From contig WGND01000003.1 in NCBI GenBank assembly GCA_016124805.1, positions 248,001 to 312,000 on the forward strand: a DNA stretch of 64,000 nucleotides, given 5' to 3'. The position numbers and the translations under genes are program-made. Shown here one piece after another: positions 1 to 64,000 of this stretch. The notes below the pieces were generated by a model. It made no database searches and had not been told where the DNA came from. It saw nothing but the letters and a program-made list of their open reading frames with translations. This DNA comes from Hyphomicrobiales bacterium (GTDB lineage: Bacteria > Pseudomonadota > Alphaproteobacteria > Parvibaculales > Parvibaculaceae). Each line of letters starts with the position of its first letter. The first letter of the stretch is position 1.

Positions 1-45
1 AAGAATGAGCCGTTATCGGGATCAATATAAAGAGGGAGCGACGAC

Positions 46-405
46 ATGGGACAGGTAACCGTTTCGATCAATGACCGCTCCTATTCGGTTGCCTGCGGCG
101 ACGGGGAGGAAGCCCATGTCAAGGAACTGGCGGGCTATATCTCCCGGCAGGTGACGGAGCTTGCCGCCGAAGTCGGTCAGGTCGGCGATGCCCGCCTCCT
201 TCTGATGGCGGGGCTGATTGTCGCGGACGAGCTGTCGGAGTCGCTCCAGAAGATCAAGATGCTTGAAGGCGACATTGAACGCCTCTCCAATGCCAAATCG
301 TCGGCAACGGAACGGACGCGGGAGGCTGAAAACGCCCTTGCGGATGTGCTGGATGGTGCCGCCAGACGGCTTGAAGAGCTGTCGCGGCGCATCGAGACCG
401 TTTGA
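46..405 (+). CDS. zapA: Cell division protein ZapA
   Basis: 119-residue ZapA family protein. ZapA binds FtsZ at midcell and promotes bundling of its filaments. The N-terminal half (about 1-65) has the ZapA pattern: a beta strand VTVSINDRSY, then a helix ending in DARLLLMAGLIVADEL. Residues 70-117 are charged and fit a dimerising coiled coil. An AGAGGGA ribosome site at 31-37 fits the ATG at 46. The gene sits directly upstream of 6S RNA and formyl-THF cycloligase, a conserved order in Proteobacteria. The 45 bases before it probably hold the 3' end of an upstream gene, but no frame could be assigned. Identification is confident from size, pattern and context. Confidence 0.93.
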   Translation: MGQVTVSINDRSYSVACGDGEEAHVKELAGYISRQVTELAAEVGQVGDARLLLMAGLIVADELSESLQKIKMLEGDIERLSNAKSSATERTREAENALADVLDGAARRLEELSRRIETV

Positions 406-449
406 GCCCTCACGGTTTCGCTTGACCGCATGGCCTTCACAGGCCGATA

Positions 450-615
450 GAAGATGTGGGTTCTGCCTGTCTCGTTAGGAACAATCACGCTCGGGGCCTT
501 ACGTTTCTCTAGGGAGCTGTCCCTGAGAAGGACCGTGGTCCTTCACACACGGCGCCCACCTACTTAGGTAGGTCTCCGAGGAACAGATTCCGACGGTCTA
601 GGCGGGCCCACTTTA
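450..615 (+). ncRNA. ssrS: 6S RNA
   Basis: 6S RNA mimics an open promoter and sequesters the housekeeping sigma-70 RNA polymerase holoenzyme. The closing stem is visible: 456-467 (GTGGGTTC, bulged T, GCC) pairs with 601-611 (GGC GGGCCCAC). Between them lie the usual long imperfect stem and a large central bulge near 510-545, with typical stretches such as CTCGGGGCCTTACG and GGAGCTGTCCCTGAGAAGG. Position between zapA and the cycloligase is the conserved 6S locus. Exact transcript ends are estimated, and no clear terminator was seen before the next gene. Confidence 0.9.
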
Positions 616-659
616 AATTCCTTCTTCCTTCGCATCCTGCTTCGGGGGTTCTGGCTTCG

Positions 660-1271
660 ATGACCGCCCAAAATGATGCATCTGAGGTTCGCGACGCCAA
701 GTCCCATTTGCGGGACGAGGCGCGCCTGGGGCGCGTGAAGGCGCAGGCCGATGCCGGGACCGGTAGCGCCATTCATTTTGCCGATCATTTTTTCGCAGGC
801 TTCAAGCCCGATCCAGATCAGATTATTGCGGGCTATGTGCCCATCGGGACGGAGGCTGACCCCGGCGCTCTTCTGGCCCATGCTCATGACACCGGACATA
901 GATGTGCCTTGCCGCGGATTGTGGCCAGGGGGGCCGTGCTTGCCTTTCATCGCTGGGCGCCGGGTGACACGCTTGTGGCAGGCGATCATGGCACGCGCGA
1001 ACCGGTGCTGACCCATGACCATCTGCGCCCTGACATCGTGATTGTGCCGCTGCTCGCCTTTGATGCGCAGGGCAACAGGCTTGGCTATGGTGGGGGCTAT
1101 TATGACAGGACGATTGCGGCCCTGCGTAGTGATGGGCGACCCATCAAAGTCATCGGGCTTGCCTTTTCGGCCCAGTCGTTCGATCTCCTGCCTGCGGGTC
1201 CTCATGACGAGCGGCTTGATGCAATTGTGACTGAAACTGGCGTGCTGCATTTTTCGGACCGCCCGGAGTGA
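660..1271 (+). CDS. 5-formyltetrahydrofolate cyclo-ligase
   Basis: 203-residue protein of the 5-FCL/MTHFS family (YgfA). It converts 5-formyl-THF to 5,10-methenyl-THF using ATP, clearing a folate that inhibits one-carbon enzymes. The family signature LGYGGGYYDR is at residues 141-150, with the nucleotide/folate-binding PxLAFDxxGxRLGYGGG context before it. Residues GYVPIGTEAD near 58-67 match the usual substrate-loop region. The ATG at 660 has only a weak ribosome site. The gene follows 6S RNA, so it is probably co-transcribed with it as in other Proteobacteria. It ends 4 bases before the next start. Confidence 0.93.
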   Translation: MTAQNDASEVRDAKSHLRDEARLGRVKAQADAGTGSAIHFADHFFAGFKPDPDQIIAGYVPIGTEADPGALLAHAHDTGHRCALPRIVARGAVLAFHRWAPGDTLVAGDHGTREPVLTHDHLRPDIVIVPLLAFDAQGNRLGYGGGYYDRTIAALRSDGRPIKVIGLAFSAQSFDLLPAGPHDERLDAIVTETGVLHFSDRPE

Positions 1272-1275
1272 TTTG

Positions 1276-2091
1276 ATGAGATTTCTGTTTCTTGGCGATC
1301 TGGTAGGGCGCGCGGCGCGCGATATTGTCGTGTCTGAAATGCCGACCCTGCGGCGTAAGCTCATGCTGGATTTCGTCATTGTAAATGGCGAGAACGCAGC
1401 GGGTGGTTTCGGAATCACGGCGGCCATCTGCGATGATTTGTTTGATGCCGGTGTTGATGCGATCACGCTTGGCAATCATTCCTGGGATCAGCGCGAGGCG
1501 CTTGTCCATATTGAGCGTGAACCGCGCCTGATCCGTCCGGTAAACTATCCCAAGGGGACACCGGGACGCGGGGCGAGCCTTCTGGAAACGGTCGATGGCA
1601 AACGCGTGCTGGTGATCAATGCCATGGGGCGGGTCTTCATGGATCCGCTGGATGATCCCTTTTCGGCCGTTGAGGCACAGATTGACGCCTGCCCGCTGGG
1701 CGAGATTGCCGATGCCATCGTGGTTGATTTTCATGGGGAGGCGACGTCTGAAAAAATGGCCATGGGTCATTTCTGTGACGGGCGGGCGAGCCTTGTCGTG
1801 GGCACGCACAGCCATGTGCCGACAGCTGACGCGCAGGTGCTGCCGGGTGGCACGGCCTATCAGACGGATGCGGGCATGTGCGGTGATTATAATTCTGTCA
1901 TCGGCATGGAGAAGGATGAGCCAATCCAGCGCTTCCTGACCAAGATTCCAAGTGGACGCTTTCAACCAGCGCTTGGACCTGCAACCATGTGTGGTGTGTT
2001 TGTGGAAACCGATCCGGCGACGGGTCTTGCCCTGCGTGTTGAGCCGCTGCGTATAGGCGGGCGGCTCAAAGCCACAATGCCTGAGCTATAA
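1276..2091 (+). CDS. TIGR00282-type metallophosphoesterase (YmdB-like)
   Basis: 271-residue metallophosphoesterase of the YmdB group. Bacillus YmdB is a cyclic-nucleotide phosphodiesterase affecting multicellular behaviour; the alphaproteobacterial role is not established. Two-metal ligands are visible: D8 (FLGDLVG), E39-N40 (NGENAAGG), N67-H68 (GNHSWD), H153 (DFHGEATSEK) and H178/H180 (GTHSHVPTAD). Length is normal. ATG 1276 was chosen; a TTG immediately before it (1273) is a less likely start. It follows the cycloligase by 4 bases, so translational coupling is likely. Confidence 0.9.
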   Translation: MRFLFLGDLVGRAARDIVVSEMPTLRRKLMLDFVIVNGENAAGGFGITAAICDDLFDAGVDAITLGNHSWDQREALVHIEREPRLIRPVNYPKGTPGRGASLLETVDGKRVLVINAMGRVFMDPLDDPFSAVEAQIDACPLGEIADAIVVDFHGEATSEKMAMGHFCDGRASLVVGTHSHVPTADAQVLPGGTAYQTDAGMCGDYNSVIGMEKDEPIQRFLTKIPSGRFQPALGPATMCGVFVETDPATGLALRVEPLRIGGRLKATMPEL

Positions 2092-2101
2092 GGGTTTTTC
2101 G

Positions 2102-3130
2102 ATGCGGATTGTGATCGCCGGCAATTATAACGAGAAGAAGGCCGGGGCGAATTTCTATGCCACCATTCGCAAGCTGACCAATGGCTTTACGCGGAACGGT
2201 CATGCCGTCATCGGGTTTTCGGATCGTGATGTGGCGCGCGAAGGCACGGATTTCGGCATCGGACGGCGCGGCAATGCGGGGGCCAATCAACGCCTGATTG
2301 AGCTTGCGGGCAATTATCAGCCTGACCTGCTCGTCCTGATGCATGCAGACCGCATCAGCAACGAGACTGTTCTGACAATCCGTAAAATATTGCCCGGCCT
2401 TCGCGTGGCTGTTGTCAATCTTGATCCGATCTTCCTTCCCGAGAACCCGCCACGCATCCGGCGCTTCTCGGAAATTGCCGATGTGACCTTCATCACCACG
2501 GCGGGCGATCATCTGGCGCCTTTTGCCAGCGCCACGCATCGCATGGCCTATCTGCCCAATCCGACGGATGCCTCGATTGAATCACTTCAATGCTTTGCCC
2601 GTGAAGATCAACCCTTTGATCTTTTCTGCAGCATTGGCAGCGAACAGGGGACGCCGTGGCGGGGTGATGCGCTGCGCGCCATCGCGGCTGCCGTGCCTGA
2701 ATGCCGAACCGCCTTTTATGGTCTGGCAGGGCAACCTGCGGTTTTCGGGCAGGCCTATTTCGACGCAATTGCGAGCGCGAGGATGGGGCTCAATCTCAAT
2801 CGCGCCGATGATCACAAGCTCTATTCGTCTGACCGGCTGGCGCAATATGCAGGCAACGGCTTGCTCGTCTTCATCGCGCGCTCAACCGGCTATGACGAGA
2901 TTTTTTCGGACGAAGAGTTCGTTTTCTATCGCGACCAGGCCGAACTGGCTGACCGGTTGCGATATTTTCTTGAGAATGATGGTGAGCGTCAGCGCATCGC
3001 GCGTAACGGCCACAGCCGGTACCACGCCATTTTCAATGAGCGTGTTGTGGCGCGCTATATGGAAGAAATCACTTTTGAAAAGGCGCTCTCGCCTGATTAT
3101 GGCTGGCAGAGCGATGTCTATGGCGGGTAA
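2102..3130 (+). CDS. CgeB-like glycosyltransferase (GT-B fold)
   Basis: 342-residue protein resembling CgeB/family 1 glycosyltransferases. The N-terminal Rossmann-like half begins MRIVIAGNYNEKKAG and contains a helix-strand pattern with DLLVLMHADRI near residue 75. The C-terminal half (about 230-320) has the sugar-nucleotide-binding layout: NLNRADDHKLYSSDRLAQYAG, then GLLVFIA and a DELADRLRYFL-like helix. No signal peptide or membrane segment, so it is probably cytoplasmic or peripheral, modifying a surface polysaccharide or protein. It starts 10 bases after the metallophosphoesterase. The acceptor cannot be read from sequence. Confidence 0.65.
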   Translation: MRIVIAGNYNEKKAGANFYATIRKLTNGFTRNGHAVIGFSDRDVAREGTDFGIGRRGNAGANQRLIELAGNYQPDLLVLMHADRISNETVLTIRKILPGLRVAVVNLDPIFLPENPPRIRRFSEIADVTFITTAGDHLAPFASATHRMAYLPNPTDASIESLQCFAREDQPFDLFCSIGSEQGTPWRGDALRAIAAAVPECRTAFYGLAGQPAVFGQAYFDAIASARMGLNLNRADDHKLYSSDRLAQYAGNGLLVFIARSTGYDEIFSDEEFVFYRDQAELADRLRYFLENDGERQRIARNGHSRYHAIFNERVVARYMEEITFEKALSPDYGWQSDVYGG

Positions 3131-3139
3131 TCGGCTGTG

Positions 3140-3315
3140 CGGCAGGGGACGCCCTGTCCGTAACACCATTGGTGGGCAAAGGGGTGTGGGACAGGGCGTC
3201 TGCCCCTGCTTCTGCAGAGGCTGATCCAGTCGCGAGGCGTGGGCACACCTCGAACCGGGCCGCGACATGTCTCTCTGTGACTGTAGGGGCTGGGCAGACC
3301 CTTGGATCAGTCGGA
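3140..3315 (+). ncRNA. Candidate structured RNA of unknown class upstream of yebC
   Basis: No convincing reading frame, but two strong RNA-like domains. Domain 1: 3142-3159 pairs with 3189-3209 (GCAGGGG/CCCCTGC plus ACGCCCTGTCC/GGACAGGGCGT) with a 3-base bulge on one side; inside it ACACC (3163-3167) pairs with GGTGT (3183-3187). Domain 2 is multibranched: CTGATCCA (3221-3228) closes with TGGATCAG (3303-3310). It encloses GTCGCG/CGCGAC (3229-3234 with 3261-3266), which caps a hairpin GAGGcGTG-GGCA-CACCTC, and a small GTCT/AGAC arm. SRP RNA, RNase P, tmRNA and 6S hallmarks were looked for and not found. Strand is uncertain, because stems read on both strands. It could be an ncRNA or a long yebC leader. 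Confidence 0.45.
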
Positions 3316-3598
3316 GACAGATCGAAAGTATTATGCGGTTCTGAATGAATGGTAAAATAATTCGTTCCAATTGACGGGATCGGGGCCAACTCGTTCCAGA
3401 TCGGATGACACACACGCAAGAGTGGTACAGGTCACGTGTCTGGCCTGTGGTGCTGGATTTTACTGATAGCCCCGCTTATAAAGACGCAAAATCACAGGCA
3501 AATTCTGCGGACCTTGCCATGGCACCTCCCGAGGGTGCCGCATGGGGAGTGCCTAGCGTGCTTCGTTCGCACTGCCGATCAATGCTTTCGGAGTTCCC
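3316..3598. other. Gene-free region before yebC
   Basis: No supported gene. A short inverted repeat GGCACC-N6-GGTGCC lies near 3523-3540 without a T-run, so it is not a clear terminator. The yebC promoter is presumably here, but no convincing -35/-10 pair could be fixed. A frame open across this region into yebC on the plus strand has unlike composition and was not accepted. Confidence 0.4.
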
Positions 3599-4345
3599 AT
3601 GGCCGGCCATTCCCAATTCAAGAACATCATGCACCGCAAGGGCGCGCAGGATAAAAAGCGCGGCAAGATTTTCGCCAAACTCGCCAAGGAAATCACCGTT
3701 GCAGCCAAGCTGGGGCTGCCTGATCCGGCCTTCAATCCACGCCTTCGCTCAGCCATGCTGGCGGCACGCGCTGAAAATATGCCCAAGGACAATATCGAAC
3801 GCGCGATCAAGAAGAGTACTGATCAGGGCGGCGATAATTATGATGAAGTGCGCTACGAGGGATTTGGCACCGGCGGCATCGGCGTGATTGTCGAAACGCT
3901 GACCGATAACCGGAACCGCACGGCGGGCGAAGTCCGCTCCATTTTCTCCAAGAATGGCGGCAATCTGGGCGAAACCGGCTCGGTTTCCTTCATGTTTGAT
4001 CATCTGGGCCTGATCGAGTTCGAGGCATCCGTCGCGACGGCTGACGAGATGCTTGAAGCGGCTATCGAGGCTGGTGCCGATGATGTGCAGTCAAGCGAGG
4101 AAGGGCATGAGCTTTATTGCGCCGCTGATTCGCTGCATGAGGTGATTAAGGCGCTGGAAGAGAAATATGGCGAGCCGCGGACGGCCAAGCTTGTCTGGAA
4201 GCCGCAAAATCTTATCGCTCTGGACGATGAAAAGGGCGAGACGCTGCTCAAGATGCTTGAAGCGCTGGACGACAACGACGATGTGCAGCAGGTTTATGCG
4301 AACTTCGAGTTGTCCGATTCGCTGATGGAAAAAATGTCTGCCTGA
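3599..4345 (+). CDS. yebC: YebC/PmpR-family protein
   Basis: 248 residues, the usual YebC length. The N-terminus [20 protein letters not shown] and the [12 protein letters not shown] segment are diagnostic. Family members have been described as DNA-binding regulators (PmpR) and, for the related TACO1 group, as translation factors that relieve polyproline stalling; which applies here is not decidable. The GGAG at 3590-3593 fits ATG 3599. The gene heads the ruvCAB block, a very common arrangement in Proteobacteria. It may share a transcript with the ruv genes, with a 57-base gap to ruvC. Confidence 0.95.
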
Positions 4346-4402
4346 TTTGAGGCGGGCGCCTGCCATCCCCGTTCGGTCAGAAACAGACGGGCAAGGAGCA
4401 GC

Positions 4403-4936
4403 ATGGCGCCCATGCCAGCCAGTATCAGATATCTGGGCATAGACCCTGGATTGCGCGCCATGGGATGGGGTGTGATCGAGGTTACAGGCACACGCCTGCG
4501 CCATATCGCCAATGGCACCATTACATCCAGTGCAAAACGCAGCCTTGCCGAACGCCTTGTTGAACTGGAAGCCGGACTCGTCGCCGTTATAGAGGCGCAT
4601 GCACCCGACAGCGCGGCGGTGGAAAATGCCTTCGTGGCGCGCGATGCTGCCGCTGCCCTCAAGCTCGGGCAGGCCCGCGCCATTGCGCTGCTCGTGCCTT
4701 CGCGTGCCGGGCTGGTTGTTGCTGAATATGCTCCCAATCATGTGAAAAAGGCCGTTGTGGGCGCAGGCCATGCCGGCAAGGGACAAATCCAGATGATGGT
4801 CGAAATGCTGCTGCCCGGCTGCCGCGCCATGAGCGAACATGCCGCCGATGCGCTTGCCATTGCCATTTGCCATGCCCATGCAGGCGCTGGCGAGACGCGC
4901 GTGGCTGACGCCCTGTTGCGCGAGGCCAACCGATGA
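4403..4936 (+). CDS. ruvC: Holliday junction resolvase RuvC
   Basis: 177-residue RuvC endonuclease. It resolves Holliday junctions by paired nicks after RuvAB branch migration. RNase H-fold acidic residues are visible at D14 (GIDPG), E74 (AVENAF) and D149 (HAADALAIA), with H146 next to the last. AAGGAG at 4393-4398 supports ATG 4403 over the in-frame ATG at 4412. Its stop overlaps the ruvA start by 4 bases (ATGA), giving translational coupling in the ruvCAB operon. Confidence 0.96.
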
Positions 4937-5556
4937 TTGGCAAGCTGCGCGGGCTGGTTGATTCAACGGGCGAGGATTGGGTCATCATTGATGTCGGCGG
5001 TGTCGGCTATCATGTCACCTGTTCGCGTCGCACGCTGGAGGCTCTGCCTGCTGAAGGCGTTGCCGTCACGCTCTCAATTGAAACCAAGGTCAGCGATGAT
5101 GCGATCCGGCTTGTCGGTTTTGCCAGCGATCTGGAGCGTGACTGGTTTCGCCTGCTCTTGAGTGTGCAGGGGGTGGGTACGCGTGTGGCACTGGGTATCC
5201 TTGGCGCGCTGACGCCGGATGATCTGGCGCGTGCCATTGCGCGCGAGGACAAGAAGGCTGTGTCCGCCGCACCTGGTGTGGGCCCCAAGGTCGCCACGCG
5301 TATTGTAACCGAGCTCAAGGACAAGGCGCCTGTCGGCCAGCAATTTCTGGCGAAGGGCGAGACGCTTGAGGGCGTCGGGGGGGCTGCCGCCGATACGCCA
5401 AGCGATGCGCTGCGTGACGCGGTCTCGGCACTTGTCAATCTGGGTTATCCTCAGCAGCAGGCCTATGTCGCTGTTTCGGCGGCGGCCAAGAAGCTGGATG
5501 AAGATGCCGGCACCGAGCAGCTGATCCGGCATGGCCTGAAGGAACTGGCACGATGA
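4933..5556 (+). CDS. ruvA: Holliday junction branch migration protein RuvA
   Basis: 207-residue RuvA. It binds the four-way junction as a tetramer and loads the RuvB motor. The N-terminal OB domain begins [11 protein letters not shown]. The helix-hairpin-helix pair follows at about 70-130 ([16 protein letters not shown] and [22 protein letters not shown]). The C-terminal domain III (about 158-205, [16 protein letters not shown]) contacts RuvB. Start and stop overlap ruvC and ruvB by 4 bases each. Confidence 0.96.
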
Positions 5557-6590
5557 GCGAGCGTTTGGTGACCGCGGCAAAGCTGGAAGAGGACGCGCTG
5601 GAGCGTTCGCTGCGTCCGCAGGTGCTGGCTGATTTCATCGGCCAGGCCCGGGCCCGTGAAAATCTTGCCGTTTTCATTGAAGCGGCGCGTAACCGTGGTG
5701 AGGCGCTTGACCATGTTCTTTTTGCCGGTCCGCCCGGACTGGGCAAGACAACACTCGCCCAGATTGTGGCGCGCGAGCTGGGGGTCAACTTCCGCGCGAC
5801 ATCGGGCCCGGTCATTACCAAGGCAGGCGATCTTGCTGCCCTTCTGACAAATCTCGAACCGCGTGATGTCCTCTTTATTGACGAGATACACAGGCTCTCG
5901 CCCGCCGTGGAGGAAATCCTTTATCCGGCGATGGAAGATTTTCAGCTTGATCTGATGATTGGCGAAGGACCGGGTGCTCGTTCGGTGCGGATTGAACTGG
6001 CGCCTTTCACGCTGGTGGGCGCAACAACGCGGACGGGGCTTTTGACGACGCCGCTGCGCGATCGTTTCGGGATTCCCGTCCGGCTGAATTTCTATGAGGT
6101 GGCCGAGCTGGAGCGCATCGTTCGCCGTGGGGCAGGGGTGTTTGGCATTGAGATGACACCGGAAGGTGCAGGCGAAGTGGCGCGGCGCGCGCGCGGTACG
6201 CCTCGTGTTGCGGGGCGCCTGCTGCGGCGGGTGCGCGATTTTGCGGCTGTCGAAGGGGCCGCCGTCATTGATGCCAAGGTGGCTGATCGCGCCCTGCAGC
6301 GGCTGGAAGTCGACTCGCTCGGGCTGGATGCGCTGGACCATCGCTATCTGCGCTGTATCGCCGTCACCTTCTCGGGCGGGCCGGTGGGGATCGAGACCAT
6401 TGCGGCAGCCCTTTCGGAGCCGCGCGACGCGATTGAGGAAATTGTTGAACCTTTCCTTATCCAGCAAGGTTTTGTGAACCGGACGCCGCGCGGGCGTGTG
6501 ATGACGGCTGCCGCCTTTGCCCATCTCGGCCTGCCCGCGATTGTGGTGCCGGGCCAGCCCGAACTCTTTCGCGACGGGGATGATGAATGA
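5553..6590 (+). CDS. ruvB: Holliday junction DNA helicase RuvB
   Basis: 345-residue AAA+ motor of the RuvAB branch migration complex. Walker A GPPGLGKT is at 59-66 and Walker B LFIDEIH near 107-113. Sensor-type GATTRTG and the arginine-finger region TPLRDRFG follow. The C-terminal winged helix (about 260-335) includes [13 protein letters not shown] and [12 protein letters not shown]. Its start overlaps ruvA and its stop overlaps ybgC (ATGA in both cases), so repair genes and the tol-pal-associated thioesterase gene are coupled. Confidence 0.97.
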
Positions 6591-7060
6591 CGGACTGGCC
6601 CGATCTTGCAGGCCATATCGAGAAGGGTGTCCACCGGCTGCCGGTGCGCGTCTATTACGAGGACACGGATTTTTCCGGCATCGTCTATCACGCCAATTAT
6701 CTGAAATTTGCAGAGCGCGGCCGGTCGGATTTTCTGCGTCTGGTCGGCGTCAGGCACCGCGAGCTCTTTGATGGCGAACAGGCGCTCGCTTTTGCCATTC
6801 ACCGGATGGAAATTGATTTTATGCGACCGGCCCGCATTGACGACCTGCTGGAAGTCGAGACGCGCTATGTGCGTGCCGCAGGGGCCCGGCTTGAAATCGA
6901 GCAGACCATCACCCGCCCTGCCGATGGCCCGGACGCACTGCCTCTTTTCAAGGCAAAGGTCATGGCCGCCTGTATTGACGATGGCGGACGTCCCCGGCGA
7001 CTGCCCAGGGCGGTTGTGGAAGCGATGGCGTCCCATGTTGCCGCTGCGGCTCAGCAGTAA
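6587..7060 (+). CDS. ybgC: Tol-Pal-associated acyl-CoA thioesterase YbgC
   Basis: 157-residue hotdog-fold thioesterase of the 4-hydroxybenzoyl-CoA thioesterase type. The signature [21 protein letters not shown] spans about 21-41, with catalytic D28 and H35. YbgC homologues hydrolyse acyl-CoAs and have been linked to phospholipid metabolism next to the Tol-Pal genes. It overlaps ruvB by 4 bases. A 255-base gap follows before tolQ, so the tol genes probably have their own promoter there, though none could be placed confidently. Confidence 0.93.
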
Positions 7061-7315
7061 TTGGCACCACGGGATGTGGTCGCCAAGCAACAGGGGGATG
7101 CTAACCTCTTGTGACACAGACAGTTTGTGCAACTTGACCTATGTTGCGCCACGGTAATGCCATATTTAGGCGACTATGTTCGGCTCCACTATGGGTGGAT
7201 GATTTGAGTGGATATGCGGTGAGACGCGTGCTTGCGGCTTTCTTCGTCAACTGAGTTCTACCAGCCCTTTGCGAGTTTGAAAGCCAGTCAGCCTGACAGC
7301 ACGGAGAAGCGTTAA

Positions 7316-8041
7316 ATGGATCCCGCCACCACCGCCCAGGTGATTACGAATACGACCGTCAATGCCGCGCCCATGGATTTCTCCATGTGGGGCCTGTTCA
7401 TGCAGGCTGACATTGTCGTCAAGATTGTCATGCTTATCCTGCTCTTTGCCTCGGTTTGGTCATGGGCCATCGTGTTCGACAAATATTGGCGCCTGCGCCG
7501 TGTGTCGGGCCGCGCCGATCAGTTTGAACGTGTTTTCTGGTCCGGCCGCTCGCTTGAAGACCTTTATCAGGAAATGGGTCATCGCCCGGCCCACCCCATG
7601 TCGGCCCTTTTTATCGCCGCGATGCGCGAATGGCGCCGCTCGCAGGAAATTGCATCGGACAGCTTCATTGGCTTGAAAGAACGCGTGGACAAGGTGATGC
7701 AGGTCACGATCAACCGCGAAATGATGACGCTGGAAAGCCGTTTGCTGTTTCTGGCCACAGTCGGCGCCGTTGCGCCCTTCGTTGGCCTTTTCGGGACGGT
7801 CTGGGGCATCATGAACTCCTTCCAGTCCATCGCCGTCAGCCGTGATACCAATCTGGCCGTTGTGGCGCCCGGCATTGCCGAAGCGCTGTTTGCGACCGCG
7901 CTGGGTCTGGTGGCCGCCATTCCGGCGGTGATTTTCTACAACTACTTCTCCAGCCAGCTCAATCGATACGGGCAGCGCATGGACAGTTTTGCAGATGAAT
8001 TTTCTGCCATCCTGTCGCGCCAGCTTGATGAGCGGAGCTGA
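7316..8041 (+). CDS. tolQ: Tol-Pal system proton channel subunit TolQ
   Basis: 241-residue MotA/TolQ/ExbB family inner-membrane protein. With TolR it forms the proton-driven motor of the Tol-Pal complex, which constricts the outer membrane at division. Three transmembrane segments are visible at about 33-53, 142-165 and 185-208, with the conserved FLATVGAVAPFVGLFGTVWGI block in the second. ATG 7316 is preceded by GGAGAAG. It is the first gene of tolQRAB and sits 3 bases from tolR. Confidence 0.96.
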   Translation: MDPATTAQVITNTTVNAAPMDFSMWGLFMQADIVVKIVMLILLFASVWSWAIVFDKYWRLRRVSGRADQFERVFWSGRSLEDLYQEMGHRPAHPMSALFIAAMREWRRSQEIASDSFIGLKERVDKVMQVTINREMMTLESRLLFLATVGAVAPFVGLFGTVWGIMNSFQSIAVSRDTNLAVVAPGIAEALFATALGLVAAIPAVIFYNYFSSQLNRYGQRMDSFADEFSAILSRQLDERS

Positions 8042-8044
8042 AGC

Positions 8045-8509
8045 ATGGCTTTTTCCGTAGGCGGAGGATCAGGCGGACGGCGTCGCTCTCGCGGCGGCAA
8101 TCGCCCAATGGCCGAAATAAATGTCACGCCCATGGTGGACGTGATGCTGGTGCTGCTGATCGTTTTCATGGTGGCCGCCCCCTTGCTCACGGTAGGTGTG
8201 CCGGTTGATCTCCCAAAGACCAAGGCGGCCTCGCTTTCTGGCGACACTGAGCCATTGACGGTGACGATCAACACCAAGGGTGAAATCTATTTGCAGGAAA
8301 CGATTGTGGCGCCTGATGAAGTCGTGCCGCGCCTGCTGGCAATTTCCCAGAATGGATATGATCAGCGCATTTTTGTGCGCGCCGACCGGACGATTGATTA
8401 CGGTACCGTCATGGACCTGATGGGGCGCGTGAGCGCTGCAGGTTTTACCAAAGTGGCTCTCGTTACCGATTCTGACACAGCGCCGGCCAGCTCATCCGGC
8501 GACAAGTAA
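8045..8509 (+). CDS. tolR: Tol-Pal system protein TolR
   Basis: 154-residue ExbD/TolR protein. A glycine/arginine-rich cytoplasmic tail is followed by one transmembrane helix (about 29-49). The conserved proton-path aspartate is D32 ([14 protein letters not shown]). The periplasmic domain fills the rest of the protein. It starts 3 bases after tolQ and is followed by tolA after 9 bases, within one operon. Confidence 0.95.
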
Positions 8510-8518
8510 GCATCGAGA

Positions 8519-9385
8519 ATGCGTGGTTCGATCTATTTTTCTCTCGGGATGCATATTGCAATCCTGCTGCTGGCGATTGTCACATTCCCCAAAACAAGGG
8601 AATTGCCGAGCCTGCAGACCCGCGCTCTGCCGGTTGAATTGCTGACCGTTTCAGAGATGACAAATCTCAAGCGCCAGGCCAAGAAAGTGGCCGAGACGAA
8701 AAAGCCGATTATCACGCCTAGCGAAAAACCTGTGAAGGAAGAGCCCAAGCCGACGCCACCAGCACCCAAACCTGAAGCCAAGGTTGAGCCGGTGAAATCG
8801 GAACCGGTGGAAGAAGAAAAAGCGGAACTTATTCCCGACAAGACGGCTGAAAAAGTGCCGGAAAAGAAAGAACCGCCCAAGCCGGTGGAGAAAAAACCCG
8901 CCAAAAAGACAGACACTGCCAAAAAACCGACAAAGAGTTTTGATCCAACCAATATTGCTGCGCTGCTGGACAAGATCCCGGACAAGCCGAAGCAGGAGGA
9001 TGTGAGCGAAACGACAGAGGAAAAGGCGGATGCCGCGCAGACCGATGACCCAAATAATCCTGTAACGCTTGCAGTGTCTGATGCTTTCCGGGCGCAGATG
9101 CAGAAGTGCTGGAGTATCCCTGCCGGTGCAGCTAACGCCGAAGAATTAAGTGTCAATATTTCGGTGTATCTGAATCTGGATGGGTCGCTCGCTCGTCCTC
9201 CAGAATTGACAGACAGGGCCCGTCTGTTGACCGGTGGGCCCTATTACAGAGCCGCTGCTGAAGGTGTGATACGCGCAATACGGCGATGCGAGCCCTATAA
9301 ACTGCCTGCTGATAGTTATTTGGGGGCGAATGGTTGGAATAGGTTGGACTTGAATTTCGACCCCAGGGAAATGCTGGGCGGCTGA
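8519..9385 (+). CDS. tolA: Tol-Pal system protein TolA
   Basis: 288-residue TolA-like protein. It has one N-terminal transmembrane helix (about 5-22), then a long Lys/Pro/Glu-rich spacer (about 55-160). The C-terminal globular domain (about 183-288) has the TolA layout: FRAQMQKCWSIPAGA near the start and AIRRCEPYKLP near the end, with two cysteines in typical positions. TolA links the TolQR motor to TolB/Pal at the outer membrane. The spacer is Pro-rich rather than the Ala-rich helix of Escherichia coli, as is usual in Alphaproteobacteria. Confidence 0.92.
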   Translation: MRGSIYFSLGMHIAILLLAIVTFPKTRELPSLQTRALPVELLTVSEMTNLKRQAKKVAETKKPIITPSEKPVKEEPKPTPPAPKPEAKVEPVKSEPVEEEKAELIPDKTAEKVPEKKEPPKPVEKKPAKKTDTAKKPTKSFDPTNIAALLDKIPDKPKQEDVSETTEEKADAAQTDDPNNPVTLAVSDAFRAQMQKCWSIPAGAANAEELSVNISVYLNLDGSLARPPELTDRARLLTGGPYYRAAAEGVIRAIRRCEPYKLPADSYLGANGWNRLDLNFDPREMLGG

Positions 9386-9430
9386 CATGAACGGCTTATT
9401 GGAGCCGAAACTGATGAGGGAGTGACTGCG

Positions 9431-10804
9431 ATGGATGGTCTTGCCAAGGATCTGATGCCGACACGGTATCTGCTTTCTGCGTTTCATGCGGCCCGGCAGT
9501 GTCTGTCGATGGCGGCAGCCCTGATTTTACTTGCCGTGATGATGGCGATGCCCGCTCGCGCTGCAATTCAGATCAACATTACACAGGGCAATGTTGATCC
9601 GCTGCCTATTGCCATTACCGATTTCCTGAGTGCGGGCCCTGAAGCCAAGGTCGGAACGGATATTTCGACCGTGATCACCAATGATCTGGAGCGCTCGGGG
9701 CTATTCAAGCCACTTAACAAAGCTTCTTTCATTGAAAAGCTCTCCGACATCAATACGCAGCCGCGATTTGGCGACTGGCGCATCATCAACAGTCAGGCCC
9801 TTGTGACCGGGCAGGTGCGTCTGGAAGCAGACGGGCGACTGCGCGTTGAGTTCCGCCTCTGGGACGTACTTGGTGAAACGCAGCTGACCGGTCTGCAGTT
9901 CTTCACGACTCCCGACAATTGGCGGCGCGTTGCCCATTTGATTTCAGATGCGGTCTATCAGCGCCTGACAGGTGAGGAAGGCTATTTTGATACGCGGATC
10001 GTCTATGTCTCGGAATCAGGGCCGAAGAATAAGCGCGTGAAACGTCTCGCGATCATGGATCAGGACGGCTTCAACCCGCGCATGCTCACCAATGGCCGTG
10101 ATCTGGTGCTGACGCCCCGTTTCAGCCCGAATTCGCAGGAAATCACCTATCTTTCCTATCGCAACAACAATCCGCGTGTTTATGTGCTCGATATCGAGAC
10201 GGGCCAGCAGGAAGTTGTGGGCGAATTCCCCGGCATGACTTTCGCGCCGCGTTTTTCGCCCGATGGTCAGAAAATCATCATGAGCCTTCAGCGCGGGGGC
10301 AATTCCGACATTTACACGATGGACCTGCGCAGCCGCAAAGTGACCCGGCTCACCGACACAGCGGCGATTGACACATCGCCCAGCTTCTCGCCAGACGGCA
10401 AGCAAGTGGTGTTTGAATCCGACCGTGGCGGTTCCCAGCAGATCTATGTGATGAATGCCGATGGCTCCAACCAGCACCGCATCAGCTTTGGCTCCGGGCG
10501 CTATGCGACCCCGGTCTGGTCGCCGCGCGGGGATCTCATCGCCTTTACCAAACTGATCAGCGGCCAATTTGTGATCGGGGTCATGCGCCCCGATGGGACC
10601 GGCGACCGCGTGCTCACGGAGGGCTACCACAATGAAGGCCCGACCTGGTCGCCCAATGGCCGCGTGCTGATGTTCTTCCGCGAAACCCGCGGCGCACAGG
10701 GCGGACCTAGCCTTTGGTCGGTTGATCTGACGGGCTATAATGAGCGTCTGGTGACGACGGTTGGATTTGCCTCGGACCCCGCATGGTCACCGCGTATTCA
10801 GTGA
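9431..10804 (+). CDS. tolB: Tol-Pal system periplasmic beta-propeller protein TolB
   Basis: 457 residues from the chosen ATG. A signal peptide (hydrophobic [19 protein letters not shown]) is followed by the TolB N-terminal domain. A C-terminal propeller contains repeated [27 protein letters not shown] motifs. TolB binds Pal and TolA in the periplasm. GAGGGA at 9416-9421 fits ATG 9431; a GTG at 9422 and an ATG at 9455 are alternative starts. It is 45 bases after tolA, and a 331-base gap separates it from pal. Confidence 0.95.
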
Positions 10805-10910
10805 GGGCGGCTGACTGAAATCTGAATTGTGGTAATTGGACTGCCACACCTTGATGTATTTATGACACAGCAAAAAAGGTGAAAAGTTCCCAATTATTGA
10901 AGCATCTTGC

Positions 10911-10938
10911 TTGTTGTCAGGGGGGTGGCTACTATCCT
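10911..10938 (+). promoter_or_regulatory. Possible pal promoter
   Basis: TTGTTG (10911-10916) and TATCCT (10933-10938) with a 16-base spacer lie in the 331-base gap between tolB and pal. This suggests pal and cpoB can be transcribed separately from tolQRAB. The match is moderate. The rest of the gap (10805-11135) shows no gene or strong hairpin. Confidence 0.3.
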
Positions 10939-11135
10939 GTTGCGGTACAGCAACCCCCAGCGTCGACCAATTGCGGGCGACGTGAGTCGGATCGGCCATC
11001 GTGCCTGTTCGAAGTCTGTTAGCCCTGTTCTCCAGAAGGAAGGCTTTTGCCTTGTGTCATGGGGCGCGGGTAGAACTGTAATACTATGCGCTGAGGCGCC
11101 CATGGCCGCATCGATCAATAAGGAGATCACCCCAA

Positions 11136-11636
11136 ATGAAGTCCCCTAACGCAGGTCTGCGGTTCGCCGCCGCTGCCGCCGCTATCTTCCTTCTCGCTGC
11201 TTGCTCGTCCACGAAAGACGATGCATCGGCAAATTCCACCCCGACAATGAGCTCGACAATTACGCCTGGTTCGGCTGAAGACTTCGTCACCAATGTTGGT
11301 GATCGCGTTTTCTTCGACACAGACAAGTCGTCGCTTCTTCCTGACGGTCAGGCTACGCTTGCGCGCCAGGCTGCCTTCATGAACCAGTATCCGTCCAAGA
11401 CATTCACGATCGAAGGTCATGCTGACGAACGCGGCACACGTGAATACAACCTGGCTCTTGGTGCGCGTCGCGCCAATGCGGCTGCGGATTATCTCGTGAG
11501 CCTCGGTGTTGATGCTGCCCGCCTCAAGACGATTTCTTACGGCAAAGAGCGCCCTGTGTGCCTCGAGTCGAACGAAACCTGCTGGGCCCAGAACCGTCGC
11601 GCTGTGACAGTTCTCGTTGACGGCGCCAGCAGCTAA
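11136..11636 (+). CDS. pal: Peptidoglycan-associated lipoprotein Pal
   Basis: 166-residue outer-membrane lipoprotein. The lipobox LAAC ends at C23 after a short hydrophobic signal. The OmpA-like peptidoglycan-binding domain fills about 55-165, with FDTDKSSLLPDGQATL and GHADERGTREYNLALGARRA. Pal binds peptidoglycan and TolB and tethers the outer membrane at the septum. AAGGAG about 12 bases upstream supports ATG 11136. A strong terminator follows at 11667-11703. Confidence 0.96.
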   Translation: MKSPNAGLRFAAAAAAIFLLAACSSTKDDASANSTPTMSSTITPGSAEDFVTNVGDRVFFDTDKSSLLPDGQATLARQAAFMNQYPSKTFTIEGHADERGTREYNLALGARRANAAADYLVSLGVDAARLKTISYGKERPVCLESNETCWAQNRRAVTVLVDGASS

Positions 11637-11666
11637 TCGCTGCTGCGTTGCGATATCTGAATGTGA

Positions 11667-11703
11667 AAGCGCTCTTCCGCTGGCGGAAGGGCGCTTTTTC
11701 TTT
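11667..11703 (+). terminator. Rho-independent terminator after pal
   Basis: AAAGCGC-T-CTTCCGC pairs with GCGGAAG-G-GCGCTTT around a TG turn, followed by a run of T. The stem is nearly perfect. It should end the tol-pal transcript before cpoB. Confidence 0.88.
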
Positions 11704-11821
11704 CTGCGGTACAGACCTCGCCCGGTCTTGCATGTGCCGCCCAAATTTGGTCGTAGTTAAGTCTAGTATGGGCGAAACGAAACCGGCATTCGCGTGGGGG
11801 GTTCCTGTGGGACCAATAGCT

Positions 11822-12751
11822 ATGAACAAGACATTTGTTGTTGCGACTTTGGCTGTCAGTTTTTTTCTGGCAATGCCGATGGCCGGACATATGCGCAGCG
11901 CTACGCCGGCCTATGCCGCTGATGATAATTTGCGTGACGTGAATAACCGTCTGGACCGGATGGAGAATGCGATCAATGACCTGCAGCGGTCGGCCTATGG
12001 CGGTGGTTCGGTTGCGCCGGGATCGGCTATGCCCGTTCAGTCGGGTAGCGGGGCTGCCGCAACGCAGAATCGGCTCTTGCAGCTTGAAGACCAAATTCGC
12101 GTGCTGACGGGCCGCATCGAGGATCTCACTTTCAAGATTGACCAGACAAACAAGGACCTTCAGAGCTTCAAGGAAGACACAGAGTTCCGCTTTCAGGATG
12201 CTGGTGGCGCCGCGCCTGCTGCCGCTGCCGCCGCTTCGACAGCGTCGACCCCACCTGCAGGGGCAGGTTCACCTGACGCGGTACCTTCCGCCTCCGGTAC
12301 ATTGGGCACGATGCGTTCAGCGGATAACGCCGCCGAGAGTGCGCCTGCCGCATCGGCGCTGCCCAATGGCACGCCCCAAGTTCAGTATGATTATTCAATC
12401 GATCTCTTGAAGCGGGGTCAGTTCGATCAGGCACGCGATGGCTTTCGTGCATTTCTGGATGTGCATCCAAAGGATCAGCTTGCGGGCAATGCACAATATT
12501 GGCTTGGCGAGACCTATTATGCGCAAGGCGACTACAAGAATGCGGCCGATGCCTTCCTGAATGGCTACACGACATATTCGACCAGCACCAAAGCCCCGGA
12601 CAGCTTGCTGAAGCTTGGCATGACGTTGAAGGCGCTCGGCCAGAAAGATGCTTCCTGCGCCACTTTTGGTGAACTCGGGCGTCGTTTCCCGCAGGCTTCT
12701 CCTGCCATCGTCGCGCGCAACAAGCTGGAGCAGCAAAAAGCCGGTTGCTAA
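11822..12751 (+). CDS. cpoB: Cell division coordinator CpoB (YbgF)
   Basis: 309-residue periplasmic protein. The chosen ATG gives a signal peptide MNKTFVVATLAVSFFLAMPM ending near AYA-AD. A coiled coil (about 38-105, LRDVNNRLDRMENAINDLQ and RLLQLEDQIRVLTGRIEDL) is followed by an Ala/Pro linker. A TPR region (about 190-305) includes DYSIDLLKRGQFDQARDGF and YWLGETYYAQGDYKNAADAF. CpoB couples peptidoglycan synthesis by PBP1B to Tol-driven constriction. A longer open frame upstream (to 11648) runs through the pal terminator and lacks a signal peptide at its start, so it was not used. Confidence 0.92.
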   Translation: MNKTFVVATLAVSFFLAMPMAGHMRSATPAYAADDNLRDVNNRLDRMENAINDLQRSAYGGGSVAPGSAMPVQSGSGAAATQNRLLQLEDQIRVLTGRIEDLTFKIDQTNKDLQSFKEDTEFRFQDAGGAAPAAAAAASTASTPPAGAGSPDAVPSASGTLGTMRSADNAAESAPAASALPNGTPQVQYDYSIDLLKRGQFDQARDGFRAFLDVHPKDQLAGNAQYWLGETYYAQGDYKNAADAFLNGYTTYSTSTKAPDSLLKLGMTLKALGQKDASCATFGELGRRFPQASPAIVARNKLEQQKAGC

Positions 12752-12770
12752 CGGTGATGCTGAAGATGCC

Positions 12771-14087
12771 ATGAGAGCGGCGGCGCCAGACTTGAAACCT
12801 GTTTCGGCCGCCGAATTTGCCGCCGCCATGGCCTCACTCGACGCGCCGGACCACGTAGCCGTTGCATTTTCGGGCGGCCCGGATTCTCTCGCACTGCTTT
12901 GGCTTGCCGCACAATGGGCGAAGCGAAGTGCGCGTCGCAAGGTTGTCGCGCTGACGGTCGATCATGGTTTGCGTCCGGGATCTGCACGCGAGGCCAAGGC
13001 AGCGGCAGGTCTTGCGGCCAGCATCGGCGTTCCCCATCAGATCATCAAATGGCGCGGCGCCAAACCGCAGGGCGACATTCAGTCGTCGGCCCGTGAGGCA
13101 CGCTACGCGCTCCTGGCCGCCCGATGCGCGACATTGAAATGCCAAGCGTTGCTTGTGGCCCAACATCAGGAGGATCAGGCCGAAACATTCCTGCTGCGTC
13201 TGGCACGCGGCAGCGGTGTGGATGGGCTGTCTGGCATGGCAGCAAAACGGATGCTTACACCGACGCTGATGTTGTTGCGTCCCTTGCTTGATAAATCGAA
13301 GGCGCGATTAAGCGCCGTGATTGCCAAGGCGAAGCTGACACCGCTTCTCGATCCCAGTAATGAGAATGCGCGTTTTGCCCGGGTGCGCATGCGTCAGGCC
13401 ATGCCAGAGCTAGCGGCGCTTGGGCTGGATGCGGCGCGGCTGGCAGACACCGCCGCGCATATGGCGCGGGTACGACAGGCGCTGGATGCCGAAACGGATA
13501 GCTGGCTTGGATCGTATATTCATCTGGACGAAACAGGGTCGATCCGGACACCGGTCAAAGCCCTGCTGGCGCTCCCGCCGGAACTGGCGCTGCGCGCTCT
13601 TGCCCGGATGGTGCGGGTGGTGACCGGGAATGGCTACAAGCCCCGTTTCGGGCAGCTTGAGGCGGCTTATGACGCCCTTCTCAGAGGTGAAATCGGGGCG
13701 GGGCGCACCTTTGCGGGTGCAAAAATGGTCCGGTCGGGTGAGTTGTTGCTCCTGATGCGGGAGGCCTCTGCGGCTGCCCGCGCGGCGCCGGTGGCACTTC
13801 GGTCAACCCAGCCGGTCATCTGGGATGACCGCTTCACGATCCGGCTCAGAAAGGCCCCTGAAGCCATGTCAACCGCCGGCTATGTCGGGGCGGCCCTGGG
13901 GGCGGAAATGGCGCGCAGCCTTGTGAGAGAGGGGTTCAGCCCGCCTCAGGGGCCCAAAGCGGCGCTGGCAAGCCTGCCGGGCATCTGGCAGGGCAAAAAG
14001 CTGCTCGCCGCCCCCCATTTCGGCTTGGCGGCCGAAGGCATGCTCTGTGATGCCTCATTTCTGGACCCCAAACAGAGAATTTACTAA
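12771..14087 (+). CDS. tilS: tRNA(Ile)-lysidine synthase TilS
   Basis: 438 residues. TilS modifies C34 of the CAU-anticodon tRNA-Ile to lysidine, which is essential for AUA decoding. The PP-loop ATP pyrophosphatase motif SGGPDS is at 34-39, with VVALTVDHGLRPGSAREA and AQHQEDQAETFLLRLARGSG typical of the family. ATG 12771 is the first in-frame ATG after cpoB ends (20 bases earlier). The frame is open further upstream through cpoB, but that part is a shadow. The tilS-ftsH order is conserved in Alphaproteobacteria. Confidence 0.93.
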   Translation: MRAAAPDLKPVSAAEFAAAMASLDAPDHVAVAFSGGPDSLALLWLAAQWAKRSARRKVVALTVDHGLRPGSAREAKAAAGLAASIGVPHQIIKWRGAKPQGDIQSSAREARYALLAARCATLKCQALLVAQHQEDQAETFLLRLARGSGVDGLSGMAAKRMLTPTLMLLRPLLDKSKARLSAVIAKAKLTPLLDPSNENARFARVRMRQAMPELAALGLDAARLADTAAHMARVRQALDAETDSWLGSYIHLDETGSIRTPVKALLALPPELALRALARMVRVVTGNGYKPRFGQLEAAYDALLRGEIGAGRTFAGAKMVRSGELLLLMREASAAARAAPVALRSTQPVIWDDRFTIRLRKAPEAMSTAGYVGAALGAEMARSLVREGFSPPQGPKAALASLPGIWQGKKLLAAPHFGLAAEGMLCDASFLDPKQRIY

Positions 14088-14261
14088 CCAAAGCGCCGCA
14101 TTTGTCGCGCGACTAAAATCCGTTGGGCACTTGGTAAACCATTACAACATCACTATCTTGTTTATAGATTAGAACCAGTCGAGAGCAGGAGGCTGACTTA
14201 AGCCCGCAAGTGGCACGTCCCCTGCACGACACCCGACATCACATGGGAGAAGGTTACACCG

Positions 14262-16181
<1,920 letters not shown>

Positions 16182-16209
16182 GGCTCTGCTGCCGCCATCG
16201 GGACAAACA

Positions 16210-16240
16210 AAGGGGAGGCTTTTCAGCCTCCCTTTTTCTT
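16210..16240. terminator. Terminator shared by ftsH and the first P450 gene
   Basis: GGGAGGCT-TTTC-AGCCTCCC with CTTTTTCTTT on the plus side and a T-rich stretch on the minus side. It can stop ftsH (plus) and the convergent P450 gene (minus). The stem is nearly identical to the hairpin at 17653-17673. Confidence 0.85.
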
Positions 16241-16256
16241 TACCTTTAGGGCGATA

Positions 16257-17510
16257 TCAGGCGTGCAGGCGCACCGGCATGTAAGCGTAGCCGCGCACGA
16301 AATTCGAGCGGACACGTTCCGGTTCCTTCAGCACTTCAATATGGGAGAAGCGGGCAAGAATTTCTTCCCAGAGAATCTTCAACTGCATTTCGGCGAGTCG
16401 GTTGCCGACACAGCGATGAATGCCGAAGCCGAAGGAAAGGTGTTGGCGGGGACGGGCGCGGTCGATAATGAGTTCTTCCGGCTGGTCGATCACGTCGTCG
16501 TCACGGTTGCCCGAGAGATACCACATGACGACTTTGTCGCCCTTTTTGATCACCTTGCCGCCGACTTCATGGTCCTGCAGCGCCGTGCGGCGCATATGGG
16601 CAAGTGGGGTCTGCCAGCGGATGATTTCCGGCACCATGGTTTCGACAAGCGCGTGATTGGCCTTGAGCTTCTCGAATTCCTCCGGAAAGCGGTTGAGGGC
16701 CAGCACACCGCCCGTCATTGAATTTCGTGTGGTGTCATTCCCGCCCACAATCAGCAGCAGGATGTTGCCGAGGAATTCTTCCGGCGGCATGTTTCGTGTG
16801 GCGGGCGAATGGGCAAGCATCGAGATCAGATCATTGCCCGGCTCCTTCTTGTTGACCCGCTCATTCCACAGGGTCATGAAGCTTGCCGCACATTCCTGCA
16901 ATTCGGTCGCGCGCTGTTCCCAGCTATCGATAATGCCGCTGCCGGGTTCGGCTGTGGTGACATCGGACCAGCGTGTCAACTTACGGCGTTCATCGAAGGG
17001 AAAATCGAAAAGCGTCGCCAGCATCTGGGTTGTCAGTTCGATGGAGACTTTGTCCACCCAGTCAAAGGCTTCGCCAACAGGAAGCCGGTCGAGAATATTC
17101 TGCATGCGCTCGCGGATTGTTTTTTCGAGCACCATGAGATTGCTGGGTGCAACAATGGGGCTGACCGTTTTGCGTTGCGCGTCGTGTTCCGGGGGGTCCA
17201 TGGTGATGAAGCTGCGCAGCGGCAGGCCTTCGCTGCGGACATTGTTGTCATCAATGATGATGCCGCCGACACCGGCCTCTGAGGAGAAGACCTGATGGTT
17301 GGTGTCCACTGCCATGATGTCATTATATTTGGTGATCGACCAATAGGGGCCATAGGCGCTTTCCGTGCAATAATGCACCGGGTCTTCCTTGCGCAATCGG
17401 GCGAAATATTCGCCCACCGTGTCGTTGACGAAAAGGTCCGGGTTGCTCACGTCGATCTTGTCGAGGGGAACGGACTGGGCGGTACCGGCTTCAAGGGTTG
17501 CGATGCTCAT
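16257..17510 (-). CDS. CYP153-type cytochrome P450 (alkane/fatty-acid omega-hydroxylase), copy 1
   Basis: 417 residues from the chosen ATG. The protein follows the CYP153A pattern throughout: NPxLF...[14 protein letters not shown] near the N-terminus, [19 protein letters not shown], the I-helix [17 protein letters not shown], and the haem loop [11 protein letters not shown] with Cys about 367. CYP153 enzymes hydroxylate the terminal carbon of medium-chain alkanes and need a ferredoxin and a reductase; neither is nearby. GGGAGAGAG supports the ATG at 17510 over one 15 bases upstream. It is a close paralogue of the next gene and carries its own terminator, so it looks like a tandem duplicate. 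The gene is soluble and catalytically intact by motif. Confidence 0.9.
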
Positions 17511-17534
17511 TTCTCTCTCTCCCATAGCTTTCCA

Positions 17535-17556
17535 CTATTGTTATTAAGTGTATTAG
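17535..17556 (-). promoter_or_regulatory. Degenerate LuxR/HapR-like site upstream of P450 copy 1
   Basis: The 22 bases contain a fair left half (TATTGTTA against TATTGATA of the LuxR-type consensus) and a poor right half. It lies just upstream of the P450 start codon, in the place corresponding to the strong site of copy 2. It could be a decayed remnant of a duplicated promoter. The claim is weak on sequence alone. Confidence 0.25.
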
Positions 17557-17645
17557 CGCCGCTGCTGGGGGGAGATGTCAATGCTGGCCTTGTCTCCACC
17601 GATCCATTGGGTGCGCGCAGGGCGCGGTTTTGCTGCCATTTTGGC

Positions 17646-17673
17646 AAATAAAAAGGGAGGCTTTGAGCCTCCC
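17646..17673 (-). terminator. Terminator of P450 copy 2
   Basis: On the minus strand the stem GGGAGGCT-CA-AAGCCTCCC is followed by TTTTTATTT. It lies 23 bases past the stop of copy 2, matching the 25-base distance of the equivalent hairpin past copy 1. Confidence 0.8.
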
Positions 17674-17695
17674 TCTTCATGTCTCATATGAACAT

Positions 17696-18952
17696 TCAGA
17701 CGTGCAGCTTGACGGGCATGTAGCTGTAACCACGCACAAAATTTGACTTCACGCGTGTCGGTTCGCCCATGACTTCGATGCTGGAAAACCGGGCCAGCAG
17801 TTCTTCCCACAGAATTTTAAGCTGCAATTCAGCAAGGCGATTGCCGACGCAGCGATGAATACCGAAGCCAAATGACAGATGCTGACGCGGGCGGGCACGA
17901 TCAATGATGAAGGCTTCGGGATTTTCGATGGCGTCTTCATCACGATTGCCAGAGTAGTACCACATCACCACCTTGTCGCCCTTGCGAATCTTCTTGCCTC
18001 CAAGCTCTGCATCTTCGAGAGCCGTGCGGCGCATATGGGCAAGCGGCGTTTGCCAGCGGATGATTTCCGGCACCATGCCGTCCATAAGGGTGGGATCGGA
18101 TTTCAGCTTATAGAGCTGTTGCGGGTTCTGATGCATGGCGAGGACACCGCCTGACATCGAATTGCGCGTGGTGTCATTCCCGCCTACGATAAGCAGCAAT
18201 ACATTGGCGAGATATTCAAGCTGGGTCATGTTCCGCGTAACAGGGGAATGCGCAAGCATGGACACCAGATCGGACTTGGGTTCTGCGTTAACACGTTCAT
18301 TCCAGAGGCGCTGAAAATATTCAGCGCATTCGAAAAGCTCGGTTGTACGCGCCTCCCAGGATTCAACGATGCCGCTATCCGGTGAGGCCGTGGCCACATC
18401 GGACCACCGTGTCAGCTTGCGGCGATCTTCGAAGGGGAAATCAAACAGCGTCGCAAGCATCTGTGTTGTAAGTTCGATGGCGACCTTGTCGACCCAGTCA
18501 AATGTTTCTCCGACAGGCAGGCTGTCGAGTGTGTTTTGGACACGACCGCGAATGATGGGCTCCATGACAGCGAGGTTGCCTGGGGCCACGATGGGACTTA
18601 CGACTTTACGCTGTTCATCATGGCGCGGGGGATCCATGGCAATAAAATTCGGCAAGTCGATAGCGCCGGCGCCACTGCTTTTCTGAATGGAATCATCAAT
18701 AATGATGCCTCCGAGTCCGGCTTCTGATGAGTAAGTCTGATGGTTGGTGTCGACCTGCATGATGTCTTGGTATTTCGTCACCGACCAATAGGGCCCATAA
18801 GCGCTGTCGGCGCAGTAATGCACCGGGTCTTCCTTGCGCAGGCGTGCGAAATACTCACCGACCGTATCGTGTTCAAAATAGGCCGGGTTGCTGACGTCGA
18901 TCTTATCGAGCGGTATGGATTGCGCATCGCTGCGTTCAAGAGTCATAGACAT
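17696..18952 (-). CDS. CYP153-type cytochrome P450 (alkane/fatty-acid omega-hydroxylase), copy 2
   Basis: 418-residue CYP153-type P450, closely similar along its whole length to the neighbouring copy. Key features: [20 protein letters not shown]-helix [17 protein letters not shown], and haem loop [11 protein letters not shown] with Cys 368. GGAGGA upstream fits the ATG at 18952. It is transcribed away from the TetR gene, and its predicted promoter (TTGACT at 19022-19027, GATACT at 18998-19003 on the minus strand, 18-base spacer) is covered by a LuxR/HapR-type palindrome. Redox partners are not present in the window. Alkane terminal hydroxylation is inferred from the family; the natural substrate is unknown. 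Confidence 0.9.
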
Positions 18953-18985
18953 GGCATCTCCTCCAATTGGCTCCTCCCGAGCCGC

Positions 18986-19009
18986 CTTATTGAGTAAAGT
19001 ATCAATAAG
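18986..19009. promoter_or_regulatory. LuxR/HapR-type operator between P450 and TetR genes
   Basis: Perfect inverted repeat CTTATTGA-N8-TCAATAAG. Both 7-base half-sites equal those of the Vibrio LuxR/HapR/SmcR consensus (TTATTGA-N8-TCAATAA), spaced identically. It overlaps the predicted -10 of the minus-strand P450 promoter, so binding would be expected to repress it. The adjacent TetR protein has the matching HapR-like DNA-binding domain. The link between protein and site is inference. Confidence 0.75.
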
Positions 19010-19128
19010 AAAGGGGCTCTAAGTCAACCGGATTTCGCCCGTCAGATCAGTGTCTCGCGGAAGGTGCCGCGCCGCCTTATAGTGTCGGCCTGGTTGCGTG
19101 ATTCCCGGAGGACTTGAAGGCATTGATT

Positions 19129-19731
19129 ATGAAGGAAAAAATCAGGCGGACCCGGCTTGCGCCTGAAGCCCGCCGCGCCCAGTTGCTGCAGTGCACAATT
19201 GTGGCATTGGCGGAATATGGTGTCGCGCGGGCGACCCATTCCCATGTTGCCGAGCGGGCGGGGGTGTCCGTTTCCGCCGTTCACTCCTATTTCCGGACAC
19301 GGAATGATTTGGTGAGTGCCGGTCTTGATGCGGTCGAGGAATTTCTGGTCACCAATGTGGAAACATCGCTGGGCGAGGGGCGCGGCGTGCGCGAGGCGCT
19401 GATGCGTCTGGCGACAGAGTTTGCCCGTATCGCCCGCGAGAATCCCGATATCATCAAGGTCTGGCTCGACTGGAGCACGGGCGTGAGAGCCGACACCTGG
19501 CCGCGCTATGTCGATATGCTGACACGCCTCCACAAAATGGCGGAAAAGGTTTTTGCGCGCGGCAAACGTGAAGGGCTTATGTCTCCCGAGCTGAACGTCA
19601 AGGCTGCCGCGCGTCTCTATATTGGCGATGGCCACACGCTTGCGCTCAGCCAGTTTGCCGGTGTCACCCAGCGCGAGATGGATATTCTGACGGCGCAGAT
19701 TGTCGATACCTTCATGCTGCCCGGGAAATAA
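19129..19731 (+). CDS. TetR-family regulator of HapR/LuxR type
   Basis: 200 residues from ATG 19129, preceded by GAAGG; a TTG at 19114 is possible but too close to its GGAGG. The N-terminal helix-turn-helix (about 5-60: RRTRLAPEARRAQLL, THSHVAERAGVSVSAVHSYFRTRNDLV) is patterned like Vibrio HapR/SmcR rather than the average TetR. The ligand-binding half also resembles HapR (ENPDIIKVWLDWSTGVRADTWPRYVDML). It is divergent from two CYP153 genes across a site matching the LuxR-type consensus, so it probably regulates them. The ligand is unknown. Naming as HapR-like is based on pattern, not a search. Confidence 0.8.
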   Translation: MKEKIRRTRLAPEARRAQLLQCTIVALAEYGVARATHSHVAERAGVSVSAVHSYFRTRNDLVSAGLDAVEEFLVTNVETSLGEGRGVREALMRLATEFARIARENPDIIKVWLDWSTGVRADTWPRYVDMLTRLHKMAEKVFARGKREGLMSPELNVKAAARLYIGDGHTLALSQFAGVTQREMDILTAQIVDTFMLPGK

Positions 19732-19773
19732 GCTGCTTCTTTTGATCTTTCTGCCTGCGTGCTAGAAAGACCC

Positions 19774-20595
19774 ATGCACAAATCCTTGCCACCGCGTCCT
19801 CAAATTCTCGGCATTCTCAATATTACCGCGGACAGTTTCTCCGATGGCGGAAAATATCTGACGCCGGAGGCCGCGATTGCAAAGGCACGGTCGCTGATTG
19901 CCGAAGGGGCAGATATTCTGGATATCGGGCCTGCGCCCTCCAATCCTGATGCTGCGCCCGTCGCGCCGGAGACAGAGTTGGCGCGACTTAAGCCCGTGCT
20001 CGACGCGCTGGGCAAGGAGGTGCCCATCTCGGTTGACAGCTTTCAGATCGCCACGCAACGCTATGCCATGTCGCGTCATGTCGCCTATCTCAACGACATT
20101 CAGGGCTTTCCTGACGCGGAAATATATCCCGAGCTTGCCGCGTCGAATGCCCGGCTCATTCTCATGCATTCGGTGCAGGGGCGGGGTCTTGCCGATCGTC
20201 GCCCCGCGCCAGAGGGGGATATTGTTGCCCATATTTGCCGCTTCTTCGAAGCCCGGCTGAAGGCGCTGGAAGATGCAGGCATTTCGTCGGACCGGATTGT
20301 TCTTGATCCGGGTATGGGTTTTTTTCTGGGTGATGCGCCGGAGACGTCTTTCAGCGTTCTGGCGCGTCTGGGCGAGATCAAGGGGCGGTTTGACCTGCCG
20401 GTCCTGATTTCGGTTTCGCGTAAAAGCTTCCTGCGTAAAGTCACCGGACGGGCACCGGGGGAGGCGGGGGCTGCCAGTCAGGCGGCTGAATTGCTTGCCG
20501 CTCTTGCCGGCGCCGAGTTCATTCGCACGCATGAGCCGGCCCCGCTAAAGGATGCGCTGTCCGTGCTGGCGGCTTTTCAGGCCCAGAAACAGTGA
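19774..20595 (+). CDS. folP: Dihydropteroate synthase-like protein
   Basis: 273 residues, FolP fold and position. Conserved: ILGILNITADSFSDGGKY, ISVDSF, LNDIQGF, the H in LMHSVQGRG, DPGMGFFLGDAPE, SVSRKSFL and RTHEP. DHPS condenses pABA with pterin pyrophosphate. The second substrate loop, normally GGESTRPGA, reads GPAPSNPDA here, losing the Thr-Arg pair that contacts pABA and the pterin pyrophosphate. Either this is a diverged synthase or a paralogue with altered function. ATG 19774 was preferred to a GTG at 19759; both have weak ribosome sites. It lies upstream of glmM, as is usual for folP. Confidence 0.78.
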   Translation: MHKSLPPRPQILGILNITADSFSDGGKYLTPEAAIAKARSLIAEGADILDIGPAPSNPDAAPVAPETELARLKPVLDALGKEVPISVDSFQIATQRYAMSRHVAYLNDIQGFPDAEIYPELAASNARLILMHSVQGRGLADRRPAPEGDIVAHICRFFEARLKALEDAGISSDRIVLDPGMGFFLGDAPETSFSVLARLGEIKGRFDLPVLISVSRKSFLRKVTGRAPGEAGAASQAAELLAALAGAEFIRTHEPAPLKDALSVLAAFQAQKQ

Positions 20596-20743
20596 AAGAT
20601 TTCGCAAGAATTCGTTAACTGCATGGTTGCTCTTAGGTCCTATATTTGCAGCACGTTGCGTCAGGTGTATCGGCTTGCCCCAAACTGATCGATAAGGGCC
20701 TGCCAGAGACCCAAAGCGGAACAATTCGAGGACCAGAGATCCC

Positions 20744-22090
20744 ATGTCGCGTAAATATTTCGGAACCGATGGTATTCGAGGCAAGGCCAATTCAGGCCAT
20801 ATGACGCCTGAAACGGCCCTGCGTGTGGGCATGGCGGCAGGTCTTGTGTTTCGCCGGGGTGATCATCGCCATCGTGTGGTGATTGGCAAGGACACGCGCC
20901 TGTCGGGCTATATGATCGAGCCCGCGCTGACGGCTGGCTTCACTTCCATGGGCATGGATGTGTTTCTTTTCGGGCCGCTGCCGACGCCAGCTGTGGCCAT
21001 GCTGACGCGCAGCCTGCGTGCCGATCTCGGCGTGATGATTTCCGCCTCGCATAATTCTTTCGAAGACAATGGCATCAAGCTCTTTGGTCCTGATGGCTTC
21101 AAGCTTTCCGATGAGCGCGAACTTGAAATCGAACATCATATGGATAACGGCCTGTCGAATAATCTGGCAGGGTCGCGCGATCTGGGTCGTGCCAAACGCA
21201 TTGATGATGCGCAGGCTCGTTATATCGAGCATGTGAAGCACACCTATCCCAAATCGCAGACTCTGGAAGGTCTGCGGATCGTGATCGATTGCGCCAATGG
21301 CGCCGCCTATAAGGTGGCGCCCGAAGTGCTGTGGGAACTGGGGGCAGAGGTTGTGACCGTCGGGACGGAGCCCAATGGCTACAATATCAATGACGAGGTC
21401 GGGTCTACGGCGCCGGAACGCATGTGCGCCACGGTGCGTGAACGACGCGCCGATATCGGCATAGCGCTGGATGGAGATGCTGACCGCGTGATCATTGCCG
21501 ACGAGAATGGCAAGATCATTGATGGCGACCAGATCATGGGGCTCATTGCCCAGCACTGGAAAGAAATGGGTGCGCTCTCAGCGCCCGGTGTCGTGGCGAC
21601 GGTCATGTCCAATCTCGGACTGGAACGCTATCTGAATAGCATGGGTCTCGATCTCATCCGTACCAATGTCGGTGATCGCTATGTTGTGGAACATATGCGC
21701 AAGCATGGCTTCAATCTTGGGGGCGAACAGTCCGGTCATATTGTGCTCAAGGACTTCTCGACAACGGGTGATGGCCTGATCGCCGCGCTGCAGGTTCTGG
21801 CGGTGCTGCGCAATTCGACCAAGCCGCTGAGCGAGCTTTGCCATCTGTTTGACCCGCTGCCGCAGCTTCTGAAAAATGTCCGCTTCAAGTCCGGAGAGCC
21901 TCTGGCCGACAAGGTCGTGAAGGACGCGATTGAAGAAGGCAAATCACGCCTCGGCAATACAGGGCGCCTTGTCATCCGCAAATCGGGTACCGAACCGCTC
22001 ATTCGTGTGATGGGCGAAGGCGATGACGAGAGTCTGGTGCATGCGGTCGTCAATGACATTTGCATGGTGATCGAGAAAACGGCGGCCTGA
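20744..22090 (+). CDS. glmM: Phosphoglucosamine mutase GlmM
   Basis: 448-residue GlmM. It interconverts glucosamine-6-phosphate and glucosamine-1-phosphate for peptidoglycan and LPS precursors. The N-terminus [10 protein letters not shown] is diagnostic. The phosphoserine is S102 in ISASHN, the metal loop is DGDADR, and the C-terminal phosphate loop is [12 protein letters not shown]. Length is normal. It follows the folP-like gene after 148 bases, so it may have its own promoter there. Confidence 0.97.
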
Positions 22091-22195
22091 TCCCGGCCTT
22101 TCCCCTCTCTTTTTTGGACGGTTGAGGGCTGGCGGCAGCTGACGTATCGTGCCGCCACCAGCGCAACCATGCGCGTGGTTGACGGAGGCAAGCCC

Positions 22196-23008
22196 ATGCA
22201 GGGTCGTGTATTGATAATCGCGGGTTCGGACTCAGGCGGTGGGGCGGGTATTCAGGCCGACATCAAGGCTGTCACCATGCTTGGCGGGTTTGCCATGACG
22301 GCTGTGACGGCCGTCACCGTCCAGAACACGCTGGGTGTCAGCGCCATTCACGACATTCCCGTTGATATTATCCGGGACCAGATGAAAGCGGTGCTTGATG
22401 ATCTTGGCGCTGATGTCATCAAGACAGGCATGCTCTCGCGCGCCGAGATTATTGAAGCTGTTGCGGATGAATTGGGTGCTCGCGACGCCATTCCCCTGAT
22501 CGTTGACCCGGTGATGATTGCCAAGGGCGGTGCGGCGCTGCTGCAGGATGATGCCGTTGATGCGATGAAGCAGATCCTTATCCCCATGGCCTTTCTCGTG
22601 ACACCGAATATTCCCGAGGCCGAGCGTTTGACGGGACGCAGGATCAGCGACATTGAGGAGCAGAAGGCTGCCGCCGACGCGTTGCTTGGCCTTGGCTGCG
22701 AAGCTGTGTTGTTGAAAGGCGGGCATATGGAAGGCGATACGGTTTTCGATGTGCTGGCGACAGGTGACAGTATTGAGGTGATGATGAGCCCGCGCATCAA
22801 TACCCGCCACACCCACGGCACGGGCTGCACGCTGGCGTCGGCCATTGCCGGTTTGATATCGCAAGGCGTGCCTTTGCGTGACGCTGTGGAAATGGCGCGC
22901 GACTATGTGCATGAGGCGATTTTGACTGCACCCGGTTTTGGCGCTGGTCATGGACCTCTGAATTTCCTCGCGGGTATTGGCGAGGAAGAAGAACCCTTAC
23001 GCCATTAA
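22196..23008 (+). CDS. thiD: Hydroxymethylpyrimidine/phosphomethylpyrimidine kinase ThiD
   Basis: 270-residue ribokinase-fold enzyme. It phosphorylates HMP and HMP-P for thiamine synthesis. Visible motifs are IIAGSDSGGGAGIQADIKA at the N-terminus, VDPVMIAKGG, and TRHTHGTGCTLASAIA with the catalytic Asp replaced in the usual GTGC(T) loop style. GGAGG at 22184-22188 selects ATG 22196 over 22169. No TPP riboswitch is seen here, unlike thiC. Its 3' end overlaps the convergent MocR-type gene by 12 bases. Confidence 0.93.
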   Translation: MQGRVLIIAGSDSGGGAGIQADIKAVTMLGGFAMTAVTAVTVQNTLGVSAIHDIPVDIIRDQMKAVLDDLGADVIKTGMLSRAEIIEAVADELGARDAIPLIVDPVMIAKGGAALLQDDAVDAMKQILIPMAFLVTPNIPEAERLTGRRISDIEEQKAAADALLGLGCEAVLLKGGHMEGDTVFDVLATGDSIEVMMSPRINTRHTHGTGCTLASAIAGLISQGVPLRDAVEMARDYVHEAILTAPGFGAGHGPLNFLAGIGEEEEPLRH

Positions 23009-24424
23009 AGAAGACGACATAGGACCGTTTTCCAGAAGCTCGGCAATGATGCCAAGTCCGCGCGTGAGTTCCTCACGTGTCTGGGGCTGGCCGAGCGCAA
23101 GGCGTACATTTCGTGCGGCCTTGTCGGGCCGTCCCACCATGAAATCCTCACCTGCCGCCAGTGCCAGCCCGCGATGTCGCGCGGCTTCAACAAAGGCATG
23201 AGGACGCCAGCTTTCAGGCAAGGCGAGCCATGCGTAGAGCGATGCATTTGCCATTTCAAAGGCATGGCCCTTCAGGGCCTCACGCGCCAGCATGTGGCGG
23301 GCCCTCATTTCCTCTCTTTGACGCGTTGCCAGAATATGCGCGTCACCTGATTTTATGAGGCATGTCGCCATATCCGCCATGAAGAGGGGGACGGTCTGGC
23401 CAAAGCCGTGCTGAATGGCCCGGGCGCGTTCCAGCATGGCGCGGGGTGGCAGCAGAAAGCCGATGCGCAAGCCGGCACCCACCGATTTTGCAAGGCTTGT
23501 GGTGTAGTAGCTTCCTTCCGGATAATGCGCCGCGATCGGTTCCGGGCGGTCTTCCACCAATGCACCATAGATATCATCTTCAATGATGGCGACCTCATGC
23601 GCACGCGCCAGCGCGGCGATCTCTGCTCGACGATGGGCGCCCATGATCGCGGTTGTCGGATTCTGCAATGTCGGGACAGTGAAGATGGCGGCTGGTTTGT
23701 GTTCCGCCAAAGCACGCTCGAGTGCTTCTGGTACAAGGCCTTCTTCGTCAATGGCAACGGGTGCGATACGACGCCCCATCAATTCCGTCTGCTGCAATAT
23801 GGCGCTGTAGGTCAGCGCTTCGGTGAGGATGATGTCACCGGGTCTTGTCGCGGCCAGTATGGCCGTCAGAATTGCCTGCTGTGCGCCAGAACAGATGATG
23901 ATCTCGTCGGCAGTTGGCCTGAAGTCCTTATAGCCGAGCCACCCCGCCGCTGCCTGACGGTGATGGGCCGCGCCGCCCGGCATGAGGTAGGTGTTGAAGG
24001 GCGAGGGCTCTGCCGGTTGTGCGTCGAGATAGGTGCGCATGGCGGCGCCAATAATTTCGCTCTGACCAACCGGGGCGGCGAGGGCGGACTTCATGGCGAT
24101 CTCGGTCGAGTCCGGCAGGGTGGTGAAGCTGGAAGATCCGACACCACCACGCTCGATCATGGCTGGCGTATTGGCATCCAGCACATAGGTTCCCCGACCG
24201 ACTTCACCGGCAATCTCACCTCGACTGGCAGACAGGGCATAGGCGCGAGATACGGTTCCGACGGTGACACCCAGCGAAAAGGCGAGATCGCGAAGGGGCG
24301 GCAGTCTCGTGCCCGGAGTGATCGCGCCTGACCTGATCGCATGGCGCAGGTGATCTGCAATCGCGCGGTAGCGTGGCCCCGGTCGCGCGGCAATGGCATC
24401 AACTTCAAACGGCGTAATTGTCAT
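22997..24424 (-). CDS. MocR/GntR-type PLP-dependent transcriptional regulator
   Basis: 475 residues from ATG 24424 (an upstream ATG at 24466 is possible; neither has a good ribosome site). A GntR-type winged helix-turn-helix (about 10-75: GPRYRAIADHLRHAIRSGAI, LPPLRDLAFSLGVTVGTVSRAY) is fused to a fold-type I aminotransferase domain. The latter holds ICSGAQQAIL, TVPTLQNPTT, EDDIYGAL and the likely PLP lysine in SLAKSVGAGLRIG. MocR proteins sense amino acids or PLP and usually control a divergent gene. Here the divergent partners are phzF and a LysE exporter, across a 26-bp palindrome. Confidence 0.88.
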   Translation of the reverse strand: MTITPFEVDAIAARPGPRYRAIADHLRHAIRSGAITPGTRLPPLRDLAFSLGVTVGTVSRAYALSASRGEIAGEVGRGTYVLDANTPAMIERGGVGSSSFTTLPDSTEIAMKSALAAPVGQSEIIGAAMRTYLDAQPAEPSPFNTYLMPGGAAHHRQAAAGWLGYKDFRPTADEIIICSGAQQAILTAILAATRPGDIILTEALTYSAILQQTELMGRRIAPVAIDEEGLVPEALERALAEHKPAAIFTVPTLQNPTTAIMGAHRRAEIAALARAHEVAIIEDDIYGALVEDRPEPIAAHYPEGSYYTTSLAKSVGAGLRIGFLLPPRAMLERARAIQHGFGQTVPLFMADMATCLIKSGDAHILATRQREEMRARHMLAREALKGHAFEMANASLYAWLALPESWRPHAFVEAARHRGLALAAGEDFMVGRPDKAARNVRLALGQPQTREELTRGLGIIAELLENGPMSSSLMA

Positions 24425-24527
24425 GGGTACAATAAAGACATTGAATTGAAAGGGCGCGTGATACATCTTGAATTATAGTGACAATAGGTCGTTTTGGCTA
24501 TTTGTGCAAGCGAAATACCCAGAATGG

Positions 24528-24553
24528 CTTAAATTGTATCGATACAATTTAAG
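24528..24553. promoter_or_regulatory. 26-bp perfect palindrome, likely MocR operator
   Basis: The half CTTAAATTGTATC is followed immediately by its exact reverse complement, with no spacer. The core TTGTATCGATACAA resembles sites described for GntR/MocR regulators. It lies 15 bases upstream of the phzF start, inside the divergent region of 144 bases. Control by the adjacent MocR protein is inference. Confidence 0.7.
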
Positions 24554-24568
24554 GTCAGGAGAATTGTG

Positions 24569-25366
24569 ATGCAGGCCCGTCTTTTTCAGGTTGATGCCTT
24601 TGCCGCCAAGGTTTTCGAAGGCAATCCTGCCGCCATTGTGCCGCTGGATGCCTGGCCTGAAACCGCTCTGATGCAGGCACTTGCAGCCGAGAACAATCTC
24701 GCCGAGACAGCCTTTTTTGTGCCGGAGGGGGAGGGCTATCACCTGCGCTGGTTTACCCCGACGGTCGAGGTTGATCTGTGCGGCCATGCAACGCTTGCCT
24801 CAGCTCACGTGCTCTTTTCTCATCTCGGCTATGACAAGCCAGCGATCTCTTTCCAGACGCGAAGCGGCGAACTCGTCGTGAAACGTGAGGGTGACAAGCT
24901 TGCGATGGATTTTCCCGCTGCCAAACCGCGTCCCTTTCCCATGCCTGCCGGTATTGAGGAAGCGCTCGGCGCGCGACCGCGTGTCTATCTGCGCACCAGC
25001 AATCTGATGGCTGTTTTTGACACAGCGGCGGAAGTTAAGGCGCTTGCCCCGGATTTTCCTGCGCTTGCCAGAATTCTCAAGCCGCTCAATGCCGGGCTGA
25101 TCTGCAGTGCCGAGGCTGATCCGGCGTCAGGTCATGACTTTGTCTCGCGCTTCTTTGCACCTGTTCACGGCATTGATGAAGACCCGGTGACAGGCTCTGC
25201 TCATTGCACCAGCGTGCCTTATTGGGCAAAAAAGCTGGGCAAGGTGGATGTTGTGGCGCGGCAAGTTTCAGCACGCGGCGGGACCTTATGGTGCAGCCAT
25301 GCCGGGGATCGCGTGATTATCCGCGGCACCTGCGCTGATTATATGACGGCCGAGATATCCTTTTAA
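24569..25366 (+). CDS. PhzF-family isomerase/epimerase
   Basis: 265-residue PhzF-like protein. The family acts as proton-transfer isomerases; true PhzF works in phenazine synthesis, but most homologues have unknown substrates. The N-terminus LFQVDAFAAKVFEGNPAAIV and catalytic glutamate E46 (NNLAETAFF) are visible, with DLCGHATLAS and the second-half EDPVTGSAHC typical of the family. AGGAG at 24557-24561 selects ATG 24569 over a GTG just upstream. No other phenazine gene is present, so an amino-acid-related role with the following LysE exporter is more likely. Confidence 0.88.
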   Translation: MQARLFQVDAFAAKVFEGNPAAIVPLDAWPETALMQALAAENNLAETAFFVPEGEGYHLRWFTPTVEVDLCGHATLASAHVLFSHLGYDKPAISFQTRSGELVVKREGDKLAMDFPAAKPRPFPMPAGIEEALGARPRVYLRTSNLMAVFDTAAEVKALAPDFPALARILKPLNAGLICSAEADPASGHDFVSRFFAPVHGIDEDPVTGSAHCTSVPYWAKKLGKVDVVARQVSARGGTLWCSHAGDRVIIRGTCADYMTAEISF

Positions 25367-25383
25367 CCTGAAGCATTGTGGCG

Positions 25384-25983
25384 ATGATGATGCCTATTGA
25401 AACGCTGGCGCTCGGCGCTGTTTTTGCTGCCTCCATGATTTTCACGCCCGGCCCGGCCAATCTGAGCCTGTTCTCGGTGGGCGTGTCGATGGGGATCATG
25501 CGCGCGCTGCCCTATCTCATCGGGATCTGGATTGGCGGGTTTTTCGTCATGCTCGCAGGCGCTGCCGGTCTGGGCGCGCTGCTGGTGGCGGCGCCACAAC
25601 TCTTCCTTGTGCTGAAGATACTGGGTCTTGCCTATATTTGCTGGCTGGGATGGAAGCTTTTTCATGCGGGCTTTGCGGGTAAAAGCCATGACGCGGCCCC
25701 TTCCTTCTGGACAGGCTTGTGGCTGCATCCGCTCAATCCCAAGGCCTATGTCCAGAATGTGATGCTGTTTACCGGCTTCATCACGCCGGGCATTTCCTAT
25801 GTCGCCCAGGCTGCCATTCTGATCGCGGCGTCGATGGGCATGATGATGGTGGGTACCAGCATCTGGGGCTGGAGTGGCGGCGTTGTGGGCAGCTTCGTGC
25901 ATGATTCCCGCACCATGCGGATGGTCTCCGGCGGGGCTGCCTGTCTCATGATTGCCAGTGTTGCTGCGGCTTTTATTGTCTGA
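25384..25983 (+). CDS. LysE/RhtB-family amino acid exporter
   Basis: 199 residues, about six hydrophobic segments. The signature MIFTPGPANLSLFSVGVSMG near the N-terminus and WKLFHAGFAGK followed by HPLNPKAYVQNVMLF are typical of LysE exporters. Three consecutive in-frame ATGs (25384, 25387, 25390) and a GTG at 25378 make the start uncertain. It follows phzF after about 15 bases and is presumably under the same MocR control. Substrate not inferable; an amino acid or derivative handled by the PhzF-like enzyme is plausible. Confidence 0.85.
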   Translation: MMMPIETLALGAVFAASMIFTPGPANLSLFSVGVSMGIMRALPYLIGIWIGGFFVMLAGAAGLGALLVAAPQLFLVLKILGLAYICWLGWKLFHAGFAGKSHDAAPSFWTGLWLHPLNPKAYVQNVMLFTGFITPGISYVAQAAILIAASMGMMMVGTSIWGWSGGVVGSFVHDSRTMRMVSGGAACLMIASVAAAFIV

Positions 25984-26029
25984 GCTGCGACATGTTTGCC
26001 GGTGACAATCACGTCATTTGACAGGCCCA

Positions 26030-26100
26030 AGGTGCGGGACTATATCGATGCCGGGCCACCTTCCCCCACCGGAAGGCATCTATCTGAGAGGGTAGTCATA
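26030..26100 (+). promoter_or_regulatory. Structured serC leader, candidate serC RNA motif
   Basis: Just before serC, GACTA (26038-26042) pairs with TAGTC (26093-26097), and inside it GATGCC (26047-26052) pairs with GGCATC (26075-26080). The Shine-Dalgarno GAGAGG (26087-26092) lies in the 3' internal loop between the helices. CTATC/GGTAG can alternatively form a small hairpin around it. A conserved 'serC' RNA motif upstream of serC is known in Alphaproteobacteria, but its exact consensus was not checked, so the identity is tentative. Confidence 0.45.
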
Positions 26101-27263
26101 TGACCGCCAATGAGCGTCCGTCCGTGCGTCCGGCTAATCCGCACTTTTCTTCCGGTCCCTGCGCCAAGCGCCCCGGTTGGAACATCAAAAATCTCGAAGC
26201 AGCCCTGGTAGGCCGCAGCCATCGCTCGAAACCGGGCAAGGCACGTCTTCTGGACGCGATTGAGAAAACCCGCAAAATTTTGAATGTCCCTGCCGATTAC
26301 AGGATCGGTATTGTGCCGGCGTCCGATACGGGCGCCTTTGAAATGGCCATGTGGACAATGCTCGGTGCCCGTGGCCTCGACATGCTGGCCTGGGAAAGCT
26401 TCGGTGAAGGCTGGGTGACGGATGCCGTCAAACAGCTCAAGCTCAAGGATACGCGTCTCCTGAAAGCTGAATATGGCCAGCTGCCGGATCTGGCATCGGT
26501 CAATTTCGACAATGACGTGATGTTCACCTGGAACGGCACGACGTCCGGCGTGCGCGTGCCCAATGGCGACTGGATACCGGCCGACCGCAAGGGTCTCACG
26601 CTCTGCGACGCCACATCGGCGGCTTTTGCGCAGGACCTCGCCTGGTCGAAGCTCGATGTGGTGACCTATTCCTGGCAGAAGGTGCTGGGGGGTGAAGCCG
26701 CTCACGGCATGCTGATCCTCAGCCCGCGTGCTGTGGAACGCCTTGAGAGCTATACGCCGGCCTGGCCGCTGCCCAAGATTTTCCGCATGACCAAGGGCGG
26801 CAAGCTCATTGAAGGCATTTTCAAGGGCGAGACCATCAACACGCCCTCCATGATCTGCGTTGAAGATTATATCGACGCGCTTGACTGGTCCGATTCGATT
26901 GGCGGCCTCAAGGGGCTTATGGCCCGTGCAGACGCCAATGCCGCCGTGATTGGTGAATTCGTGCAGCGCGCACCCTGGATCGAATATCTCGCCGAAAAAG
27001 CCGAGACGCGGTCCAACACATCGGTGTGTCTGCGCTTTACAGATCCCAAGGTGGCAGGTCTTTCCGATGATGAGCAGGCCGCTTTCGCCAAGAGCGTTGC
27101 GGATATGCTCGACAAGGAAGGCGTTGCCAATGACATCAATGGCTATCGCGACGCGCCTGCCGGCCTCCGCATCTGGGCGGGTGCCACTGTCGAGACGGCT
27201 GACATGCGTGCGCTGATGCCCTGGGTCGAGTGGGCCTATGGCGAGGCCTTCGCCAAGCTTTAA
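26100..27263 (+). CDS. serC: Phosphoserine aminotransferase SerC
   Basis: 387 residues, of the alphaproteobacterial/archaeal-type SerC. It transaminates 3-phosphohydroxypyruvate to phosphoserine with PLP. Start pattern [15 protein letters not shown], then [32 protein letters not shown], and the PLP lysine K194 in [17 protein letters not shown] 26100 has GAGAGG 7 bases upstream. serA follows after 77 bases, so the first two serine-pathway steps are together. Confidence 0.95.
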
Positions 27264-27340
27264 GCGGCAACACATTCCACATTCTTTGCGGCGTGACCGG
27301 GCAGAGCCCGGCATGACCGATCCAATACATGGAGGCTTCA

Positions 27341-28918
27341 ATGCCCAAGGTTCTTATTTCCGACAAGCTGTCGCCCGCTGCCGTCCAGATATTCAAGGAT
27401 CGCGGCATAGAGGTTGACGTCAAGACCGGTCTCGACAAGGAAGAGTTGATCAAGATTATTGGCGCGTATGATGGTCTGGCCATTCGCTCTGCCACCAAAG
27501 TGACGCCGCAGGTTCTCGAAGCGGCAACCAATCTGAAGGTTGTTGGCCGTGCCGGTATTGGTGTCGACAATGTCGATCTGCCGGCCGCCACCGCGCGTGG
27601 CGTGATTGTCATGAACACGCCTTTCGGCAACTCAATCACCACGGCTGAACATGCCATTGCGATGATGTTTGCGCTGGCGCGCGATATTCCCCAGGCCAAT
27701 GCTTCGACACATGCGGGCAAGTGGGAGAAATCAAAATTCATGGGTGTCGAAGTCACCGCCAAGGTGCTCGGCATTATCGGCTGCGGCAATATCGGTTCGA
27801 TTGTTGCGGACCGTGCCATCGGGCTGCGCATGAAAGTGATTGCTTTCGATCCCTTCCTGACGCCGGAGCGGGCCGCCGACATGGGCGTTGAAAAGGTCGA
27901 GCTTGATGACCTGCTGGCGCGTGCTGATTTTATCACGCTGCATACGCCGATGACGCCGCAGACAAAAAATATTCTGAACGCGGCCAATCTTGCCAAGACC
28001 AAGAAGGGCGTGCGCATCGTCAACTGCGCCCGTGGTGGTCTGATTGTAGAAGCTGATCTCAAGGCGGCGATTGAATCAGGTCAGGTGGCCGGTGCCGCGC
28101 TCGACGTGTTTGAAGAAGAGCCTGCCAAGACAAATATCCTGTTCGGCATGGAGCAGATCATCTGCACGCCGCATCTGGGTGCTTCCACCATGGAAGCCCA
28201 GGAAAATGTGGCGCTTCAGGTGGCTGAGCAGATGTCTGACTATCTGCTTGATGGGGCGATCACCAATTCGATCAACGTGCCTTCGGTCTCGGCTGACGAA
28301 GCGCCCAAGCTCACCCCATTCGTGACGCTGGCCATGCAGCTTGGTTCTTTTGCGGGCCAGCTCACGGAAACGGGCATTTCCGAAGTGACGCTGGAATTTG
28401 AAGGCGACGTTGCCGAGATGAATACCCGCGTGCTCACCAATGCCGCCTTGACGGGTCTTCTCAAGCCGCAGCTTACGGATGTGAATATGGTTTCGGCCCC
28501 TGTCATTGCCAAAGAGCGCAATATTCAGGTCTCTGAAGTTAAGCGCGAACAGCGTGGTGCCTATGAAACCTATATCCGTCTGACGGTGAAGACAGAAACA
28601 CAGTCACGTTCGGTTGCCGGGACGGTGTTCTCGGGCGGCAAGCCACGTCTCATCCAGATCAAGGGTGTGAACATGGAAGCCTCACTCGGCGAGCACATGC
28701 TCTACATCACCAATCAGGACAAGCCGGGTTTCATCGGTGCGCTGGGTGGCATTCTCGGCAAGGCGTCGCTCAATATCGCGAATTTCAATCTGGGTCGCGA
28801 AGAAGCCGGTGGCAATGCCATCTGCCTTATCGAAGTTGATGGCGATATCACACCTGCCGTGATTGCAGAGATCAAGGCTCTGCCGCATGTCGTGCAGGTC
28901 AAGGGTCTGAAGTTCTGA
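27341..28918 (+). CDS. serA: D-3-phosphoglycerate dehydrogenase SerA
   Basis: 525-residue long-form (type 1) PGDH. It oxidises 3-phosphoglycerate in the first step of serine synthesis. The NAD-binding GIIGCGNIGS spans about 144-153. Substrate/catalytic regions NCARGG and TPHLGAST follow. An intervening domain (about 320-450) precedes a C-terminal ACT domain (about 455-525, MLYITNQDKPGFIGALGGIL) that usually binds serine for feedback control. GGAGG at 27331-27335 selects ATG 27341 over 27329. A strong terminator follows. Confidence 0.95.
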   Translation: MPKVLISDKLSPAAVQIFKDRGIEVDVKTGLDKEELIKIIGAYDGLAIRSATKVTPQVLEAATNLKVVGRAGIGVDNVDLPAATARGVIVMNTPFGNSITTAEHAIAMMFALARDIPQANASTHAGKWEKSKFMGVEVTAKVLGIIGCGNIGSIVADRAIGLRMKVIAFDPFLTPERAADMGVEKVELDDLLARADFITLHTPMTPQTKNILNAANLAKTKKGVRIVNCARGGLIVEADLKAAIESGQVAGAALDVFEEEPAKTNILFGMEQIICTPHLGASTMEAQENVALQVAEQMSDYLLDGAITNSINVPSVSADEAPKLTPFVTLAMQLGSFAGQLTETGISEVTLEFEGDVAEMNTRVLTNAALTGLLKPQLTDVNMVSAPVIAKERNIQVSEVKREQRGAYETYIRLTVKTETQSRSVAGTVFSGGKPRLIQIKGVNMEASLGEHMLYITNQDKPGFIGALGGILGKASLNIANFNLGREEAGGNAICLIEVDGDITPAVIAEIKALPHVVQVKGLKF

Positions 28919-28940
28919 TCGACTGCTTTTTGCAAAAATA

Positions 28941-28977
28941 AAGGCGGCGTGCTGACAGGCGCGTCGCCTATTTTTTG
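28941..28977 (+). terminator. Terminator after serA
   Basis: AGGCGGCGTG pairs with CGCGTCGCCT (two wobble pairs) around an 8-base loop, followed by ATTTTTT. It ends the serC-serA transcript. Confidence 0.85.
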
Positions 28978-29028
28978 GCCCGCGTTCCAGTTTGTGGTCG
29001 CAGTGACGCGGCTGGTGCCTTCTCGGCC

Positions 29029-29961
29029 TCACCCGGCGATATTCAGGCTCATGGCTGTGTTCAGGGTGTGGAGAATGCGGCTGCGCAGCCATTTGTGACT
29101 TTGATCGTCATCGTAGGTCTTTGACCAGACGAGAGAGCTCTTGATCCGCGGCAAGGTGATCGGAGCCTTGAGGATTGTGAGCGCGTGATCGCGCATATGG
29201 CGCTGGATGAAACCCAGGCCGGTGATCGCCACGAGGTCGGTGACTTCCACAATGGAGGGGATGATGCTGACATCAGGCATGATGCAGGCGACATTTCGTT
29301 CAATGCCATTTTTACGGAGGGCATTGTCGATGAGTGTGCGGGCTGTATGATTTTCCGACGTAACAACATATCGAAAGTCTTGCAGCATCTCCCTGGTGAT
29401 GGGCTTTGAGAGTGCTGGATGGCCGTTTCTCACTGTAAAGACCAGAGGTTCATCGACCAGCGGCTTATGGCTCATTGTCCCGTCCAGATAGGCGGCGGGA
29501 ATAAAAGCAGTTTCGATTGAACCGTTGCGGATGTCGTTCAGGAGTGTTGTCGCGTCAATACTTTGGAGAACCATTTCAAGTTTCGCGTTTGGTGCTTCCT
29601 GTTCAAACAGATAGGCAAGGGCAGGTGTCAGCAGTGCCCGATAAAGATCGTTGAAGCCGACGCGGAAATGTCGTGTCGATGTTTCTGGGTCGAATTGACG
29701 TACGGTCGTCAGAATGCCCTCGACGGAGGCCAGCGCATGAGCAATCGGCAATGCGAGTGCGGTGGCCACGCGTGTCGGCTTCATGGTGTTGTCTGAACGA
29801 AAGAACAGGGCGTCGCCGGTAAAGTCGCGCAGGCGGCGCAATGCGTTGCTGACAGCTGGTTGCGATAGGCCAAGCTTTTGTCCTGCCGCGCCGATGCTGC
29901 GCTCGCGGTAGATCGCATCAAATACGAGAAGTAAATTGAGATCTAGTTCACGAATGTTCAC
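29029..29961 (-). CDS. LysR-family transcriptional regulator
   Basis: 310 residues. The winged helix-turn-helix spans about 1-65 (LDLNLLLVFDAIYRERSIGAAGQKLGLSQPAVSNALRRLRD), followed by a periplasmic-binding-like co-inducer domain. The sequence resembles the NodD/SyrM/NahR branch, which often responds to aromatic inducers. It is divergent from the autotransporter gene with about 309 bases between starts, so it could control that gene; no other candidate is adjacent. The inducer is unknown. Confidence 0.9.
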   Translation of the reverse strand: MNIRELDLNLLLVFDAIYRERSIGAAGQKLGLSQPAVSNALRRLRDFTGDALFFRSDNTMKPTRVATALALPIAHALASVEGILTTVRQFDPETSTRHFRVGFNDLYRALLTPALAYLFEQEAPNAKLEMVLQSIDATTLLNDIRNGSIETAFIPAAYLDGTMSHKPLVDEPLVFTVRNGHPALSKPITREMLQDFRYVVTSENHTARTLIDNALRKNGIERNVACIMPDVSIIPSIVEVTDLVAITGLGFIQRHMRDHALTILKAPITLPRIKSSLVWSKTYDDDQSHKWLRSRILHTLNTAMSLNIAG

Positions 29962-30270
29962 AGCTCAGATGATTCCTGAAACGCAGCGGGAAGGGGGTGC
30001 AGTCTTTCCATCACGAATAGTAATTATTTCAAATTCATATGTCGCGTTGATTCCCAAATGGATGATGGCTCTTCGCTGAATGAATTGCCGCTTTTCCTTT
30101 GGATTGATGCCAGTCCTGCTTGTTTCAGAACTCTTCATTTGCTGCATTGGGTCTCAGTGGGGCTGTCTCAAATATAGAAACAGCATGAATCCGCAGGCTC
30201 CGCAAGGCACTCCTGCGATAGCGTATTTGCGTGTCCGGTGAATAGTCTGGATGCGGCCAAGAGGGGCATT
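29962..30270. other. Divergent intergenic region, LysR and autotransporter genes
   Basis: No supported gene. The first part is AT-rich. A small hairpin CGCAGG/CCTGCG (about 30191-30217) and a short GCTGT/ACAGC repeat (about 30161-30185) are present. No convincing LysR box or promoter could be fixed. A 60-codon minus-strand frame (29965-30147) has no ribosome site and was not called. Confidence 0.4.
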
Positions 30271-32880
30271 ATGAAATCGGCGAAACGTCAATCGGGTCAC
30301 TTACAGTTTTTGGCCCGGGCAGCTTTATGCGTCCTCTCTGTTCTCGCTGTCGTGCCGTTGACGCAGGCGGCGCGCGCCGCCGATACCGAGATCAGCACCT
30401 CCGTCGGGGCGCAGACCTGGACAGGCGAAAATTTCACGGTGACGGAGACAGGTGAAGTCACCGGTGTCGATACTGACGGTATTGAAGTGACTGCGCCGGG
30501 CAGCGGCACATTGACCAATCGCGGCACGATCACGGCAGACGGCTTCTACAGGGCCATCAACACGTTTGGTGCCTTTGGCGCTCTGGTCAATAGCGGCACG
30601 ATCAGCAGCACCGGCGGCGGGAGTGGTCTTTATGTTGGTGATTCCGACGGGGCGGTCATCACCAACGAGGCCGATGGTGTTATTTCCGGTGGGATAGGTT
30701 TTTCCTATGCAGGCACGGTCATATCAGTTTTCACCAATGCGGGCCTCATTTCCGGTGATAATTATGGAGCATATGCCACCTATGCGACGCAGCCCGGACA
30801 GTCGGGCCTCATGGGCAGCATTGATGAATTCAACAACAGCGGCACCATCACCGGCGGGCAAATCGGCCTTAACCTCGCTAGCAGTTTCATCGGGACATTT
30901 AATAATAGCGGCACTATTTCCGGTGACGACTATGGTATTTTTTTCGGGAAATTCGACACGTTCACCAATGACACCGACGGCATCATCTCCGGTGATGAGG
31001 CACTTTACTCGATTGATTTTGATACATTGATCAATCGCGGCAAAATTATTGGTGGTGAATATGGTGTATTCGCAATCAGTATTGTGCAGTCACATGCGCT
31101 TTTCCAGAATGACGGGCTGATTTCGGGCGACACGGCTTTCCAACTTTCCGGCGACTACGACACTATTCTCAACAACGGGACCATCAGCAGCGACGACACA
31201 GCGCTGTTTTTAAACGGCGGACATGTTGACACGCTGACCAATAATGGATTGATCCGTGGACAAATTTTATTGATCGGCTCCTCGGGTTTTCCGGTAGTCA
31301 CGCCGGACCTGATGATCGACAATTTCACCAATAGCGGCACGATCGAAGGCGACATTCGCGCTATTTATGGTGCGACGCTTACCATCAATGGCGGTGCGGA
31401 CCGGCGCGGCCTGCTGACAGGGCTTGACGGCGCGCAGGGTCTCATCAGAACGAATTATGGTCTGGCTGATCTTCCGCAGTTTGACGTCTACAATGCCGCC
31501 AATCGGGACCTCACTTTTGGCAGCGGCTTGCTGCTTCTCAATGATGTCATTGATGCGGGCGATGCCCATGTGCGGTTTGCCGGTGCCAATGTGCAGATCA
31601 ACAATGCGGTCGCCGTCACCGGCAATGTCGTGATGTCGGCAGGCGGCATGGTTTTCGGCGTCAGCGCGCCAGACACCTATGGTCACTATACCGTCACCGG
31701 CACAGCCGCGCTTGATGCGGGCACCGTCTCGCTTGTGGCGCTTGATGCGCCCGTCTTTCAGGTCGGCCAGACCTATCATGTGCTCAGCGCCGACAGCATG
31801 ACCGCGGGCAGCATCACCACATCCATTGCCGGTTACGACACGTCCTATGCCATTCTCGACATGGGCGGGTCTTATGATTTTGTCGTCTCCGTGGATGGTG
31901 TCGATGCAGCCTATAGTCAGGTGGGTTTCACCACGGGCCAGATGTTGCTCAACGGTTCGGCCCCTGTGATCAGCACCATCGCCACCCATCAGGATGAGCA
32001 GATCGCAGCCCTCGGCGCATCAGGTGTCGCCGCCGGTTCGGCCAGTTTGCAAGGCCGCCTCTGGGGCAAGGTTTTGCGGGCGGATACGGACCGCGAAACA
32101 AATGCGGCCTCTGTTGGCTATGGCACGAAGAGCACAGGCTTTGTTGTTGGCGCAGACATGCCACTTGATGATGAAGCGTTTGAGGCGGGGCTCGCTCTGA
32201 GCTGGTTGCGCGATATCGGCAACAGCGCCGACCGGCTCAACGGTACGGATGCCACCATCGACAATTATCAGGTGACAGCCTATGGCACATGGCGGCCTGC
32301 TGATCGTGTGCGCCTCGACGGGCAGCTTGCCTATGGTCTCGCCCGTGTCGGTCAGCATCGCTATGTGAGCGTCGCGGGTGCCGTTGCTGACGCGGATTAT
32401 GACGGTGACCAGATCGTCGGCGACCTCACGGCGTCCTATGCGATCCCGCTCGGCCCCAAGTCGTCGCTCACGCCTTATGCGGGTCTACGTGCCGTCCGTG
32501 TCACAGCAGACAGCTATCGCGAGCAGGGCGCGGGCATCGCCAATCTCTCGGTCGATGAATTCTCGGCGACTAGTCTCCGCCATGATATCGGTGTCAAGCT
32601 CGCTACCGATGTCAGGAGCGATCAGGGCACGTTCACCCCGACGCTGCGACTGGGCTGGCTGCACGAATATCGTGATACCCCGCTTACAACATCGGGTACA
32701 TTCGGGGTTACGCCCTTCGCTCAAAGTTCAGCCCGTGTGGCGCGTGACGGCCTCGGTGTCGGCCTCGGCGTCGAACTTGCCGTCAGTGACAGTCTTTCCG
32801 TCGGCATTGCCTATGACGGCGAATATCGTTCCGACTATCAGAGCCATACCGGCAGCATCAAAGCCTCGCTCAATTTTTGA
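30271..32880 (+). CDS. Autotransporter (type Va) with repetitive passenger
   Basis: 869 residues from ATG 30271, which has GAGGGG 4 bases upstream; a GTG 33 bases earlier is less likely. The signal peptide runs to about residue 37 (ALCVLSVLAVVPLTQAARA). The passenger (about 40-420) is built of imperfect repeats around N-x-G-x-I-S-G-D, for example NNSGTISGDDYGIFF and TNAGLISGDNYGAYA, consistent with a beta-helix. The C-terminal beta-barrel domain (about 600-869) ends in the typical aromatic residue (SLNF). The passenger should be displayed on the cell surface or released. No protease catalytic motif was recognised, so adhesion or biofilm is a guess. Confidence 0.88.
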   Translation: MKSAKRQSGHLQFLARAALCVLSVLAVVPLTQAARAADTEISTSVGAQTWTGENFTVTETGEVTGVDTDGIEVTAPGSGTLTNRGTITADGFYRAINTFGAFGALVNSGTISSTGGGSGLYVGDSDGAVITNEADGVISGGIGFSYAGTVISVFTNAGLISGDNYGAYATYATQPGQSGLMGSIDEFNNSGTITGGQIGLNLASSFIGTFNNSGTISGDDYGIFFGKFDTFTNDTDGIISGDEALYSIDFDTLINRGKIIGGEYGVFAISIVQSHALFQNDGLISGDTAFQLSGDYDTILNNGTISSDDTALFLNGGHVDTLTNNGLIRGQILLIGSSGFPVVTPDLMIDNFTNSGTIEGDIRAIYGATLTINGGADRRGLLTGLDGAQGLIRTNYGLADLPQFDVYNAANRDLTFGSGLLLLNDVIDAGDAHVRFAGANVQINNAVAVTGNVVMSAGGMVFGVSAPDTYGHYTVTGTAALDAGTVSLVALDAPVFQVGQTYHVLSADSMTAGSITTSIAGYDTSYAILDMGGSYDFVVSVDGVDAAYSQVGFTTGQMLLNGSAPVISTIATHQDEQIAALGASGVAAGSASLQGRLWGKVLRADTDRETNAASVGYGTKSTGFVVGADMPLDDEAFEAGLALSWLRDIGNSADRLNGTDATIDNYQVTAYGTWRPADRVRLDGQLAYGLARVGQHRYVSVAGAVADADYDGDQIVGDLTASYAIPLGPKSSLTPYAGLRAVRVTADSYREQGAGIANLSVDEFSATSLRHDIGVKLATDVRSDQGTFTPTLRLGWLHEYRDTPLTTSGTFGVTPFAQSSARVARDGLGVGLGVELAVSDSLSVGIAYDGEYRSDYQSHTGSIKASLNF

Positions 32881-32917
32881 GCGAGGCGGCTTTGCCGTTA
32901 TTTTTGGATGCTTCTGT

Positions 32918-33763
32918 CTAACACATCGGAATGCGCAAGCCGTCCGGCAGTTTCGTCTTCTCGTCGCCACAGGCCAGCGCCAGTTGCGCGTTTGTCAGGC
33001 CTTTGGCGCGGGTGAAGTCGGCGCCGGAGAGGTTGGCACCTGTGAAATCCACACCATTCAGGGAGGCGTAGCGGAAGATCGCCCCGCGCGCATCAACATC
33101 ACGAAGCTTGAGATTATCAACCCATTCGATGAGGCGCAGATTGGCGCCCATGAGGATGGCACCTGTCAGGTCTGCATTGTGGAGCAGGGCGGCGTCAAGA
33201 CGAGTGTAGGAGAGATTGGCCTTCTTGAGATTGGCGCCCCGCAGATCAATGCCCGAGGCATCGGCACCTGAGAGATTGGCGCCTTCAAGGTTGGCGCGGG
33301 AAAAACGGCCGCCTGTCAAATCGGCACCGGCCAGATTTGCCTGTCGCATGTCCGACCCCTGAAAACTGGCAAGCCGCAGATAGGCCTTTTTGAAATCGGC
33401 CCCTGCCAGCGTGCATTTCCGGCAGGCAATCAGTTTCTTGCCGGACTCAGCCTTCATGCCATTCACAAGCGCGGTGTCCACCGGTGGCAGGGCATCGGGC
33501 GGTGAATCCGGCGCGCGCAGTTCGCCGATGGCTTCCTCTGCCTGTGGCGGCGGCGGAACAATCTCGGCCATGATCGCGGGTGGATCGGTTTTCTGGAGAA
33601 GCGGGGGCAGGATGCTTTCCAGATGCGTCTGGCCGGTCATCACAAGCAAGAGATGAAACAGGAAGGAGACCGCCAGCGTTCCGAGAAAGAGGCGCAAGCC
33701 TGCTTTTTCCGCCGTGTGAAGAGCGGGAATTTCCGACATGGGAGCAGGCACGACAAGCGACAT
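32918..33763 (-). CDS. Membrane-anchored pentapeptide-repeat protein
   Basis: 281 residues. A single hydrophobic segment (about 23-45, LRLFLGTLAVSFLFHLLLVM) is followed by a Pro-rich linker. A pentapeptide-repeat region (about 118-265) has A(D/N)LxG units such as ANLAGADLTGGRFSRANLEGANLSGAD, which fold into a square beta-helix. A CxxC (CRKC, about 113-116) precedes the repeats, and cysteines also occur near the end. The repeat domain probably faces the periplasm. Function unknown; it is not a Qnr-type topoisomerase protector by architecture. Convergent with the autotransporter. The start could be 24 bases further in. Confidence 0.8.
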   Translation of the reverse strand: MSLVVPAPMSEIPALHTAEKAGLRLFLGTLAVSFLFHLLLVMTGQTHLESILPPLLQKTDPPAIMAEIVPPPPQAEEAIGELRAPDSPPDALPPVDTALVNGMKAESGKKLIACRKCTLAGADFKKAYLRLASFQGSDMRQANLAGADLTGGRFSRANLEGANLSGADASGIDLRGANLKKANLSYTRLDAALLHNADLTGAILMGANLRLIEWVDNLKLRDVDARGAIFRYASLNGVDFTGANLSGADFTRAKGLTNAQLALACGDEKTKLPDGLRIPMC

Positions 33764-34077
33764 GATGGTCCGGACAGGTGTTACATTTTCGCTGACAATA
33801 GATCAGCCATTCAGCTCTGTCTCGTCCCGTCATGTCGGGCCGCGAGCCCCTGCGTAAAACCGGCCATAAGTGATTTGGTGGCTTGAATTATGGCGTCAGC
33901 ATAGCTTGCTTGGGGCCGGAGTAGCGGAAATGCGGGCTCATAACGATTGCTCTCCGTATATAAGCTTTCCTTCCTGTCACTGATCCGTTAGAAACTGCCA
34001 AAGCCCCCTGCCGAAAAGCATGGGGGCTTTTGGCTTGTTTGGCCAAATCGGACTCATTTTCCTAAGGCATTGAAATC
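33764..34077 (+). other. purA upstream region with a strong hairpin
   Basis: No gene supported. A hairpin at 33998-34033 pairs CCAAAGCCCCC with GGGGGCTTTTGG around a 13-base loop, 44 bases before purA. It has only a short T-stretch inside its own stem, so it could be a leader element or attenuator rather than a plain terminator. Upstream, TATAAG near 33959-33964 could be a -10 element, but no matching -35 was found. Confidence 0.4.
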
Positions 34078-35370
34078 ATGGCAAATGTGGCAGTGGTCGG
34101 CTCTCAGTGGGGCGACGAGGGCAAGGGCAAGATTGTGGACTGGCTTTCGGAGCGTGCCGATGTCGTGGTGCGCTTTCAGGGCGGCCACAATGCAGGACAC
34201 ACGCTTGTCATTGATGGTGTGACCTACAAGCTCTCCTTGCTGCCGTCAGGCATTGTGCGTCCGGGCAAGCGTTCCATTCTCGGAAATGGCGTGGTGCTCG
34301 ATCCCTGGGCTTTTATCAAGGAAGCTGACGAGATCGCTTCCAAGGGTGTTTCCGTAACGCCGGATAATCTTTCGATTGCTGAAAACGCCGTTCTGATCCT
34401 GCCCGTTCACCGGGAACTTGATGAGATGCGAGAGAGCGCGAATTCGGGTGTGAAGATCGGTACGACCAAGCGTGGCATTGGTCCGGCCTATGAGGACAAA
34501 GCCGGTCGGCGCGCCATCCGCGTTGTCGATCTTGCCGATCCCGACACGCTGACGATTAAAGTCGAGGGTCTGCTGGCGCATCACAATGCATTGCGCCGTG
34601 GCAATGGTCTTGAAGAATTTGAAGTCGCACCACTCGTCGATGCGCTGAAAGACATCGCGCCGCGCATTCTGCCCTTTGTCGCGCCGGTCTGGCGTTTGCT
34701 TGATGAAGCCAAGCGACAGGGTCAACGCATCCTGTTTGAAGGTGCCCAGGGCACCATGCTTGACGTCGATCACGGGACCTATCCCTTTGTCACGTCGTCC
34801 AACACGGTGGCCGGGCAGGCCGCTGCCGGTTCAGGCGTTGGCCCCGCCGCTATCGGCTATGTGCTCGGGATTACCAAGGCCTATACGACACGTGTCGGTG
34901 AGGGCCCGTTTCCGACCGAACTCACCGATGAAGTGGGACAGCGTCTTGGCGAACGCGGCCATGAATTTGGCACTGTCACCGGACGCAAGCGTCGTTGCGG
35001 CTGGTTTGATGCGGTCATGGTCCGTCAGGCGATCAAGACGGGCGGCATTACCGGTATCGCACTGACCAAGCTTGACGTGCTTGACGGGTTTGACGAACTC
35101 AAGGTCTGTGTTGCCTATGAAGTAGATGGCAAGCGTCTGGAACATTTCCCGGCGGGCATGGATGCGCAGAAAAAAGTTACGCCCATATATGAGACGCTTG
35201 AGGGCTGGCATGAGAGCACGCAGGGTGCCCGTTCCTGGGCGCAGCTGCCTGCGGCCGCCGTCAAATATGTACGCTATGTGGAAGAGTTGATTGAGGCGCC
35301 GGTGGCACTGCTGTCGACTTCGCCTGATCGCGAGGACACTATTCTCATGACAGATCCGTTTGAGGACTGA
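34078..35370 (+). CDS. purA: Adenylosuccinate synthetase
   Basis: 430-residue PurA. It joins IMP and aspartate with GTP in AMP synthesis. The N-terminal phosphate loop is [11 protein letters not shown] (8-18), followed by [12 protein letters not shown] with the catalytic His, [37 protein letters not shown] and [12 protein letters not shown]. Length and motifs are standard. It stands alone, with the structured leader upstream. Confidence 0.97.
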
Positions 35371-35566
35371 TTATTGGCCTGTTGACGGACCATATCTGGT
35401 TCTGCTTGCCCATTTTGGTCATATCTGTCGGCAATTTGGGCCGATAGAGCCCTTTTCATTAATGAAAGTAAGTGTTTAAAGCTGCATTGCAGATAGCATT
35501 CTGACTTTTTTGCCATAGACAGCGACGGATCGTTTTCGCCGGTTCGTTAGACATCAATCAGATGAT

Positions 35567-36418
35567 TTGACGGCTGACAGAAGTGACGGGAACGCAGGGG
35601 CTGAAAATTTGCTATTCATTATCGGATCACAAAAATCCGGCACGACATGGTTGAGAAATTGTATTTCTCACCTCATGCCGATATCGCTCAATCAGGAATG
35701 GTACCTGCCTGATCTGTATGATTCTTTCAGCCAGCATGTCGAGAAATACGGCGCTACGCTGGAGGGCGAAGAACGCCAGCAGGCTTTGAGGCAAAGCCTC
35801 GCCGCGGCCTGGAGCGCAATGCTGGATACTGCGACACCGGGCGCACTTGCCGACAAAAGCGCCTATCCTTGTGTGCCCACCCGGGGGCAACCCGTTCGCA
35901 ATGATCTTTATCCCAATGCGGTGCGCATCGCCCGCGACGTGTTCCCTGACAGTCGCGTTGTTGTCATCACACGTGACCCGCGTGCTGTCTGGAATTCATG
36001 GGTCCATTTTAAGCGTGCCATGCGTACGCGTCCCCGTCGTTTCGAGACAATCAAGACATGGATGCGTCGTAAAAATCCGGAATATAACCCGGCTGTCTTT
36101 GCTGCAAACTGGCAGACCCAGAACAGGCAATGGATGGACGACAATCCGGATTCTTTCATCCGTTATGAAGATCTGAAAAAAGATTTCCAGGGGACACTCA
36201 GGCCTGTTCTGGAAGCACTCCGGCTTGATATCTGCCCGGAAACGCTCGCCCATATCGAAGCATGTGAATATGAGATCAGCAAATCCCGGCATCGGCAGCC
36301 GGCCCTTTATCGCAAGGGCACGACTGACGACTGGAAAGAACATCTTTCAGCAATGGAGGTGGATTGTATTGAGCGGGAAGCCCACGATCTTATGGCAGCA
36401 CTGGGTTATATTGAGTAG
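35567..36418 (+). CDS. PAPS-dependent sulfotransferase
   Basis: 283-residue sulfotransferase-domain protein. It transfers sulfate from PAPS to a hydroxyl or amine acceptor. The 5'-phosphosulfate loop IIGSQKSGTTWLRN is at about 18-31. The 3'-phosphate motif VVVITRDPRAVWNSW (R136, S144) follows, with the C-terminal RKGTTDDWKEHL loop near 255-266. The start is TTG 35567 with no recognisable ribosome site, because the PAPS loop lies so near the N-terminus that later ATGs would delete it. The 196 bases before it are AT-rich with a weak 4-bp hairpin plus T-run (35438-35456) that might end purA. The acceptor is unknown, and cysQ, which clears PAP, is 14 kb away. Confidence 0.82.
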   Translation: MTADRSDGNAGAENLLFIIGSQKSGTTWLRNCISHLMPISLNQEWYLPDLYDSFSQHVEKYGATLEGEERQQALRQSLAAAWSAMLDTATPGALADKSAYPCVPTRGQPVRNDLYPNAVRIARDVFPDSRVVVITRDPRAVWNSWVHFKRAMRTRPRRFETIKTWMRRKNPEYNPAVFAANWQTQNRQWMDDNPDSFIRYEDLKKDFQGTLRPVLEALRLDICPETLAHIEACEYEISKSRHRQPALYRKGTTDDWKEHLSAMEVDCIEREAHDLMAALGYIE

Positions 36419-36450
36419 ATCGCTGAGCCTCCGCAAGCTCGGGGCGATGT

Positions 36451-36762
36451 CTAGTCTTTGCCCATCGCTTCTTTTTCCTGGCCGGTGATCGAGCCTTCGG
36501 TGAATAGATATTCCTTCAGCTCCTTGTCGAAATGACCGTCATTGCGACGAATCCATTCCAGCACCATGGCAGCATGTTCGATTTCTTCGTGCGCGTTGTG
36601 CAGCAGGATCGCCTTGAGCTCGGCGTCATCGGTGTCGTCCGCTCGCTGCTGGTACCAGTCAACAGCTTCAAGCTCCTCCATGAGCGAAGAAATGGCATAA
36701 TGCATATGCAGGGTTTTCTTGGACAGTTTCTCGCGCGGGACGTGAAGGCCTTCGCTGGACAT
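36451..36762 (-). CDS. Encapsulated-ferritin-like protein (EncFtn family)
   Basis: 103 residues from ATG 36762, which has AAGGAA 8 bases upstream. The core SLMEELEAVDWYQQRADD followed by HNAHEEIEHAAMVLEWIRR is the EncFtn pattern. The presumed ferroxidase ligands are E32 and E60/H63 with W36. In Rhodospirillum such proteins oxidise iron inside an encapsulin shell and end in a cargo-loading peptide. Here the protein ends GSITGQEKEAMGKD, lacking the usual Gly-Ser-Leu loading tail, and no encapsulin gene is nearby. The frame is open upstream to an ATG at 36864 (MFRFLFG, Pro-rich extension, also with a fair ribosome site), so a longer form is possible. Confidence 0.8.
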   Translation of the reverse strand: MSSEGLHVPREKLSKKTLHMHYAISSLMEELEAVDWYQQRADDTDDAELKAILLHNAHEEIEHAAMVLEWIRRNDGHFDKELKEYLFTEGSITGQEKEAMGKD

Positions 36763-36988
36763 GGCACTTGTTCCTTTTGTTTCTTCAGGTGTAGGGCGGG
36801 GGCTTATCTGGGGCGCGGGCCTGTCAGGCTCAGCCTTTTTTCGACCGAAAAGAAATCTGAACATCTCGAGGCCCCTTTCGTCTTGAAGCCTAGCGCGGAA
36901 ATCAGCTCTTTTCCATGTCTTGGAACAATTCTGAGGTGGAAACCTGCCCGGTGCGAAAACCGGGCAGGCGACCATATCTTACTTGATC

Positions 36989-37408
36989 TTACATGGGTGA
37001 TGCGGCGATCAGGCTACCGATAACCGGCCAGATGACCATGATGGTACCGGCCACACCGATGGCATAGGCGACGGTTCGGATGCCGACCACGGTAATGCCC
37101 AGCACATAGGTGATGGCATGGACGAGGCGCGCATAGAGGAAGATTTCTGCCCCCAGCAGACTCATTTCGGTATGCACATTAGCCAGATGACCAATGATGA
37201 TGAAGAAGCCGAAGATCACGAGATTTTCGAGAAGGTTCATATAGGCGCGGCGTGTGCGTGGCACCCAGCCGGTGGCTGTCGAGGCTTCGTCGCGATTGCT
37301 GATGCCCCAGCCGAGGCCCATTGTCTGGGTATTGCCCGCAGCCGACATGAAGATCAGAACAAGCAGGAGCAGCGTGCTCCATGCCAGAATGGCAAGTTCA
37401 GGTGTCAT
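36989..37408 (-). CDS. MAPEG-family membrane protein 1
   Basis: 139 residues with four hydrophobic segments (about 5-24, 58-76, 84-104, 112-134). The pattern RTRRAYMNLLENLVIFGFFI and ARLVHAITYVLGI matches the MAPEG family (membrane-associated eicosanoid/glutathione metabolism proteins), where an ExxxN/RxxxY-like arrangement holds glutathione. The bacterial role is usually unknown; some are glutathione transferases or peroxidases. It is followed on the same strand by a second MAPEG gene upstream (37492-37908). Confidence 0.82.
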   Translation of the reverse strand: MTPELAILAWSTLLLLVLIFMSAAGNTQTMGLGWGISNRDEASTATGWVPRTRRAYMNLLENLVIFGFFIIIGHLANVHTEMSLLGAEIFLYARLVHAITYVLGITVVGIRTVAYAIGVAGTIMVIWPVIGSLIAASPM

Positions 37409-37491
37409 TGGTTTTCTCCCGGTTCCCCCCCGATTCTCGGGGTTGTCAGAAGAGCCTAAACCTGAATTTCCGACTTTCCCATGACAAATGC

Positions 37492-37908
37492 CTAATTGAT
37501 GAGCATTTCAAAAAGGCTCCGGTTGGCCAGGGGAATCATGCACATGATGATGCCCGCTGTTGCGATGACCCAGGTGAGGGTGCGCAGGCCGGGGGTTCCC
37601 AAGGCATAGGCGGGCAGATAGGCAACGCGGCCCCAGAGATAGAGCTGGGCGCCGAGCTCGCTCCACCATGAGCTGTTGTTGCTGACATATCCCATCAGCA
37701 CGAGGGCTGCGAAAAAAGGGAATGTCTCAAGGTAATTATGCAAGGCCCGCTTCATGCGCGCGGCCTGGCCTTGATGACTGTGGGCCTTGTCGCGGGCACT
37801 GATGGTCCAGGCATTGCCGGCCTGCCAGCGTTGCGTGAGCATGTGGATGGCAAGATGAATGAAGCCGAGCATGACAGCCCAGAACAGCATGGCCAATTCG
37901 ACAGTCAT
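37492..37908 (-). CDS. MAPEG-family membrane protein 2
   Basis: 138 residues, four hydrophobic segments, same architecture as its neighbour (RMKRALHNYLETFPFFAALVLMGY, LWGRVAYLPAYALG, GLRTLTWVIATAGI). The two are about 83 bases apart and in the same direction, so they are probably an old tandem pair sharing a transcript, though they have diverged. Substrate unknown. Confidence 0.82.
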   Translation of the reverse strand: MTVELAMLFWAVMLGFIHLAIHMLTQRWQAGNAWTISARDKAHSHQGQAARMKRALHNYLETFPFFAALVLMGYVSNNSSWWSELGAQLYLWGRVAYLPAYALGTPGLRTLTWVIATAGIIMCMIPLANRSLFEMLIN

Positions 37909-38001
37909 TTCAGGCGCTCCCTTTGTCGTTATCTCACTCTAGCGCAGAATCATCTCTCTGAGGCTCTTTACCTTGACGACTTTGAGAGTCATTGTCGGTT
38001 T

Positions 38002-40019
<2,018 letters not shown>

Positions 40020-40023
40020 TGCC

Positions 40024-40398
40024 ATGACAGATCTTGCCCGCGCCATCCCCGTCCTCGCCTCGCTCAACATCGATGAGAGCCGACGCTTCTACACGGAGAA
40101 GCTCGGCTTTGTTGCCGAGCTATATGGCGACTATCTGATTGTGCGTCGTGACGAGATTGAGCTGCATTTCTGGCTGGCCGATGATCGCATTCATCCTGAA
40201 AATACGTCCTGCTACATCCGTGGCGGGCAGGTGCCTGCGCTTTATGATGACCTCAGCACGCGCGGTATCGGCGTTGATCCGATCGGTCAGGAGCGTCTTT
40301 CAGAATTTGTAGTGCGCCCCTGGGGCATGAAGGAATTCTATGTCTGGGACGTGCATGGCAATCTGCTGAAATTCGGCTGTGCGCCGCAAGAAATCTGA
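40024..40398 (+). CDS. VOC/glyoxalase-fold protein (bleomycin-resistance-like)
   Basis: 124 residues. The start RAIPVLASLNIDESRRFYTEKLGFVAELYGDYLIV matches small vicinal-oxygen-chelate proteins often annotated as bleomycin-resistance-like. The second half ends EFYVWDVHGNLLKFG. It starts 4 bases after thiC and may be translated with it. Binding of a drug is not implied; a metal-dependent or sequestration role is equally possible. Confidence 0.75.
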   Translation: MTDLARAIPVLASLNIDESRRFYTEKLGFVAELYGDYLIVRRDEIELHFWLADDRIHPENTSCYIRGGQVPALYDDLSTRGIGVDPIGQERLSEFVVRPWGMKEFYVWDVHGNLLKFGCAPQEI

Positions 40399-40408
40399 TC
40401 CGGCGCCT

Positions 40409-40930
40409 ATGACTTTTGACAGGCTGCCTGACCTACTCGCGCCCAATCTCCGGCTCGTCTTTGTCGGTACCGCCGCGTCACATCGCTCGGCAGCAGAAGG
40501 CGCCTACTACGCGCATCCCGGCAATCGCTTCTGGCGAACTCTGCATGAGGTTGGTCTGACGCCGCGCCTTTATGCGCCGTCCGAGTTTCGCGATCTCTTG
40601 GCGCTGGGCATCGGCTTTACCGATATGTCGAAGCGTGGTTCCGGCATGGACCACAATGTGGCAGCAGACGAATTCGATGCGGCCCGCTTCGTGTCCGCCA
40701 TCAAAAAATTCCGTCCGCGCGTCATTGCCTTTACCTCGAAGAAGGCAGCAAGCGTTTGCTATAGTGTTCCGACACAAAAAATCAGGCTGGGGCTGCAAGC
40801 GCCTCAACCTGATTTTCCATCGGTCTTTGTGCTGCCTTCACCTTCGGGTGCGGCGACACGCTATTGGGACATCGCCCCGTGGCGGGCCCTTGCCGCATTC
40901 ATCAAGCAGCGCGCTGCGGACCGCGGATGA
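40409..40930 (+). CDS. Mug/TDG-like uracil-DNA glycosylase family protein
   Basis: 173 residues. The layout LRLVFVGTAASHRSAAEGAYYAHPGNRFWRTLHEVG, GIGFTDMSKRGSGMD and VFVLPSPSGAATRYW follows the Mug group of G:U/T mismatch glycosylases. Motif I reads GTAAS where Escherichia coli Mug has GINPG with its catalytic Asn, and the second motif reads PSPSG instead of PNPSG. This belongs to a variant subgroup or has altered specificity. ATG 40409 was preferred to a GTG at 40379. Its end overlaps the convergent deacylase by 29 bases. Confidence 0.72.
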   Translation: MTFDRLPDLLAPNLRLVFVGTAASHRSAAEGAYYAHPGNRFWRTLHEVGLTPRLYAPSEFRDLLALGIGFTDMSKRGSGMDHNVAADEFDAARFVSAIKKFRPRVIAFTSKKAASVCYSVPTQKIRLGLQAPQPDFPSVFVLPSPSGAATRYWDIAPWRALAAFIKQRAADRG

Positions 40931-42626
40931 GTTTGCCCGGCAATTGGCCAGTTGGTTCATCATCACGCGCGACGACCACACCTGACAGGATTGTGGCCTT
41001 GTAGCCATGCGCGCCCTGCCAAAGCCTGCGGCCACCGGCGGGCAGGTCGAAGCGCATTTCGGGATGGGTGAAGGACAGGTTGTCATAGTCGATGATATTG
41101 ACGTCCGCCTTCATACCCGGCCTCAGCACGCCACGATCAAAGAGACCATATTGCTCGGCTGTGTCTTTTGTCTGGATACGGATGATCTGTTCGAGCGGGA
41201 TTTTGGGCCCGCGTGTGCGGTCGCGCGTCCAATGCGTCAGCATGAAGGTGGGCGTGCCACCATCGCAGATTGCACCGACATGGGCGCCGCCATCGGCAAG
41301 GCTGAGACCGGTCTGCGGATGCAGGAGTGTTTCTTCAATCGCCGTATAGTCGTTGGTTGAATAGCCAAAGAGCGGGAAATAGATCAGCGCCTTGCCGTCC
41401 TGCATCATCATTGCATCATAAGCGGCTTCCTGGGGTGTTTTGCCTGCGCGTGCGGCGACGGCGGCAATGGCATCTTCAGGGGCGGGCTCATAATTCTCAC
41501 GCTCGCCGAAGGGATACATCTTGTGATAGCTCGTCGTGATGAACTTGCCGAAGTCGCCGAGCTTCTCGACATTTTTGCCGGAGGTAATGGCGGCGCGCAC
41601 GGCCGGATCGCGCAGCTTTTCGAGACGTTCTTCAATCGGCAGCCGGGCGTAAGGCGCATATTCCGGGAAGCCGATAAAGGGATGCACCGAGGTCTGCCAG
41701 CCCATGAGCAGACCCACAGGCCGGCCTGAATGCTGACCGCGAATATTGGTCACGCCCTGTGCACGGGCCTCATCAAGATGTTTCAGCATCTTGCGGTAAA
41801 GGTCCGGCGCCTCATCGATCTGCTGGATCTGGAAGGTCACCATGCGGCCGGTATCCCTGGCCATGGCCAGCATCCAGTCGAATTCCTTTTCCATTTCGCG
41901 ATGGGTGGCGGCAATCTGGAACACGCCTGTCCCCTGATCCTTGAGCGCGGCGGCAATGCCCATGAGCTCGTCATTGGCGGCAAGTGTGCCGGGTACAGGA
42001 TCACCTGTCAGCGTGTTGTGCAGGTCGGTGCGTGAGGTGGAGAAACCCAGGGCGCCCGCCTTGATGGCTTCGCCCGTGAGCTTGCGCATCTGTGCAATGT
42101 CATCTGCAGTGGCCGGCTCGTTGCGGATGCCGCGGTCACCCATCACGTAAACACGCAGGGCGCAATGGGGCATCTGGGTGCCGATGTCGGCGGCATAGCG
42201 ACGCTTGTCCAGCGCGTCGAGAAATTCGGGAAAGCTTTCCCATTCCCATTTGATGCCTTCATGCATGGCGGCACCGGGAATATCCTCAACGGCTTCCATG
42301 AGGTCGATCAACTCACTGCGTGACTCAGGCTTGACGGGGGCAAAGCCGACACCGCAATTGCCCATGACAACGGTCGTGACGCCGTGCTGGGAGGAGGGGG
42401 TAAGCCAAGGGTCCCATGTCGCCTGGGCATCATAATGGGTGTGGATATCCACAAAGCCCGGTGTGACGAGGAGGCCGTCTGCATTGATCTCTTCACGACC
42501 TTTGCCCTCGACCTTCCCGACGGCCGAGATACGCCCTTTGTCGATGGCGATGTCACCAATGAAGGGGGCAGCGCCTGTGCCATCGACAATCCTGCCGCCA
42601 CGGATCACCAGATCATGTTCAGCCAT
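40902..42626 (-). CDS. N-acyl-D-amino-acid deacylase-like amidohydrolase
   Basis: 574-residue amidohydrolase-family-3 protein. The metal-binding HTH of GFVDIHTHYDAQATWDPWL places H62 and H64 as ligands; a GNCGVGFAP motif supplies the cysteine characteristic of D-aminoacylases. HREME and a late DGGAHVGAICD also match. Members hydrolyse N-acyl-D-amino acids or related amides. Substrate not predictable. It is convergent with the Mug-like gene and appears monocistronic. Confidence 0.86.
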   Translation of the reverse strand: MAEHDLVIRGGRIVDGTGAAPFIGDIAIDKGRISAVGKVEGKGREEINADGLLVTPGFVDIHTHYDAQATWDPWLTPSSQHGVTTVVMGNCGVGFAPVKPESRSELIDLMEAVEDIPGAAMHEGIKWEWESFPEFLDALDKRRYAADIGTQMPHCALRVYVMGDRGIRNEPATADDIAQMRKLTGEAIKAGALGFSTSRTDLHNTLTGDPVPGTLAANDELMGIAAALKDQGTGVFQIAATHREMEKEFDWMLAMARDTGRMVTFQIQQIDEAPDLYRKMLKHLDEARAQGVTNIRGQHSGRPVGLLMGWQTSVHPFIGFPEYAPYARLPIEERLEKLRDPAVRAAITSGKNVEKLGDFGKFITTSYHKMYPFGERENYEPAPEDAIAAVAARAGKTPQEAAYDAMMMQDGKALIYFPLFGYSTNDYTAIEETLLHPQTGLSLADGGAHVGAICDGGTPTFMLTHWTRDRTRGPKIPLEQIIRIQTKDTAEQYGLFDRGVLRPGMKADVNIIDYDNLSFTHPEMRFDLPAGGRRLWQGAHGYKATILSGVVVARDDEPTGQLPGKLIRGPQRAA

Positions 42627-42709
42627 TCGTCAGTCCTCCCGCCATTGATGCCTTTTGGCATTTCGTTGGGGACAGTTTTACGATTTGGACTGTGAAAAGA
42701 CAACCGCGC

Positions 42710-42892
42710 TCACAGGTCGGGTCCGCCGGTCGCCTTGGCCACGCCCGCGCGCAGAAAGACGAAAGCCACGCCCTGCAGCGCCAATTCGGCCGGCTGGGGA
42801 AACCATTTCGAGACGTCGATGCCATATAGCGTGAGCAGCAGGGGCACGATCATGGAAAAGCCGACAATATAGGTTCGATATCCGGAAAGCAT
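42710..42892 (-). CDS. Small membrane protein of unknown function
   Basis: 60 residues, starting MLSGYRTYIVGF with AAAGGAG 8 bases upstream. A single hydrophobic helix spans about 7-22; the rest includes WFPQPAELALQGVAFVFLRAGVAKATGG, with a second weak hydrophobic stretch. A longer reading from further upstream lacks a ribosome site. The family is not recognised; it resembles small holin-like or phage-derived inner-membrane proteins only in size. It is divergent from msrA with about 158 bases between starts. Confidence 0.55.
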   Translation of the reverse strand: MLSGYRTYIVGFSMIVPLLLTLYGIDVSKWFPQPAELALQGVAFVFLRAGVAKATGGPDL

Positions 42893-43050
42893 GGGCAGGG
42901 CTCCTTTTTGGTATGATTGTGCCAGAATAGCAGCTGCGCCATGCCGCGTTATGACATCTCTTCGCGAAGATGTGATTGGAAGGAAGAGGGCCGACACTGG
43001 AAGAATGGCCCGGCAACGCTTACATCCAGCGGACACCAAAGGAGAAGCTC

Positions 43051-43707
43051 ATGTTCAGCCTGCGCAAGAAAGCCGAAATGCCCGCCGCCGATGAGGCCCT
43101 GAAAGGCCGCAAGGAGGCGATCCCGACCGCCAAAACCCATTTTGTGAGCGGCGTTCCGCTCAAAGGTCCTTATCCCGATGGCATGGAGCAGGTCATTTTT
43201 GGTCTTGGCTGTTTCTGGGGTGCGGAACGCATGTTCTGGAAGGTGCCGGGTATCTATGTGACAGCGGTTGGCTATGCGGCGGGCTTCACGCCGAACCCGA
43301 CTTATGAGGAAGTCTGCTCGGGTCGCACGGGGCACAATGAGGTGGTGCTTGTCGTTTATGATCCGAAGATCGTTTCCTTCGAGGCGCTGCTGAAAATTTT
43401 CTGGGAGAACCACAATCCCACGCAGGGCATGCGTCAGGGCAATGATGTGGGCACGCAATATCGCTCCGGCATCTATGTCATGACCAATGCCCAGCATGTG
43501 GCCGCCGCCCGCTCGCAGGCGATGTTTGCCGCCGAGCTTGCGCGCAACGGCTATCCGCCTGTGACGACGGAAATTCTTGAAGCCGGCCCCTTCTATTTTG
43601 CCGAGGAGTATCACCAGCAATATCTGGCAAAAAACCCGGCAGGCTATTGCGGCCTTGGCGGCACAGGGGTGACCTGCAATATCAGTGCGGATGCCCAGAG
43701 CGCTTAA
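43051..43707 (+). CDS. msrA: Peptide-methionine (S)-S-oxide reductase MsrA
   Basis: 218 residues. It reduces methionine S-sulfoxide in proteins. The active-site GCFWG has C54, and [20 protein letters not shown] and [13 protein letters not shown] follow the family. C-terminal cysteines ([13 protein letters not shown]) probably act as recycling residues. AAAGGAG at 43038-43044 selects ATG 43051 over an upstream ATG at 42976. Followed by a bidirectional terminator shared with rpoH. Confidence 0.95.
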
Positions 43708-43813
43708 ATCTCAAGTTTATAAGTCATGGACCGGCATGTCCGGGTCATCCACGTCTTGATGTTCAAAAGGTCGTGGATGTTCCGCCTGAAGCGGAGCATG
43801 ACGGCCAGAGAAA

Positions 43814-43848
43814 ACAAAAAACCCGCTCATCACTCAGCGGGTTTTTCA
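43814..43848. terminator. Bidirectional terminator between msrA and rpoH
   Basis: AAAACCCGCT pairs with AGCGGGTTTT around a short loop, with A-run before and T-run after, so it works in both directions between the convergent genes. Confidence 0.85.
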
Positions 43849-43869
43849 TTTCGTCCGTGTGCGATGCAA

Positions 43870-44775
43870 TCAGAGTTCGGATAGCGCTTCCCGTCGTGCA
43901 TCCGACTGCTCGCGGGCCGCGTTTTTCATGGCCTTTTGCAGCTTTTCAAAGGCACGCACCTCAATCTGGCGCACGCGTTCGCGGCTGATGCCATATTCCT
44001 GGCTCAGATCTTCCAGTGTCGCCGGTTCATCCTTGAGGCGCCGCTCGGTGAGGATATGCATCTCGCGCTCATTGAGCGATTGCATGGCGTGCGCCAACAT
44101 CTCGCGGCGGATATCCAGTTCCTCGTCTTCGCCAAGGGCTGTTTCCTGATCGACCGTGTCGTCCACCAGCCAGTCCTGCCATTCGCCGCCTTCGGCATCC
44201 TGACGCATGGGGGCGTTCAGCGAATTGTCCGGCCCGGACATGCGCCGGTTCATGGAGATGACTTCGTCTTCGGTCACGCCGAGGCGGGTCGCAATCTCCG
44301 TTACATGCTCATGGTCGAGATCGCCATCTTCAATGGCCTGAATCTGGCCCTTCACCTTGCGCAGGTTGAAGAACAGCTTTTTCTGGGCCGCGGTCGTGCC
44401 GAGCTTCACCAGCGACCAGGAGCGCAGGATATATTCCTGTATCGAGGCGCGGATCCACCACATGGCATAGGTGGCCAGACGGAAGCCCTTTTCGGGCTCG
44501 AAGCGTTTGACCGCCTGCATCAGGCCGACATTGCCTTCGGAAATGACTTCGCCGATGGGCAGGCCATAGCCGCGATAGCCCATGGCGATTTTGGCCACGA
44601 GACGCAGATGGCTTGTCACCATCTTGTGGGCGGCTTCGGAATCCTCATGCTCTTTCCAGCGCTTGGCCAGCATGTATTCCTCTTCCGGTGCGAGCATCGG
44701 AAATTTGCGGATTTCCTGCAGATAGCGCGAAAGGCTGCCCTCTGGATTGGGCGCCGGAGCGAGTCTTGTTGCCAT
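43870..44775 (-). CDS. rpoH: RNA polymerase heat-shock sigma factor RpoH
   Basis: 301 residues from ATG 44775 (GAGGGG upstream; an earlier in-frame ATG at 44796 is weaker). Sigma-70 family regions 2 (HLRLVAKIAMGYRGYGLP, FEPEKGFRLATYAMWWIRASIQEYIL), 3 and 4 (EYGISRERVRQIEVRAFEKL) are visible. The RpoH box QKKLFFNLRK, diagnostic of sigma-32, lies between regions 2 and 3. Controls heat-shock genes. Alphaproteobacteria often carry more than one rpoH; no second copy is in the window. FtsH, its usual degrader, is encoded at 14.3 kb. Confidence 0.94.
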   Translation of the reverse strand: MATRLAPAPNPEGSLSRYLQEIRKFPMLAPEEEYMLAKRWKEHEDSEAAHKMVTSHLRLVAKIAMGYRGYGLPIGEVISEGNVGLMQAVKRFEPEKGFRLATYAMWWIRASIQEYILRSWSLVKLGTTAAQKKLFFNLRKVKGQIQAIEDGDLDHEHVTEIATRLGVTEDEVISMNRRMSGPDNSLNAPMRQDAEGGEWQDWLVDDTVDQETALGEDEELDIRREMLAHAMQSLNEREMHILTERRLKDEPATLEDLSQEYGISRERVRQIEVRAFEKLQKAMKNAAREQSDARREALSEL

Positions 44776-44932
44776 GGAAATACCCCTCGAATTCAATACT
44801 GCCTGATCTGGATCGGCTCCAGTCTAAGCGCTTCCCATATGTAGGGGATAAATTTGGCCAAAAAAGGGTCTGGGCGCTTGAAAATTAAAACTGTTCCAAG
44901 TTGTAAAATGAGGTTTTCTGCCGTTTTTGCGC

Positions 44933-45982
44933 TCAGTTCGCTTCCAGTGCCTCAATAAGATGAGCCATATCCGCGGGTATTTCGGCGTCGAAACTCATCG
45001 GCTCCAGCGTGCGCGGATGCTCAAAGCCCAGATGATGGGCATGCAGCGCCTGCCTGTTGAGGGCGAGGAGGGCGGTTTGGGCTTCTGGCGTCAGCTTCAC
45101 CGCCCGGTTGCGCTGGCCCGCGCCATAGGTCTCATCGCCGAGTAGGGGGTGGCCGATTGAGGTCATGTGAACGCGGATCTGATGCGTGCGACCGGTTTCC
45201 AGCGCGCATTCCACGAGCGAAACCAGGGCAGGTTCGCCAAATTTCTCGCGGACCTCATAATGGGTGATCGCTTCGCGTCCGCCATTGCGGCTGATGGCCA
45301 TTTTGAGCCGGTTCTTGGTGCTGCGTGCAATATTGCCTTCAATGAGCCCTTTGCGCGGTTCCGGCGCCCCCCAGACAAGGGCCGTGTAGGAGCGGCTCAG
45401 GCGCCCGTCGCGGCCATGGGCGGCAAATTGATCGGCCAGACCATGATGGGTGAAGTCGTTCTTGGCAACGACCATGACGCCGCTTGTATCCTTGTCGAGG
45501 CGATGGACGATGCCGGGGCGGCGCTCGCCGCCAATGCCGGAAAGCGAGTCACCGCAATGGGCAATCAGCGCATTGACGAGCGTCCAGTCGGGATTGCCGG
45601 GGGCGGGATGGACCACCAGACCGGCCGGCTTCATCACAACGATCAGGTCGTCATCTTCATAGATGATCTCCAGATCAATCGCCTGACCCAGCGGTGTAGC
45701 GTCGACAGGCGGGGGCATGGTGATCGTGAAGACCTGGCCTTCCTTCACCTTTTGGGAGGCGTTTCCGGGCGGGGCGCCGTCCAGCAGCACGGCCCCTTCA
45801 TCCAAAAGGGCTTTTAATCGGGCACGAGACAGGGCTTCCACCTTGTCCGCCAGCGCATCTGTGAGATATTTGTCGAGGCGCGTGCCGCCTTCGCCTTCAC
45901 CCACGGTGATGGTATAGCGTGAGGCCATGTCGGCGTCGTCGGCCTCTAGGTCATCAATTTCTTGGATTTCTGGATCGTTCAT
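44933..45982 (-). CDS. rluD: Pseudouridine synthase RluD (RluA family)
   Basis: 349 residues from ATG 45982. An S4-like RNA-binding domain (about 20-85, GGTRLDKYLTDALADKVEALSRARLKALLDEGAV) is followed by the RluA-family catalytic domain with HRLDKDTSGVMVVAK holding the catalytic aspartate. TGRTHQIRVHMTSIGHPLLGDETYG follows. It makes pseudouridines in 23S rRNA helix 69 in Escherichia coli. The start is uncertain, with ATGs at 45982 and 45928; the first overlaps the start codon of the divergent gene by 2 bases. Confidence 0.93.
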   Translation of the reverse strand: MNDPEIQEIDDLEADDADMASRYTITVGEGEGGTRLDKYLTDALADKVEALSRARLKALLDEGAVLLDGAPPGNASQKVKEGQVFTITMPPPVDATPLGQAIDLEIIYEDDDLIVVMKPAGLVVHPAPGNPDWTLVNALIAHCGDSLSGIGGERRPGIVHRLDKDTSGVMVVAKNDFTHHGLADQFAAHGRDGRLSRSYTALVWGAPEPRKGLIEGNIARSTKNRLKMAISRNGGREAITHYEVREKFGEPALVSLVECALETGRTHQIRVHMTSIGHPLLGDETYGAGQRNRAVKLTPEAQTALLALNRQALHAHHLGFEHPRTLEPMSFDAEIPADMAHLIEALEAN

Positions 45983-46391
45983 GTCTGAAGATAGCTCGAG
46001 TGCGGCCACAATGGAACCAAAGGACGGCAAGCGGGCAGCGGCGGCGATGACGCCGGAAAATGCGCGCGCCCTTGGCCTTCTCAAGATCGGTGTCGTGGTC
46101 ATGGGGGTGATTTTTATTGCGGGCTTCATGCTCGTGGTCGGGACGCTTATCTATCGCGCCGTCAATGCCGGTGACAAGCTGGCTGTGAAGGCGGCGCCAT
46201 TTGGTGTCAGCAATATCCGCATTGATGCCGGCCAGAGCGTGAAGGATGTCACGCTGGGCGATGGCCGTATGGCAATCCATGTCAGCGGCGCCAAAGGCGA
46301 AGCGATCATTCTGGTTGATCCGAAGACGGGTCTGGAGATCGGCCGTATCCAGCTGCGCGCGATGTCGGATTTCGCCGCCGCCCGGCCTTGA
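45981..46391 (+). CDS. Single-pass membrane protein (DUF6476-like)
   Basis: 136 residues. An N-terminal cytoplasmic tail is followed by one transmembrane helix (about 32-57, LLKIGVVVMGVIFIAGFMLVVG) and a short beta-rich C-terminal domain (ISNIRIDAGQSVKDVTLGDGRMAIHVSG and IILVDPKTGLEIGRI) probably in the periplasm. It resembles short alphaproteobacterial membrane proteins next to rluD annotated DUF6476; that name is from memory. Its stop overlaps the next gene. No function known. Confidence 0.7.
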   Translation: MSEDSSSAATMEPKDGKRAAAAMTPENARALGLLKIGVVVMGVIFIAGFMLVVGTLIYRAVNAGDKLAVKAAPFGVSNIRIDAGQSVKDVTLGDGRMAIHVSGAKGEAIILVDPKTGLEIGRIQLRAMSDFAAARP

Positions 46392-46846
46392 GCCGAGGGC
46401 CTTGCTCCGTGGGCGCGTCATGGCGGATCGCGCCGGAAGTGCTGGACCTGATTGAACGCGAGGCGCGGACGTCTTTTCCAAATGAGTGCTGTGGTGTGTT
46501 GATTGGGCGTCGCCGTGGCGGCGTTGCTTGGCTGGTGCAGGCCGTGCCGGCGCGCAATGTCACGGGGCGCAATCCCCGTCGTTCCTTCGAGATTGATCCA
46601 ACGCTCCTGCTTGCCTTGCAGAAGAGCCTGCGCGGCAGCCCTGAATTTGTGGCGGGTTTCTATCATTCCCATCCGCGCGGCGTGGCGCGGCCATCACCGC
46701 GTGATGTCGGCGGCGCGACGGGTGGGGAAATATGGATGATTGCCGCGCTCGATGGCCCGGGGCGAGGGCTGCAGCTCACGAGCTGGCAGTGCCTTGGCAG
46801 CGGACGGACCAAGCGCTTTCGCCTGGCACGGCTGACACGACAATAG
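46388..46846 (+). CDS. JAMM/MPN+ (Mov34-type) metalloprotease-like protein
   Basis: 152 residues from TTG 46388, whose start overlaps the previous stop; a GTG at 46409 with GAGGG upstream is the main alternative. The JAMM zinc signature is complete: E33 (PNECCGVLIG), H93-S-H95 (YHSHPRGVARPS), S103 and D106 (PSPRDVGGA). JAMM proteases cleave isopeptide or ubiquitin-like bonds; bacterial stand-alone members process sulfur-carrier or ubiquitin-like proteins, or unknown substrates. No ubiquitin-like partner is nearby. It is probably co-expressed with the upstream membrane protein. Confidence 0.85.
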   Translation: MSRGPCSVGASWRIAPEVLDLIEREARTSFPNECCGVLIGRRRGGVAWLVQAVPARNVTGRNPRRSFEIDPTLLLALQKSLRGSPEFVAGFYHSHPRGVARPSPRDVGGATGGEIWMIAALDGPGRGLQLTSWQCLGSGRTKRFRLARLTRQ

Positions 46847-47257
46847 CCCCGGGCATCGCAAGACGCAGGCGCTGAACTCACTCGAATGTCGGGAGGGGGA
46901 GGGAGCCGCCTGCGCCGGGGAGGAGGGAGGAGGGCGCAGGCGGCACTACTGAAGGCGGGTGTCGGGGAGGAGGTCGACCGCGCCTTCGTGAGTTCTATAT
47001 CCGACTTTCGTGACAAAATGTCAATGGACTATTTTGCGCCGCAGCAGGTTTTAGCAGTTTCTTCTGCGTGTAATTAACGACATAAGATATTGAATTAATT
47101 ATATAAAAAATAAAATAGATGCAATTTGAACGCAATATTTTCTGTTCTGCGCCGGATTGACGCATCCGTCACCTTTGAGAAAAACGTCCATGACCGGCTC
47201 TGGCAGATGGCGTTCGCATTGAGGATTGCGACGGAGGGTCTGCCAAGTGGAATCAGC
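46847..47257. other. Gene-free region with a strong GC-rich hairpin and an AT-rich tract
   Basis: GCCGCCTGCGCC (46905-46916) pairs perfectly with GGCGCAGGCGGC (46933-46944) around a 16-base purine-only loop; no T-run follows, so it is not a standard terminator. The purine loop could suit a protein-bound or regulatory RNA. The part from about 47010 to 47140 is unusually AT-rich. No gene with a ribosome site was found. Confidence 0.5.
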
Positions 47258-47286
47258 TTGATCCTGACGGGCAAGCGTCATATACG
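47258..47286 (+). promoter_or_regulatory. Promoter of tRNA-Glu
   Basis: TTGATC (47258-47263), 17-base spacer, TATACG (47281-47286). The -10 element ends 17 bases before the mature tRNA 5' end, a typical spacing for tRNA promoters with a short 5' leader. Confidence 0.65.
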
Positions 47287-47303
47287 GGTCGTCCAAGCCC
47301 GCT

Positions 47304-47378
47304 GTCCCCATCGTCTAGCGGTCAGGACATCGCCCTCTCACGGCGAAAACAGGGGTTCGATTCCCCTTGGGGATACCA
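47304..47378 (+). tRNA. tRNA-Glu (anticodon CTC)
   Basis: Cloverleaf: acceptor GTCCCCA (47304-47310) pairs with TGGGGAT (47368-47374); anticodon stem TCGCC/GGCGA encloses the loop CTCTCAC with anticodon CTC (47337-47339); T-arm AGGGG-TTCGATT-CCCCT is complete. CCA is encoded at 47376-47378. The discriminator base is A rather than the G common in tRNA-Glu. The CTC anticodon reads GAG; the usual UUC tRNA-Glu must be elsewhere. Confidence 0.93.
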
Positions 47379-47400
47379 TCTCGAAATTTGGTATACGCGC

Positions 47401-47426
47401 AGGTCTGCGGTGATCACCGCAGACCT
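47401..47426. repeat. 26-bp perfect palindrome after the tRNA
   Basis: AGGTCTGCGG-TGATCA-CCGCAGACCT is perfectly self-complementary. It lies 22 bases past the tRNA CCA. It may act as a terminator, although the sequence after it is only moderately T-rich, or as a protein-binding site. Confidence 0.6.
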
Positions 47427-47470
47427 AAGGGATTTGTATTGCGCAGGTTAAAAATGAGCGTCGTTCTGCT

Positions 47471-47662
47471 CTAATGGCAGTGAACGATGCCGGTGCTGTT
47501 GTCCATGTGGCAGCACTGTCCGGGTGGCGAGCTCTTTCGACACCCGCCGCCATGGTCAATCTTTTGGATGGCAATGCCGACGTCTGTGTTCATTGAGGCG
47601 AGTGCGGGTTCCATACCAAAAGTCAGGCTCGAAACAAATGCGGCGAGAGTTAAATTTTTCAC
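47471..47662 (-). CDS. Small secreted Cys/His-rich protein of unknown function
   Basis: 63 residues from a GTG start with AGGAG 6 bases upstream. A signal peptide (MKNLTLAAFVSSLTFGMEPALA, likely cut after residue 22 or 23) leaves a mature peptide of about 40 residues. It contains C41, C50, C51, C62 and H37, H52, H61, H63. The tail PPGQCCHMDNSTGIVHCH looks like a metal-binding or disulfide-rich cap, probably in the periplasm or outside. An ATG-started longer frame from 47746 lacks a ribosome site and a signal at its start. No family recognised. Monocistronic, divergent from nothing obvious. Confidence 0.6.
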   Translation of the reverse strand: MKNLTLAAFVSSLTFGMEPALASMNTDVGIAIQKIDHGGGCRKSSPPGQCCHMDNSTGIVHCH

Positions 47663-47782
47663 GGTCTTCTCCTGCCAATACTCGGAGAACAGTGGCGGTC
47701 TGAACCGGTAAACGCAAGAATCAAATAGACTTTTGCCATCCTGCATTGGTGCGTTCGCCTGAAAATTTCAAAGCGCCCAAGG

Positions 47783-47814
47783 AAAAAGGCCCTCCGCTAT
47801 TCCGGAAGGCCTTT
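47783..47814 (-). terminator. Terminator of the MAPEG 3 gene
   Basis: On the minus strand AAAGGCC-N-TCCG pairs with CGGA-N-GGCCTTT around a 5-base loop and is followed by a T-run. It lies about 35 bases past the MAPEG 3 stop. Confidence 0.75.
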
Positions 47815-47847
47815 AATCTGTCGCTTATGCGCTGAGGATGTTTTTGC

Positions 47848-48249
47848 TCAGAAGCCTGCAAGCTGCATCACCACGGCGATGAGAGCGCCGAGGACCAGCA
47901 CCATCGTGGAGATGTAGCCAATGAGAAAGCCCGTGCCGCGCTTGTCGGCCGCCTTGTAATAGCCGCGCGCATAAAGCAGGCGACCCAGCGGGAAGAAAAC
48001 ACCAATCACGGCAGCCCAGAGGTCCTGCGTTGTCAGCGCAAAAAGCCAGAGCGCAGGCAGAAACAGGATCAGCGCTTCGACCGTATTGTTCTGTACACGG
48101 AAGGCGCGCATGAATTCATCCGGGCCGACGGTGGCCGGTGCCGGGGTGTTGTGCTTGGCGCGTGCCTGGCCGACCACGATGCCCATCCAGATATAGATGA
48201 TGAGGGATGCGAGTGTGACGAGCGCCGTCAGGGGATAGGCAAAACTCAT
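47848..48249 (-). CDS. MAPEG-family membrane protein 3
   Basis: 133 residues from ATG 48249 (GGAGG 7 bases upstream). Four hydrophobic segments; RAFRVQNNTVEALILFLPALWLFA has the ExxxN-like glutathione region of MAPEG proteins, and LLYARGYYKAADKRGTGFLIGY follows. It resembles microsomal-type MAPEG members more than the two at 37 kb. Monocistronic with its own terminator. Substrate unknown. Confidence 0.82.
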   Translation of the reverse strand: MSFAYPLTALVTLASLIIYIWMGIVVGQARAKHNTPAPATVGPDEFMRAFRVQNNTVEALILFLPALWLFALTTQDLWAAVIGVFFPLGRLLYARGYYKAADKRGTGFLIGYISTMVLVLGALIAVVMQLAGF

Positions 48250-48335
48250 ATTGTGTCCTCCGGTTTGTTTATTGTTGGCGGAGAGACAATCAGGTCTTGC
48301 GGCTTTGCGCAATCAGCATGTGAGAAGGCCGGCGT

Positions 48336-49187
48336 TCAGTTTGCCGGCGCCCCTGATTTCAGCGCCTCGATGCGTTCAGCCAGATCCATGGTTTCGGGGG
48401 GCAGGTCATCTTCTGCCTCGGGCGGGGTGGCGGGTTCGGGCAGGACCGCGTCAAAATCTTCCCGCTCGCGCGTGCCGAGTCGGGGGGTAGTGGTGTCGGG
48501 TGTCGCCGGGGTCTCGGCTGGTGCGGCGCCTGCGGCGGCATCGGCGGCTGATCCGGGCGTCTCAAGCGAGGCCTGAAGGGGGGCTGCGGCGGAGACCGCC
48601 CCGAAGCTCTCATTGAGTTCTGCGGCCAGACGCGCGGCCTGTTCGCCGAGCTGTTTCAGGTGGCTTTCGACCTCTATCTGCCTTGTCACTTCGGCGGCGA
48701 TGGTGGCTTCAAAGGTGGCGATGCGTTGCTGCATGGCGGCGAGCTTCTGCGCACGTTCCTCCGATTCATGGGCCGCATTGGCAAGCCGCATATTCAGGCC
48801 ATCGATGTCATTGCGCAGGCTCTGCACCGTTGCAGTGGCGTTGTCGCGCTCCTGTTCGGCGGCGAGGCGTCCCTCTTCTGCCGTGTTATAGGCCTGCCGC
48901 AGATTTTCGCTCTCGCGCTGCTCATTTGCATAGGCCTCAGCCATATGGGCATTGCGCTCGGCAAGCACGCTGATTTCCTGCTCGCGCTGATGGAGGGCGA
49001 TTTCAAGTTCCGGGATGGTTCGCCCTGCCTGAGAATATTCATCGGCCTCGGCCAGCGTCTTGGCGTCAATGCCCATGCGTCTGGTGGTGAGGGTGACGGC
49101 GCGGCGCCAGACAAATTGAAGGGCAATGATTGAAAACAGCGTGGCAATCAGAAAGCCGAGTGCCACGAGAATAAGGCTTTCAATCAT
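48336..49187 (-). CDS. Membrane-anchored coiled-coil protein of unknown function
   Basis: 283 residues. One N-terminal transmembrane helix (about 5-25, LILVALGFLIATLFSIIALQF) is followed by a long charged coiled coil (about 55-195) with heptad-like Leu/Ala spacing. An Ala/Pro-rich low-complexity region (about 200-250) and an acidic tail complete it. The layout is like RmuC N-termini or divisome/chromosome-organising anchors, but no catalytic domain follows. No function assigned. Confidence 0.65.
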   Translation of the reverse strand: MIESLILVALGFLIATLFSIIALQFVWRRAVTLTTRRMGIDAKTLAEADEYSQAGRTIPELEIALHQREQEISVLAERNAHMAEAYANEQRESENLRQAYNTAEEGRLAAEQERDNATATVQSLRNDIDGLNMRLANAAHESEERAQKLAAMQQRIATFEATIAAEVTRQIEVESHLKQLGEQAARLAAELNESFGAVSAAAPLQASLETPGSAADAAAGAAPAETPATPDTTTPRLGTREREDFDAVLPEPATPPEAEDDLPPETMDLAERIEALKSGAPAN

Positions 49188-49304
49188 AGGTCACTCCAAT
49201 CAAATGCATTTGCTGCACTGCGGTTGTATCAGGCAACGTGCCAGAAAAGGACAAAAGCCGCTACCTTGCGGCAGCGGCTTGCGGTCAGATTCAGGCGGAG
49301 TGGG

Positions 49305-49979
49305 TCAGAAAGGCAACCATTCCTGGGTGGGGGTGTATTTCAGATAGCCGACACTGGCGCCCAATCGCAGGCCAAGGCCGGATCGCATGGGCGCCAGAAT
49401 GACATCGCCGCGTTGCTGGTAGTTGATGCCGATGCCGCCCACAAAATAGGCGCTGCCTTCAACCCCCGGAAAACGCTGATAGATCGTCTGGCTGTCGGGC
49501 AGATTATAGACCAGCGTGAAGACCTTGACCGCGTCGCCGCCAAAATCCCAGCCGGCGCTCGGGCCCTGCCAGTAAACCTTGGTCTGGCTGCCTGCTTTCA
49601 TGACCAGATCGCCCCGGCCATAGCGCAGGCCGATGACAATGGCGCCACTGGCCTCCTCGCCTTTGATATAGGCATTGGGCTCGCCATATTTCGAAAAAAT
49701 GGTGTGGACGCCGTCGGCCAGGCCTTTGGAAACACCACCAAAGAAATCACCCGCCGCCGCAATGACTTCTTCTTCGGTGAAGGTCTGTTCGGCGCGGGTC
49801 TGTGTCTGCGGTGCCTGGGTGGCTTCGGCCGGGGCCGCCATCAGCATGGTCGGCGCCATTATCGACCATGACAGGCCGATTGCGAGCGCCAGGGCGATAG
49901 CTGTGGGCAGGGGCGTGTGCCAGAGCGGCTTTGTTTCGGGTGCCATGGGCGCAGAGATGGGCGCAGAGGTCGTATTCAT
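49305..49979 (-). CDS. EipA-like envelope integrity protein (DUF1134)
   Basis: 224 residues from ATG 49979. A hydrophobic segment (about 24-48) may be a signal or anchor, followed by a Thr/Gln linker. The DUF1134 domain (about 65-224) holds GDFFGGVSKGLADGVHTIFSKYGEPNAYIKGEEASGAIVIGLRYGRG and GIGINYQQRGDVILAPMRSGLGLRLGASVGYLKYT. Brucella EipA is a periplasmic protein needed for envelope integrity and virulence. Monocistronic as far as visible. Confidence 0.85.
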   Translation of the reverse strand: MNTTSAPISAPMAPETKPLWHTPLPTAIALALAIGLSWSIMAPTMLMAAPAEATQAPQTQTRAEQTFTEEEVIAAAGDFFGGVSKGLADGVHTIFSKYGEPNAYIKGEEASGAIVIGLRYGRGDLVMKAGSQTKVYWQGPSAGWDFGGDAVKVFTLVYNLPDSQTIYQRFPGVEGSAYFVGGIGINYQQRGDVILAPMRSGLGLRLGASVGYLKYTPTQEWLPF

Positions 49980-50149
49980 ATGCACGTCCTGATTATGTGT
50001 CGTTTGAAACAAACGTCGATTCGCCCCCTGCCTGCGGCAATCCTAACTCACTTCGAGGTTAATCGTATAACAAAGCGATGAAAGGGGATGTAAAACGCGT
50101 CCCATAGCGGCACAATGCGCGCCACAATCATGCGGCATGGCGTTTGCAG

Positions 50150-50346
50150 CCACATGATTTGAGAATTCACTCTTCCGCCAGCTGCTTCAAGCGCTTGGCG
50201 GGGCCGGTGCAAACTCCCAACGGTCGGGGGGCCAGTTTGCGGGTTTGCACCGGCCACCTAATTCCCGAGTGATCTCATATCAGACCGTGCCTCGACAGCA
50301 ACGGATCCCCGGCCTCGCGAAAGCGGCGTCGGGGATTTTCGTTTAT
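50150..50346 (+). ncRNA. Candidate small RNA ending at a terminator
   Basis: GGCCGGTGCAAAC (50202-50214) pairs perfectly over 13 bases with GTTTGCACCGGCC (50243-50255), with a 28-base loop that is itself GC-rich. About 50 bases later a hairpin ATCCCCG/CGGGGAT with an inner CGC-GAAA-GCG ends in TTTTCGTTT. No plus-strand gene precedes this terminator, so a separate transcript is likely. The 5' end (50150) is arbitrary. The second hairpin could instead weakly terminate minus-strand cysQ, but its T-run is on the plus side. Confidence 0.45.
50303..50346 (+). terminator. Plus-strand terminator-like hairpin without an upstream gene
   Basis: Stem ATCCCCG (50305-50311) with CGGGGAT (50330-50336), inner tetraloop CGC-GAAA-GCG, then TTTTCGTTT. 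Oriented to end plus-strand transcription, opposite to flanking genes eipA and cysQ. Confidence 0.6.
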
Positions 50347-50366
50347 GTGGTGTTTTGGGTGCCGGT

Positions 50367-51269
50367 TCAGAAAGCGCCGCGTGCCACGAAGAAGGGATTG
50401 TCGAGGCCGCGTTCAGTCTTGCCATAAAGGAGCGGCGATCCGTCGAGCATGTTGACGCTGCCGCCGGCAGCGGCCAGCACGGCATGGCCGGCGGCCGTAT
50501 CCCATTCCATGGTGCGTCCGTGACGCGGATAGAGATCAGCTTCGCCTGCCGCGACCAGACAGAATTTCAGCGAAGAACCAGCGGCGAGAAATTCCTTCAC
50601 CTTGTAGAGCGCGAGATATTCATCTGTCTTTGTATCGCGATGGGTGCGGCTTGCCACAACCACCAGCCCGTCCTCGGCGGGCTTGCGCGCCGTGATGCGC
50701 ACAGGCTTGCTGCCCGACTCGGCAAGACCATCCGCTGACGGAGCGATGGTCTGCTCATAGGCCTCGCCGGGGCCATAGGCATAGAACATGCGCTTCTTGG
50801 CGGGGGCATAGACGACACCGGCAACAGGCTGCCTGTTTTCGATGAGGGCGATGTTGACTGTGAATTCGCCGTTCTTGTTGAGAAATTCCTTGGTGCCATC
50901 GAGCGGGTCGACCAGAAAGAAACGCTCGCCGAATTCCGGGATATGGCCGGCTGCAGCGGCCTCCTCGGAGACGACCGGCGTATCGGGCGCACATTGGCTG
51001 AGGCCTGCCAGAATGATCTTCTCGGCATCCTGATCGGCCGCGGTGACGGGGCTGTTGTCTTCCTTGTGGTTGACTTCGACGCCTGCCGCATAGTGATCCA
51101 TGATGGCCTGACCAGCCTGGATGGCAATGGTTCGGAGGGCTGTGATCAGGGTGAGACGGTCGTCACTGGCATGGGTCAAGGGCTGTTCCTGCTTTACAAG
51201 TGCCCGCTGGCGGGGGCGATAGATGAAGGGTTTGAAGATGGCATGCGGGATGCCGGGGGAGAACAGCAT
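50367..51269 (-). CDS. cysQ: 3'(2'),5'-bisphosphate nucleotidase CysQ
   Basis: 300 residues from ATG 51269. It hydrolyses PAP to AMP, clearing the by-product of sulfate activation and sulfotransfer. Inositol-monophosphatase-superfamily metal motifs: SEEAA, DPLDGTKEF and EWDTAAGHAVLAAAGG. Typical CysQ is about 250-270 residues; the first 30 residues (IFKPFIYRPRQRALVKQ) look like an untranslated extension. A TTG at 51179 with AGGA 7 bases before it would give 270 residues and is a realistic alternative start. PAP turnover links functionally to the sulfotransferase at 35.6 kb, but the two are not adjacent. Confidence 0.92.
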   Translation of the reverse strand: MLFSPGIPHAIFKPFIYRPRQRALVKQEQPLTHASDDRLTLITALRTIAIQAGQAIMDHYAAGVEVNHKEDNSPVTAADQDAEKIILAGLSQCAPDTPVVSEEAAAAGHIPEFGERFFLVDPLDGTKEFLNKNGEFTVNIALIENRQPVAGVVYAPAKKRMFYAYGPGEAYEQTIAPSADGLAESGSKPVRITARKPAEDGLVVVASRTHRDTKTDEYLALYKVKEFLAAGSSLKFCLVAAGEADLYPRHGRTMEWDTAAGHAVLAAAGGSVNMLDGSPLLYGKTERGLDNPFFVARGAF

Positions 51270-51366
51270 TCCGGGCGCGAAGGGTCAAGACTTGGCTGAA
51301 AGACTGGCATCCTGGCGCGTGCAATGCTATCAGGCATGATGACCATAATCAGACAGGCAGTCTAAT

Positions 51367-52056
51367 ATGAGCAAGACGGATGATGTGAGCCCGTTGGAAC
51401 TGGCGGCATTGATGTGCAGCCGCGTGTGCCATGACGTGATCAGCCCGGTGGGCGCGATCATCAATGGGCTTGAAGTTCTTGAGGATGATGATGATCCCGA
51501 GATGCGCGCTCATGCCATGGAACTGATCACAAAAAGTGCCACCCAGGCCTCGGCCAAGCTGCAATTTGCCCGTCTGGCCTTCGGCGCGGCGGGATCGGCT
51601 GCTGCCGAGCTTGATCTTCAGGATGCCCGCAAGGTGGCTGAAGGGCTGATGGCAAGTGAAAAAGCCTCCCTGCTCTGGAATGCCCCCGTGGCAACGATCG
51701 GCAAGGACTATGTGAAGCTGCTGCTGAACATGATTCTGATCGGCATGGCGGCCATCCCGCGTGGTGGTGAGGTGGCGGTGCTGGTCGAAGGGGAACTGAG
51801 CAATCCGCTGATCCGGGTGACATCGGCAGGGCAGGCGGCTCGCATTCCCGAGGAGACGGCCAAATTTCTCAATGGTCGCGACCCGGACCGCTTTCTGGAT
51901 GCCCGTGCTGCCCAGCCGCATTTTACCGGCCTCGTTGCGACCTCGCTCGGTCTCAAGATCAATGCGCGGATGGAAGGCGAGATGTTCATCATTGAGGCGA
52001 AGGCTGAGGCGCCGGCCCCGACACCACTTGAGCAGTCGCAGGGCAGCAACGCCTGA
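51367..52056 (+). CDS. chpT: Histidine phosphotransferase ChpT
   Basis: 229-residue ChpT. It passes phosphate from the CckA histidine kinase to CtrA (and CpdR) in the alphaproteobacterial cell-cycle phosphorelay. The phospho-accepting His is H22 in CSRVCHDVISPVGAIINGLE, followed by a degenerate kinase-like ATP-binding domain without catalytic boxes. It is convergent with ctrA and separated by a strong bidirectional terminator. CckA and CpdR are not in the window. Confidence 0.92.
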   Translation: MSKTDDVSPLELAALMCSRVCHDVISPVGAIINGLEVLEDDDDPEMRAHAMELITKSATQASAKLQFARLAFGAAGSAAAELDLQDARKVAEGLMASEKASLLWNAPVATIGKDYVKLLLNMILIGMAAIPRGGEVAVLVEGELSNPLIRVTSAGQAARIPEETAKFLNGRDPDRFLDARAAQPHFTGLVATSLGLKINARMEGEMFIIEAKAEAPAPTPLEQSQGSNA

Positions 52057-52080
52057 TTGGCCAACGGATCATCAAAGACA

Positions 52081-52112
52081 AAAAAGGGCGTTCCCGCGGG
52101 AACGCCCTTTTG
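52081..52112. terminator. Bidirectional terminator between chpT and ctrA
   Basis: A perfect inverted repeat, AAAAGGGCGTTCCC with GGGAACGCCCTTTT, flanked by A- and T-runs. It can end both convergent genes. Confidence 0.9.
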
Positions 52113-52132
52113 ATTTGATCGAGAGGGTAGGC

Positions 52133-52840
52133 TCAGGCTGTCGCCTTGGCCGGTACCGCAGCTTCGGCGGGATCGCGCAGCACATAACCGCGGCCCCAGA
52201 CGGTTTCAATATAGTGCTCACCTTCGGTGGCCATGGCGAGCTTCTTGCGGAGCTTGCAGATGAAAACGTCGATGATCTTGAGTTCCGGCTCGTCCATGCC
52301 GCCATAGAGATGATTGAGGAACATCTCCTTGGTCAGGGTCGTGCCCTTGCGGAGCGAGAGTAGCTCCAGCATCTGGTATTCCTTGCCTGTCAGGTGAACG
52401 CGCTGGCCTTCGACTTCGACGGTCTTGGTGTCGAGGTTGACGGTGAGGCGGCCTGTGTTGATGACAGACTGCGAATGGCCCTTGGAGCGGCGCACCACAG
52501 CGTGGATACGGGCAACAAGTTCATCTTTGTGGAAGGGCTTGGTCATATAGTCATCTGCGCCGAAGCCCAGACCACGCACCTTGTTTTCAATGCCCGCCAG
52601 GCCGGAAAGAATCAGGATCGGGGTGCCGACCTTGCCAAGACGCAAGGACTTCAGAACCTCGTATCCGCTCATATCCGGCAGATTCAGGTCGAGCAGAATG
52701 ATATCGTAATCGTAAAGCTTGCCCAGATCGACGCCCTCTTCACCAAGGTCCGTCGTGTAGACATTGAAGCCATCCGATTTGAGCATCAATTCGATGCTCT
52801 GCGCTGTTGCGCTGTCGTCTTCGATGAGCAGAACTCGCAT
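52133..52840 (-). CDS. ctrA: Cell-cycle response regulator CtrA
   Basis: 235 residues. Receiver domain with acidic pocket EDD (7-9) and phospho-accepting D51 (LLDLNLP), then an OmpR-type DNA-binding domain (about 125-225, [44 protein letters not shown]). CtrA controls flagellar, division and replication-origin genes. The C-terminus ends AKATA, compatible with the hydrophobic Ala-type ClpXP degradation tag of CtrA. It is transcribed away from the flagellar gene fliI, with a CtrA-like site in the divergent region. Confidence 0.96.
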
Positions 52841-53188
52841 GGTCCCCCACTACGGCGATGAGTATCAATCCTCAGGGCCTGTTGCCCAGTTAATCCATAA
52901 TGATGAGACTAGGGTGATTTGGTTAATAAAGGTTAACCGGAATGAAAAATTTTGAGAAAATTTTACGGGCTTCTGCAAGTCCTTGTTGAGACTCATATTT
53001 TTGACTCTCGCAGGCCCGAAAATAGGGCTCCCGGGCCCTCATGCGGGCCTCCGAACTTCTTCATGTCTATCCACAATTTCCCTCATCACGGTTTACGCCG
53101 TCTTAAAGTCTTGCGGGTCATCATGCTTTCAAGAGGGTTGAGGTCGTCATCTCAAAGCGAATGAATGCGCTAACCCTGCAGAGAGCAT
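52841..53188. other. Divergent ctrA-fliI regulatory region
   Basis: 348 bases with no gene. The region contains promoter(s) of ctrA and fliI. GGTTAA-TAAAGG-TTAACC (52921-52938) is an inverted repeat resembling a TTAA-N7-TTAA CtrA box with one base less between halves. TTGACT at about 53001 may be a -35. No sigma-54 -24/-12 element was recognised. Confidence 0.5.
52921..52938. promoter_or_regulatory. Possible CtrA-binding site
   Basis: GGTTAA-N6-TTAACC, a perfect inverted repeat close to the CtrA half-site TTAA(C). Canonical spacing is 7 bases between TTAA half-sites; here it is 6. Autoregulation of ctrA and control of fliI would be consistent with the known CtrA network, but the deviation in spacing makes this tentative. 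Confidence 0.4.
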
Positions 53189-54586
53189 ATGGCCCAGATC
53201 GGCCATGAGATGCGGACGGGAGCCGGAATTACGGTGCAGGCACTTTTGGCAGAAATCGGCGCGATTGCGGATGTCCGGCATTATGGCCGCGTGGTCAGCG
53301 TGCAGGGTTTGATGATCGAGATTGCCGGGCCGCTCCATGCCATGGGTGTGGGCAGCCGGATGCGTGTTTCCAGCCGCACGGGCGAGGACATTCTCTGCGA
53401 GGTTGTCGGCTTCCGTGACGGTCGTGCGCTCTGCCTTCCCTTCGGCCAGCTTTCAGGTATTGGTGTTGGCTGCAAAGCCGAGCTGCATGATGAAGAGCCC
53501 CACATATATCCCTGCGCGGCATGGCTTGGCCGCGTTGTGAATGCGATGGGCGAGCCTGTGGATGGCAAGGGCCCGCTGCCGCAGGGTGCCGTTCCCTATA
53601 AATTGCGTTCTGCCCCACCGCCGGCCCATATGCGTCAGCGTGTGCGTGGCAAGCTCGATCTGGGCGTGCGAGCGCTCAATACATTCACGACCTGCTGTCG
53701 TGGCCAGCGCATGGGCATTTTTGCGGGCTCTGGCGTGGGCAAATCCGTTCTCATGTCGATGTTGGCACGCAACACTGCCTGTGATGTAGCCGTGATCGGT
53801 CTCATTGGCGAACGCGGGCGCGAAGTGCAGGAATTCATCGAGGATGATCTTGGGCCGGAAGGTCTGGCGCGCTCTGTCGTGGTGGTTGCCACCTCCGATG
53901 AGCCCGCCCTCATGCGTCGTCAGGCTGCCTATCTTACTTTTGCACTGGCGGAATATTTCCGCGATCTGGAGCAGGATGTGCTCTGCATGATGGATAGTGT
54001 GACACGCTTTGCCATCGCGCAGCGCGAGATCGGCCTGTCCACCGGCGAGCCCCCCACGAGCAAGGGCTATACGCCGACGGTTTTTGCTGAACTGCCCAAG
54101 CTTCTGGAACGCGCCGGTCCCGGCACCGGCAAGGGCACGATCACGGGTCTGTTCACCGTTCTCGTCGATGGCGATGATCATAATGAGCCCGTCGCCGATG
54201 CTGTTCGATCCATTCTGGATGGACATATCGTGATGGAACGGTCGATTGCCGAGCGTGGACGCTATCCGGCGGTCAACATTCTTAAATCTATTTCCCGCAC
54301 AATGCCCGGATGTAACAGCGAGGACGAAACCGACCTCATCCGTCGAGCAAAGAATCTGATGGCGACATATGACGACATGGAAGAGCTGATCCGTCTAGGG
54401 GCCTATCGCCCCGGTGCCGATCCGCAAGTCGATGAAGCCATTCACTACCACCCGGCACTGGACGCCTATCTTGGGCAACGCAAGGAAGAATCCTGCGATC
54501 TGGAAACCGGCTATGCCGAACTGGCGCGGATCCTTTCCGTGCCGGCTCCCGTCATTGAGGTCAAAGCCACAGAAGGGGCTGAATAA
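53189..54586 (+). CDS. fliI: Flagellum-specific ATP synthase FliI
   Basis: 465 residues. ATPase of the flagellar type III export apparatus, related to the F1 beta subunit. Walker A AGSGVGKS is at 179-186, with [15 protein letters not shown], Walker B region ([20 protein letters not shown]) and the [21 protein letters not shown] stretch. GAGAG lies just before ATG 53189. Its stop shares one base with the fliJ start (TAATG). Divergent from ctrA. Confidence 0.96.
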
Positions 54587-54996
54587 TGCGAAATCGGGAA
54601 TCTCTGATCCGGCTGCATAAATTTCAGGTAGACGAGAAGCGTCGCCAGGTGGCCGAACTTGAAATCATGCTGACGGAGTTTCATTCCCGTGAGCGCGAGC
54701 TTGACCGGCATGTGAAGGCTGAGCAGGAACGGGCTGGCATTTCGGATGTGGCGCATTTCGCCTATCCGATGTTTGCCAAATCCGTGATGCGCCGCCGCGA
54801 AAACATCCTGCAATCGATCGAAGGCCTTGAGCGCCAGCTAGAAGACGCCAAGGAAGAGCTGGCCGCCGCATTCCGCGAACTCAAGAAATATGAGCTCATG
54901 GAAGATGGCCGCAAGCGCAAAGTCCGCAAGGAAGTCATGCGCGTCGAGCAGATGCAGATTGACGAAGTGGCGCTGAATATCCATCGCCGCCGCTGA
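54586..54996 (+). CDS. fliJ: Flagellar export chaperone FliJ
   Basis: 136 residues, almost entirely charged coiled coil, as expected for FliJ, which sits in the FliI ring stalk and recruits chaperones. Motif content is low, so the call rests on position directly after fliI (1-base overlap) and on length and coiled-coil character (LHKFQVDEKRRQVAELEIML). Confidence 0.85.
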   Translation: MRNRESLIRLHKFQVDEKRRQVAELEIMLTEFHSRERELDRHVKAEQERAGISDVAHFAYPMFAKSVMRRRENILQSIEGLERQLEDAKEELAAAFRELKKYELMEDGRKRKVRKEVMRVEQMQIDEVALNIHRRR

Positions 54997-55089
54997 TTTC
55001 TGCGATTCTTTTCTCCATGCCGCCTAATGGGATAGACTGGCCGCAGAATCGTGCGCTTTTCGCATGAGCCACTGAATAACGGTCTTCAT

Positions 55090-55575
55090 ATGCCCAGCTT
55101 TGACATCGTCTCCAAAATCGAATTTCCCGAAATCGACAACGCGATTGATGGCGTGACGCGCGAAATCGCGCAGCGCTATGATTTCAAGGGCTCGCATTGT
55201 TCGGTTGAGCGCAATGAGCTGGAACTGACCATCAAGGCTGATGATGATCTCAAGCTCAAGCAGATGCATGAGCTGATTCAGGGCCATCTGGCGCGTCGCA
55301 AAATCGAAAATGGTGTGCTGGACTACAAGGAAGTCGAAAAGGCCGCCGGGCAAAGCGTGCGCCAGAAGGTGTTGCTTCGCGAGGGGATTGAAAAGGATGT
55401 GGCCAAGCAGATCGTCAAGGATCTCAAGGGCTCAGGTATCAAGGTGCAGGTTGCCATTCAGGGCGATGAGCTGCGCGTCTCGGGCAAGAAGCGTGATGAT
55501 CTTCAGGAGGCCATCGCATTTGTAAAGGGGCTGCCCATCGAGCAGCCCCTCCAATTCAATAATTTCCGCGACTGA
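55090..55575 (+). CDS. YajQ-family nucleotide-binding protein
   Basis: 161 residues from ATG 55090. The sequence MPSFDIVSKIEFPEIDNAIDGVTREIAQRYDFKGS is typical of YajQ (UPF0234), a ferredoxin-like-fold family; Xanthomonas and Pseudomonas members bind cyclic di-GMP. The frame is open 39 bases upstream but that start lacks support. It is convergent with the following small membrane protein, with two bases between stops. It lies between the two flagellar operons but is not known to be flagellar. Confidence 0.93.
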   Translation: MPSFDIVSKIEFPEIDNAIDGVTREIAQRYDFKGSHCSVERNELELTIKADDDLKLKQMHELIQGHLARRKIENGVLDYKEVEKAAGQSVRQKVLLREGIEKDVAKQIVKDLKGSGIKVQVAIQGDELRVSGKKRDDLQEAIAFVKGLPIEQPLQFNNFRD

Positions 55576-55577
55576 GA

Positions 55578-55895
55578 TCAGCGGCGGAAGAACAGCCTGC
55601 GCACGATATAGATCAGCGAGATGGCGATCAGATAGCCCACAAAGCGGATTGCCACCAGCTTCAGCACCTGGACATCGGCATAGTTTGGCAGCGGGTCCAT
55701 GTTTTCAAGGACGCGGCGGCCGATATTGACCAGTTCATGCACGATGGTCGCACCGAAGGCATAGGCAACGATCTGGCGATAACGTGACATGAGCATCGCA
55801 GCGACGATTGCGATAACCAGTCCCTGGATCGAGTTGACGGTGTCGAAGCCCTGGCGCGCCATATCGAGCGCCTGATTGGCATATTCAGCAAACAT
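55578..55895 (-). CDS. Small membrane protein of unknown function
   Basis: 105 residues from ATG 55895 (GGGGG 6 bases upstream; two further in-frame ATGs upstream are less likely). Two hydrophobic stretches are seen (about 24-48, VNSIQGLVIAIVAAMLM, and 78-103, VAIRFVGYLIAISLIYIVRRL), ending FFRR. No family recognised. Monocistronic between yajQ and the flagellar operon. Confidence 0.6.
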   Translation of the reverse strand: MFAEYANQALDMARQGFDTVNSIQGLVIAIVAAMLMSRYRQIVAYAFGATIVHELVNIGRRVLENMDPLPNYADVQVLKLVAIRFVGYLIAISLIYIVRRLFFRR

Positions 55896-56052
55896 GTAAT
55901 CCCCCATTATCGCTGAGCTGGATGTTCCCAGCCGATTATTCAAGCGGGAGATGCCCACCCACTTGCGCGTTAACAGGCAGAGGGTAACTCAAAATGGCAC
56001 AAGGTCTATCTCTTTAGCGCGACATTATTTATCCGCGTGCGTCGCAAAAAAG

Positions 56053-56898
56053 TCACCGGCCTGTCATGGATTGGGGGGAAGCCACTGTATTGACAGGTAT
56101 TTTTGTGAGAAGTGCTTCGGCAATACGCTTAACAGCTTCGCCGGCCTTGGATTGCGGGTGGCGGAAGAGGATGGGTGTCTGGTGACGAATGCTGTCTCGC
56201 ACAAGATTATCTTTGGGGACAAATCCGAGCAGTTGAAGGTCGAATTCAAGGAAATTACGGCAGGCATTCGACAGGGCGGCAAAGGTGCGTCGTGCCTGTT
56301 CTTTGCTTTGCGCCTGATTGATGACGATCCGGATATCGGCCTGCGGCTCCTGACGGGTGAGGAGTTTGATGAAGGCATAGGCATCTGTCAGGGAGGTCGG
56401 TTCATCATTCACGATCATGAGCGTGGTGCTGCCTTTGGGGCAGAGTGACATGACGCTTTGGTCGAGACCGGCGGCAAGATCCACAACGACGTGATCATAT
56501 TGATCGCCCAGGACGATGATGCCCTGTTGAAGTCCCTTGAGCTCAGGCTGGGTCAGTGCGTTCAGAACACCGGAACCTGATTTTCCCGCTAGCACATCAA
56601 AGTCACCCTGCGAGTTGCCGCTGACGGTGTCATGCCGATAGGTGATGATGGCATCGGAGAGCTTGACCCGACCGGCAATCACGCTGCCCAGATCATATTT
56701 GGGAGCGATCCCCAGCTGCACATCCACATTTGCCAGACCGAGATCACCATCGAAAAGAAGGACGTTGCGTTTCATTGAGGCCAGCGCGTCGGCCAGTGTG
56801 ATGGAAAACCATGTTTTGCCGACACCGCCTTTGCCGGAGGCAATCTGGATGATGGGCGGCGGTGGTTTGATGGCGCCCAGCAAGGATGTTCCGTTCAT
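56053..56898 (-). CDS. flhG: FlhG-like MinD/ParA ATPase
   Basis: 281 residues. The deviant Walker A SGKGGVGKT is at 21-29, and a MinD-like DGDLGLANVDVQLGI and INQAQSKEQARR are visible. FlhG (YlxH/MinD2) controls flagellar number and position, usually together with the GTPase FlhF. Here flhA follows upstream after only about 41 bases, with no flhF between them. Directly downstream of flhA on the same strand. Confidence 0.85.
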   Translation of the reverse strand: MNGTSLLGAIKPPPPIIQIASGKGGVGKTWFSITLADALASMKRNVLLFDGDLGLANVDVQLGIAPKYDLGSVIAGRVKLSDAIITYRHDTVSGNSQGDFDVLAGKSGSGVLNALTQPELKGLQQGIIVLGDQYDHVVVDLAAGLDQSVMSLCPKGSTTLMIVNDEPTSLTDAYAFIKLLTRQEPQADIRIVINQAQSKEQARRTFAALSNACRNFLEFDLQLLGFVPKDNLVRDSIRHQTPILFRHPQSKAGEAVKRIAEALLTKIPVNTVASPQSMTGR

Positions 56899-56939
56899 GA
56901 TGCATGTTCCTTTTTATGCGTCATGGTTTCCGGCTCCCG

Positions 56940-59066
56940 TCAGATCGTGCCAAGCGTGCGAAGGCGGGCGCGGGGATGAATTTCATTCTGCGACATTACG
57001 AATGTCTGGGGACGGAAACGCTCGATCAGTGAGCGCACATGCGGACGGACACCCGGGCTTGTCAGCAGGACGGGTACTTCACCCATCTGGGCAGCTTCTT
57101 CAAAGCGCTGACGGATGATGGCGATGAATTCATGCAGCTTGGAAGGCTGCATGGCTATCTGCTTGTCTTCGCCGGTGCCGACGAGGGATTCAGCAAAGGC
57201 CTGCTCCCATGCCGGCGAGAGCGTGATGAGCGGCAGGTTCTGGTCCTGGTCGCTATTGGCGGCGCAAATCTGGCGGGCCAGGCGGGCGCGGACATGTTCG
57301 GTGATCATGGTCAGGCTCTGCGTATGGCCAACAGCCTCTGCAATACCTTCCATGATGGTGGGCAGGTCGCGTATCGAGATGCGTTCCGTCAGAAGTGTCT
57401 GCAGCACGCGCTGGATGCCTGTCACGGTGATCTGTGTCGGCACGAGATCTTCCACGAGCTTCTTGTGTTCCTTGCCGAGTTCATCAAGCAGCTTTTGGAC
57501 TTCTGCATAGGAGAGCAGGTCGGCCATATTGTCCTTGATGATTTCGGTGAGATGCGTTGTGAGCACCGTTGGTGGATCGACCACGGTATAGCCGCGGAAG
57601 CTTGCTTCCTCACGCATGCTTTCGTCGATCCATGTGGCAGGCAGACCGAAAGCGGGTTCTGTTGTGTGCAGGCCGGGCAGGTCGATCTGGCCGCCCTGCG
57701 GGTCCATGACCAGTAGCTGGTTCACATAGACTTCGCCTTTGCCGGACTCCACTTCCTTGACGCGGAAGACATAGGCGTTGCTCTCCAGTTGCACATTATC
57801 GAGGATGCGCACAGACGGCATGACAAAGCCCATGTCGCCTGCAATCTGGCGGCGCAGGGCCTTGATCTGGTCGGTGAGTTTCTTGTGATCCTTGCCATTG
57901 ATCAGCGGGAGCAGGGCATAGCCGATCTCGAGGCGCAACTCGTCCATTTTCAGGGCGGAGCTGATCGGCTCTTCGGCAACCGGCGTGTCGGCCACAGCCT
58001 GGGCTTCATTGGCCTCGGTTTCGGCTATCGCCTTGCGGCGAGAACTCCACAGATGATAGGCGAGGCCGCCGGCACCGCCGGAGAGCAGCAGAAAGGGAAT
58101 GGCCGGCAGACCTGGCAGCAGCGCCATGGCGCCCATGACAAAAGACGACATACCGAGCGCCTGCGGATAGCCCGACAGCTGATCGAAAAGGGCTTCGTCG
58201 GCGGCGCCTTCAACGCCCGCCTTGGTCACAAGCAGGCCGGCAGCAATCGAGACGATGAGGGCCGGGATCTGGCTGACGAGGCCGTCACCAACAGTAAGCA
58301 GCGTATAGGTTTGGGCGGCGTCGGCAAATGACAGGTCATTCTGCGCGACACCGATAATGATGCCGCCAATGACATTGATAAAGGTGATGAGCAGGCCAGC
58401 GACTGCATCACCACGCACAAATTTGGAGGCACCGTCCATTGAGCCGAAGAAGGAGCTTTCGTTCTCCAGCTCCGTTCGGCGCGTGCGGGCCGTTGTCTCG
58501 TCGATCAGACCGGCTGACAAATCGGCGTCAATCGCCATCTGCTTGCCGGGCATGGCATCAAGGGTGAAACGGGCGGCGACTTCAGCGATACGACCCGAAC
58601 CCTTGGTGATGACGACAAAGTTTACGATGACGAGGATGGCGAAAACGATGACGCCAATAACGAAATTGCCCTGCATGACGAAGCCGCCAAAGGCTTCGAT
58701 GACATGGCCGGCAGCCGAAGCACCTTCATGGCCATGGCCGAGAATGAGGCGTGTCGATGCCAGATTCAGCGACAGGCGCAACATCGTGGCGATCAGGAGA
58801 ACGGTCGGAAAGGCGCTGAATTCCAGAGGTTTCTGGATAAATAGCGATGTCATCAGGATAAGGACAGAGAAAGTGATCGACAGCGCAAGGGCAAAGTCGA
58901 GCAGCATGGAGGGCAGCGGCAGGATGAGGACGATGACGATGGTCAGGATGCCAAAGGCAAGGGCGAGATCGCCCCGCTTGGCAATCTGACCCATCACCCC
59001 ACCGGCTGTCAGATTGGCGAGATTAAACCCGCCTGCCTTGGCTGTCGCTGCTGTTGTTTCGCTCAT
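56940..59066 (-). CDS. flhA: Flagellar export gate protein FlhA
   Basis: 708 residues. The N-terminal half holds about eight transmembrane helices (LAFGILTIVIVLILPLPSMLL, then the FHIPEP-like conserved stretch around MQGNFVIGVIVFAILVIVNFVVITKGSGRIAEVAARF and DAMPGKQMAIDADLSAG). The C-terminal cytosolic domain (about 360-708) forms the export nonamer ring that receives chaperone-substrate complexes. Length is typical. The gene lies 39 bases downstream of flbD. Confidence 0.96.
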   Translation of the reverse strand: MSETTAATAKAGGFNLANLTAGGVMGQIAKRGDLALAFGILTIVIVLILPLPSMLLDFALALSITFSVLILMTSLFIQKPLEFSAFPTVLLIATMLRLSLNLASTRLILGHGHEGASAAGHVIEAFGGFVMQGNFVIGVIVFAILVIVNFVVITKGSGRIAEVAARFTLDAMPGKQMAIDADLSAGLIDETTARTRRTELENESSFFGSMDGASKFVRGDAVAGLLITFINVIGGIIIGVAQNDLSFADAAQTYTLLTVGDGLVSQIPALIVSIAAGLLVTKAGVEGAADEALFDQLSGYPQALGMSSFVMGAMALLPGLPAIPFLLLSGGAGGLAYHLWSSRRKAIAETEANEAQAVADTPVAEEPISSALKMDELRLEIGYALLPLINGKDHKKLTDQIKALRRQIAGDMGFVMPSVRILDNVQLESNAYVFRVKEVESGKGEVYVNQLLVMDPQGGQIDLPGLHTTEPAFGLPATWIDESMREEASFRGYTVVDPPTVLTTHLTEIIKDNMADLLSYAEVQKLLDELGKEHKKLVEDLVPTQITVTGIQRVLQTLLTERISIRDLPTIMEGIAEAVGHTQSLTMITEHVRARLARQICAANSDQDQNLPLITLSPAWEQAFAESLVGTGEDKQIAMQPSKLHEFIAIIRQRFEEAAQMGEVPVLLTSPGVRPHVRSLIERFRPQTFVMSQNEIHPRARLRTLGTI

Positions 59067-59105
59067 CTAGGTGACTTTCTCAGGACTCATTTATTGAATG
59101 GCAGA

Positions 59106-60476
59106 TCAGCCGAACTGGACGCGACCTTCACCAGGCATCGGCACTGCCACACCATTTTCGTTATATTCCTTGAGCTTGTTGCGAAGCGTCCGGATGGAGA
59201 TGCCGAGAATATTGGCGGCATGGGTCCGGTTGCCGAGGCAATGGTCAAGAGTCGAGATGATGAGGTCCTGCTCAACTTCAGAGACCGTCTTGCCGACGAA
59301 ACCGCGCGACACCATGTCAGCGGCATCGGCTGCCTGACGGACAACGCCGTCATGGGCAGAGGGGCTTTGATAGCTGGAGCCGTCCGGCAGGCGAATGGCG
59401 TCGATGCCAATTTCCCCACCTGTCGCGAGCAGCACGGCGCGGTGCATGGTGTTTTCAAGTTCGCGCACATTGCCATTCCAGCTGTGACGCGTGAGATAGG
59501 CACGGGCCTCATCTGCAATCGGCTTGTTTTCCAGACCGTTTGCCTTGGCATAGCGCTTGGCGAAATGATCAGCGAGCGCGAGGATGTCGGCTGGACGTTC
59601 GCGCAAAGCAGGCAGCTTCAGATTGACGACGTTCAGACGGTAGAAAAGGTCTTCGCGGAACCGTCCCTCGCGGGCTTCGCCCTGCAGATCGCGGTTTGAC
59701 GTGGCGATAATGCGGATATTGACTTTGACCGGTGTCTTGCCACCGACGCGATCAATTTCACGTTCCTGAATGGCGCGCAGGAGCTTGGCCTGAAGACGAA
59801 TATCCATTTCGCTGATTTCATCGAGCAGGAGCGTGCCACCGTCGGCTTCTTCGAATTTGCCAATGCGGCGAGCCAGCGCGCCGGTGAAGGCCCCCTTTTC
59901 ATGACCGAAGAGCTCGGACTCAAGAAGGTTTTCGGGAATGGCCGCGCAATTGACCGAGATGAAGGCTTTGTCGCGGCGCAAGGATTTGCGGTGCACGTGG
60001 CGGGCCATGATTTCCTTGCCTGTGCCGCTTTCGCCTGTGATGAGGATTGAGGCTTCTGATGCTGCGACTTGGTCTGCCAGCTTGATGACCTCACCCATTT
60101 TCGGGTCCTGGAAAATCAGGGCGTGGCTTTCATCGGCCACAGCAGCAAGGACCGCGGCGATCAGCTCGGCATCGGGCGGCAGCGGAATATATTCCTTGGC
60201 GCCGGCGCGGATCGCGGCAACGGCGGCGCGGGCATCGGTTTCCACACCGCAGGCCACGACAGGAATGCAGATATGCTCTTCCTGAAGGCGGGTGATGAGA
60301 TCGCCGATGTCGCAGCTGACATCCACCAGCAGAAGATCTGCGCCGCGTCCCATGCGCAGTGTATCCAGCGCCTGGTCGATGGTTTCGGTATGGGTGACCT
60401 TGGCGCCCTTGTTCATCGCCATTTTGGTGGCGGTGGAGAGCTGGCCGTGAAGGGTTCCGACGATCAGAAGGCGCAT
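59106..60476 (-). CDS. flbD: Sigma-54-dependent flagellar regulator FlbD
   Basis: 456 residues, NtrC-like. The N-terminal receiver (about 1-115) keeps D52 and K94 but lacks the paired acidic residues after the first strand, replaced by GTLHGQ, so it is probably not a classic phospho-receiver; Caulobacter FlbD is similarly atypical and works with FliX. The AAA+ domain has Walker A GESGTGKE (148-155) and the sigma-54 contact GAFTGA (195-200). A Fis-type HTH (about 415-450, RTHAANILGISIRTLRNKLKEY) closes it. It activates late flagellar operons. Confidence 0.9.
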   Translation of the reverse strand: MRLLIVGTLHGQLSTATKMAMNKGAKVTHTETIDQALDTLRMGRGADLLLVDVSCDIGDLITRLQEEHICIPVVACGVETDARAAVAAIRAGAKEYIPLPPDAELIAAVLAAVADESHALIFQDPKMGEVIKLADQVAASEASILITGESGTGKEIMARHVHRKSLRRDKAFISVNCAAIPENLLESELFGHEKGAFTGALARRIGKFEEADGGTLLLDEISEMDIRLQAKLLRAIQEREIDRVGGKTPVKVNIRIIATSNRDLQGEAREGRFREDLFYRLNVVNLKLPALRERPADILALADHFAKRYAKANGLENKPIADEARAYLTRHSWNGNVRELENTMHRAVLLATGGEIGIDAIRLPDGSSYQSPSAHDGVVRQAADAADMVSRGFVGKTVSEVEQDLIISTLDHCLGNRTHAANILGISIRTLRNKLKEYNENGVAVPMPGEGRVQFG

Positions 60477-60534
60477 GTGCGGCTCCTCTACTTTCTAACT
60501 GGATGAAGTGACGATACTGCGCAACAAAAACAGA

Positions 60535-60897
60535 TCAGTTGATTCCATTGCCTTTGACGATTTCGGTCATGGTGACGCCGAGGCGGTCATCGACCACCAC
60601 TACTTCACCGCGGGCAACAAGGCGATCATTGACAAAGATGTCGATGGCTTCACCAACCTTGCGGTCGAGTTCGACAATGGCGCCGCGCCCGAGCTTGAGA
60701 AGGTTGGAAACCTCCATATTCGTTTTGCCAAGAACAGCGGAAACATTGACCGGCACATCGAAAACGGCTTCGAGTTCATGGGCCGTGCGGGCCTGATTTT
60801 CATCCATGCCGTTCTCTTCCTCGCCATTTGCTGTTGCAGGCAGATCGTCTGTTTCGGAGAGTTCCGGCAGGTTCATGTCGTCATTCGAGCTGGTCAT
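60535..60897 (-). CDS. fliN: Flagellar motor switch protein FliN
   Basis: 120 residues. An acidic N-terminal tail (about 1-35) precedes the SpoA/surface-presentation domain (about 43-116): VFDVPVNVSAVLGKTNMEVSNLLKLGRGAIVELDRKVGEAIDIFVN, then ARGEVVVVDDRLGVTMTEI. FliN forms the lower C-ring and binds FliH during export. 29 bases separate it from fliH. Confidence 0.94.
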   Translation of the reverse strand: MTSSNDDMNLPELSETDDLPATANGEEENGMDENQARTAHELEAVFDVPVNVSAVLGKTNMEVSNLLKLGRGAIVELDRKVGEAIDIFVNDRLVARGEVVVVDDRLGVTMTEIVKGNGIN

Positions 60898-60926
60898 TTT
60901 CGTGCTCCTCGGTTCAGGACAACGCC

Positions 60927-61607
60927 TCAGCGCTGTGCTGCTTTCGAATGGGGTTCAGGCATTTCCAGATCGCTGGATGCCTCGCGCCTTGGCGCAATGG
61001 TGTTGATGTAGCGGGTGATCATGCTGTCGATATCGGCTTCGATGGCTTTGCGGTCGCGTTCCACGCCGCCATCGGCCCATTCCACCAGGCAGTCGCCAGG
61101 GGCCATGCTGCCTTCGCCAAGCAGGATGATGCGACCGGACAGACCGCGCTCCATGGCCATCTGATCGACAGAATCCTTCATGCTGTCGACGAGATCGGGC
61201 GATACGCGCAGAATGATGTGGGGCTCGCGGTTGAGATGGGAGAGGCAGTCGCGCAGCACAGCTTCAATTTCGGTCTGGGGTCGCGTTGCGATGAGGGCCG
61301 GGGCGAGTTTGCGGGCAATCAGGCCAGCCATCTCCGTAGCTTCAGCGCGCATTGTGGCGCTGGTTGCATCAAGGGCCGCAAGCAGGCTGCCGGCATTTGA
61401 GGCAAGTGTTTCCATCGCATCACGCAGGTCCTGATCGGCCCGGTTTGTGGCTTCTTTTTCACCAGCCGCAAAGCCTTCGCCATAGGCCTTGGCGCGTGCT
61501 TCCTCGAGCGATGCGTCATCCACCATCTGCGCGGCAGATGCCTTTTTCGGCATGTCGCTTCCGAAATTGGTGTCGAAGGTAAATTTGACGGCCTGACCTT
61601 TGCTCAT
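60927..61607 (-). CDS. fliH: Flagellar assembly protein FliH
   Basis: 226 residues from ATG 61607. Acidic, coiled-coil-rich; FliH inhibits FliI and links it to the C-ring. Visible: EARAKAYGEGFAAGEKEA near residue 36, a central helix, and a C-terminal V-ATPase E-like domain (HIILRVSPDLVDSMKDSVDQ, PGDCLVEWADGGVERDRKAIE). Called mainly from position between fliG and fliN, length and the GEGFAAG motif. A start 48 bases earlier would overlap fliG. Confidence 0.88.
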   Translation of the reverse strand: MSKGQAVKFTFDTNFGSDMPKKASAAQMVDDASLEEARAKAYGEGFAAGEKEATNRADQDLRDAMETLASNAGSLLAALDATSATMRAEATEMAGLIARKLAPALIATRPQTEIEAVLRDCLSHLNREPHIILRVSPDLVDSMKDSVDQMAMERGLSGRIILLGEGSMAPGDCLVEWADGGVERDRKAIEADIDSMITRYINTIAPRREASSDLEMPEPHSKAAQR

Positions 61608-61617
61608 GATTTTGGGC

Positions 61618-62655
61618 TCAGTAAATGAGCTCGTCCTCCTCACTGTTGGCGGCAATCATGATCTCGCCCTTGTTAGCGAGGTCCTTGGCGATATTGACCA
61701 TGTTGGTCTGGGCGTCATCCACGTCCTTGAGACGGATGGGGCCCATGAGTTCCATGTCTTCGCGCAGAATCTTGGCGGCGCGTTCTGACATGTTGGCAAA
61801 GAAGAGATCGCGCAGCGTATCGGACGCACCTTTGAGCGCGATGCCGAGCTTGTTTTTGTCCACTGCCCGCAGCAGGGTCTGGATGGAACCGGGATCGAGC
61901 TTGCCGAGATCTTCGAAGGTGAACATGAGCGCCTTGATCTTGTCGGCGCTTTCGCGGGAGCGCTCTTCGAGGGCTGCCAGGAAACGGCCTTCTGTCTGAC
62001 GGTCGAAATTGTTGAAGATTTCAGCCATCAGCTCATGGGAGTCGCGTCGATTGGTGCGCGACAGATTGGAGATGAATTCCGACCGAAGCGTCTGTTCGAC
62101 CTTGTCGAGAATGTCTTTCTGGACGGCTTCCATGCGGAGCATGCGGCTGACGACTTCCAGAGCGAAGTCCTCCGGCAGGCAGCCAAGCACGCGGGCGGCA
62201 TGTTCGGTGCGGATCTTGGAGAGAACCACGGCCACCGTCTGGGGATATTCATTGCGCAGATAGCTGGCGAGAACAGTTTCATTCACATTGCCGAGTTTTT
62301 CCCACATGGTGCGGCCGGCAGGACCGCGGATTTCATCCATGACCGAGAGAACACGTTCTTCCGGCATGAATTTCATCAGCAGGCGTTCGGTTGATTCATA
62401 GGAACCGACAAGGGCGCCGGTGCCGGAAATTTTCGAAGCAAATTCGACCAGCAGTTTTTCGACTGTCGGGGCCTGAACCGTGCCGAGCGATGACATGATG
62501 ACGGTCAGTTCGCGCAGTTCGTCCTCGTCCAGCATGTCCCAGAGCGGGGCTGCATCGTCACCGCCCATCGAAAGCATGAAGATTGCCGCCTTTTGCGGGC
62601 CGGTCAGACTTTTGTCGTCGCGTGCTTTAACGGGTGCCACGGTTGAATTCCTCAC
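61618..62655 (-). CDS. fliG: Flagellar motor switch protein FliG
   Basis: 345 residues. C-ring protein that contacts MotA and switches rotation. N-terminal domain [18 protein letters not shown], middle domain with the [26 protein letters not shown] block, and C-terminal domain with [30 protein letters not shown] and [19 protein letters not shown]. Slightly longer than the usual 331. Its start overlaps the fliF stop by 4 bases (ATGA). Confidence 0.95.
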
Positions 62656-64000
62656 GCGGTTTCATGGAGCCAGCTGCGCAGGATCGAGATCGACTCGTCG
62701 GGATGGCTTGCGACGAGTTCACCGATCTTGCGCATGGATGACTGTTTGACCTTGCCGGAGACCTGGGCGATGTCGATGAGGCTTTCATCGCTATCGTCAG
62801 GCGAAGGCAGGGCATTCATGTTGTTGGATGATGATTCAAGGGATGCGGTTTCGTCGTCGCGGTCGCGCGGGGCATTGCCGGGCAGGGCGAGTGTGCCGCC
62901 TGTGCGGGCCGATGTGGCCAGTCGCGTGAACATGGGACGCAATACAAAGAGCATGGCAACGAGCGCAAGGATGGCAAGCACGGCCATTTCGCCGATGCGA
63001 ATATAGTCAGCCTTGGTCAGGCCCATGAAGCCGGGCATTTCGGCGGGCATATCTGCCATGACCTTGGGAGCAGCGAATTGCAGATTGACGACTTCCACCT
63101 GATCGCCACGGCTTTCGTCATAGCCCATGGCGGAGCGCACCAGCGCTTCCAGCTTTTTGAGTTCTTCTGCTGAGCGCGGTGCGTAAACCGAATTGCCCTG
63201 TGCATCGGTCGTGTAGTTGCCATCGACCAGCACGGCGACGGAAAGGCGCTTTACGCGACCGGCTTCCTGTACTTCCGTCTTGGTGGTGCGCGAAATTTCG
63301 TAGTTTACAGTCTCTTCATTGCGGTTTGAAGCCTGCTGCGAAACATTGCCACTGTCGCCATTGCCCTGATTGGCATTTGGCAGGGCGTTGCCGATGGTAA
63401 CGGCGTTATTTGCCTTGCCATCGGAATTGGTGGAGCTGTCTTCCATGGTCTGTGTCGAGCGGACAACCTGACCATTGGGATCATAGAGATCGGAGGTCTG
63501 GGTGACGCGCGTTGTATCCATCTGTGCGGTCACTTCGACACGTGCCTTGTCCACGCCGACAACGCGGCTGATGATGTCTTCGACATGCGTGCGCAAGCGG
63601 CTTTCATAGGCCAGACGGCGCTCGTCAATGGTGGCGCTCAGCATGGTGTTGGCATCATCGCCCATGCCGCTGGCCAGAAGGGTGCCCCGCTCGTCGACAA
63701 TCGAGACATGCGCCGGTGTGAGGCCTTCAACGGCGGAGGAGACCAGATACTGAATGGCCTTGACCTGCTGGGATGTGAGATTGGCGCGGCTGACCTTAAG
63801 CACGATGGAAGCGGTGGGGTCGCGCTTGTCGCGGGAGAAAAGTTCACGTTCCGGCAGTACCAGATGAACGCGGGCCGCCGAAATGCCATCGATAGAGCGG
63901 ATCGTGCGGGCAAGCTCACCTTCGAGCGCGCGCAAATGATTGATGTTCTGGAGGAAGCTTGTGGTGCCCAGCGCGTCTGAATTGTCGAAAATTTCATAGC
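62652..64000 (-). CDS. fliF: Flagellar MS-ring protein FliF (5' end beyond window)
   Basis: Partial: the frame runs off the window at 64000, so the N-terminus and first transmembrane segment are missing. Visible from there on is the periplasmic ring region ([78 protein letters not shown]), a long linker and the second transmembrane helix (about 13 to 36 residues before the [10 protein letters not shown] stretch). The cytoplasmic tail ([39 protein letters not shown]) binds FliG. First gene visible of the operon fliF-fliG-fliH-fliN-flbD-flhA-flhG. Confidence 0.95.

Follow-up and report, generated by a model that had tools for sequence, protein, structure and literature searches.

A HapR-like TetR regulator and its candidate operator beside a CYP153-type cytochrome P450 gene

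A palindrome carrying the half-sites of the Vibrio LuxR/HapR operator lies between the divergent genes of a HapR-like TetR regulator and a CYP153-type cytochrome P450 in a 64,000-nt stretch of DNA, hereafter called the window. It is probably the dedicated operator of the adjacent regulator, which would repress CYP153 and be released by an alkane or by an oxidised or acyl product. The site, its conservation, its co-occurrence with the regulator, the protein family, the predicted fold and the overlap with a promoter match were all computed. The nearest named relatives of the locus belong to Parvibaculum, which is most likely also the genus of the window.

The palindrome, the promoter and the P450 genes

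The intergenic stretch 18953-19128 parts the P450 gene (17696-18952, minus strand) from the TetR gene (19129-19731, plus strand), and the two genes are divergent. Within this stretch, positions 18986-19009 read CTTATTGAGTAAAGTATCAATAAG, that is, two 8-base arms (CTTATTGA and TCAATAAG) flanking the 8-base centre gtaaagta. This 24-bp palindrome, to which no strand is assigned, is an operator predicted from sequence and conservation. The half-site pattern of LuxR, HapR and SmcR in Vibrio is TTATTGA-N8-TCAATAA. The 22-bp site of this type (18987-19008) lies within the palindrome and equals the pattern in 14 of 14 half-site bases and in the 8-base spacing, just as an earlier note on this DNA had claimed. 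Furthermore, it is the single exact match both in the window and in the whole genome (3,211,644 bases). At up to three mismatches the window holds six matches, compared with 0.91 in shuffles, and at up to two mismatches the whole genome holds eight places, compared with three for the backward pattern. The full 22-mer LuxR consensus is TTATTGATAAATTTATCAATAA, and no match to it was found at up to three mismatches. The wording "near-consensus" in the earlier note is therefore true of the half-sites and the spacing, but not of the centre.

A wider regulon in this genome was considered but is not supported. Three of the seven non-operator places from the genome search at up to two mismatches (L002-L004, comprising two places with one mismatch and one with two) overlap long open frames, and near four other P450 genes of the genome the matches have three to four mismatches.

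The promoter scan returned a sole sigma-70-like match on positions 18900-19200, directed toward the P450 gene. It consists of a -35-like TTGACT (19022-19027, minus strand, read from 19027 to 19022), an 18-nt spacer and a -10-like GATACT (18998-19003, minus strand, read from 19003 to 18998). GATACT lies inside the operator, in agreement with the earlier proposal that the palindrome covers the -10 of the P450 gene, with the caveat that just four of its six bases fit TATAAT; so weak a -10 counts against repression from this position. A likely ribosome-binding site of the CYP153 gene, GGAGGAG (18958-18964, minus strand), was recognized by eye. On the other side, TATAGT (19078-19083, plus strand), also found by eye and absent from the promoter-scan output, aligns with CTATACT in most orthologues and lies between the operator and tetR. 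This box is probably the tetR -10. Autorepression of tetR is not obvious, because the operator is about 70 bp from this likely -10. GAAGG can be seen by eye upstream of the tetR ATG at 19129.

The best PDB match of the P450 was CYP153A7 (3rwl, E 1.2e-217), which headed a list of 15 PDB sequences with E-values of 1e-60 or better. By its nearest characterised relatives the protein is a predicted CYP153 alkane hydroxylase, which bears out the earlier naming of a CYP153 promoter. A second CYP153-like P450, assigned by similarity and 74-75% identical to the first, follows downstream in the same direction (16257-17525, minus strand), and the two genes probably form one operon.

A regulator of the HapR-like clade

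The gene at 19129-19731 encodes a TetR-family regulator of 200 aa, which profile, PDB search, fold and tree all identify as HapR-like. In Pfam, TetR_N alone was above the cut-off. In the profile search proposed by the earlier note, NCBIfam NF040929 (LuxR/HapR/OpaR quorum-sensing regulator) was the best of the 19 families listed (2.4e-23), which speaks for the family, but the score of 82.9 bits is far from the equivalog cut-off of 350 bits. A PDB sequence search gave HapR, OpaR, LuxR and SmcR chains as the best 18 matches (4e-22 to 3e-18), and the next match followed at 5e-8. Conversely, when a LuxR of the Vibrio clade (L044) was searched against this genome, the regulator came first (2.5e-19; next 4.5e-5).

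The structure prediction that had also been suggested pointed the same way. With a 42-row alignment as input, Vibrionaceae members among its rows, AlphaFold (AF2) gave a model with a pLDDT of 94.7. The top 43 rows in Foldseek all belonged to the HapR/LuxR/SmcR/OpaR group, and so did the top 22 rows in VIA (Z 23.6-19.9). In VIA the HapR group stands only a little above other TetR folds, rows 22 and 23 (Z 19.9 and 19.3) being tied by the rule of the tool, and the sequence evidence is clearer. Behind the HapR group came other TetR proteins, among them FadR of Bacillus and FasR of Mycobacterium, these two at 13-17% identity. According to its PDB title, FadR was solved with stearoyl-CoA, and FasR is an acyl-CoA sensor. 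The operators of both differ from the HapR type.

A quick tree was built from 119 TetR proteins. In it, a branch with SH-aLRT 100 separated 60 HapR-like rows, pre-selected by similarity and including the window regulator, from all others. The 59 other rows were 30 of the 37 TetR_N matches of this genome and 29 of the 36 from two Vibrio-type genomes. The window regulator sits within a clade of 25 rows (SH-aLRT 99), most of them alphaproteobacterial. Vibrionaceae form a separate 10-row clade (SH-aLRT 100), which joins Oceanospirillaceae and one hpt-linked relative (SH-aLRT 97). Among the best 80 of 227 relatives, all 21 Vibrionaceae loci have hpt (E 1e-10) close to the gene, whereas the 59 other loci have no hpt there. 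The window regulator has no hpt neighbour; its neighbours are CYP153 and folP. Because of the tree, the NF040929 score and the missing hpt, we place the regulator in the HapR-like clade and not in the Vibrio HapR orthologue group. The earlier note's HapR-like TetR protein is thus upheld for the wider clade, but not for the Vibrionaceae HapR/SmcR/LuxR group: it is a cousin of HapR and not an orthologue.

Outside Vibrio, few genomes encode HapR-like proteins. At E 1e-25 or better, the profile matched in 6 of 385 genomes of a class sample, including the genome itself and one congener, and in 13 of 398 genomes of a phylum sample, nine of the 13 being from one Vibrio-type genus. A search of a plasmid collection gave one distant match alone (H1, NZ_AP026896.1). 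This record, filed in the plasmid collection, is a 4.9-Mb Aeromonas caviae sequence with a HapR-like protein and no listed feature under the match.

For a comparison of residues, SmcR numbering was transferred via a Vibrio row (L122). RTRL at positions 9-12 is conserved in the window regulator, and the pocket residue W114 is conserved in all groups compared. In the recognition segment, T52, F54, N55 and P58 of SmcR are replaced by Ala, His, Ser and Arg. N55 of SmcR is reported to be important for DNA recognition (PMC12977469), and the differing segment, including the change of N55 to Ser, counts against the palindrome as the operator of this regulator. Among the pocket residues, taken from the account of SmcR in PMC12977469, N133, Q137, N164 and H167 correspond to Leu, His, Arg and Ile, with the alignment unsure from 164 onward, where Vibrio rows vary or end. 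The polar contacts of the pocket differ, and therefore the ligand need not match that of SmcR.

The site within the genus and beyond

An orthologue of the regulator (E 1e-15 or better) is encoded in 23 of the 40 genomes searched from the order. All of them come from the 27 genus genomes (own included), and none from the 13 genomes of other genera. The search for the same site beside the same genes, proposed in the earlier note, gave a positive result. All 23 genus orthologues carry the site upstream at up to three mismatches, and within short fetched stretches a divergent CYP153-like gene was counted at 22 of 23 loci (own included) and folP on the opposite side at 19 of 23. The core ATTGAGTA-NNN-TATCAAT is exact at 22 of the 23 loci and has one mismatch at the last (G021/L025), inside an intergenic alignment of 54% mean column identity. 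At two loci, L025 and L070 (1100-1560), where the P450 is missing or cut short, the site carries a further mismatch and TTGACT is no longer present.

When all 27 genus genomes were searched, the core was present in exactly the 23 with the regulator and in none of the four without it. The completeness of these four is 57, 83, 92 and 100%, and the two low values weaken the case. Since the core was defined on the loci of the 23 genomes, its presence there is partly built in, but its absence from the other four is not. Each of the 23 genomes has one core, with one extra 1-mismatch match in G035, which fits the local switch suggested earlier.

To look across the family, we counted sites in 86 upstream regions, namely the window and 85 loci. 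L079 (contig end) and L070 (broken locus) were excluded, as were L005-L027, L030, L031, L037 and L039-L046, which repeat genus or Vibrio-type genes. TTATTGA-N8-TCAATAA was found at up to two mismatches in 45 of the 86 regions, whereas the backward control was found in none at this threshold and in five at up to three mismatches. Dinucleotide shuffles gave at most 1.3% in any group. As to the spacing, with up to one mismatch TATTGA-Nn-TCAATA occurred with n = 8 in 41 of 86 regions, and the 14 other spacings (2 to 16) gave a total of seven.

The groups weigh more than these totals, because L032 and L075 are probably one species and L034 and L093 are near-identical. At up to two mismatches, the site was present in 20 of 20 Parvibaculum regions (window included), 8 of 9 other CYP153-linked regions and 6 of 6 gammaproteobacterial regions with a di-iron-like neighbour. 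It was present in 3 of 7 Sphingomonadales, where L083 was mis-anchored by an over-long ORF and its locus has two 2-mismatch sites. Lower counts came from Vibrionaceae (4 of 21), scattered relatives (3 of 16) and Oceanospirillaceae and kin (1 of 7). The lack of such a site in 13 of the 16 scattered relatives and 6 of the 7 in the Oceanospirillaceae group counts against a dedicated operator. A HapR-like operator is therefore common, but not universal, in the HapR-like clade. To judge from these counts (4 of 21 and 1 of 7), the Vibrio branch is not characterised by a strong site in front of the regulator's own gene.

The relatives come from a scan of named genomes, of which the best 80 of 227 were used. 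A HapR-like gene that diverges from CYP153 and has a site with 0-3 mismatches was found in Sphingorhabdus, Zavarzinia and Acidocella, and likewise in MAGs of Acetobacteraceae, two Rhodospirillales, Proteobacteria and Nevskia. At HapR-like loci of Sphingomonadales the neighbour was PF10118 in two of three scanned. The neighbour ORF of L082 had no Pfam match and may be miscalled, and that of L078 is 72% identical to the Sphingomonadales PF10118 neighbours. PF10118 is filed as a metal-dependent hydrolase; by eye, the consensus of these neighbours has ExxH and EExxH and resembles di-iron proteins, and a PDB search with them gave no match. Seven Sphingomonadales loci (L072, L078, L080-L083 and L085) show tandem sites 24 bp apart, the second of which is often TTATTGTG- or TAATGTG-like.

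In six gammaproteobacterial MAGs (L086, L088, L089, L091, L092 and L099), a 1-mismatch site lies about 40-75 bp upstream of the HapR-like gene. Their neighbour is a 395-aa di-iron-like protein, in which an alignment of five of the six loci shows two DEARH motifs. It reached no Pfam cut-off in the three scanned, and its sole PDB match was a VlmB homologue (E 0.0012). Elsewhere, the HapR-like gene adjoins an acyl-CoA dehydrogenase (L035, L100), a fatty-acid desaturase (L038), a wax-ester synthase (L102) or an MPAB/Lcp-type protein just above the cut-off (L108). In a Polycyclovorans MAG (L095:3809-4789) it is divergent from an AmoC-family copper monooxygenase subunit, with a best site of four mismatches. 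Among these six loci, L035 and L038 only have a site at up to two mismatches.

Some neighbours are off this oxygenase and lipid pattern, such as carA (L096), hpt (L036), an NtaA/DmoA-type FMN monooxygenase (L047), an amine oxidase-like protein with an unidentified one (L034) and a pyridine-nucleotide oxidoreductase (L033). A HapR-like gene on a MAG contig titled Klebsiella pneumoniae (L117) groups with L047, and this contig may be misassigned. In other alpha- and gammaproteobacteria, sites thus occur upstream of HapR-like genes that often stand by oxygenases or acyl/lipid enzymes. This is a trend and not a statistic, as the survey covers 23 distinct, hand-picked neighbour proteins.

Mode of control and significance

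We infer binding, repression rather than activation, and the class of the ligand. A TetR dimer bound to the operator would cover the -10 region of the CYP153 promoter and so keep both CYP153 genes from being transcribed. The dimer would leave the DNA when its hydrophobic pocket takes up a ligand, which may be an alkane but is more likely an oxidised or acyl product. In this genome the regulator would act as a single-site local switch and not as a global quorum-sensing regulator. The arrangement of two divergent genes with a single operator covering the target's -10-like box is that of a TetR local repressor. An alkane-derived inducer may be expected because of the precedents AlkX and CypR described in PMC8784404.

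The same protein and site could also work in the opposite direction, with the TetR protein activating CYP153, for example from a tandem site close to the -35, by DNA bending or by contact with RNA polymerase. LuxR is reported both to activate and to repress, and some promoters are among those it activates (PMC2628434). Moreover, 14 of the 23 genus loci have a second degenerate HapR-type site (up to three mismatches) beside the -35, at a distance of 22 bp and taking in the stretch of TTGACT, a layout that points to two dimers at these loci. The genome studied here lacks this additional site, however, and the conserved site overlaps the -10-like box, which is a repressing position. Repression is also the commonest outcome at HapR/LuxR targets, according to studies in PMC10328515. 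We therefore regard activation as unlikely.

It is very unlikely that the conserved block is the core of the CYP153 promoter, or the site of another regulator, and resembles a HapR site by coincidence. The block does hold the -10-like box, and A+T-rich palindromes are common regulator targets in general. Yet CYP153-like genes are present in three of the four genus genomes that have no regulator, and one of these (G031, 92% complete) keeps a CYP153 gene (74% identical) directly adjoining folP (L206:2745-2924), with neither tetR nor the site; the best match in this 4.2-kb locus has five mismatches. This indicates that the operator is separable from the promoter and that the site was lost with the regulator, not with the P450. 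G031 is a natural loss of the regulator and operator pair. Furthermore, the 22-bp site stands upstream of HapR-like genes with other neighbours, and at up to two mismatches it is upstream of none of 30 other TetR genes of this genome (2 of 29 in two Vibrio-type genomes). This genome has six places similar to the P450 at E 1e-30 or better, including the two in the window. Near the other four genes (L190-L193), the operator matches in the fetched stretches have three to four mismatches at best.

Least probable of all is a role of the TetR protein in a quorum-sensing circuit that couples alkane oxidation to cell density, for which the family likeness to LuxR/HapR is the one argument, while the single core site here stands against 32 to 105 mapped HapR/LuxR targets (studies in PMC10328515), hpt is not a neighbour and the profile score is far below the equivalog level. 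A search for LuxI (PF00765) gave no match in this genome, but as it gave none in any control genome either, this carries no weight.

The proposed local repressor shares several features with LuxR, HapR, SmcR and OpaR of Vibrionaceae, namely the TetR fold, the N-terminal RTRL, the W-[LF]-[DE]-W-S motif and a 22-bp operator with the same half-sites and spacing. It differs from them in overall sequence (22-30% identity in structural alignments), in residues of the recognition segment and the pocket, in having one sequence-matched site where they have dozens, and in the missing hpt. Among regulators of alkane oxidation, AlkX of Dietzia is described as a TetR repressor of alkW1, with C10-C24 fatty acids listed as effectors (PMC8784404). 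By this description it is similar in its TetR-type local control of an alkane hydroxylase, but its target alkW1 is AlkB-type, and AlkX lies downstream of it. CypR, the AraC-type CYP153 activator of Alcanivorax and Dietzia, is likewise a dedicated regulator adjoining a CYP153 cluster, although it is an activator of an unrelated family (PMC8784404). The same source reports a TetR-like gene flanking the CYP153 cluster of Mycolicibacterium chubuense NBB4. Among the matches listed in a search of the open-licence literature, judged by title and the start of the abstract, none concerned a HapR-like regulator of CYP153. The window regulator would represent a type of CYP153 regulator other than the AraC-type CypR, with a possible use in alkane biosensors.

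The interest of the finding is carried by its implications for evolution and for the ligand. According to PMC12977469, the HapR/LuxR/SmcR family has no known native ligand, though crystals show density in the pocket. Pompeani and colleagues considered that an ancestral LuxR possibly carried out quorum sensing by derepression in response to a small autoinducer (PMC2628434). The existence of relatives in which the operator is retained next to just one oxygenase gene points to another ancestor, a metabolite-responsive local switch. We tentatively suggest, as a possibility that we would not yet call probable, that the Vibrio quorum-sensing regulators are a branch of an old family of local switches, that quorum sensing recruited a metabolite-responsive repressor, and that their native ligand is an alkyl or acyl compound. 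If so, the local switches of this family would be partnered with oxygenase genes (alkane, fatty-acyl and others), one 22-bp operator would have survived in many branches, and the long-sought ligand of HapR, LuxR and SmcR would be related to what the CYP153-linked members sense. For this question of the ancestor, the CYP153-linked regulator would make a simple test system, for which candidate ligands readily come to mind.
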